A stretch of DNA of 37,363 nucleotides from Gammaproteobacteria bacterium. Its GTDB lineage: Bacteria > Pseudomonadota > Gammaproteobacteria > Chromatiales > Chromatiaceae. Below the pieces are notes generated by a model, which had not been told where the DNA came from, ran no database searches, and worked only from the letters and a program-made list of their open reading frames with translations. The stretch's first letter is position 1. Every line of letters starts with the position of its first letter. Positions 1 to 37,363 of the stretch are shown here, in pieces. The stretch spans positions 1 to 37,363 of the forward strand of contig RZZN01000034.1 of the NCBI GenBank assembly GCA_009929855.1, in the 5' to 3' direction. The position numbers and the translations under genes were made by a program.

Positions 1-2342
1 AGGTTGGTGCGATGGATGCGCTCGAAGCCCTCGGCCGCGATGGCCTCGACCCCGGCCAGACGCACGCCCTTGGCCGCCCAGTCGCGCGATGAGCCCTGAC
101 CATAGTCGGCCCCGGCGATGATGATCAAGGGCTGCTTGCGACCCATGTAGGTCTCGATCGCCTCCCACATGCGCATCACCTGCCCCTCCGGCTCGACCCG
201 CGCCAGCGAGCCCTGCCGCACCTGACCCGCGGCATCACGCACCATCTCGTTCAAGAGCTTGGGGTTGGCGAAGGTCGCCCGCTGCGCGGTCAGATGATCG
301 CCACGGTGGGTGGCATAGGAGTTGAAGTCCTCCTCGGGCAGGCCCATCCGGGCCAGATACTCGCCGGCCGCGCTGTCCGGCAGGATGGCGTTGGATGGCG
401 AGAGATGGTCGGTGGTGATGTTGTCGCCCAGCACCGCCAGCGGGCGCATCCCCTGGAGCCCGCGCGCGCCGGCGAGCGCCCCCTCCCAATAGGGTGGGCG
501 GCGGATGTAGGTGGAGCGCGGACGCCAGTCATAGAGCGGGCTCTTGGCCGGCTCGACCGCGCCCAGGTCGAACATGGGGAGATAGACCTCCCTGAACTGC
601 TCGGGCTTGACCGCGGCGGCGACGATGGCGTCGATCTCCGCGTCGCTCGGCCAGAGGTCGGCGAGCCTGATGGGCCGACCCGCCTGGTCATGACCCAGCA
701 CGTCGCGCTCGATGTCGAAGCGGATGGTCCCGGCGATGGCATAGGCCACCACCAGCGGCGGCGAGGCCAGGAAGGCCTGCTTGGCGTAGGGATGGATGCG
801 TCCGTCGAAGTTGCGGTTGCCCGAGAGGACCGCGACGGCATAGAGATCGCGCGCGATGATCTCCTCCTGGATGCGTGGGTCCAGGGCACCGGACATGCCG
901 TTGCAGGTGGTGCAGGCATAGCCGACGATGCCAAAGCCCAACTGCTCGAGCTCGCCGAGCAGTCCGGCCTCCTCCAGATAGAGCCGGGCGACCCTGGAGC
1001 CGGGCGCGAACGAGGTCTTCACCCAAGGCTTGCGCACCAGACCCAGCGCGTTGGCCTTCTTGGCGAGCAGTGCGGCGGCCACGACATTGCGCGGATTGCT
1101 GGTATTGGTGCAGCTGGTGATGGCGGCGATGATCACCGCGCCGTCGGGCAGCAGACCCGCTCGCTCCTCGGCCCGCGCGGCCTCCAGACCCACCGCGATA
1201 CCGCGCTCGGCGAGCGCCGCGGTCGGTAGACGGCGGTGCGGATTGGATGGACCGGCCAGGTTGCGCTCCACGCTCGCAAGATCGAATTCGATCACACGCG
1301 GATACTCGGCCGCGACCAGGTCATCGGCCCAGAGTCCGGTGGTCTTGGCATAGGTCTCGACCAGGGCAACCTGCTCGGGCTCGCGCCCGGTCAGACGCAG
1401 ATACTCGATGGTCTGGGCGTCGATATAGAAGAGCGCGGCGGTGGCACCGTACTCCGGGCACATGTTGGAGATGGTCGCGCGGTCGCCGATCGAGAGACTG
1501 GCCGCCCCTTCGCCGAAGAATTCGACATAGGCGCCCACCACCCGCTCCTGGCGCAGACGCTCGGTCAGGGCCAGGACGATGTCGGTGGCAGTGATACCCG
1601 CCCGCCGCCGGCCGCTCAGCCTGACCCCCACCAGATCGGGCAGACGCATCATGGAGGCACGTCCCAGCATCACGGTCTCGGCCTCCAGGCCGCCGACACC
1701 GATGGCGATCACGCCCAGTGCATCGACATGGGGGGTGTGGCTGTCGGTGCCGACACAGGTGTCCGGGAAGGCCAGACCCTCGCGTGCCTGGATCACCGGC
1801 GACATCTTCTCCAGGTTGATCTGGTGCATGATGCCATTGCCGGCGGGGATGACGTCGACGTTCTTGAAGGCGGTGCGTGTCCACTCGATGAAATGGAAGC
1901 GGTCCTCGTTGCGTCTGTCCTCGATGGCGCGATTCTTCGCAAAGGCATCCGGCTCGAAACCGGCGTGCTCCACCGCCAATGAGTGGTCGACGATGAGTTG
2001 GGTGGGCACCACCGGGTTCACCAGCGCGGGATCGCCCCCTTGCTCGGCGATGGCATCGCGCAGCCCGGCGAGGTCGACCAGGGCGGTTTGACCCAGGATG
2101 TCATGACAGACCACCCGCGCCGGATACCAGGGAAAGTCCAGATCCTGGCGACGCTCGATGAGCTGTCGGAGCGCGGCCTCGAGTGTGGCCGGGTCACAGC
2201 GGCGTACCAGGTTCTCGGCCAACACGCGCGAGGTGTAGGGCAGCTTGGCATAGGCGCCGGGCGCGATGGCATCGACCGCTGCGCGGGCGTCGAAATAATC
2301 TAGCGCGGTGCCTGGAAGGGATTTGCGATGGGCGGTGTTCAT
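1..2342 (-). CDS. acnD: Fe/S-dependent 2-methylcitrate dehydratase AcnD (3' end beyond window)
   Basis: Aconitase-family enzyme of the methylcitrate cycle. AcnD dehydrates 2-methylcitrate to 2-methylaconitate, which PrpF then isomerises. The visible part is 780 codons of a family of about 865; the C-terminus lies beyond position 1. The N-terminus (MNTAHRKSLPGTALDYFD) is typical of AcnD rather than AcnA. The three cysteines expected to ligate the [4Fe-4S] cluster are visible: Cys411 in SCTNTS, and Cys477 and Cys480 in YACTTCNG. It is the last visible gene of a minus-strand prp unit, 147 bp after prpC. The ATG at 2342 is chosen for its family-like N-terminus; the Shine-Dalgarno is weak. A prpF gene would be expected just beyond the left edge, but this cannot be seen. 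Acetate-type aconitase AcnA is the alternative; the neighbouring prpB and prpC make AcnD far more likely. Confidence 0.93.
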   Translation of the reverse strand, partial: MNTAHRKSLPGTALDYFDARAAVDAIAPGAYAKLPYTSRVLAENLVRRCDPATLEAALRQLIERRQDLDFPWYPARVVCHDILGQTALVDLAGLRDAIAEQGGDPALVNPVVPTQLIVDHSLAVEHAGFEPDAFAKNRAIEDRRNEDRFHFIEWTRTAFKNVDVIPAGNGIMHQINLEKMSPVIQAREGLAFPDTCVGTDSHTPHVDALGVIAIGVGGLEAETVMLGRASMMRLPDLVGVRLSGRRRAGITATDIVLALTERLRQERVVGAYVEFFGEGAASLSIGDRATISNMCPEYGATAALFYIDAQTIEYLRLTGREPEQVALVETYAKTTGLWADDLVAAEYPRVIEFDLASVERNLAGPSNPHRRLPTAALAERGIAVGLEAARAEERAGLLPDGAVIIAAITSCTNTSNPRNVVAAALLAKKANALGLVRKPWVKTSFAPGSRVARLYLEEAGLLGELEQLGFGIVGYACTTCNGMSGALDPRIQEEIIARDLYAVAVLSGNRNFDGRIHPYAKQAFLASPPLVVAYAIAGTIRFDIERDVLGHDQAGRPIRLADLWPSDAEIDAIVAAAVKPEQFREVYLPMFDLGAVEPAKSPLYDWRPRSTYIRRPPYWEGALAGARGLQGMRPLAVLGDNITTDHLSPSNAILPDSAAGEYLARMGLPEEDFNSYATHRGDHLTAQRATFANPKLLNEMVRDAAGQVRQGSLARVEPEGQVMRMWEAIETYMGRKQPLIIIAGADYGQGSSRDWAAKGVRLAGVEAIAAEGFERIHRTN

Positions 2343-2435
2343 GAGTGATGCACTGATGTCTGATGGGAGACGTCACGTCGTCGGCGACGCCAAGAAGCCC
2401 GTGTCCCGAGGTCCGGTCGCGACAGGGGGTGACCT

Positions 2436-2471
2436 GGGTCCGCCGGCCGCGCTCCAGCGGTCGGCGGACCC
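2436..2471 (-). other. GC-rich hairpin between prpC and acnD
   Basis: Perfect 10-bp inverted repeat: GGGTCCGCCG at 2436-2445 pairs with CGGCGGACCC at 2462-2471 across a 16-nt loop. On the minus strand it begins 19 nt after the prpC stop. No T-run follows, so it is not a textbook intrinsic terminator. It could stabilise the 3' end of upstream mRNA or attenuate read-through into acnD. Confidence 0.5.
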
Positions 2472-2489
2472 GCCATCCCCCGCCGGCGC

Positions 2490-3644
2490 TCAGCGCTCGG
2501 CGATCGGGACCCAGCGCAGATTCTCGGGTCCGACATAGTTGGCGCTCGGCCGGATGATCTTGGCGTCGATGCGCTGCTCGATGATGTGAGCGACCCAGCC
2601 GGTGGTGCGCGAGATCACGAAGATGGGCGTGAACAAGGGGGTCGGGACACCCATCTGGGCATAGGAGACGGCCGAGAACCAGTCGAGGTTGGGGAACATC
2701 CGCTTGATCTCCCACATCACCTGCTCCAACCGCTCGGCGACCGCGAACATGCGCGGGTCACCATTGCCCTCGGAGAGCCGCCGCGCGACCGACTTGATCA
2801 CCTCGTTGCGCGGGTCGCCGGTGGTGTAGACGGGATGGCCGAAGCCGATGATGATCTCCTTGCGGGCGACCCGCTCGCGGATGTCCGCCTCGGCCTCGTC
2901 GGCACTGGCATAGCGCATCTGGATCTCGCAGGCGGCCTCGTTGGCCCCACCGTGCTTGGGTCCGCGCAGGGCACCGATCGCCCCGGTGACGGCCGAATAG
3001 AGATCCGAGTTGGTGCCGGCGACCACCCGGGCGGTGAAGGTCGAGGCGTTGAATTCATGCTCGGCATAGAGGATGAGCGAGGTGTGCATGCCGCGCACCC
3101 AGTCGGCCGAGGGGGCGCGTCCGTGCAAGAGGTGCAGGAAGTGACCGCCGATCGAGTCGTCGTCGGTCTCGACCTCGATGCGCTTGCCGTGGTGCGCGTA
3201 GTGATACCAATAGAGCAGCATGGAGCCGAGACAGGCGATCAGACGGTCGCCGAGATCACGCGCGGCGGCCACCGGCATGCTGTCCTTCTCGGGCTCGAGC
3301 GTGCCGAGCACCGAGACCCCGGTGCGCATCACGTCCATCGGATGGGCCGAGGGCGGGATCTGCTCGAGCGCGGTCTTGAGCGCCGCCGGCAGGCCACGCA
3401 GTGCACGCAGCTTGCGCTTGTAGGCGGCGAGCTCGGCGCTGTTGGGCAGACGCTCGTGGATGAGCAGGTAGGCGATCTCCTCGAATTCGGCCTGGTCGGC
3501 GAAATCCAGGATGTCATACCCCCGATAGTGCAGGTCATTGCCGGTGCGCCCAACCGTGCAGACGGCGGTATTGCCCGCCGCGGTGCCGGATAGCGCAACG
3601 GATTTCTTCGGCTTGGGCAGTTGACTCTCTTGGCTCTCGGTCAT
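2490..3644 (-). CDS. prpC: 2-methylcitrate synthase PrpC
   Basis: Condenses propionyl-CoA with oxaloacetate to 2-methylcitrate, the entry step of the methylcitrate cycle in the cytoplasm. At 384 residues it has the length of PrpC/short citrate synthases rather than the roughly 430-residue hexameric GltA. Citrate-synthase signatures are visible: [13 protein letters not shown] with an active-site His, and [14 protein letters not shown] with the second His, followed by a C-terminal acidic and Arg-rich segment. GAGGAG lies a few bases before the ATG, which supports the start. It sits between prpB (179 bp upstream) and acnD (147 bp downstream), and this decides for methylcitrate synthase over ordinary citrate synthase; some citrate side activity is common in this family. 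Confidence 0.95.
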
Positions 3645-3823
3645 GGCTCTCTCCTCGATCAGTGGCCCGCGGCCCGACCCGCGACGAGGCGCGGGCGCGA
3701 CCGCTCATGGATGGCTAAGGATGGTCGATGATCAGGGTCGCGGTGTCTCTGGCGAGCTCGGTCGGCCGGCCTGGGAACCCTCGCCGCCCCCGGTGACGCG
3801 GCAGACCCCGCCACTGGGCGTTT

Positions 3824-4702
3824 TCACCCTTGGGCGAACAGCTCATCGAGCTTGCGCTCGAAATCGTGGTATCTGAGGACATCATAGAGCTCCATGCGGG
3901 TCTGCATGCTGTCGATGACATTGGCCTGGGTGCCGTCGCGGCGGATCGCCTCGTAGACCTTGAGCGCGGCCAGGTTCATGGCGCGGAAGGCCGAGAGCGG
4001 ATAGAGCACCAGCGACACGCCGGCCTGTCCCAGCTCCGCGGTGGTGAAGAAGGGGGTTGCGCCGAACTCGGTGATGTTGGCGAGCACCGGGACCTGAACC
4101 GCCGCCACGAATCGCTCGTACTGGGCCAGCTCGGTCATGGCCTCCGGAAAGATCATGTCCGCGCCGGCCTCGACACAGGCGATGGCACGCTCGATGGCCG
4201 AGTCCAGACCCTCGACGGCCAAGGCATCGGTGCGGGCCATGATGACGAAGTCGTCGACGCGGGCATCGACAGCCGCCTTGATGCGGTCGACCATCTCCTC
4301 CTTCGAGACGATCGCCTTGCCAGGACGATGACCGCAGCGCTTGGCCGCGACCTGATCCTCGATGTGACAACCGGCCGCCCCCGCGCCGCTCATCTGTTTG
4401 ACCGTGCGGGCGATGTTGAAGGCACCGCCCCAACCGGTATCGGCGTCGACCAAGAGTGGCAGATCGGTCGCGGCGGTGATACGCCGCACGTCCTCCAGCA
4501 CATTGTCGAGGCTGGTCATCCCCAGATCGGGCAGGCCATAGGAGCAGGCGGCGACCCCACCGCCGGAGAGATAGAGTGCGCGATAACCGGTGCGCTCGGC
4601 CATCATGGCGTGATAGGCATTGACGGTGCCGACCACTTGCAATGGACACTCTTCCTGGACGGCTTGTCTGAGACGGGCGCCGGGTGTCGATCTGTCGCTC
4701 AT
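3824..4702 (-). CDS. prpB: 2-methylisocitrate lyase PrpB
   Basis: Cleaves 2-methylisocitrate to pyruvate and succinate, the last step of the methylcitrate cycle. The protein has 292 residues, normal for PrpB. The isocitrate-lyase superfamily signature KRCGH is at residues 121-125, with Cys123 the catalytic acid/base; Mg-binding acidic residues are in the [10 protein letters not shown] segment at about 84-92. The start at 4702 is preceded by GGAG and gives [15 protein letters not shown], a typical PrpB N-terminus. An open frame continues upstream to 4843, but that extension overlaps the regulator gene and has no family resemblance. The ATG overlaps the stop of the GntR gene (ATGA), so the two are probably translationally coupled. 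Other isocitrate-lyase superfamily members (oxaloacetate decarboxylase, PEP mutase) are less likely in this context. Confidence 0.95.
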
Positions 4703-5457
4703 GGGTGTATCTCCGGACTGGGCTGGGATGATGAAGGAGGGGGGCCGAGACGGCGCGGTGCGCTCGTGGGCGGCTCGGTCGCGGCCGCCAGACGTCGCTC
4801 GATGGCGCGTCGCGAGGCGCGGATATGTCGACGCATCAGCCACTCGGCCAGCTCGCCATCGCGCTCGGCGATGGCCTCGACGACCCGCTCATGCTCCCTG
4901 AGCGCCTCGGCCGCACGGTCGCTCTTCATGCCGAACTGGCAGCGATACATGCGCACGAGGTGATAGAGATCCTCGCAGAGTAGATCGATCAGCTGGCGGT
5001 TGCCACTGCCCTGGACGATGCGGAAATGGAAGTCGAGATCGCCTTCCTGTTGGAAATAGGCCTGCCAATCGGTGCGCGCGACCTCGCCACGGTGGCGTGC
5101 CAGCAGGGCTTGGAGCTCGGCCACTGACTCATCCGACATCCGCTCGGCGGCGATCCGCGCGGCCATGCCTTCCAAGGCCTCACGCACCAGATAGATCTCC
5201 AGGAGCTGCGCGCCCGAGAGACGAATGACCCGGGCGCCCAGATTGGGGCGACGCTCCACCAGCTTGCTCGATTCCAGCCGGCGCATCGCCTCGCGCAAGG
5301 GGCCGCGACTGATCCCGTAGCGGGCAGCCAGCACCGGCTCGCTGATCTTGCTCCCGGCCGGGATCTCACCGACGATGATCGCCTGACGCACCTGGTCGAA
5401 GATGCGATCGGCGATGGTCGAGGATTCGATCGCGAGCTCGGTGATCTGGCTTTGCAT
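4699..5457 (-). CDS. GntR/FCD-family regulator of the prp genes
   Basis: A 252-residue FadR-like transcription factor. The N-terminal winged helix-turn-helix covers about residues 12-80 ([18 protein letters not shown] is the recognition region). The C-terminal FCD ligand domain covers about 90-225 and has the Asp/His pattern of metal-binding FCD domains ([25 protein letters not shown]). A Pro/Ser-rich tail follows. It overlaps prpB by 4 bp and lies between prpE and prpBC-acnD, so it almost certainly controls propionate use; the ligand is probably a cycle intermediate such as 2-methylcitrate (inference). This differs from enteric bacteria, where a sigma-54 activator, PrpR, does the job. ATG 5457 was chosen; an in-frame TTG at 5472 is possible, but it lies inside the TTGTCGACAA palindrome. 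Neither start has a clear Shine-Dalgarno. Confidence 0.88.
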
Positions 5458-5460
5458 TGA

Positions 5461-5540
5461 GATTGTCGACAACTTTTAGATTTGACACCCCTAATTTAGC
5501 CATATTTAGGGTCTTGTCAAGCAAAGATGTCGACAATCTT
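5461..5540 (-). promoter_or_regulatory. Promoter and paired operators of the gntR-prpB-prpC-acnD unit
   Basis: On the minus strand a perfect -35 box TTGACA (5520-5515) is followed 16 bp later by TAAATT (5498-5493), a reasonable -10; transcription would start near 5486. The promoter is bracketed by two copies of the palindrome TGTCGACA, at 5464-5471 (extended to TTGTCGACAA, 5463-5472) and 5528-5535. Their centres are 64 bp apart, about six helical turns. Between them lies a nested imperfect inverted repeat, TTGACA..CCTAA facing TTAGG..TGTCAA (5482-5520). FadR-type GntR proteins bind short palindromes with a GT-N-AC core, so autoregulation by the adjacent GntR is the simplest reading; binding itself is inferred. 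Confidence 0.6.
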
Positions 5541-5632
5541 GCGTGATTGGCCCGTGCACTGACGCATGCGTGTCGTCCTGGCATGGGCGCGATCCGGTCC
5601 CTCAGGCGCGGTGCAGATCCCTGCGTCGGCAC

Positions 5633-7528
5633 TCAGTCATGCTTGGCATAGCCGATCCGGCCCAGCGCGGCCTCGATCTCATCCAGGATGGCCGGATCGT
5701 CGATGGTGGCCGGCATGCGATAGTCCTTGCCGTCGGCGATCGACTTCATGGTGCCGCGCAGGATCTTGCCGGAGCGGGTCTTGGGCAGACGCTGCACGAT
5801 CGCCACCGTCTTGAAGGCGGCGACCGGGCCGATCTGCTCGCGCACCAGATTGACCAACTCCTTGATGAGGCCCGACTCGTCACGCGCCACGCCTGATTTG
5901 AGCACGACCAGACCCAGCGGCAGCTCCCCCTTGAGCGAGTCGGCGGCACCGATGACAGCACACTCGGCCACGTCCGGATGCCCGGCCAGCACCGCCTCCA
6001 TGGCCCCGGTGGAGAGCCGGTGACCGGCGACATTGATGATGTCGTCGATGCGGCTCATGACGAAGAGATAGCCGTCCTCGTCCAGATAGCCCGCATCACC
6101 GGTCAGATACCAGCCCGGTTGGGCGGAGAGATAGGATTGGATGAATCGGGCATCATTGCACCAGAGTGTCGACAGGCAGCCGGGGGGCAGGGGGAGACGG
6201 ATCATGATGCGTCCGATGTCGCCCGCCCCGACCGCGAGACCCTCCTCGTCCAGGACCTGGACATCGTAGCCGGGCACCGCGCGGGTCGGCGAGCCGGGCT
6301 TCACCGGGAGCGGCTCGATGCCGAGACAGTTGGCGGCGATCGCCCAGCCGGTCTCGGTCTGCCACCAATGGTCGATGACCGGAACCCCGAGGATGCGCTC
6401 GGCCCATTGGAGCGTATCCGGGTCGCACCGCTCGCCGGCCAGGAAGAGCGCCCTGAATCCGCCGAGATCGTAGCGACTCAAATGCGAGGCGCTCGGGTCC
6501 TCGCGCTTGATGGCCCGGAAGGCGGTGGGCGCGGTGAAGAGCACGGCGACCCCATGCTCGGCGATCACCCGCCAGAAGGCCCCCGCATCGGGCGTGCCGA
6601 CCGGCTTGCCCTCGTAGATGATGGTGGTGCAACCGGCCAGGAGCGGTGCATAGACGATATAGGAGTGTCCAACCACCCAGCCGACGTCCGAGGCCGCCCA
6701 AAAGACCTCGCCAGCCTTGACGTCATAGACATTCGCCATGCTCCAGGCCAGCGCAACCGCGTGTCCGCCGTTGTCCCGCACCACGCCCTTGGGCTGCCCG
6801 GTGGTGCCCGAGGTATAGAGGATGTAGAGCGGATCGGTGGCCGCGACCGGGACACAGGCGGCCGGCGTGGCGGCGGCGAGCGCCTCGCTCCAATTGAGAT
6901 CGCGACCGGGGACGAGGGTGCCGGGCTCCTGCTCGCGTTGCAGGATGATGCAGTGCTCAGGCTGGTGCTCGGCGAGCGTGATGGCTGAGTCGAGCAGTGG
7001 CTTGTAGTGCACGACCCGATTGGGCTCGATCCCGCAGGAACCGGCGACCATGACCTTGGGCTTGGCGTCGTCGATCCGGGTCGCCAGCTCGCGCGCCGAG
7101 AAGCCGCCGAAGACCACCGAGTGGATGGCGCCGATCCGCGCACAACCGAGCATGGCCACCGCCGCCTCGGGGACCATGGGCATGTAGACGATGACACGAT
7201 CCCCTTTGGTGACACCCAGCGCCAACAAGGCACCGGCAAAGCGCGCGACCTGATCCTGCAGCTCGGCATAGGTGATGGTGGTGCGGCTCCCGGTCACCGG
7301 GCTGTCATGGATGATGGCCGGCTGATCGCCGCGTCCGGCGGCCACGTGGCGGTCGACCGCGTTGTGACAGGTGTTGAGCATCCCCCCCGCGAACCAGCGA
7401 TAGAGTGGTGCGGCCGAGTCGTCGAGGACCTGGTCCCAGGGTCGATCCCAGTCGATGAGCCGCGCGGCCTCGGCCCAGAATGACTCAGGATCCTTCATCG
7501 AACGATCATAGACGGCTTGATAGGTCAT
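5633..7528 (-). CDS. prpE: Propionyl-CoA synthetase PrpE
   Basis: An AMP-forming acyl-CoA synthetase that activates propionate (and probably acetate) with ATP and CoA. It has 631 residues, matching PrpE (about 628) rather than Acs (about 650). The N-terminal ACAS_N segment starts MTYQAVYDRSMKDPESFW. The nucleotide loop YTSGTTGQPKGVV is the A3 motif, and HWWQTETGW is the A5 region. The C-terminal PKTRSGK carries Lys588, the residue acetylated and inactivated by protein acetyltransferases in this family. GAGGAG sits about 8 bp before the ATG. It lies 160 bp upstream of the gntR start on the same strand, feeding PrpC with propionyl-CoA. The gap contains a separate promoter, so prpE may be transcribed independently. 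Confidence 0.94.
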   Translation of the reverse strand: MTYQAVYDRSMKDPESFWAEAARLIDWDRPWDQVLDDSAAPLYRWFAGGMLNTCHNAVDRHVAAGRGDQPAIIHDSPVTGSRTTITYAELQDQVARFAGALLALGVTKGDRVIVYMPMVPEAAVAMLGCARIGAIHSVVFGGFSARELATRIDDAKPKVMVAGSCGIEPNRVVHYKPLLDSAITLAEHQPEHCIILQREQEPGTLVPGRDLNWSEALAAATPAACVPVAATDPLYILYTSGTTGQPKGVVRDNGGHAVALAWSMANVYDVKAGEVFWAASDVGWVVGHSYIVYAPLLAGCTTIIYEGKPVGTPDAGAFWRVIAEHGVAVLFTAPTAFRAIKREDPSASHLSRYDLGGFRALFLAGERCDPDTLQWAERILGVPVIDHWWQTETGWAIAANCLGIEPLPVKPGSPTRAVPGYDVQVLDEEGLAVGAGDIGRIMIRLPLPPGCLSTLWCNDARFIQSYLSAQPGWYLTGDAGYLDEDGYLFVMSRIDDIINVAGHRLSTGAMEAVLAGHPDVAECAVIGAADSLKGELPLGLVVLKSGVARDESGLIKELVNLVREQIGPVAAFKTVAIVQRLPKTRSGKILRGTMKSIADGKDYRMPATIDDPAILDEIEAALGRIGYAKHD

Positions 7529-7830
7529 GACGCTTCTCCTCGAGGTGGTGGAATGCCGGTCCCGGCTATATCAGCCGCGGCTGTTGTCGTATTGGCCGGT
7601 ATGATGAGGACGCACGGCAGCAACCACTCCGCCAGCATCCCGGCCGGGATACCGGGATCCAGGCCAGGGATGGGAAGCTTGCAAGCGCCGCCAATCCTCT
7701 CAGGTCTGGAGTCTCCTGTCCGCACGATGTCAAGTCTGCGAAGACTCGGGTCAGGGTCCCGCGATCGCGTCGGCCCGGACGCTCGACGAGGGGCGTCGGG
7801 GCCGACGCGACGCGGATCCAGCGGGCGAGG
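7529..7830. other. Intergenic region between hemL and prpE
   Basis: No gene is supported in these 302 bp. The hemL-proximal part holds a strong hairpin (7767-7808). The remainder is the leader of prpE, ending in its Shine-Dalgarno. A half site TTGTCG near 7585 resembles half of the palindrome found upstream of gntR, but no full TGTCGACA palindrome is present, so common control with the rest of the prp genes is not evident from sequence. Confidence 0.6.
7767..7808 (-). terminator. Probable hemL operon transcription end hairpin
   Basis: A 16-bp stem with one mismatch: GCGTCGGCCCGGACGC at 7767-7782 pairs with GCGTCGGGGCCGACGC at 7793-7808 across a 10-nt loop. It starts 22 nt after the hemL stop on the minus strand. 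There is no T-run, so it may act as a 3'-stabilising or factor-assisted terminator rather than a classical intrinsic one. Confidence 0.55.
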
Positions 7831-9114
7831 TCAGCTGGCGAGGAGCGCGAAGCTCTGCTCGGCCGCCTCGAGCGTGACCTGGATCTCGTCATCGCCATGG
7901 GCCATGGAGACGAAGCCGGCCTCGAAGGCCGATGGGGCCAGATAGACCCCGCGCTCCAGCATGGCGTGGAAGAAGTGCTTGAAATGATCCTGGTTGCAGC
8001 ACGTGGCCTGGGCGTAGCTGGTCACCTGCTCGGCGGAGAAGAAGAGTCCGAACATGCCGCCAGCCTGGTTGGTGCTGAAGGGGATCCCGGCGGCGGCGGC
8101 GCGCGCCTGCAAGCCAGCGAGGAGCTCGCTGGTCATGCCGCTCAGCCGCTCGTAGAAGCCGGGGATGCTGACCAGCTCCAGGGTCTTGAGACCGGCGGCC
8201 ATGGCGATCGGGTTGCCCGAGAGCGTGCCGGCCTGGTAGACCGGACCGAGCGGCGAGATCCGCGACATGATCTCACGCTTGCCACCAAAGGCGCCGACCG
8301 GCATCCCGCCGCCGATGACCTTGCCGAGCGCGGTCAGGTCCGGGGTGACCCCATAGAGCGCCTGGGCGCCGCCGAGCGCGACGCGGAAACCGGTCATGAC
8401 CTCATCGAAGATGAGCACCGCGCCATATTGGTCGCAGAGCTCGCGCAGCCCTTCCAGGAAACCGGGCACGGGAGGGATGCAGTTCATGTTGCCGGCGACC
8501 GGCTCGACGATGATGCAGGCGATCTCGTCACCCATCGCGGCGAAGGTCTGACGGACCTGCTCCAGATCGTTGTAGGCGAGCGTGATGGTCAGCTCGGCCA
8601 GGGCCGCGGGCACGCCCGGCGAGCTCGGCTCACCGAGGGTCAGTGCGCCCGAGCCGGCCTTCACCAGCAGCGAGTCGACATGACCGTGATAACACCCCTC
8701 GAACTTGATCACCTTGTCGCGACCAGTGTAGCCACGCGCGAGGCGCAGCGCGCTCATGGTCGCCTCGGTACCCGAGCTGACCATGCGCACCAGATCCATG
8801 CTCGGGACCAGCTCGCAGACCTTGTCCGCCATCCGGGTCTCCAGCTCGGTGGGCGCGCCGAACGAGAGCCCTTTCTGGATGCGCTCTTGCACGGCCGCGA
8901 GCACCTGCGGGTGGGCGTGGCCCAGGATCATAGGACCCCAGGAGCCGACATAATCGACATAACGCTTGCCGTCGGCGTCGAAGGCGTAGGGCCCCGAGGC
9001 GCTCTCGAAGAAGACGGGGTCGCCGCCCACCCCGCGAAACGCCCGCACCGGCGAGTTGACGCCGCCCGGGATATGGCGCTGCGCGGCTTGGAAGAGGTCA
9101 TGGGATCGGCTCAT
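7831..9114 (-). CDS. hemL: Glutamate-1-semialdehyde 2,1-aminomutase HemL
   Basis: A PLP-dependent aminomutase that converts glutamate-1-semialdehyde to 5-aminolevulinate in the C5 route to haem, sirohaem and (bacterio)chlorophylls. At 427 residues it is full length. The N-terminus ([20 protein letters not shown]) is the HemL signature, DEVMTGFR binds the cofactor, and Lys265 in [18 protein letters not shown] is the PLP Schiff-base lysine. Its ATG overlaps the thiE stop by 4 bp, so it is the third gene of a coupled thiD-thiE-hemL unit, an arrangement seen in several gammaproteobacteria. A strong hairpin follows the stop. Confidence 0.96.
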
Positions 9115-9746
9115 CGAGGGTCTCCATCGGCAAAGAGTGAGGCATAGGCACGGGCCGCGGCGGTCAGGTCCGGCTGCGCGAAGACGCCAGAAACGACCGC
9201 GAGCATGTGGGCACCGGCCGCGATCAAACGCCCGCCATTGTCTGGCGTGATCCCGCCGATCGCAACCACCGGAATCCCTAGAGCCTGGCGCGCGGCAGTC
9301 AGCAGCTCGGGCGCCGCGCGGCAGGCACCGGGCTTGGTGGCCGAAGCGAAGAAGCTGCCGAAGGCGACATAGCTCGCGCCAGCGTGCTCGGCCGCGCGCG
9401 CGCGCTCCAGATCGTCATAGCAGGAGACCCCGATGATGGCCGCGTCGCCCAGGAGACGCCGCGCCGTCGCCACATCGGCATCGTCGCGACCCAGATGCAC
9501 GCCAGCGGAGGCGAGCGAGGCCGCCAGCCGCGGATCGTCATTGACGATGAACAAGGCACCCTGGGCGCGACAGACCGCATGAACGGCGCGGGCTTGCGCC
9601 TCGCGTCGCTGCCGATCCCGCCCCTTGTGACGATACTGCAGGATCCTGGCACCGCCCGCGATCGCTTGCGCGACCTGGCCAGCGAGAATCTCCGGGGCGG
9701 TCGGTGCATCGGGAGTCACCAAATAGAGTCCAGCGAGCCTGGTCAT
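9111..9746 (-). CDS. thiE: Thiamine-phosphate synthase ThiE
   Basis: Joins HMP diphosphate and thiazole phosphate to give thiamine phosphate. The 211-residue TIM barrel shows the family motifs: LQYRHKGRD near residues 36-44, [32 protein letters not shown] (phosphate-binding region) and the GGITPDN loop. The start at 9746 gives [14 protein letters not shown], a normal ThiE N-terminus. An open frame extends upstream to 9905 but only inside thiD. Both junctions are ATGA overlaps (thiD stop/thiE start and thiE stop/hemL start), which indicates a tightly coupled three-gene operon. Confidence 0.94.
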
Positions 9747-10537
9747 GACGCGAGCGCGTACAGCCGATTGGGGGTGAGTTGACAACGCCCGGTGCGCAAG
9801 GCGCGATCGAGACTCTCCCAGGTATAGGTCTGGGCCTGCGCGACGGCCTCGGTCATCTCCAGTCCGAGCGCGAGGCGGCCCGCGATGGCGCTTGCCAAGG
9901 TGCAACCAGAGCCGTGGAACTCGGCATTGAGGCGCGGCCAGTCCCAGCTTTGCTCGAAGCCATCTGGGCCGAACAGCCAGTTGGTCACATGGCTGGTGTC
10001 GTCATGCGCACCCGTGATCAACACCCACCGGGCGCCGAACGCCTGCAAGCGGGCGGCGCACTCCCGGAGGCTCGGCGCGGCGGTCAGCGCATAGGCCTCG
10101 GGCAGATTGGGGGTGATGAGTGTACTGCGTCGAATGAGATTCTGGCGCAGCTGATTGAGCATGGCCGCGTCCATCACGGCATGTCCGGTGCCGGTGCGCA
10201 AGATCGGGTCGAGCACGACGGGCAGATCCGGGTGCTCGTCGATCAGTGCGTTGAGGATCCGGATGACCCGCGAGCTGCCGATCATGCCGATCTTGAGCGC
10301 ACGCGGCGCGCCATCGCGCAGCAGCGCGCGGCACTGACCCTCGATCTGCTCGGGCGGCTGCGGATGGAGATCGATCAATCCGCAGGTATCCTGCTCAGTG
10401 ATCACGCTGATCGCGGTCACCGCATAGGCCCCCGCGGCACGCACGGCTTCGGCATCCGCGAGGATGCCAGCACCGCCGCAGGGGTCATGCCCGCCAACGC
10501 ACAGGACCACTGGTGGAGCAACGACATTGTCATTCAT
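9743..10537 (-). CDS. thiD: Hydroxymethylpyrimidine (phosphate) kinase ThiD
   Basis: A ribokinase-fold enzyme that phosphorylates HMP and HMP-phosphate in thiamine synthesis. It has 264 residues. Visible features are the N-terminal VGGHDPCGGAGILAD substrate loop, VLDPILRTGTGHAV, and HGSGCTLASAIA near the C-terminus with the anion hole and Cys212 region. It is the first gene of thiD-thiE-hemL and diverges from the rubredoxin gene. I saw no TPP riboswitch in the 244-bp leader; a possible -35/-10 pair and a perfect 12-bp palindrome are there instead. Confidence 0.93.
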   Translation of the reverse strand: MNDNVVAPPVVLCVGGHDPCGGAGILADAEAVRAAGAYAVTAISVITEQDTCGLIDLHPQPPEQIEGQCRALLRDGAPRALKIGMIGSSRVIRILNALIDEHPDLPVVLDPILRTGTGHAVMDAAMLNQLRQNLIRRSTLITPNLPEAYALTAAPSLRECAARLQAFGARWVLITGAHDDTSHVTNWLFGPDGFEQSWDWPRLNAEFHGSGCTLASAIAGRLALGLEMTEAVAQAQTYTWESLDRALRTGRCQLTPNRLYALAS

Positions 10538-10700
10538 GATTGTGAGGTCATCTCGCTAGAGTCGTATGGGCTCGGACCGATTCGATGCGGATCCGGGAGG
10601 TGCAAGACCCCAGCGTCATGCCAGGGCCCGCAACCGCTCGGTGCAAGTGCCGAGCCTGCTGAGTGTTGAAATTCGCGGTCACCTGCCCGACTTGTCGACG

Positions 10701-10735
10701 ATTAAACCCCGTTGTGGTCATGGCTGTCGACAGCG
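10701..10735 (-). promoter_or_regulatory. Candidate thiD promoter with overlapping palindrome
   Basis: On the minus strand TCGACA (10730-10725) and TTTAAT (10706-10701) are separated by 18 bp and resemble -35 and -10 boxes. The -35 lies in the perfect palindrome GCTGTCGACAGC (10723-10734), whose core equals the TGTCGACA found twice before gntR. Function is inferred from position only. Confidence 0.3.
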
Positions 10736-10781
10736 CGATCCTGCGAACCAGGTGACCCCCCCTTGCCCTGGAGGCGACTCG

Positions 10782-10946
10782 ATGAAAAGCTACATCTGCG
10801 TGATTTGCGGGCTGATCTATGCCGAGGAGGACGGCTGGCCGGAGGACGGCATACCCCCCGGCACGCGCTGGGAGGATGTCCCGCTCGATTGGAAGTGTCC
10901 GGAATGCGGCGCGGGCAAGGAGGATTTCGAGATGGTCGAGATCTGA
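10782..10946 (+). CDS. Rubredoxin
   Basis: A 54-residue one-iron electron carrier. The iron-binding pairs CVIC (Cys6, Cys9) and CPEC (Cys39, Cys42) have the standard spacing, and [18 protein letters not shown] is the conserved rubredoxin core. GGAGG lies 8 bp upstream of the ATG. It diverges from thiD and is followed by an A-type Fe-S protein on the same strand. Likely partners are unknown; in related bacteria rubredoxin genes commonly sit next to hemL/thi genes and are linked to redox handling under low oxygen (inference). Confidence 0.96.
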
Positions 10947-11087
10947 TCGGCGACCCACCGATCGCGGCCGCTCCAACGGTCCATTCGTACGGCACGACGC
11001 GCGGGTGGCTCTGGAATCGTCCGGCCCATATCTGATACTGTTACTCGGTTTCATGATTCGTTCGTTTTTGATTCAAGAGGTATTCAC

Positions 11088-11453
11088 ATGTCCGCGGTCT
11101 TGAGTGAATCGGAGCTGACGCTGACCACGCCCGCTCAGGTGAAGATGGCCGATCTGTTCCAACAGGTCGATGACACGATCAAGGGTGTGCGCGTGTTCGC
11201 GACCCCGGGCGGCTGCAGCGGCATCAGCTTCGGCATGACCTTCACGGATGTCATCAACGAGGACGATGGTGTGCTGGCTTGCCCGGGTTTCAAGGTCGTG
11301 GTCGATGACGAAACCTTACCCTATCTGCGCGGCGTCGAGATCGACTTCATCGATCAGGGCGACGGCAATGCGACCTTCGTCTTCAACAATCTGCCTGATC
11401 TCGGCGGCGGCTGCGGCTCCTGCGGCTCATCCTCCGGCGGCGGCTGCTCCTGA
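11088..11453 (+). CDS. A-type (IscA/HesB-like) Fe-S protein with Cys/Gly tail
   Basis: A 121-residue HesB-like protein. The core matches A-type carriers: residues 41-50 read GGCSGISFGM with the first conserved Cys43. The C-terminal motif, however, is Cys109-Gly-Ser-Cys112 instead of the usual Cys-Gly-Cys, and a Ser/Gly tail ends with an extra Cys120; Cys65 is also present. It could still hold a cluster but with altered geometry. AAGAGG precedes the ATG by 7-8 bp. It lies upstream of argC (93 bp gap) and a second, canonical A-type gene (erpA) follows argC, so this one is probably specialised. DsrR-type proteins are an alternative relative, but those lack the cysteines. Confidence 0.85.
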   Translation: MSAVLSESELTLTTPAQVKMADLFQQVDDTIKGVRVFATPGGCSGISFGMTFTDVINEDDGVLACPGFKVVVDDETLPYLRGVEIDFIDQGDGNATFVFNNLPDLGGGCGSCGSSSGGGCS

Positions 11454-11546
11454 TCGCGCAGTCACGGCATGGGCGAAGGCGCTCGCCCGGCATCACCTGG
11501 TCGAGTGCCAGCGCCGACCGAGCGTAGGTCTGATGAGGTATTTCGC

Positions 11547-12581
11547 ATGCTGAGAGTCGGTATCGTGGGCGGAACCGGTTACACGGGATCCGAGCTCCTG
11601 CGAATCCTCGCACGCCATCCCGCGGTGGAGGTGGCGGTCATCACCTCGCGCACCGAGGCCGGGATCAAGGTCGCGGATCTCTTCGCGCACCTGCGCGGCT
11701 GGCTCGATCTTGCCTTCACCGAGCCAGATGAGGGCGCCCTGGCCGAGTGTGACCTGGTCTTCTTCGCCACGCCCAATGGCACGGCGATGAAATCCGCACC
11801 AGGCCTGCTCGCCCGCGGGGTGCGCCTGATCGATCTAGCCGCCGATTTTCGACTTGCGGATCCCGCCCTGTGGGAGACCTGGTACGGCATGCCGCACGCT
11901 TGTCCGGAGTTGCTGGCGGAGGCCGTCTACGGCCTGCCCGAGATCCATCGTGAGCAGGTGCGTACCGCGCGGCTGGTCGCCAATCCAGGCTGCTATCCGA
12001 CCGCCGTCACACTCGGATTCATGCCGCTGCTGACGGCGGCTGCGATCGACCCGACCTGGTTGATCGCCGACGCCAAGTCGGGCGCGAGCGGCGCGGGCCG
12101 CAAGGCCGAGACCGGCATCCTGATGGCCGAGATCGGCGAGAGTTTCAAGGCCTATGCGGTCACCGGGCACCGGCACTCGCCCGAGATCCTCCAGAATCTT
12201 CGCCACGCCTGCGCCGACCCCCGATTGAGTCTGACCTTCGTGCCACACCTGGTACCGATGATCCGTGGGATCGAGGCGACGCTCTATGCGCGACTCAATG
12301 ACCCGAGCCTGGATCTCGAGGCACTGTTCAGACGGCACTACGCCAACGAGCCATTCGTCGACGTCATGCCGATGGGGAGTCACCCGGACACGCGCTCGGT
12401 ACGCGGCGCGAATGTCTGTCGCATCGCCGCCGCGCGTCAGCGTGGATCGGATGTCGTCATCGTGCAATCGGTGATCGACAATCTGGTCAAGGGCGCGGCT
12501 GGACAAGCAGTCCAGAACATGAATCTGATGTTCGGCATCCCCGAGTCGGCGGGGCTCGATGCCCTGGCGCTGCTGCCCTGA
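11547..12581 (+). CDS. argC: N-acetyl-gamma-glutamyl-phosphate reductase ArgC
   Basis: NADPH-dependent reduction of N-acetylglutamyl phosphate, the third step of arginine synthesis. It has 344 residues, type 1 ArgC. The N-terminal dinucleotide loop [17 protein letters not shown] is at residues 5-21, and the catalytic Cys149 is in NPGCYPT. HRHSPEI and the C-terminal [15 protein letters not shown] are family hallmarks. The start at 11547 has GAGG upstream and directly begins the Rossmann fold; the longer open frame from 11469 adds residues with no family resemblance. It lies 84 bp before erpA, a common gammaproteobacterial order. Confidence 0.96.
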
Positions 12582-12665
12582 TCTCGACCCTCGCAGTGCT
12601 TGAAAAAACCGAGCGAAGGCATAGGTTAAAGACGATACCACCCCTTGATAGAGGACCGATCCGCA

Positions 12666-13016
12666 ATGACCAGCGCAACCGTCACCGATGCCCCTCTCGT
12701 CTTCACCTCATCCGCCGCATCCAAGGTGGCGCAGCTCATCTCCGAGGAGGGCAATCCCGAGCTGATGCTCCGGGTCTACATCCAGGGCGGGGGGTGCTCG
12801 GGATTCCAGTATGGCTTCAGCTTCGATGAAGAGATCCAGGATGGCGATACCGAGGTGGTGACCGATGGTGTGACCCTACTGATCGATCCCATGAGCCTCC
12901 AGTACCTGACCGGAGCCGAGATCGACTACACCGAAGGACTGCAGGGGGCTCAATTCGTGATTCGCAACCCCAATGCCTCGACGACCTGCGGGTGCGGTTC
13001 CTCATTCTCGACCTGA
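12666..13016 (+). CDS. erpA: Iron-sulfur cluster insertion protein ErpA
   Basis: An A-type carrier that delivers Fe-S clusters to essential apoproteins, such as those of isoprenoid synthesis. It has 116 residues. The three cluster cysteines are Cys44 ([11 protein letters not shown]), Cys108 and Cys110 (TTCGCGSSF), the standard ErpA pattern. ATG 12666 is preceded by AGAGGA; an in-frame TTG at 12645 would add seven residues and is less likely. A TTGAAA box at 12600-12605 with TAGGTT 16 bp later is a weak promoter candidate. It converges with the small minus-strand gene that ends at 13046. Confidence 0.96.
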
Positions 13017-13045
13017 GTCGAGAGCCACCTCTGATGCGGCTGGTG

Positions 13046-13333
13046 TCAGTCTTGCGCCACCGACTCCTCGCGAGTCGATGTGGGCACAGGACGCGCCGGG
13101 ATCACCAGCGGGATGGAGAGCATGTCGGGCGGTCTATTCTCTGGTTGCGCCTGGACCGGCACTGGAGGCTCGGCCGTCGTCGGCATGGCGCTCCAACGCC
13201 AGACACCATATGCCAGCAGCGCCAACGTGACCAGGATCGAACCCGCCAGGAGTACACGTCGACCCACTCGCGGTTGCGGTCGCTTTGACACCGACCATTC
13301 TGGCTCTCTAATCTTGTAATCGCGCATGCCCAT
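13046..13333 (-). CDS. Small single-pass membrane protein, unknown function
   Basis: I do not recognise this gene. The 95-residue product has a basic N-terminus (residues 1-26), one clear membrane helix at about 27-48 (RVLLAGSILVTLALLAYGVW) and a Pro-rich C-terminal segment of about 45 residues, the topology of an inner-membrane protein with a periplasmic tail. No Shine-Dalgarno is obvious; ATG 13333 or 13327 may be used. It sits convergent to erpA and divergent from tyrS, a place where relatives often carry anmK and/or an M23 peptidase gene; it might be a shortened remnant of such a peptidase's N-terminus, but no catalytic domain is left. Hydrophobic pattern and codon bias favour a real gene. 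Confidence 0.6.
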   Translation of the reverse strand: MGMRDYKIREPEWSVSKRPQPRVGRRVLLAGSILVTLALLAYGVWRWSAMPTTAEPPVPVQAQPENRPPDMLSIPLVIPARPVPTSTREESVAQD

Positions 13334-13714
13334 TCAAGCGCAAGATTCGAATAATTCGAAGAATTGATGATTGTTCGAAGTTTAATCCCAAAGGCTTCGA
13401 ACGGACAAGCCGAATTCTGATGGGTTCCGATTGCTCGTCTGGGTGGGATGGCCAAACCAGGCCCACGCAGAGGTGCTCGAAATCCTGGTGCTCTCCTTGC
13501 GCTTGGCTGCCCGCCCCTGGGCCAAGGGCGGCCGCGGGACCTGGGATCACCGAGTTGCACACGGCATTTCCACACCTCCACTTTATGGCTGCTTTCAAGG
13601 CCCTTGCCAACGGCATGGCGGTCTCGAAACCAGCCTTGCTTGTGGCCGTCGCGGCGGCGGCGTACCCTTGCCAGATCCCCCCAAACCTCCAACGAGATCC
13701 GAAGACCGAACGTC
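13334..13714. other. Intergenic region upstream of tyrS
   Basis: This 381-bp divergent region contains no convincing gene. Its left part is AT-richer than the surroundings and has four TTCGAA sites within 56 bp (13346, 13355, 13374, 13396). A hairpin CCGCCC/GGGCGG lies at 13511-13531. Open frames run through the right part in several registers, including one continuous with tyrS, but their composition is not protein-like. The tyrS promoter must lie here; I could not assign it. Confidence 0.5.
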
Positions 13715-14929
<1,215 letters not shown>

Positions 14930-14945
14930 CGGTCACTGGAGCGCT

Positions 14946-17900
14946 ATGAAAACACCTCTTGCCATCCGGGTCGTACTCTTCTGCATGATGATCGCTGGCG
15001 TGTGCGGCGTGCCCGGCATGGCATTCGCCGACACCGCGACGACGAGTGAGTCAACACTCAGCGAGACGGCGATCGCCGAGCGACACGCCGCGCTGCGCGA
15101 GCGGGCCATCTCCAGCGGACCGATTCCGGTCATCGTCAAGCTGCGCATCGATCAAGAGCTGGAGACCCGGCTCGACACCCCGGGGATCGCCGCACAGCGT
15201 CAAAGGCTGGCCGACAGTCAGGTTGCGGTATTGGACCGGCTGGGACTGCGAACCCCGCTCCAACAGTCGACGCGCGCGGTGAAACGCTTCGCGATCACCC
15301 CGGCACTCGCCATGCATGTCGACGTGGCCGATCTCGACGCCTTGCTCGATGATCCACTGGTCAGCGAGGTGGTCGAGGACGGACTCGAGTTTCCGGCGCT
15401 GAGCGAGAGCGTTCCGCTGATTGGCGCCAGCAGCAACGGCGACTTCGCCGGTCGCACCGGCCTCGGTCAGGTGGTGGCCATCCTGGATTCCGGGGTGACC
15501 AAGTCCCATTCATTCTTGACCGGCAAGGTGGTGTCGGAGGCCTGCTATTCGTCCACCGTCGCCTCCTCCAACACGACATCACTCTGCCCGGGTGGCGCCA
15601 GTCAGTCCACCGCCACCGACTCCGCCCTGGATTGTGACCTTGCCATTGCCAGCTGCGGCCATGGCACTCACATCGCCGGGATCGCGGCCGGCTCCGGCAG
15701 CAGTTTTTCGGGGGTCGCGAAGGACGCCAAGATCATCGCCATGCAGGTGTATTCCCAGGCCAATTCACTCGTCGATTGTTATCCCCGCAGCACGCCCTGT
15801 CTCGTAACCTTTGTCAGCGATCAGATCAAGGCATTGGAGCGCGTCTACGCCTTGAGGAGCTCGTTCAACATTGCCGCGGCGAATCTGAGCCTGGGCACTG
15901 GCTCCTATAGCGGCTATTGCGACACGGATGCGCGCAAGCCCATCATCGACCAACTGCGCGGGGCCGGGATCGCCACCGTGGTGGCAAGCGGGAACAGCGG
16001 CGCGACCACCGCAACCAGCGCGCCGGCCTGTATCTCGAGCGCGGTCAGCGTGGGCAGTACAACGAAACTGGATGCGATGGCGGCGTCCTCGAATAGCGCC
16101 TGGTTCTTGAATCTATTGGCGCCTGGCGAGAACATCGGCTCATCCTCCCCGCCGAACACCTATGCCTTCAGAAGCGGCACATCCTATTCCGCACCACATG
16201 TCGTGGGCGCCTGGGCCGTCTTGAAACAAGCCAAGCCCACTGGCAGCGTCGATGAGCTGCTCAATGCCTTGGTGAGCACCGGCAAGCCGATCACCGATAA
16301 CCGCTCGGGGGCTGGGGGCCGGGTGAAGCCACGCATCCAGCTCGCTCAAGCAGTCGGTCAATTCGTCACCTTCACGCTCAATGTCAGCTCTAGCGGCGCG
16401 AGCGCCGTGTCGATCAGCGCCGATCAGGCGATCTATGCCGGCGTCACCAATTATTCCAAGAGCGGGATCCCGGCGGGCACCACCATCACATTGACCGCTC
16501 CGGCGGCGGTCGGCTATGCGAATTTCACTGCCTGGAGCGGCTGCGACAGCACCTCGGGGACCAGTTGCACCTTGACGATGAATAGCGACCGCTCGCCAAC
16601 GGTGAGCTATACGACCCCGACCTACAGCTTGAGCGTCGACTCATCCGGCGCCAGCACTGTCGCGATCACCGCCAATCCATCGACCTATGCAGGGACCACC
16701 AATTACTCCAAGACTGGGATCCCTGCCGGCACGACCTTCACCTTGACCGCGCCGGCGGCGGTCGGCTATACGAGCTTCAGTGCTTGGAGTGGCTGCGACA
16801 GCACCTCGGGGACCAGCTGCACACTGACCATGACCGCAAACCGCACGGTGGCCGTGAGCTATGTGACCCCGAGCTACAGCTTGAGCGTCGACTCATCTGG
16901 CGCCAGCGCTGTTGCGATCACCGCCGAGCCATCGGCCTATGCAGGGACCACCAACTACTCCAAGACTGGGATCCTTGCCGGTACCACGGTCATCCTGACC
17001 GCGCCGGCCATGGTCGACTCCATCGGCTTCGGCGCTTGGAGTGGCTGCGACAGCACCTCGGGGACCAGCTGCACGCTGACGATGACCGCAAACCGCACAG
17101 TGACCGTGAGCTATGCGGTTGCCTCTCACACCCTGACTGTGAGCTCAACCGGTGTCAGCGGGGTCGCGATCTCGGCCGAGCCGCCGAGCTATGCCGGGAT
17201 CACCGATTACAGCCTGAGCGACATCGCCACCGGCACCATGATCACCCTGACCGCTCCGGGCACGCTCGACTCGGCCAATTTCAGCGCTTGGAGTGGCTGC
17301 GACAGCACCTCGGGGACCAGCTGCACACTGACCATGGCCGCCAACCGGACGGTGACCGTGAGCTACACGGGTCCCATCCATACCTTGAATGTGCGCTCCA
17401 CGGGCGTCAGCGGGGTCGCGATCTCGGCCGAACCGCCGAGCTATGCCGGGATCACCGATTACACCCTGAGCGACATCACCACCGGCACCGGGATCACTCT
17501 GACCGCGCCCACCACTGTCGGCGCGTTTATTTTCGCCGGATGGGACGGCTGCGATTCAGCGCATGACAATCTCTGTGCCATCACCATGCTCTCGAACAAG
17601 ACCGTGATCGCGCGCTTCGTCGATCAGACGGCAGCGGCCGCACTCATTGGGCTCAACCCCGAGGGACTGATCTACTACAGCCGCGATCTGGCCAATTGGA
17701 CCCAAACGCCCGGCGTGCTCAAACAGCTGATTGCCGCTGACCTCGATGGTGACGGCTGGGACGATCTGGCTGGACTTGGCCAACGCCTGCCCGACCCGAA
17801 GAATGGCACGGACGGCGATATCTACTACAGCCTCGATCTAGCGCAATGGAACAGGATCCCCGGGATCCTCGCCCAACTGGCCGCGGGCGATCTCAACGGG

Positions 17901-18512
17901 GACGGTCAAGCCGATCTCGTCGGTTTGAATTCGGCTGGATTGCTCTACTATTCCACCGACCGACTCCAGTGGTCCAACATCCCCGGCAACGCGACCAAAC
18001 TGGTCGTCGCTGACCTCGATGACGATGGACAGGATGATCTGGTGGCGCTCAATGGCCAAAATCAGATCTTCTACACACTCGACCTGAACAACTGGATGAC
18101 GATACCAGGCGCGTTGGCGCAGCTGATCGCCGCGGACCTCGATGGTGACGGAACGGCCGATCTCGTCGGTCTCAACTCCGACGGCTGGATCTATGCGAGT
18201 GTCGACCTGAATGGCTGGGTGCTGATCCCCGGCCGACTCGCGCAATTGTCCGCGGGCGATCTCGATGGGAATGGTGAAGCCGATCTGATCGGCCTGAACG
18301 ATGCGGGAGAGCTCTTCTACACCACCAACCTGAATGATTGGTCGAGCATCTCAGGGACCTGGGCTGCGCTGGTGATCGCCGATCTCGACGGTGATGGTCG
18401 CGATGACATCGCCGCTCTGGATCCCCTCGGGAGCATCTTCTATACGCTCGACCTGAACAACTGGATCAACATTCCCGGAAGCCTCGATCAGCTCACGGCG
18501 GGCATGCTCTAA
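14946..18512 (+). CDS. Secreted subtilisin-like (S8) protease with repeat and propeller-like domains
   Basis: A 1188-residue exported serine protease. Residues 1-28 form a Sec signal peptide ending GMAFA. An inhibitor I9-like propeptide follows (about 50-155). The S8 domain (about 165-470) has the triad Asp181 (VVAILDSGV), His239 (GHGTHIAGIAAG) and Ser413 (SGTSYSAPHV), plus VVASGNSG for the oxyanion hole. Five 84-residue repeats (about 477-896) follow, each with a WSGCDSTSGTSC-type Cys pair. The tail (907-1188) has seven units of about 40 residues with D-x-D-x-D-G calcium loops. GGAG lies before ATG 14946; an earlier ATG (14916) overlaps tyrS and would spoil the signal peptide. Likely role: extracellular protein degradation or surface binding (inference). 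No autotransporter domain is seen, so export beyond the periplasm needs another system. Confidence 0.93.
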   Translation: MKTPLAIRVVLFCMMIAGVCGVPGMAFADTATTSESTLSETAIAERHAALRERAISSGPIPVIVKLRIDQELETRLDTPGIAAQRQRLADSQVAVLDRLGLRTPLQQSTRAVKRFAITPALAMHVDVADLDALLDDPLVSEVVEDGLEFPALSESVPLIGASSNGDFAGRTGLGQVVAILDSGVTKSHSFLTGKVVSEACYSSTVASSNTTSLCPGGASQSTATDSALDCDLAIASCGHGTHIAGIAAGSGSSFSGVAKDAKIIAMQVYSQANSLVDCYPRSTPCLVTFVSDQIKALERVYALRSSFNIAAANLSLGTGSYSGYCDTDARKPIIDQLRGAGIATVVASGNSGATTATSAPACISSAVSVGSTTKLDAMAASSNSAWFLNLLAPGENIGSSSPPNTYAFRSGTSYSAPHVVGAWAVLKQAKPTGSVDELLNALVSTGKPITDNRSGAGGRVKPRIQLAQAVGQFVTFTLNVSSSGASAVSISADQAIYAGVTNYSKSGIPAGTTITLTAPAAVGYANFTAWSGCDSTSGTSCTLTMNSDRSPTVSYTTPTYSLSVDSSGASTVAITANPSTYAGTTNYSKTGIPAGTTFTLTAPAAVGYTSFSAWSGCDSTSGTSCTLTMTANRTVAVSYVTPSYSLSVDSSGASAVAITAEPSAYAGTTNYSKTGILAGTTVILTAPAMVDSIGFGAWSGCDSTSGTSCTLTMTANRTVTVSYAVASHTLTVSSTGVSGVAISAEPPSYAGITDYSLSDIATGTMITLTAPGTLDSANFSAWSGCDSTSGTSCTLTMAANRTVTVSYTGPIHTLNVRSTGVSGVAISAEPPSYAGITDYTLSDITTGTGITLTAPTTVGAFIFAGWDGCDSAHDNLCAITMLSNKTVIARFVDQTAAAALIGLNPEGLIYYSRDLANWTQTPGVLKQLIAADLDGDGWDDLAGLGQRLPDPKNGTDGDIYYSLDLAQWNRIPGILAQLAAGDLNGDGQADLVGLNSAGLLYYSTDRLQWSNIPGNATKLVVADLDDDGQDDLVALNGQNQIFYTLDLNNWMTIPGALAQLIAADLDGDGTADLVGLNSDGWIYASVDLNGWVLIPGRLAQLSAGDLDGNGEADLIGLNDAGELFYTTNLNDWSSISGTWAALVIADLDGDGRDDIAALDPLGSIFYTLDLNNWINIPGSLDQLTAGML
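16374..17633 (+). repeat. Five in-frame 252-bp tandem repeats inside the S8 protease gene
   Basis: Units begin at 16374, 16626, 16878, 17130 and 17382, each exactly 252 bp (84 codons). The segment beginning CTGCGACAGCACCTCGGGGA recurs at 16541, 16793, 17045 and 17297 and is identical in all four; the fifth copy (17549) has diverged to CTGCGATTC. Each unit encodes a beta-rich domain with two cysteines, of the bacterial-repeat/InlB-B type. Confidence 0.9.
17664..18509 (+). repeat. Seven blade-like repeats with DxDxDG loops in the protease C-terminus
   Basis: Each unit of about 40 residues reads roughly G-x-[IL]-[FY]-Y-x-x-[DN]-L-x-x-W-x-x-I-P-G-x-L-x-Q-L-x-A-x-D-L-D-G-D-G-x-x-D-L-x-x-L-N. Six of the seven keep the acidic calcium-loop motif. 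The pattern resembles FG-GAP/VCBS propeller blades; seven units suggest one closed beta-propeller (inference). Confidence 0.75.
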
Positions 18513-18526
18513 CCATGTTGGCACCA

Positions 18527-18561
18527 GGCCCCCCGAGACGCTCTTGCGGGACTCGGGGGCC
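18527..18561 (+). terminator. Hairpin after the protease gene
   Basis: GGCCCCCCGAG (18527-18537) pairs with CTCGGGGGCC (18552-18561) with one bulged C and a 14-nt loop, 14 nt after the protease stop. No T-run follows, so termination strength is uncertain. Confidence 0.5.
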
Positions 18562-18720
18562 GCTCAGACCCTTGCCCGGTGCCTCTACGTCGATCGCACG
18601 GGGTTTCACACGCTCGCAGCATGGGTACTCACCAGCACTCGGGCGCTCGCATGGCTTGATAACGATGGCTCTCGTCCCGACACTGGATGGACGATGGTAT
18701 GAGCTTTCAGGGGGTTGATG

Positions 18721-19059
18721 ATGGATGTATTGGAGCGTATCGACGATCAGGTCAAGAATAATCCGATCGTCATCTACATGAAGGGGACTCCGCAGTTTCC
18801 TCAGTGCGGTTTCTCGATGCGGGCTGCCGCGGCCTTACAAGAATGCGGTGAGCCTTTTGCGTATGTCAATGTCCTGCAAGATCCAGAGATCTTCGAGAAC
18901 CTGCCACGCTACGCCGATTGGCCGACCTTCCCGCAGATCTATATCGGCGGTGAGCTCATCGGTGGCTGCGACATCACGCTCGAGCTGCAAGCCAGCGGTG
19001 AGCTCAAGACCATGATGGCCAGCGCGGTGAGCAAGCAGAGTCAAGCCAAAGACGCTTGA
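18721..19059 (+). CDS. grxD: Monothiol glutaredoxin GrxD
   Basis: A CGFS-type glutaredoxin that binds a bridging [2Fe-2S] cluster with glutathione and takes part in Fe-S transfer. It has 112 residues, with the active site CGFS at residues 29-32 (TPQFPQCGFSMRAA) and the glutathione-binding WPTFPQIYIGGELIGGCDI segment. ATG 18721 is chosen because the GGGGG at 18710-18714 is then well spaced; ATG 18718 is also possible. It converges on rnt with 36 bp between stops, a conserved gammaproteobacterial pair. Confidence 0.95.
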   Translation: MDVLERIDDQVKNNPIVIYMKGTPQFPQCGFSMRAAAALQECGEPFAYVNVLQDPEIFENLPRYADWPTFPQIYIGGELIGGCDITLELQASGELKTMMASAVSKQSQAKDA

Positions 19060-19095
19060 CCCTCGCCCCGAGCCTGGATGTGGCTCGACCGAGCG

Positions 19096-19746
19096 CTAGG
19101 ATGGCTCAGTCCGCATGGAGCATCCTCGATCGAGCTCTCGCCACCGATTGACCACGGTACAGAAGAGACGCGCGGTTTGCTCGGCGTCGTAGATCGCCGA
19201 GTGTGCCGCGCTGCTCTGCCAGCCAAGCCCGGCCTCCTTGGACGCCTTGGCGAGCACGGTTTGACCAAACATCAGACCCGCAAGCGAGACCGTATCGAAG
19301 ACACTGAAGGCGTGGAAGGGATTACGCTTGATCCCGGTGCGCTCGACGGCGGCCTTGATGAAGCCAAGATCGAAATGCGCGTTGTGTCCGACGAGGATGG
19401 CACGCGTACAGCCGGTCGATTTCACCGCCTTGCGAATGGGTGTCAAGATGCGCTGCAGCGCATCATGCTCGGAGACGGCATCGCGAAAGGGATGATCCGG
19501 GTCGATGCGGTTGAAGGCCAGTGCGCTGGGGTCGATCTCGGCACCGACGAATGGCAACACATGACAGGCGATGGTTGCCGACGGCTCGATGTGTCCAGTC
19601 GGCGCCATGCGGATGATGACCGCCGCGATCTCCAGCAAGGCGTGGCGTTGCGGATCGAAACCGGCGGTCTCGACATCCACCACGACCGGCAAAAAGCCGC
19701 GAAACCGCGCAGCGATCCCTTCTCTCGGTATTGGCTCTTGATTCAT
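19096..19746 (-). CDS. rnt: Ribonuclease T
   Basis: A DEDDh 3'-5' exoribonuclease that trims tRNA and other stable RNA 3' ends and turns over the tRNA CCA end. It has 216 residues. The catalytic set is visible: Asp24 and Glu26 ([10 protein letters not shown]), Asp126 ([10 protein letters not shown]), His182 and Asp187 ([10 protein letters not shown]). ALAFNRIDP and [13 protein letters not shown] are RNase T-specific blocks that separate it from DNA polymerase III epsilon. It faces grxD, with little room for a terminator between the stops. Confidence 0.95.
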
Positions 19747-20040
19747 GCCGACAGCATAAGTGCATCAAGGGCGAAAGCCAAACTCGGCGCAGACCGCGCC
19801 ATCGACATCCCTCGGCGCGGCGTCCTGTGCGCGTGCGACCAGGGTGGATTCAGCGCGCGGCTGATCCGATCGGGCGCACGCCTGTGTTAGCATCATCAGG
19901 CGCCGCTCAGGATTCCAACCCATGGTGGCTGATGCCAGGGATCCATGAGATGGCGGAGTCGGTTGCTGATCGCGGCTGTGAGCAGCACCCAATGCGTACC
20001 CGCTGACCAAAGAGATCCGACACTCATGAAGGACCGGGAC

Positions 20041-20841
20041 ATGAGCTGGTGCATCCGGGCACCGCGGCGCGCGACCAGGCTCGCACCCTGGCTTGCGGTC
20101 TTGTCATTGACCATCGGCTGCGCCGGGAGTCCAAGTCGCATCACCGAGCCGAGCGATCCACTGGAGCCATTCAACCGGGCGGTCTACCGATTCAACACTG
20201 ATTTCGACAAGGCCTTCGTCACGCCCATCGCCAGGGGGTATCAGACCGTCACGCCCGAGCCAGTCCAGCGCGGCGTCAACAACTTCTTCAACAATCTCGA
20301 CGACATCACCTCGTTCGTGAACAACGCCTTGCAGTTCAAGATGGCCCGTGCCGGGAGTGACGCCGGACGCTTTGTCGTCAATTCGACCGTCGGCGTACTG
20401 GGCGTCTACGATGTTGCGACCAACATGGGACTCCCGAGCCACAAGGAAGACTTCGGCCAGACACTCGGCTACTGGGGTCTGGACTCGGGTGCCTACCTGA
20501 TGCTGCCATTCCTCGGCCCAAGCAGCGTGCGTGACGCCTTCGGCACGGCCGGCGATGTCTTCACCGATCCGCTCTTCCATCTGGATCCTCTCTTCAAGGT
20601 CGACGAAGCCCCAGTCTATTGGGGCCTGATCGCACTGCGGCTGATCGATCGCCGTGCCAATCTACTGGCCGCAACCGACATCCTCGAGGATGCCGCGCTC
20701 GATCCTTACGCCTTCCTGCGCGATGCTTATCTGCAACGCCGCCATGCCCTGGTGCACGACGGCAATCCACCGCCAAGCGAAGGGGTGGACGATTTCTGGG
20801 ATGAGATCGATTTCGAGAGCGAGCCAGACGCATCGCCTTGA
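20041..20841 (+). CDS. mlaA: Outer-membrane lipoprotein MlaA (VacJ)
   Basis: A component of the Mla system that removes misplaced phospholipids from the outer leaflet of the outer membrane and passes them to MlaC. It has 266 residues. A hydrophobic leader ends LSLTIGC, with Cys27 the likely lipidated residue; the lipobox is slightly off consensus. Family motifs are SDPLEPFNRAVYRFN, NFFNNLDDITSFVNN and EDFGQTLGYWGLDSGAYLMLPFLGPSSVRD. ATG 20041 has AAGGA 7 bp upstream; ATG 20026 is possible. The mlaBCDEF genes are not nearby. It converges with pyrC. Confidence 0.93.
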   Translation: MSWCIRAPRRATRLAPWLAVLSLTIGCAGSPSRITEPSDPLEPFNRAVYRFNTDFDKAFVTPIARGYQTVTPEPVQRGVNNFFNNLDDITSFVNNALQFKMARAGSDAGRFVVNSTVGVLGVYDVATNMGLPSHKEDFGQTLGYWGLDSGAYLMLPFLGPSSVRDAFGTAGDVFTDPLFHLDPLFKVDEAPVYWGLIALRLIDRRANLLAATDILEDAALDPYAFLRDAYLQRRHALVHDGNPPPSEGVDDFWDEIDFESEPDASP

Positions 20842-20894
20842 GCCACGCGAGCGAGGGGTTAGCGCCTAGCATCCACATGGGGCGATCGCTGAAC

Positions 20895-20909
20895 GGGGGC
20901 GCCGCCCCC
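20895..20909. terminator. Short GC hairpin between convergent mlaA and pyrC
   Basis: GGGGGC (20895-20900) pairs with GCCCCC (20904-20909) over a 3-nt loop. It is placed between two convergent stops and could serve both strands. There is no T-run, so strength is doubtful. Confidence 0.35.
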
Positions 20910-20941
20910 AGCGTCCCCTCCCCCGGGTTGTGACGTGCCGA

Positions 20942-21988
20942 TCAGTCCGAGACCAGTCGCCAGCGGACGCCCTCCTCGGCGCGCAAGGGCACGACCCGGG
21001 TCGAGCCGAATGGATAGGACGAGGGAACCGTCCAGGGCTCGCGGCGCAGGCGGATGTGCTCGCGATTGCGCTCGAGTCCGTAGAAATCGGCGCCATGGTG
21101 ACTCGCGAATCCAGCGAAACGCTCCAATGCACCGGCTTGCTCGAACACCTCGGCATAGAGCTCGATCGCCGCGTGTGCGCTGAAGGCACCGGCACAGCCA
21201 CACGCGCTTTCCTTGCCCTCGCGCGGGTGCGGCGCGCTGTCTGTTCCGAGAAAGAACCGGGGGTGACCGCTCGTTGCCGCGGCGATCAGCGCGAGCCGAT
21301 GCCGCTCGCGCTTGAGCACGGGCAGACAGTAGAGATGCGGGCGGATGCCACCAGCGAGCATGGCATTGCGGTTGTACATGAGATGATGCGGCGTGATGGT
21401 CGCGCCCAGCGTCGGCGGCCCTTCGCGCACGAAGGCGACAGCCTCGGCCGTGGTGACATGCTCGAAGACGATCTTGAGCTCGGGAAAGGTCCGCACGATC
21501 GGCTCGAGCCGCTCCTCGATGAAGCGCTGCTCGCGATCGAAGAGATCGACATGCTCGTCGGTCACCTCGCCGTGAACCAGCAAGGGCATACCCATGCGCT
21601 GCATGACCTCGAGGATCGGATAGCGGCCCTCCAGATCGGTCACGCCACTGTCTGAGTTGGTCGTCGCCCCCGCCGGATAGAGCTTACAGCCGAACACCCG
21701 CCCGCTCGCCTTGGCGCTCGCGATCTCCTCGGGCTGGGTCTCATCCGTGAGATAGAGCGTCATCAGCGGTTGGAAATCGCTGCCGGGCGGGCGTGCATCC
21801 AGGATACGCGCGCGATACGCCAGGGCCATGGCGGTCGTGACGATCGGCGGCTTGAGATTTGGCATCACGATCGCCCGCGCGAAGCAGCGCGCGCTGTGGG
21901 CCACCGTGTCGGCGAGCACGTCCCCGTCACGCAGATGCAGATGCCAGTCGTCAGGTCGGGGGATGCGAATCTCGGTCATCTCTGACAT
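20942..21988 (-). CDS. pyrC: Dihydroorotase PyrC
   Basis: Zinc enzyme that cyclises carbamoyl-aspartate to dihydroorotate in pyrimidine synthesis. ATG 21988 gives 348 residues, the same length as E. coli PyrC, and places the metal ligands His16 and His18 ([10 protein letters not shown]) and the carboxylated Lys102 ([12 protein letters not shown]) at the same numbers. A GTG two codons upstream (21994) is possible. Further signatures are [18 protein letters not shown] and [10 protein letters not shown]-like [16 protein letters not shown]. It is the type II, single-domain form, not linked to pyrB. Confidence 0.96.
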
Positions 21989-22032
21989 ATCCACGACGCC
22001 CTAGGCCGAATCGGTGAGGTCGAGCCGCATGT

Positions 22033-22236
22033 CTAATCCGGCGAGCGCAGCCGATAGCGCGCACCACAGTAGGGACAGACGGCCTCACCGCTGGGCTCAT
22101 TCTCGATCGGCAGATAGACCCGTGGATGCATGTTCCAAACTGGGGCATCGGGCATGGGACAGGACAGCGGCAGATCCGCGTGACCGACCTCGATCACCTC
22201 GGACGCGCTGCCGGTTGCGACGGCGGCATTTGACAT
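22033..22236 (-). CDS. CHCC-type zinc-finger protein
   Basis: A 67-residue protein of the zf-CHCC family (related to the mitochondrial complex I subunit NDUFS6/13 kDa). The expected zinc ligands are visible: Cys26, His37, Cys54 and Cys57 (LSCPMPD, WNMHPRVYLP, VCPYCGARY). The start at 22236 has GGAGAG upstream. It lies 183 bp downstream of ilvE and 44 bp upstream of the pyrC start, all on the minus strand; its linkage to glnE-ilvE is common in gammaproteobacteria. The function in bacteria is not established. Confidence 0.9.
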   Translation of the reverse strand: MSNAAVATGSASEVIEVGHADLPLSCPMPDAPVWNMHPRVYLPIENEPSGEAVCPYCGARYRLRSPD

Positions 22237-22419
22237 CGGCTCTCTCCACAGAGGTGCGGGTCGCGCCGCCACCGCGGGCGGGCGACAGGGCGCGGTGTTC
22301 GCCGGTTCCGATCAACCGCCACGCATGCATGGCGGCGGACGCGGGCCGGCGCTCAATCCATCAAATCAGACAGTGCACTGTTCGCCGTCGGCGACCCGCG
22401 GCCGTCGGCGCCTCTCGTC

Positions 22420-23343
22420 TCAAACCTGGGTCAGCCATTCCGCGTGATCCGCCAGGCGACCATGGACGAGATCGAAATAGAGTGTCTGCAAGCGCTCGGT
22501 GATGGGGCCACGCGCCCCCTTGCCGATGACTCGCCCATCGACCTCGCGGATCGGTGTGACCTCCGCGGCGGTGCCGGTGAAGAAGGCCTCTTCCGCGATA
22601 TAGACCTCGTCGCGGGTGATCCGCTTCTCGACCACCTCGATCCCCAGCTCGCGGGCCAGCGTCATGACCGTGCGTCTGGTGATGCCATCGAGCGCGGAGG
22701 TCAGATCAGGCGTATAGAGCACGCCGCGGCGCACGATGAAGATGTTCTCTCCGCTGCCCTCCATCACGTAGCCGTTGGCGTCCAACAGCAAGGCCTCGTC
22801 ATAGCCGTCGCGCAAGGCTTCCTGGAGGGCCATCATCGAGTTCATGTAATTGCCGTTGGCCTTGGCGCGGCACATGGTGATGTTGACATGATGTCGCGTG
22901 AAGGAGGACACCCGGATGCGGATACCCTTCGTCATGTTCTCCTCACCCAGATAGGCGCCCCACTCCCAGGCCGCGACGATACAGTGGACCTGAAGATTGT
23001 CCGCGCGCAGCCCCATCCCCTCGGGCCCATAGAAGAACATCGGCCGGATATAGGCCGAATCAAGACCATTCTCGCGCACGGCGACACGCTGCGCCTCGTC
23101 GATGGTCTCGCGGTCGAAGGGCGGTTTCATGCCCAGGATATGGGCGGACTCGAAGAGCCGGTCGGTATGGTCACGCAGCCTGAAGATCGCGGTCCCCTGC
23201 GCGGTGCGATAGGCGCGCACACCCTCGAATACGCCCATCCCGTAATGGAAGGTGTGAGTCAGAACATGCGTCTGGGCCTCGCGCCAGGGCACCATCACAC
23301 CGTTGTGCCAGATCAGGCCGTCACGGTCCGCCATCGTAGCCAT
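22420..23343 (-). CDS. ilvE: Branched-chain amino acid aminotransferase IlvE
   Basis: Fold-type IV PLP aminotransferase for the last step of valine, leucine and isoleucine synthesis. It has 307 residues. THTFHYGMGVFEGVRAY is the N-terminal signature, Lys161 (CRAKANGNYMNS) is the PLP lysine, and EGSGENIFIV and EVTPIREVDGRVIG follow. The ATG at 23343 has only a weak AGAAGA Shine-Dalgarno; ATG 23334 is an alternative. It is 88 bp downstream of glnE. Confidence 0.95.
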   Translation of the reverse strand: MATMADRDGLIWHNGVMVPWREAQTHVLTHTFHYGMGVFEGVRAYRTAQGTAIFRLRDHTDRLFESAHILGMKPPFDRETIDEAQRVAVRENGLDSAYIRPMFFYGPEGMGLRADNLQVHCIVAAWEWGAYLGEENMTKGIRIRVSSFTRHHVNITMCRAKANGNYMNSMMALQEALRDGYDEALLLDANGYVMEGSGENIFIVRRGVLYTPDLTSALDGITRRTVMTLARELGIEVVEKRITRDEVYIAEEAFFTGTAAEVTPIREVDGRVIGKGARGPITERLQTLYFDLVHGRLADHAEWLTQV

Positions 23344-23431
23344 GTCTTCTTCTCACTCCGCTCGGGTCGGGACGCGGGTCCCGGTAAAGGTATCAATTCT
23401 CGCCTTGACGCCACGGCGCCAGTCACCGCGA

Positions 23432-26305
23432 TCAGGTGCTCGACGCGCCCGGCTCATCCATGAGCACATGCCACAGGGCCGCCACCCGATCACGCTCCGG
23501 GCGCAGATCAGCGTCCGCGATGGTCTTGGGTTGCTCTTGCAGAGCACTACGATGGTAGCTCGCGCGCAGTGTCTTGTAGGCCGCGGTCAGATCCTCGGCG
23601 GCCCGCCCGGGCAACAGAGCGAGCCGACCCAATGTCTCGAGCTGTCGGATGTTGTCCGTCCAGTCGGTCAGCTCGGGATGCGCGTCGGCCCAACGCAATA
23701 CCGCGTATTGAACCATAAACTCGATATCGGCAATACCGCCCGGGCCTTGCTTGAGGTCGAAACGGCCACCACCAGAACGATCCAGGTTGGCGCGCATCTT
23801 CTCGCGCATGGCACGAACCTCCTCGCGCAAGCGCTCCGGATCGCGCGGTCGACGGATGATCGCCCGGCGCAGCTGCTCGAAACGCTGCGCGAGCTCGCGA
23901 TCGCCGGCGACCGGTCGCGCCCGAATCAGCGCTTGATGCTCCCAGGTCCAGGCGTCGCTCTCCTGATAGGCGGCGAAGGCATCGAGCGAGCGCACCAGCA
24001 GACCCCGATTCCCGTCGGGGCGCAGCCGCATGTCGACATCATAGAGGATCCCGGATGGGGTCCGGGTCGTCATCATATGGATCATGCGCTGCCCGAGTCG
24101 CATGTAGAACTGCTCGTTGCTGATGGATTTCGACCCATCGGTCATGGCGATGGGGTTGGTGCCGCCATGAATGAAGACCAGGTCGAGGTCCGAGTCATAG
24201 CCGAGCTCGATCCCGCCGAGCTTGCCGTAGCCGAGGACCATGAAACCGGTCTCCTCGCCCTGGATCTGAGTCGGTCGGCCATGGCGCTCGCACAGATGAG
24301 CGAACGCCAGACAGAGCACGCGACGGATCGAGACCTCGGCGATCTCGGTGAGATAGTCGCTCACCACCATCAAGGGGATGACCTCGGTGAGATCGGCGGC
24401 GGCGACCCGCAGGACATTGCCCTGCACGAATTGACGCAGACGCTCCATCTGCTGCTCGAGATCCTCCGGATCCAGGTGTGACAGCAGCGCATCGAGCTCC
24501 GACTCGAGATCGGCGCGGCGCAGCGGCGCATAGAGCCTGCGCGGATCGATGAGCTCGTCGAGCAGCAATGGATGGCGACAGATGCGGTCGGTGAACCAGG
24601 GACTCATGCCAGCCAGACGCGCAAGCTGGGCGAGGATCTCGGGATGCTCACCCAACATCGCGAGATACGAGGTGCGGCGCGCGACCGACTCGATGACCTT
24701 CAACATCCGCGTGAGCGCAAGCGCGGGCTGCTCGCTCGCCGCGCTCAGCTGTAGGATCAGCGGGATCAAGCGATCGAGACGATCATGACCACGTGGACTC
24801 AGGCCCTTGCGCACGATGGATTCGTGGAATTGGATGAGTTGGGTGCGCGCGCTCGTCGGATCGGCGAAGCCCAGGTCGGCGAGCGTGGCCGCGTCATGCC
24901 CAGGCTCGCCTTCGCCGTGCCAGAGCTGTGACACGGCGGGAGCCGCGCCATCCTCGGCCATGTCGGGCACGGCGAAGACCTGATCGAAATGGGTCTGGAC
25001 ATGCCGTCGGTGGCGCTCCAGCACAGACGCGAAATCCGCCCAATCGGGGTAGCCCATGGAGCGGGCCAAGCGCAGTCGATCCTCCTCCCGGGTCGGGAGC
25101 ACATGGGTCTGCTTGTCGCGATGGGCCTGCAGCCGATTCTCCACCCGGCGCAAGAAGCAGTAGGCATCGTCGAGCTCGCGCACGGCCGCTTCGGGGAGCA
25201 GCTGCTTGCGCGCCAGACGCTCCAGCACGGCGCGGATCGGGCGGATCTGCAGTTCCGCATCACGTCCGCCGCGAATCAACTGGAAGGATTGACCGATGAA
25301 CTCGATCTCGCGGATGCCGCCGGGGCCGAGCTTGATGTTGGCATCCATCCCTCGGCGATACAGCTCCTTGGCGATCAGCCGCTTGAGATCGCGCAAGGAT
25401 TCGACCGCGCCAAAATCCAGATAGCGACGATAGACGAAGGGGCGCAGCATGGCGGTCAAGCGGGCCGCATCGGCCGGGTCGCCCGCGATGACCCGCGCCT
25501 TGATCATGGCATAGCGCTCCCACTCGCGCGCCTGGGTCTGATAATAGTCGTCCATGGCATTGAAGCTCATCACCAAGGGGCCGGAGTCGCCGAACGGACG
25601 CAGTCGGGTATCGACACGGAAGACGAAGCCGTCGACCGTTTGGCTGCCCAGTGACTGGACCAGACGCTGGGCCAGCTTGATGAAAAACTGCTCGTTGGTG
25701 AGTCGGCGCGCGGCATCAAGGATCTCGCCATTGCTGGCGAAGGCGAAGATGAGATCGATGTCCGAGCTCAGGTTGAGCTCACGCGCGCCGAGCTTGCCCA
25801 TGCCGATCACCAGCAGGCGCAGCTCGCGGCCAGTGGCGTCGCGTGGTGTTCCGAGCTCGGCTCGGGTCCACTCATGCAGCCGATCGAGCGCGCCGCGGAT
25901 CGCCAGGTCGGCCAGCTCACTGAGATGCGCGAGCGTCTCGGGCAGTTCGGCGAGGCCGGCGATGTCACGCCAGATGATACGGATCATCTCGCGCCGGCGC
26001 ACCTGGCGCAGGGCCTGCTGCAGACCCGGCTCATCCGTGACCTCGGCGAGCGCGGCGCCCAGCCTGGCGGCCAGCGCCGTGGCGTCGAATGGCCGATCCA
26101 GATCACCGCTGGCGATCAGATCGGCCAACACCCCTGGGTGCCGAGCCGCATTGAGCGCGACATACTCGCTGGCCTCCCAGACCCGCGCCCGCGCCGCGGT
26201 GAATGCCGGCTCGGCGGGCAGCGCGATGCCATGCTCATGGGCCCAATCGAGCCATGTCGACCAATGGGCCTCGGTCGTCGGATCGAGATTCGCCGCGCTG
26301 TCCAT
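23432..26305 (-). CDS. glnE: Glutamine synthetase adenylyltransferase/deadenylase GlnE
   Basis: Bifunctional enzyme that adenylylates and deadenylylates glutamine synthetase in response to PII. It has 957 residues, full length. The N-terminal deadenylase nucleotidyltransferase motif (VIGMGKLGARELNLSSDIDL) is at about residues 167-186, with its metal pair DID. The C-terminal adenylylase motif (VLGYGKLGGIELGYDSDLDL) lies around residues 690-710. Between and after them are helical PII-binding and GlnD-like domains. The ATG lies 9 bp after the mutarotase stop, suggesting coupling, and ilvE follows. Confidence 0.96.
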   Translation of the reverse strand: MDSAANLDPTTEAHWSTWLDWAHEHGIALPAEPAFTAARARVWEASEYVALNAARHPGVLADLIASGDLDRPFDATALAARLGAALAEVTDEPGLQQALRQVRRREMIRIIWRDIAGLAELPETLAHLSELADLAIRGALDRLHEWTRAELGTPRDATGRELRLLVIGMGKLGARELNLSSDIDLIFAFASNGEILDAARRLTNEQFFIKLAQRLVQSLGSQTVDGFVFRVDTRLRPFGDSGPLVMSFNAMDDYYQTQAREWERYAMIKARVIAGDPADAARLTAMLRPFVYRRYLDFGAVESLRDLKRLIAKELYRRGMDANIKLGPGGIREIEFIGQSFQLIRGGRDAELQIRPIRAVLERLARKQLLPEAAVRELDDAYCFLRRVENRLQAHRDKQTHVLPTREEDRLRLARSMGYPDWADFASVLERHRRHVQTHFDQVFAVPDMAEDGAAPAVSQLWHGEGEPGHDAATLADLGFADPTSARTQLIQFHESIVRKGLSPRGHDRLDRLIPLILQLSAASEQPALALTRMLKVIESVARRTSYLAMLGEHPEILAQLARLAGMSPWFTDRICRHPLLLDELIDPRRLYAPLRRADLESELDALLSHLDPEDLEQQMERLRQFVQGNVLRVAAADLTEVIPLMVVSDYLTEIAEVSIRRVLCLAFAHLCERHGRPTQIQGEETGFMVLGYGKLGGIELGYDSDLDLVFIHGGTNPIAMTDGSKSISNEQFYMRLGQRMIHMMTTRTPSGILYDVDMRLRPDGNRGLLVRSLDAFAAYQESDAWTWEHQALIRARPVAGDRELAQRFEQLRRAIIRRPRDPERLREEVRAMREKMRANLDRSGGGRFDLKQGPGGIADIEFMVQYAVLRWADAHPELTDWTDNIRQLETLGRLALLPGRAAEDLTAAYKTLRASYHRSALQEQPKTIADADLRPERDRVAALWHVLMDEPGASST

Positions 26306-26314
26306 GGGCGCCGC

Positions 26315-27226
26315 TCAGAACGACTCGATCGCGTAACGGGCACCCAGTCGGTAAGCGGCGCCGGGGGCGACCTCGATCACCTCGCTGGCGGTGTTGACGG
26401 TCTCGACGCAGATGAAGCGCTGGTAGTCGTCATCGGCGAGATCGGCCATCGCCCGGGCGGTGGCGATCCAGGGATTCCAGACCACGGCGGTGCGGCTGTG
26501 CTCGGCGGTGATGCGGATGCGTCGCCCCAGCACGGAGTCGTGGATGGTCAGTCCTGGTGGCACCCCTTCATAGATCCGGTTGACCTCGCGATCGACACGC
26601 ACAGAGCCTTGCTGCAAGACGCGCGCATCCCGGCCATCGGCCGCCTTGTCGATATAGTGACAAGCATCGAGACCAGTGACCTCGACACCCGCGATGTCGC
26701 CGATCTTGAAATAGGCATGCAGCCCCTGCGTGATGGTGAATGGACGCTCGCCGGCATTGCGGGTGACCAAGGCCACGGCCAGCGTGGCGCCGATCTCGAT
26801 CTCGACCTGCAGATCGAAGCAATGCGGCCAGATGGCGCGGGTCGCCGCCTCATCGGCCAGCCCCAAGTGAACCACCGTGGCGCCGTCGGTACGGGTCTCG
26901 GTGGCGCGCACCGCCCAAGGCCAGGCGCGAACGAAGCCATGCGCCGGTCGACCCTGCCCTTGCGGATCGGCGCCAAACCAAGGCCAGCAGACCGGGATCC
27001 CACCCTTGATCGCCTGACCCTGGGCAAAATAGGCCCGCTCGCTGACGAAGAGCAGATCATCGCGCGCATCCGCTGGACGATATCCCAGGACCTGCCCACC
27101 GTATGGCGAGATCAGTGCCGCGGCCTGCGCATTCGTGATCTCGATCATGACGAGACCACCCGGGCCGGTGGTGAAGCGCAGGACGCCGTCGATGCCGTAC
27201 TCCGCATTCAATGCCGCGATATCCAT
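26315..27226 (-). CDS. D-hexose-6-phosphate mutarotase (YeaD-like)
   Basis: Galactose-mutarotase-fold epimerase acting on hexose-6-phosphate anomers. It has 303 residues. Family segments are GGIPVCWPWFGADPQGQGRPAHGF, of which PVCWPWFGADP is the phosphate-site signature, GLHAYFKIGDI, GLDACHYIDKA with a conserved His, and the C-terminal FICVETVNTAS with the catalytic Glu. The start at 27226 is supported by GAGG 7 bp upstream; the open frame upstream to 27364 is non-coding in character. It is the first gene of a run with glnE and ilvE. Confidence 0.92.
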   Translation of the reverse strand: MDIAALNAEYGIDGVLRFTTGPGGLVMIEITNAQAAALISPYGGQVLGYRPADARDDLLFVSERAYFAQGQAIKGGIPVCWPWFGADPQGQGRPAHGFVRAWPWAVRATETRTDGATVVHLGLADEAATRAIWPHCFDLQVEIEIGATLAVALVTRNAGERPFTITQGLHAYFKIGDIAGVEVTGLDACHYIDKAADGRDARVLQQGSVRVDREVNRIYEGVPPGLTIHDSVLGRRIRITAEHSRTAVVWNPWIATARAMADLADDDYQRFICVETVNTASEVIEVAPGAAYRLGARYAIESF

Positions 27227-27765
27227 CGATGATCCTCTGCCGGGGGTGGCTCTGGGGCGGGCGACAGGGCCCGATCCGCCGTCTGAATGGCGGCGCGGAT
27301 GCCCCTCCGCCCGAGCCGGCTCCCAGCGCGGATGAGCAATGACCAATTCTTGCCCAGATGCCAACGATTGTCACGCCGCCCAAGCACCGCCGGGCGCGGA
27401 TTGGCCATGCCCCGGGACCGCACGATCCCTGCCGATGACCGCAATCCAGGGATCTTCGCCCTCCGTCGAGACCGCCGTCCATGACGCGCCAACGCCCGGC
27501 TAGTCCAGCCCAGTCGCCGTGCATCATGGCTGATCGACACCCAGGGCCTCATCCCTGGCCAGTGCAGCAGGTGTCAAAAATGTGACGGTTTAGTTACAAT
27601 TGAAGTCTAGGCGTTCACGCTGGTCTCAGCGCCTCGGGCGACTTGCGCACTCGACTCGTTCAGTACTCGGAATCCCATGAACATGAAAGATCTCCATGCC
27701 AGTCTACTCGTCGGGAGCGCCGCCAGCGCGACCCGTCAACGCACGGCAGGCCAGGGGTGGATCCG
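27227..27765. other. Divergent intergenic region before the Na/phosphate cotransporter
   Basis: 539 bp without a supported gene. It holds a 6-bp hairpin CCAGGG/CCCTGG (27541-27558). An AT-richer patch contains TACAAT (27595-27600), a plausible -10 for the plus-strand gene; the hexamer 17 bp upstream (TGTCAA) is a poor -35. The TGTCA / TGACG / TTACA run at 27572-27598 has 11-bp spacing reminiscent of Pho boxes but too weak to call. The open frame that extends the cotransporter upstream to 27643 lacks membrane or family features. Confidence 0.45.
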
Positions 27766-29619
27766 ATGACCCGCCGAATCCTGTTGACAATCCTATTCAT
27801 GGGTCTCGGATACGGACTCTGGTTGAGCCCGAGCTTCAAAGAGATCGCCGCGGGCGTGGCCCTGTTTCTGTTCGGCATGCTGTCGCTGGAACGGGGGTTC
27901 CGCTCATTCACCGGCGGGACGCTCGAGCGCGTCCTGCGTGCCTCGACCAATCGGCTCTGGAAGAGCATCAGCTTCGGAATCGTCAGCACGACCCTGATGC
28001 AGTCGAGCACCCTGGTCTCGCTGGTCACCATCTCGTTCGTCAGTGCCGAGATGATCACGCTGGCGGCCGGGATCGGCGTCATCATGGGTGCCAACCTCGG
28101 CACGACCACCGGGGCCTGGCTCATCGCCGGACTGGGTCTGCGGGTCGACATCGCCGCCTATGCGATGCCCGCGCTCGTCTTCGGTGTCGTGCTGCTGCTG
28201 CAGGACTCCAGGACACTCAAGGGTCTCGGCTATATCGCCATGGGTGTGGGCTTCCTGTTTCTCGGGATCGCCTACATGAAAAGCGGGTTCGACGCCTTCA
28301 CCCAGGTGTTCGATCTCTCGGCCTATGCGATCCCGGGCTTTGCTGGTGTGCTCATCTACACCGGCATCGGCATGGCGGTCACCGTCATCATGCAATCGAG
28401 CCATGCCACCCTGCTGGTGATCATCACCGCACTGGCGACCAATCAGATCAGCTATGACAACGCCTTGGCGCTGGCCATCGGCGCCAACCTCGGCAGCGCG
28501 GTGACCACCGCGATCGGCGGAATGACCGCGGACCTCGGCGGCAAACGGCTGGCGATCGCCCATGTCTTCTTCAATCTGCTCTCCGCGGTGGTCGCGATCA
28601 GTCTCATCCACCAGGTGGCTTGGACCGTGGATTACCTGGCGGCCCTGATCGGCATCGGCGCCGATGATCATCTGCTCAAGCTCGCCCTCTTCCACACCCT
28701 GTTCAATCTGCTCGGCGTGATCTTGATCGCACCCTTCACCTTTCAGCTCGCCGCCGCCTTGGAGCGCTACGTCCGCTTTGCGCCCAAACCAATGGAGCAG
28801 CCACGCTATCTCTACGCGGGCGCGCTCGAGACACCTGGCACCGCCATCAGCGCGCTGCGCAAGGAGGTTGGACGACTCTACGACAATGCTTATGATCTGA
28901 TCGCGCGCGGGTTGAGCCTGGAGCGCGCGCTCATCGACTCGGATCAGTCGATCAAGGACGCGGTGCGAGCAACCCAGCGGATCATGCCGCTGGATGTCGA
29001 TGACGTCTATGAGCGTAAGATCAAGAGTCTGCACAGTGCGATCATCGCCTTCATCAGCGAGACGCAAGGACGTGGCTTGGAGGGGGCATCGGCCGAGCAG
29101 TTGTATGAGCTGCAACAAGCCAGTCGTAACATCGTCGCGGCCGTCAAGGGGATGAAGCACCTGCACAAGAACCTGTCCCGTCACGCGATGTCAGCAAGCC
29201 CAGTGGTGCGTGAGCCCTATGATCGGATCCGTGCACAGATCGCCAAGCTCCTGCGCGAGATCCAGCAGATCAGGACGCAAGAGGCCGAGACCGTCACGAG
29301 TCTGTCATTGGACGCGCTCAAACTGTCGCTCGAGACCTCGAGCCAGCAGTTCACGGCCGATCTCAACGAGCGGCTGCGCGGTCAACGCCTGGCGCCGACC
29401 GTCGCGACCTCGATGATGAACGATGAGGCCTACAGCTTCGAGATCGGTGAGCGCCTGATCGAAGCCGCCAAGGCGCTGCTGCAACCCGGGTCGGTTCATG
29501 ACGAGGCGGTGGAGAACATGCTCGCACTCGATGACGAAGACATTGCGCAGATCGCCGAGCGCCAATCACACGCCAACCCTCAGGGTGCACACCATGGCCT
29601 ACAAGAAACTACTCGATAA
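27766..29619 (+). CDS. Na+/phosphate cotransporter (NptA/PF02690 type) with PhoU-like tail
   Basis: A 617-residue inner-membrane protein. The duplicated Na/Pi cotransporter core shows the two QSS motifs, at residues 79-81 (TLMQSSTLVS) and 210-212 (VIMQSSHATL), with GANLGTTTGAW and GANLGSAVTTA as the paired partner motifs. Eight or so membrane helices span about 5-370. The C-terminal 250 residues are soluble, helical and PhoU-like (about 395-600), a domain thought to sense or regulate phosphate flux. AGGGG precedes ATG 27766. The last 26 nt overlap the next gene. Phosphate control is plausible but not shown by a clear Pho box. Confidence 0.93.
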   Translation: MTRRILLTILFMGLGYGLWLSPSFKEIAAGVALFLFGMLSLERGFRSFTGGTLERVLRASTNRLWKSISFGIVSTTLMQSSTLVSLVTISFVSAEMITLAAGIGVIMGANLGTTTGAWLIAGLGLRVDIAAYAMPALVFGVVLLLQDSRTLKGLGYIAMGVGFLFLGIAYMKSGFDAFTQVFDLSAYAIPGFAGVLIYTGIGMAVTVIMQSSHATLLVIITALATNQISYDNALALAIGANLGSAVTTAIGGMTADLGGKRLAIAHVFFNLLSAVVAISLIHQVAWTVDYLAALIGIGADDHLLKLALFHTLFNLLGVILIAPFTFQLAAALERYVRFAPKPMEQPRYLYAGALETPGTAISALRKEVGRLYDNAYDLIARGLSLERALIDSDQSIKDAVRATQRIMPLDVDDVYERKIKSLHSAIIAFISETQGRGLEGASAEQLYELQQASRNIVAAVKGMKHLHKNLSRHAMSASPVVREPYDRIRAQIAKLLREIQQIRTQEAETVTSLSLDALKLSLETSSQQFTADLNERLRGQRLAPTVATSMMNDEAYSFEIGERLIEAAKALLQPGSVHDEAVENMLALDDEDIAQIAERQSHANPQGAHHGLQETTR

Positions 29620-29878
29620 GCTGCGGCAGTTTCTCGCTGCCGACCAAGCCGCCCAACGCAAGGAGCTCGATTCGATCCGCAAGGTCACCAAGAAGCTCAA
29701 GTCGAAGGCACGTGAGCTCGGCGCCAAGCTCGAAGAGACCCTGCCCGGCGAGGAGCACGCCGAGATCGCGGCCAAGCTGGAGATCATCGAGGCGCAACGC
29801 AGCAAGGCGCTCAAGTTGATCCGCGAGCTGCGCTCGGGTCGCGATCAAGAGAAGGCTGAGCGCCCCCCCGGATCCTGA
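29594..29878 (+). CDS. Small basic coiled-coil protein overlapping the cotransporter gene
   Basis: I do not recognise a family. The 94-residue product is almost entirely charged and helical, with heptad-like Leu/Ile spacing over about residues 3-82 (Lys/Arg/Glu-rich), so a coiled coil is likely; the tail is disordered. Its ATG lies within the cotransporter gene (26-nt overlap, different frame), which suggests translational coupling and a shared role, perhaps contacting the PhoU-like domain (inference). Its stop is one base from the stop of the convergent lutBC gene. Confidence 0.75.
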   Translation: MAYKKLLDKLRQFLAADQAAQRKELDSIRKVTKKLKSKARELGAKLEETLPGEEHAEIAAKLEIIEAQRSKALKLIRELRSGRDQEKAERPPGS

Positions 29879-29879
29879 G

Positions 29880-31940
29880 TCATCCGCTGCGATCGCCATC
29901 CGCCATGGACCTGTCGATCAGCAGCAGATGCAGTCGTCCCGGACCATGAGCACCAAGCTGGATGGTCTGCTCGATATCCGCGGTGCGCGAGGGGCCTGAC
30001 ACCAGGTTGACCGCGCGCGGCATGCCGCCCTCGCGCCGGCGCAGCATGGCCCAGGCATCCTCGGGATGCCGCAGGATGCGGTCCATCTCCAACACCAGGA
30101 TCTGATTGTCGGGGACGAAGTTGTGGGTGGTCGGACTCCCGGGCGCGGCGATCAGCATGAGCGTGCCGGTCTCGGCGATCCCGGCGAAGGCTGGCGTGAC
30201 AGCCAGTGTCTCGCTGATCCCGGCGGGGCCATGATGGATGTCCCAGCCCGCCGGCCAGCTCAGTGCGCCCAGATCGGCACCGACCGCGGCACGCGCGGGC
30301 AGTCCCCAGGCCACGCGTAAGCGCTCGACCGCCGCGGGGATCTCGGCGCGGCTCGACAAGCGCTCGAGCGTACCGGCATGGCCCTTGAAATGAGCGATGA
30401 AGCGCACACTGGGATCCTCGTCGAACCACAGGCGTGGATGCGGGGCATTCGAGCATCCCGCGTCCGCGCACACCGCCCGATCCACCGCTGGCATGGTGGC
30501 GTGCTCATCGCTCACCGCCCGCCGATCATGCCCGTGCGTGAGCCCCTGGCGTCGCGCCAGCTCCAGAAAGGTGTGTCCCGTCGGCGCCGGCAGATCACGC
30601 TCGGCGGTCCAGCCGCGCGCGCCGGGAAGGTGTCGGATGCGCCCAGCGCGCCCGCCGAGCCAGGCGAGCAGACGCGCGCCGAGCCGCTCCAATGCGTGAT
30701 AGAGCCATGGCCGGGTCGCGGCCGCGCGCCAAAGTACGAGCGCCGCGCGTTGGCGCGGCGGGCTGATCGCCGCCAGATGCTGCTGGTGGCGCAGGTGCCG
30801 CAAGAGCTCGGGCAATGGGATCTTCACCGGACAGACCGCGGCGCAGCGACCATTGAGCGTGCAGGCGTTGGGCAGATCATAGGCGGTGTCGAGCCCCTTG
30901 ATCAGGGGGGTCAGCACCGAGCCCATCGGGCCTGGATAGACCCAGCCATAGGCATGCCCGCCGATTGCGCCATAGACCGGACAATGGTTCAGACAGGCGC
31001 CGCAGCGGATACAACGCAGCATCGCGCGATAGGGCCCATCGCGCATCCGCGAGCGACCATTGTCGAGCAGGACGACATGATAGGCCGTCGGCCCGTCGAG
31101 ATCCTCGGGACGCCGTGGCCCGGTCGAGAACGTGGTATAGGCCGTGGTCTCCTGTCCAGTCGCGCTGCGTGCCAGCAGACGCAGCACGAGTGTGGCGTCC
31201 TCGAGCGTCGGCACCACCCGCTCGATGCCGGCGGTGACGATATGGACAGGCGCGAGCGTCTGAGTCAGATCGCCATTGCCCTCGTTGGTGACGATCAGGC
31301 TGGAGCCGGTCTCGGCGATCAGGATATTCGCCCCGGTGATGCCGACATCGGCCTGGAAATAGCGCTCACGCAGCACATGCCGCGCCTCGCCCACCAGCTC
31401 GGCGATCGTGCTCTTGCGGGGACCACCATGGCTGCGCGCGAAGAGATCGGCGACCTGCTCGCGGGTCTTGTGCACCGCTGGCGCGATGATGTGCGAGGGC
31501 GTCTCACCGGCGAGCTGGATGATGTATTCGCCCAGGTCGGTCTCGACCAGGTCCAGACCGGCCGCGACCAGTGCATCGTTGAGCCCGATCTCCTCCGATA
31601 CCATCGACTTGCCCTTGGTGATGCGACGCGCGCCAGCGGCCTTACAGATCGCGAGCACGATGGCCCGCGCCTCGGCCGCGTCGCGCGCCCGATGCACCTG
31701 ACCACCAGCCGCCACGACCGCTGCCTCGTAGCGCTCCAGATGCTCATCGAGCCGATCGAGGACGCGATCCTTCAGTGCCGCCGCCGCGTCGCGCAGACCC
31801 TCGAGCTCGGGCAGCTCCGCGAACCGCGCGGCGCGTTTGGCGACGAAGCCCTCGCGCGCCTGATCCAGTGCCTGGCGTAGCGTCGCATCGCCGAGCGCCT
31901 GCACGGCGCGCGCTCGAAAGGCCGATCTCGTGTTCTCCAT
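29880..31940 (-). CDS. Fused LutB-LutC (LldF-LldG) lactate oxidation Fe-S protein
   Basis: A 686-residue fusion of two normally separate subunits of the LutABC L-lactate oxidation complex. Residues 1 to about 450 match LutB/LldF: a LUD domain (ITKGKSMVSEEIGLN, TGANILIAETGSSL) followed by ferredoxin motifs CIRCGACLNHCP (Cys310, 313, 316, 320) and CTLNGRCAAVCP (Cys360, 366, 370). In the second motif the expected middle Cys is Asn363. About 460-686 match LutC/LldG (SETLAVTPAFAGIAETGTL, SGPSRTADIEQTIQLGAHGP). ATG 31940 follows GGAG. It is the last gene of lutA-transporter-lutBC. Electrons from lactate probably pass to the respiratory chain. The alternative is oxidation of a related hydroxy acid. 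Confidence 0.9.
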   Translation of the reverse strand: MENTRSAFRARAVQALGDATLRQALDQAREGFVAKRAARFAELPELEGLRDAAAALKDRVLDRLDEHLERYEAAVVAAGGQVHRARDAAEARAIVLAICKAAGARRITKGKSMVSEEIGLNDALVAAGLDLVETDLGEYIIQLAGETPSHIIAPAVHKTREQVADLFARSHGGPRKSTIAELVGEARHVLRERYFQADVGITGANILIAETGSSLIVTNEGNGDLTQTLAPVHIVTAGIERVVPTLEDATLVLRLLARSATGQETTAYTTFSTGPRRPEDLDGPTAYHVVLLDNGRSRMRDGPYRAMLRCIRCGACLNHCPVYGAIGGHAYGWVYPGPMGSVLTPLIKGLDTAYDLPNACTLNGRCAAVCPVKIPLPELLRHLRHQQHLAAISPPRQRAALVLWRAAATRPWLYHALERLGARLLAWLGGRAGRIRHLPGARGWTAERDLPAPTGHTFLELARRQGLTHGHDRRAVSDEHATMPAVDRAVCADAGCSNAPHPRLWFDEDPSVRFIAHFKGHAGTLERLSSRAEIPAAVERLRVAWGLPARAAVGADLGALSWPAGWDIHHGPAGISETLAVTPAFAGIAETGTLMLIAAPGSPTTHNFVPDNQILVLEMDRILRHPEDAWAMLRRREGGMPRAVNLVSGPSRTADIEQTIQLGAHGPGRLHLLLIDRSMADGDRSG

Positions 31941-32109
31941 CTGACGTCGTCTCCGCTGACCGATCAACGACCGGGGTCGATTGGGCATGCATGCTCGGCA
32001 CCATCCGAGCACACCCGAAGGGACTGGCGATGGACACCGCGCACACCAGTGGACGCGGGCCGCCTCGACCCCTGGCCAGGGTGGACGGCACGGAAGCCGG
32101 CGCCCAGGC

Positions 32110-33339
32110 TCACATCATCAGACTCAGCCATGCCCAGTAGATCACCAGGTTGAGCAGTGTCAAGGGCGCGCCGATGGCGAGAAAGCGCCAGAAGCCGAGA
32201 TGGGCGCCGAGCTGCTCGGCGCCTTGAGCGATGATGATGTTGCTGGCGGCACCGATCAGCGTAAGGTTGCCGGCGATGGTCGCAGCGGCGGCGAGGGCCA
32301 GCAATAGCTCGGGATGCTGGGGTGGAATGAGCGGCAGCGCGAGCGAGACCAGCGGCACATTGGAGACCAGCTGACTGCCGAGCACACCCACGGCGAGGAC
32401 CTCACCGAGACCGATCGGGCCGCTGGGGATCCAGGATTGCAGGAGTCCAGTGTCCCAGACGCTGCGCATCAGGATGAACATGGCCAGGAAAAAGACCAGG
32501 GTCCGCCAGTCGATCCCGCGCAGCAGGGCCAGCCGGCGCGGGCTGAGGAGCAGCAGCGGCGCGGCCGCGACCAAGGCGATACTCACCAACGGAAACACCA
32601 ACTCGGGGATGAGCAAGGCCAGACCGATGCGCAGGATGACCATGATGACCAAGAGCCCCAGTGCGATGCCGGCCAAGCGAGCCAACGCGGCATCAGTGAC
32701 CGTTGCCGGCAGATGCACCAAGGCCTCGCCATGGATGTGTCGCCAAAAGGCGAGACGCAGCAGTAGATAGAGGACCAAGAGGTTCAAGACTGTCGGCGGC
32801 CCGAGCACGGTCAAGAAGTCGATGAATGGGCGCGGCAGTCCGCCATGGCTGGCGATCAAGAGATTCTGCGGATTGCCGATCGGGCTCATCACCGACCCGA
32901 TGGTCACGCCGAAGGCGAGCGCGAGCAGCAACAGCAGCGGCGGCAGCTGGTGACGGCGCGCCAGCGCAATGACCAGCGGGGTGCCGATGATGGCCAGCGT
33001 ATCGTTCATCAGGAAAGCCGAGCCGAGCGCGGCGGCGAGGATGACCGCCATCAGCAGCCGGTCGGCACCCCTGATCGGCGCCAGCCACCGACTGCTGACC
33101 GCCGCCAGCCAGCCGCTCTCCACCAGCGCATGGCCGACGACGAAGACCCCGAACAGAAAGCCGATGACCTCCCAATCGATCGCCCGCCAGGCCTCCACGG
33201 GCGGGATGGCGCCGCTCAGGAGGACCACCAGCGCGCCCATCCCCATGATCTGCCAGATCCCGAGCGGGATGCGCGCGAGATTGCGCACCGCGATGAGCAG
33301 CAGGACGACGGCGAGGGTCCAGAGCGGAATACTGCTCAC
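32110..33339 (-). CDS. SLC13/ArsB-superfamily anion (carboxylate) transporter
   Basis: A 409-residue inner-membrane carrier with about 10-11 hydrophobic helices. The ion-transporter superfamily's paired re-entrant motifs are visible: FLMNDTLAIIGTPL...SPIGNPQNLLIA in the first half and SNVPLVSLAL...LIGAASNIIIAQGAE in the second. The start is GTG at 33339; an in-frame TGA immediately precedes it, so no longer start exists. It sits between lutA and lutBC on the same strand, 169 bp before lutBC, so it is probably the uptake carrier for the substrate oxidised by LutABC, in place of the usual LldP/LctP permease (inference). Arsenite or sulfate transport are alternatives; no ars gene is near. Confidence 0.82.
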   Translation of the reverse strand: MSSIPLWTLAVVLLLIAVRNLARIPLGIWQIMGMGALVVLLSGAIPPVEAWRAIDWEVIGFLFGVFVVGHALVESGWLAAVSSRWLAPIRGADRLLMAVILAAALGSAFLMNDTLAIIGTPLVIALARRHQLPPLLLLLALAFGVTIGSVMSPIGNPQNLLIASHGGLPRPFIDFLTVLGPPTVLNLLVLYLLLRLAFWRHIHGEALVHLPATVTDAALARLAGIALGLLVIMVILRIGLALLIPELVFPLVSIALVAAAPLLLLSPRRLALLRGIDWRTLVFFLAMFILMRSVWDTGLLQSWIPSGPIGLGEVLAVGVLGSQLVSNVPLVSLALPLIPPQHPELLLALAAAATIAGNLTLIGAASNIIIAQGAEQLGAHLGFWRFLAIGAPLTLLNLVIYWAWLSLMM

Positions 33340-33385
33340 TCAGGTCACGATCATGTGATTCAGAAGGATCGGTCTCAGCGCACGC

Positions 33386-33417
33386 AGGCGACGAGGCGAC
33401 GAGGCGACGAGGCGACG
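33386..33417. repeat. Four tandem copies of an 8-bp repeat
   Basis: AGGCGACG is repeated four times without interruption (32 bp) in the 87-bp gap between the lutA stop and the transporter's GTG start, 46 bp upstream of that start. Octamer arrays can slip during replication; here a change would alter the leader length, not a reading frame. Confidence 0.95.
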
Positions 33418-33426
33418 ATTCGCGAA

Positions 33427-34206
33427 TCAGGCCCCGATGCCCGGCCCCTCGGCGAGCCCGGCCAGGACCTCGGCGACATGGAATACCCGCATCGGCGAGC
33501 CGAGCCGACGCAGACGCCCGGCGATGTTCAGCAGACAGCCCAGATCGCCACCCAAGAGCGTGTCGGCCCCGGTCGCGCGGATGTGCGCGATCTTGTCGTC
33601 GACGAGTCTCACCGAGATCTCGGGATACTTGACGCTGAAGGTGCCACCAAAACCGCAGCAGACCTCGGCGTCCGCGAGCTCGCGCAGCTCCAATCCGGCG
33701 ACCGTGGCTAGCAGCGTGCGCGGCTGACCCTTGATGCCGAGCGAGCGCAGCCCCGAGCAGGAATCATGATAGGTCACGACCGCATCGAAGACTGACTCGA
33801 CCCGCTGAAGACGCAGATGATCGACGAGGAAGGCGGTCAGCTCCCAGGATTTGGCCGCCAGTGCATGCGCGCGCTCGCGCCACGCCGGATCCGCGTCGAG
33901 GAGCACCGGATAGTCATGCCGGATGGTGGCCAGGCAGGAGCCGGAGGGGCCCACGAGTGCATCGCAGCCCTCGAAGGCGGCGATGACCTGGCGGGCCAGC
34001 GCGCGGGCCGACTCGAGATCACCCGAGTTGTAACCGGGCTGGCCACAGCAGGTCTGCGCCGATGGCACCAGGACGCGACAACCCGCATCCTCCAACAGCT
34101 TGACCGTGGCCAAGCCGACCTGCGGTCGAAAGAGATTCATCAGACAGGTCGCGAAGAGACCGACCAGCGGCCCAGGAGTCGAGGGAGGGGCGTCTGTGAC
34201 GCTCAT
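33427..34206 (-). CDS. lutA: LutA (LldE) cysteine-rich-domain lactate oxidation subunit
   Basis: A 259-residue (Fe-S)-binding subunit of the LutABC/LldEFG lactate-oxidising complex. It has two CCG cysteine-rich domains, with CCGQPGYNSG (first half) and CCGFGGTFSVKYPEIS (second half), and FATCLMNLFRP and DSCSGLR as the partner cysteines. These domains resemble heterodisulfide reductase and glycolate oxidase subunits. ATG 34206 has no strong Shine-Dalgarno; an earlier ATG at 34245 adds a non-family segment. It is the first gene of the lutA-transporter-lutBC unit. A TAGAAT hexamer at 34386-34381 could be a -10. Confidence 0.92.
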   Translation of the reverse strand: MSVTDAPPSTPGPLVGLFATCLMNLFRPQVGLATVKLLEDAGCRVLVPSAQTCCGQPGYNSGDLESARALARQVIAAFEGCDALVGPSGSCLATIRHDYPVLLDADPAWRERAHALAAKSWELTAFLVDHLRLQRVESVFDAVVTYHDSCSGLRSLGIKGQPRTLLATVAGLELRELADAEVCCGFGGTFSVKYPEISVRLVDDKIAHIRATGADTLLGGDLGCLLNIAGRLRRLGSPMRVFHVAEVLAGLAEGPGIGA

Positions 34207-34428
34207 GGCGATTCGGACTCGCGTGATCGAAGCATGGGTGACCAATCAGATGGCCAGCGCCATCAGCGAGGCCGCGTGGGTCGACTGGAGTCAGGTCACT
34301 GACACGGGGGGCATGCGAGTGGCCGAGCGCCGCGAGCCCAAGACCGTCGAAGCTCTCGATCGATGACTCCCGACAGGCCCATTCTACAGTCAAGCCCATG
34401 CGATGAGGAATGCGGACGCCCGATCGGG

Positions 34429-34767
34429 TCAATCCCGGGCCGCCGCGTCGCCCCGCAGGGTCCAGCCGAACTGAACCGGCAACCTCACGTAGAAGAGATC
34501 GAGCGCCTCGCCGGCAAGATGCTCGATGAAACGGTCGGCCTGCGCCGAGGTCAGGACGAATCCGACCTCGACCGGCAGATCACCGGCCAGCTCGAAGAAA
34601 TTCGCCTCGTGCAGCCGTCCATGCCGTCCAAATCCAGCCAGGGCGCGGAATGCCGAGCCGCCGGGCAGACCGAGCCCTTTGGCCTCCTCCAAGAGCCACT
34701 CGTAGACCAGCTTGTGATGATGGCGCTGGCCCTCGCTCACATAGAATTTGAGAAAACAGCCGTTCAT
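34429..34767 (-). CDS. DUF190 (PII-like) protein next to crcB
   Basis: A 112-residue DUF190-family protein, small alpha/beta with a PII-like ferredoxin fold. The typical N-terminus LKFYVSEGQRHHHKLVYEWLLEEAK and the GGSAFRALAGFGRHG segment are visible. GAGGA precedes ATG 34767. It lies 61 bp downstream of crcB on the same strand; DUF190 genes are recurrent neighbours of crcB, which suggests a regulatory or accessory part in fluoride export (inference). A homologue with longer N-terminus from 34836 is possible but unlikely. Confidence 0.88.
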   Translation of the reverse strand: MNGCFLKFYVSEGQRHHHKLVYEWLLEEAKGLGLPGGSAFRALAGFGRHGRLHEANFFELAGDLPVEVGFVLTSAQADRFIEHLAGEALDLFYVRLPVQFGWTLRGDAAARD

Positions 34768-34828
34768 GGGTCGATTCCTCGTCGGTGCTTCGCCAGCCGG
34801 ATGATGGATCGGATCTCGCCCGGCCGGC

Positions 34829-35224
34829 TCAGGCACGCGCCGCGCCCAAGAGTAGATGCGCCAGCGCCATGCCGAGTGCCGTGAGCGCGAGCGCGCCGAT
34901 CAAATGGGCGGTCGCCGTGGCCAAACCCCAGAGATACTGACCGCGCGCCAGCAGCGTGACCACCTCGCCCGAGAAGGTGGAAAAGGTGGTGAGTCCGCCC
35001 AGAAAACCGGTGATCAGAAAGAGTCGCCACTCCGGCGCCACGCCGGGGTGGCGGGCACTCCAGGTCAGCGCCAGGCCCACCAGCAGACCGCCCAGCAGAT
35101 TGGCCGTCAGCGTGCCCAGCGGAAGCGTCGGGAAGACTGGATTGAGCCGATACCCCAGCACCCAGCGCAACAGTGCGCCGATCCCCGCGCCAGAGAAGAC
35201 GGCAAAGGCTGCCAATGGAGTCAT
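34829..35224 (-). CDS. crcB: Fluoride channel CrcB/Fluc
   Basis: A 131-residue, four-helix membrane protein that forms dual-topology dimers exporting fluoride. Signature stretches are [26 protein letters not shown] (with the pore Asn) and [17 protein letters not shown] (with the Phe and Ser/Thr pore ladder). The ATG at 35224 has a weak Shine-Dalgarno. I found no crcB-motif (fluoride) riboswitch in the 208-bp region upstream. It is followed by the DUF190 gene. Confidence 0.93.
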
Positions 35225-35432
35225 GGCCGCAGAGTATCGCGCAGTCCTCGAGCCCGACCAAGTGTTGCGCGCGCGTCCATGGCAACAGGCTCGCTGAACG
35301 GCCTCCGGTCCTGCCGTACTCGCCGCGGCATGGCCTGATCATCCACGATTCGACCCGTGCACTTTCCAGCCCCAAGCACACGGCTTATGCTTGGTCATCC
35401 GATCTCCGAAGCCCGGCTCGACTGTCCTTGCC

Positions 35433-37363
35433 ATGACGCTGTCCATGCTGCCTTGCCATCTCCCCGCGGCGGTCCTGCTGCTGACCCTGGACGACGACAC
35501 CGGGCGACCGCGTCCCATGTCACCAGGTGCGCTCGAGACGGCCCTGGCGGGCGCGGCCTTGTTGGAGCTGGCGTTCTTGGAGCTGATCGACAATGACCTA
35601 CGCCACCTGCAGGTCGTCCGCTCTCGCGCCGACCGCGTGCCGACCGCGCTCGCGCCCGTCTTCGATGCCTTGTCGGCCCAGCCGATGCCGCTCGGGATCG
35701 CCGAGGCACTGGCGATCGCGGCCATGTCGGTGCCGCAGATGTTGCCGATCTGGTATGACGAGCTGATCGATCTGGGCATCCTCGAGCCGCTCGGGCGTGG
35801 TCTGAGATCCGCGCCCACGACCCATGTCAAGGCCGATTGGGCGCCAGTGCGCGCACTGCGACGACACATCCGCGCACTGCTGCTCGGGGACGAGCTGCCG
35901 GATGCACTGGATCTGGCGCTGATCGCCGTGCTGGAGGCCAGCGGGCTGGCCGCCTCGCTGTTCACGCCGGATGAATGGTCCGCCCGACAGCCACGACTCC
36001 AGCAGCTGCTGCGCATGGAGCTGATCGGACAGGTGCTGCTCGGGGTGATCCGCGAAACCGATCCCAGCACCTACGAGGACACCACGGCACAGCTGCTGGG
36101 TCTGCGCCAGCACGCCCCCAGCACCACGGCCGGGGGCCTGCCCGCGGTGGTCTCGGCGATGGGGCATGTCTATCGCGCACTGGGCGTACGGCGCGGCGCG
36201 CTGGCCTTGAGCCAGATGAACCAGCCCGGCGGCTTCGACTGCCCGGGCTGTGCCTGGCCGGAATCCAGCGCACATGAATCACGCCTGGATTTCTGCGAGA
36301 ACGGCGCCAAGGCGCTGGCCACCGAGGCGACCTTGCGCCGGCTCGATGCCGCGTTCTTCGCGGCCTGGAGCCTCGAGGATCTGGCCGCGCAGTCGGATCA
36401 CTGGCTCGAGCAGCAAGGCCGCCTGACCCAACCCATGATCCGCGAGCCAGGGGCCAGCCACTATCGAGCGGCGACCTACGAGGAGGCCTACGCACTGATC
36501 GCGCGCGAGCTGCACGCCCTGTCCAGCCCCGAGGAGGCGGTCTTCTACACCTGCGGCCATGCCGTCAACGAGGCCGCCTTTCTCTTTCAGCTCTGCGCCC
36601 GTCAACTCGGCACCAACCATCTGCCATCGAGCATCAACCTCTGTCACGAGCCCTCGGGCAAGGCGCTGCAACAGGCGCTCGGACACCCGAAAGGCGATGC
36701 CCGGCTGGAGGACTTCGAGCAGGCCGACGCCATCTTTCTCTTCGGACACAATCCAGGATCCAACCATCCGCGGATGCTCCGCGTGCTGGAGACCGCGGCA
36801 CGCCGTGGCGCGGTCATCGTCGCCATCAATCCCATGCTGGAGGCGGGCTTGTCGGCCTTCGCCAATCCGCAGCGTCCCGATGGGCTGCTGGGACGCGCCA
36901 CGCCCCTGCAGCAGCTTCATCTTCCGGTCCAGATCAATGGGGATCTCGCCCTGGTGAAGGGCATGATCAAATGCGTGCTCGAGGCCGAGGCCCAAGCGCC
37001 CGGGACGGTCCTGGATCAGGACTTCATCCGCGCGTCCTGCACCGACTTCGCCGCCTTCGCCGAGACGATCGCGCGCACCAGCTGGGAGCAGATCGAGTCC
37101 GGCGCGGGGATCGACCGGACGCGGATCGAGACAGCGGCGCGGGTCTATCTCGCCGCCAAGGGCGTGGTGGTGACCTGGGGATTGGGCATCACCCAACAGG
37201 TCAATGGCACCGAAACCATCCGCGAGATCATCAATCTGATGCTGCTGCGCGGGCATGTCGGCCGACCCGGCTCGGGGCTCTGTCCAATGCGCGGGCACAG
37301 CAACATCCTGGGGATCCGCTCGATGGGTGCCGGCGAGCGCATGCCCGAGTCATTCCTGACGGC
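35433..37363 (+). CDS. GPP34 domain fused to YdeP/FdhF-type molybdopterin oxidoreductase (3' end beyond window)
   Basis: One uninterrupted frame of 643 codons that runs off the right edge. Residues about 8-210 match GPP34 (GOLPH3/Vps74): LPAAVLLLTLDDDTGRP, ALAGAALLELAFLE, then WYDELIDLGILEPLG. In eukaryotes these domains bind phosphatidylinositol-4-phosphate and membranes. From about residue 225 the chain matches E. coli YdeP: FDCPGCAWP with Cys270 and Cys273, FCENGAKA with Cys288 (Fe-S site), and NLCHEPSG with Cys404-His405 in the place of the formate dehydrogenase selenocysteine-His. FGHNPGSNHPRML and GLCPMRGHSNI bind the molybdopterin dinucleotide. YdeP proteins are about 760 residues, so about 350 remain unseen. 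The YdeP part keeps its full N-terminus, with almost no linker. The substrate is unknown. ATG 35433 lacks a clear Shine-Dalgarno; ATG 35445 is an alternative. Confidence 0.88.
   Translation, partial: MTLSMLPCHLPAAVLLLTLDDDTGRPRPMSPGALETALAGAALLELAFLELIDNDLRHLQVVRSRADRVPTALAPVFDALSAQPMPLGIAEALAIAAMSVPQMLPIWYDELIDLGILEPLGRGLRSAPTTHVKADWAPVRALRRHIRALLLGDELPDALDLALIAVLEASGLAASLFTPDEWSARQPRLQQLLRMELIGQVLLGVIRETDPSTYEDTTAQLLGLRQHAPSTTAGGLPAVVSAMGHVYRALGVRRGALALSQMNQPGGFDCPGCAWPESSAHESRLDFCENGAKALATEATLRRLDAAFFAAWSLEDLAAQSDHWLEQQGRLTQPMIREPGASHYRAATYEEAYALIARELHALSSPEEAVFYTCGHAVNEAAFLFQLCARQLGTNHLPSSINLCHEPSGKALQQALGHPKGDARLEDFEQADAIFLFGHNPGSNHPRMLRVLETAARRGAVIVAINPMLEAGLSAFANPQRPDGLLGRATPLQQLHLPVQINGDLALVKGMIKCVLEAEAQAPGTVLDQDFIRASCTDFAAFAETIARTSWEQIESGAGIDRTRIETAARVYLAAKGVVVTWGLGITQQVNGTETIREIINLMLLRGHVGRPGSGLCPMRGHSNILGIRSMGAGERMPESFLT

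Follow-up and report, generated by a model that had tools for sequence, protein, structure and literature searches.

A GPP34 domain fused in frame to a divergent YdeP-type molybdenum oxidoreductase in a Chromatiaceae genome

Two known protein families meet in the gene described here. The first, the GPP34/GOLPH3-Vps74 family, is represented by GOLPH3, which binds PI4P through W81, R90, R171 and R174, inserts a hydrophobic hairpin (residues 190–201) into the membrane (PMC13408441; PMC4414131), can use a positively charged surface for membrane contact as well, and also binds the tails of enzymes (PMC13408441). SCO4440 of Streptomyces coelicolor is a bacterial GPP34 protein that has been linked to wall-deficient cells; the part of that report available to us mentions no enzyme partner, and it states that no earlier work had described GOLPH3-like proteins from prokaryotes (PMC12402492). 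The second family, FdhF/YdeP, includes E. coli YdeP, which supports acid resistance and carries a cysteine at the cofactor-binding place where formate dehydrogenases have selenocysteine; no explanation had been proposed before that 2014 paper, and its available text names no reaction for YdeP (PMC4283999). Furthermore, one paper notes an association between YdeP and chlorite dismutase (PMC9751292), and milk samples showing chlorate reduction were rich in ydeP, with no proof that the gene plays a role there (PMC13094775).

With this in mind, we analysed a stretch of 37,363 nucleotides (the window), which is the entire contig C148 of a draft genome (G000; 4,813,963 bases in 414 contigs). On its forward strand, the ATG at 35433 opens a frame of 643 codons without a stop that runs off the contig end at position 37363, the gene continuing beyond. 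The original prediction had read this frame as a GPP34 domain running directly into a YdeP-type enzyme, and profile searches bear this out: PF05719 (GPP34; the accession first given, PF08018, was wrong) matches residues 10–200 (E 6.1e-23, 82.4 bits against a cut-off of 29.1, profile positions 1–192 of 201), and TIGR01701 (FdhF/YdeP) matches residues 233–642 (E 7.8e-137, model positions 2–412 of 744), both in the same frame without a stop. Judging from the sequence, two scores of such strength, obtained for unrelated families in one frame, are not a product of chance. The features of the locus are the following.

34432..34836, reverse strand: DUF190 gene (family search), not part of the fusion
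34829..35224, reverse strand: divergent crcB-like gene (fluoride channel type; open frame), not part of the fusion
35433..37361, forward strand: GPP34-YdeP fusion open frame, 643 codons, cut by the contig end and continuing on contig C385
35460..36032, forward strand: GPP34 domain (PF05719, Pfam profile match), residues 10–200
35790..35810, forward strand: residues 120–126 (LGRGLRS), aligned with the GOLPH3 hairpin; hydrophobic tip lost
36033..36128, forward strand: GPP34 end and linker, residues 201–232; no stop; in-frame GTG codons at 36033 and 36045
36129..37358, forward strand: YdeP/FdhF-type molybdopterin oxidoreductase (TIGR01701, N-terminal 412 of 744 model positions)
36240..36296, forward strand: codons of Cys270, Cys273 and Cys288, presumed [4Fe-4S] ligands; Cys in 40 of 40 rows
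36642..36647, forward strand: codons of Cys404-His405, presumed molybdenum ligand pair; 40 of 40 rows

The gene at 34829..35224 on the reverse strand is presumably crcB, and no promoter-like sites were found upstream of the fusion. Further along the contig, a gene at 33427–34245 (lutA type by sequence) has a match at 72–75% in nine of the ten sister species of the genus, and the contig thus belongs to this genus. The crcB-like gene has weak matches in five of these nine species, located elsewhere, hence the gene order between 33427–34245 and 34829–35224 has changed in the genome studied here. Behind the fusion gene lie a SulP-type transporter gene and a DUF3375 gene.

The remaining 310 residues of the fusion are found in the same genome at C385, positions 2–931. 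TIGR01701 gives seven matches in this genome, and the sole other strong one is at positions 2–925 of C385 (model positions 432–742, E 9.6e-74), while the third-ranked match (E 4.8e-24, model positions 99–611) lies in a frame of its own. Since the gap of 18 residues between the N-terminal piece on C148 and the C-terminal piece on C385 is the same in all six relatives shown, we take the two pieces as one gene of about 971 codons. The length of the whole protein, 643 + 18 + 310 = about 971 residues, replaces the approximately 990 residues expected at first, and no stop interrupts the 643 + 310 codons. Scored separately, the N part reaches 459.3 bits and the C part 249.5 bits, both below the TIGR01701 cut-off of 582.15, which their sum exceeds.

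Within the enzyme part, the Molybdopterin family PF00384 is matched at residues 330–617 (E 9e-19), and the molybdopterin dinucleotide-binding domain PF01568 in the C385 piece (E 5.4e-8). All 40 YdeP rows, the fusion among them, share Cys270, Cys273, Cys288, Cys404, His405 and Arg620 without exception, and the fusion keeps the ligand residues of the family to which E. coli YdeP belongs. We take three N-terminal cysteines and a Cys-His pair to be defining features of FdhF/YdeP, and we assume from superfamily knowledge that Cys270, Cys273 and Cys288 are the [4Fe-4S] ligands. At the near-invariant positions of the N part, the fusion departs at 9 of 67 (W349Y, S374C, N396H, G419P, M584L, A614S, V625I, Q626L and T630S) and 26 of the 40 rows at none; S374C, V625I and Q626L are unique to the fusion among these rows. 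Other YdePs on long branches depart likewise (L152 at 8 of 66, L153 at 13 of 75 and L154 at 14 of 74 positions), and the C-terminal piece departs at 7 of 39 near-invariant positions, the same as L154. In the YdeP tree, the end branch of the fusion measures 1.59 against a median of 0.35, with two other rows as long or longer. Its YdeP part is 47–51% identical to 22 of 23 YdeP loci, and the nearest YdeP seen, from genome G558, is 54% identical and forms a 785-residue frame without GPP34. As far as the residues tell, such departures would suit a changed substrate or a weaker constraint alike. In a Pelagicoccus MAG (L048), an FdhD gene (5076–5957) overlaps the start of the stand-alone YdeP gene (5914–8253), as expected for an FdhD-dependent enzyme.

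The GPP34 part shares the family profile match, yet it departs from GOLPH3 in the residues that hold the latter to membranes. Aligned with GOLPH3 and 36 other bacterial domains, the window copy has S, A, P and L at the places of W81, R90, R171 and R174, that is, none of the four PI4P residues is kept; no domain of the 37 has W81 or R90, two have R171 and 19 have R174. The hairpin stretch is shortened to LGRGLRS, with two hydrophobic residues and no aromatic one; three to six hydrophobic residues are found in 35 of the 37 domains, and L082 has none. Altogether, the window copy, which in contrast to GOLPH3 has neither the PI4P residues nor the hairpin tip and is fused to an enzyme, appears to be one of the copies for which a GOLPH3-like hold on membranes is least likely. 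Of 30 positions that are conserved in 70% of the set, it differs at 10; among the other 27 domains, seven differ at more than 10 and L102 at exactly 10, and by this count the domain looks divergent yet no outlier. In the tree of 37 domains it stands alone on an end branch of 1.93 (median 0.39), the sole end branch flagged as long. An AlphaFold model has low confidence (mean pLDDT 54.2) and says nothing reliable on the GPP34 part, with block means of 25–43 over residues 1–200, a region covered by the window row only.

The genome holds two PF05719 matches, the second being a stand-alone GPP34 gene at positions 48614–49213 of contig C180 (L001), 61% identical over the domain to a copy in genome G068 and lying downstream of a lysine 2,3-aminomutase-like gene, so named from its sequence. 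This stand-alone copy matches human GOLPH3 (3kn1) at E 5.7e-7, whereas the window copy has no PDB match up to E 10.

At the junction, about 32 residues (201–232), comprising the GPP34 end and the linker, separate the two profile matches, and the GPP34 match ahead of the join extends to profile position 192 of 201. Under a codon model of the neighbouring genes, the frame of the fusion beats the other five in the 90-base windows starting at residues 201, 221 and 241; overall it is the best in 29 of 31 windows, a reverse-strand frame being higher at residues 181 and 261. A frameshift at the junction was considered and rejected, as there is no sign of one in the three windows. The original prediction of no stop or frameshift between the domains agrees with the open frame and with these windows, read on the assembled sequence and not on reads. 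In stand-alone YdePs (25 loci, of which L070 is short and broken), the start codon lies roughly 10–40 residues before an A(G/A)G motif, a range to be read with the reservation that some open frames extend further upstream, so that the true starts are not certain. This motif is kept in the fusion as TTAGGLPAVV, which argues that the entire YdeP N-terminus has been retained and YdeP was not cut short where the two parts meet; the GPP34 domain takes the position that a short leader usually has in this family. Three in-frame start codons near the GPP34 end (ATG 36015, GTG 36033 and GTG 36045) would give a leader of about 28–38 residues before the AGG motif, a normal length for a YdeP, and thus a separate YdeP beside the fused product is possible; none of the three has a clear Shine-Dalgarno stretch directly upstream. 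GTG 36147 and ATG 36159 are unlikely as YdeP starts, both lying downstream of the AGG motif with which stand-alone YdePs begin.

How rare is the fusion? In the family, 6 of 210 genomes carry GPP34 over the cut-off, one of them with the GPP34-YdeP fusion. The counts of PF05719 over the cut-off are 8 in 369 genomes of the class, 9 in 398 of the phylum and 4 in 187 Myxococcota, in samples that overlap and of which several include the genome studied here. With the whole fusion as query, some match was found in 185 of 194 family genomes, in 15 of 369 class genomes at E 1e-60 and in 132 of 177 relatives of G558 at E 1e-15; among the matches listed for the family and the class, only the window itself spans both domains, and none does among those listed for the 177 relatives of G558. 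The ten sister species of the genus have no GPP34 domain and no close YdeP, the best match (E 6.2e-25) being a distant molybdoenzyme, and tblastn against four sister stretches, in a search for the fusion site, gave matches for the DUF190 query only, none for the fusion or the C385 proteins. The fusion has matches in 937 plasmid records, none of them covering more than 80% of its length; H1, H6 and H10 (among the best 20 of the 937), with matches starting well upstream of YdeP, leave no room for GPP34, and the GPP34 part alone as query gave no plasmid match. Scans of viral contigs gave no relative, and 18 phage records match the fusion, none over 80%. Hence the fusion occurs in one genome only among those searched, and conservation of the architecture cannot be demonstrated. 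Two origins were considered and set aside. An operon of adjacent GPP34 and YdeP genes finds no support in the 15 genomes with close YdePs, none of which has GPP34 over the cut-off (one weak match below it contains stops); as for an enzyme inherited within the family, G089 and G122 have YdePs that belong to a group of 28 rows (99/99) from which the window is absent, the placement of such a long branch being unsure.

GPP34 itself is found fused elsewhere. We assembled 36 GPP34 domains over the cut-off from the PF05719 genome searches; 25 lie in short frames with 8–35 residues after the domain, and 11, the window included, have at least 59 residues after it and count as fused. The expectation that bacterial GPP34 proteins, like SCO4440, mostly stand alone holds for this majority, yet fusions are not rare, in a sample that leans on Pseudomonadota and Myxococcota; GPP34 is said to be widespread in Actinomycetota (PMC12402492). 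GPP34-MFS fusions (L004, L009, L073 and, by resemblance, the frame-broken L006) occur in two genomes, G051 and G505. A GPP34-P450 fusion was identified by family scan in G372 (L080), and another, beyond the 36 domains, in G1209 (L169:5306–6799), which is cut by a contig end and assigned to P450 by resemblance to L080. L071 combines GPP34 with a probable transmembrane domain as read from its sequence. In L007 and L010 the partner (X) belongs to no Pfam or NCBIfam family, and L099 and L100 are placed with them by the tree alone. In the GPP34 tree, the MFS (94/88), P450 (100/100) and X (100/100) fusions each form one separate group. All carry GPP34 at the N-terminus with the partner behind, as in the window; they differ from it in their partners and, for the MFS, P450 and X fusions, in each being present in two or more genomes, which GPP34-YdeP is not. 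With MFS, P450, transmembrane and X partners, GPP34 has repeatedly served as an N-terminal module, and this broader pattern is a more useful result than the single GPP34-YdeP case.

Some surroundings of these fusions may be recorded as well. At L119, a GPP34-X gene (8522–9871) adjoins two Chromate_transp genes (7154–8282), and at L118, in another genome, a second one (11882–13132) adjoins Chromate_transp (13143–14261), one gene being scanned and a second assigned by resemblance. At L114, a GPP34-transmembrane gene (8986–10233) is followed by a multihaem cytochrome c gene (10249–11772).

What, then, does the GPP34 domain do on this enzyme? We tentatively favour the view, without putting it at an even chance, that the gene is a true fusion of about 971 residues in which the GPP34 module serves a divergent molybdoenzyme in docking or oligomerisation. 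According to this proposal, an in-frame gene fusion would yield a single protein of about 971 residues, the C-terminal three quarters of which would be a divergent oxidoreductase of YdeP type, presumed to carry a [4Fe-4S] cluster and, on Cys404, a bis-MGD molybdenum. The N-terminal GPP34 domain would be an accessory module that may offer a docking or oligomerisation surface and keep the enzyme at a partner protein; as the domain lacks the residues with which GOLPH3 grips lipid, its role would be nearer to the enzyme-tail binding of GOLPH3 than to its grip on lipid through PI4P and hairpin. The substrate is predicted to be a small formate-like molecule, and as several near-invariant positions have changed, a different substrate or electron partner is possible. 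The frame, the two domains, the kept cluster and metal ligands and the absence of a second case in the genomes searched are observations, from which the docking role, reached by elimination and from the other GPP34 fusions, would be a best guess. Counting against it, both halves sit on long branches and the architecture is confined to one genome; the drift of a failing gene would look similar to the 9 of 67 departures in the YdeP part, and the in-frame starts at 36015, 36033 and 36045 could yield a separate YdeP.

The last of these points leads to the rather unlikely case of two products, arising either from a sequencing or assembly error that hides a stop between adjacent genes or from an internal start for YdeP. 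The assembly is a draft in 414 contigs that breaks the gene itself, the inter-domain stretch is of a length that a GPP34 tail and a YdeP leader could together account for, the three starts are in frame at a suitable distance from the AGG motif, and without reads a substitution error that erased a stop is conceivable. Yet a single frame is favoured across the junction windows, the starts are not preceded by a clear Shine-Dalgarno, and the contig could be assigned to the genus through its 33427–34245 gene; moreover, no neighbouring GPP34/YdeP pair was seen, also not in the 15 genomes with close YdePs, and among the matches listed no other close YdeP match extends into the GPP34 profile match. 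That GPP34 is instead a passenger without a role, joined by a recent accident to a gene now drifting in one lineage, we regard as unlikely, if less so than two products. It would explain the restriction to a single genome among those searched, the fast divergence of both halves, the eroded hairpin and the lack of GPP34 and close YdeP in ten sister species; 643 + 310 codons free of stops, retained ligands for cluster and metal and a codon usage typical of coding sequence in 29 of 31 windows speak against it, and L152, L153 and L154 depart from near-invariant positions as much as the fusion does.

About equally improbable as the passenger, in our estimation, is a membrane tether, in which GPP34 would carry the cytosolic molybdoenzyme to the inner or an intracytoplasmic membrane through lipid contacts other than PI4P. 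P450 and YdeP, two of the fusion partners, are not in themselves membrane proteins, which counts against a tether. The residues give no support to the membrane recruitment originally envisaged, and the idea appears weakened by the missing PI4P residues (S, A, P and L; 0 of 4 kept) and the lost hairpin tip (LGRGLRS). Still, GOLPH3 employs a positively charged surface besides PI4P and hairpin (PMC13408441), at least three hydrophobic hairpin residues are present in 35 of the 36 other bacterial domains, and two other kinds of fusion, with MFS and in L071 (transmembrane by sequence reading), have membrane-protein partners. The docking module on a true fusion stays our preferred, if tentative, reading.

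In summary, GPP34-YdeP is a real architecture of two known families, found in one genome and, to the searches made, undescribed. That it was new had been proposed from the start, and among the matches listed in open PMC papers we found no description of it, and no paper holding both GOLPH3 and molybdopterin. The phrase 'GPP34 domain' occurs there in three papers titled on GOLPH3 or the Golgi and PF05719 in one paper on a cnidarian symbiosis; most matches listed for the short name GPP34 concern an insecticidal protein that shares this name. Hardly any function has been assigned to bacterial GPP34 proteins, and in general fusions show what a domain works with. The set of fusions, comprising transporters, P450, a probable transmembrane protein beside a multihaem cytochrome and a molybdoenzyme, thus provides direct test objects, and in the fused GPP34-YdeP both families can be tested in one construct. 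It is a speculative and rather improbable extension that GPP34 is a general bacterial docking module, a bacterial counterpart of GOLPH3 as an enzyme adaptor, with repeated N-terminal fusion; similarly doubtful is its corollary that transporters, P450s, a cytochrome-linked membrane protein and the molybdoenzyme would be brought to one shared site or partner. If GPP34 were such a general docking module, the enzyme-retention role of GOLPH3 would predate the Golgi.
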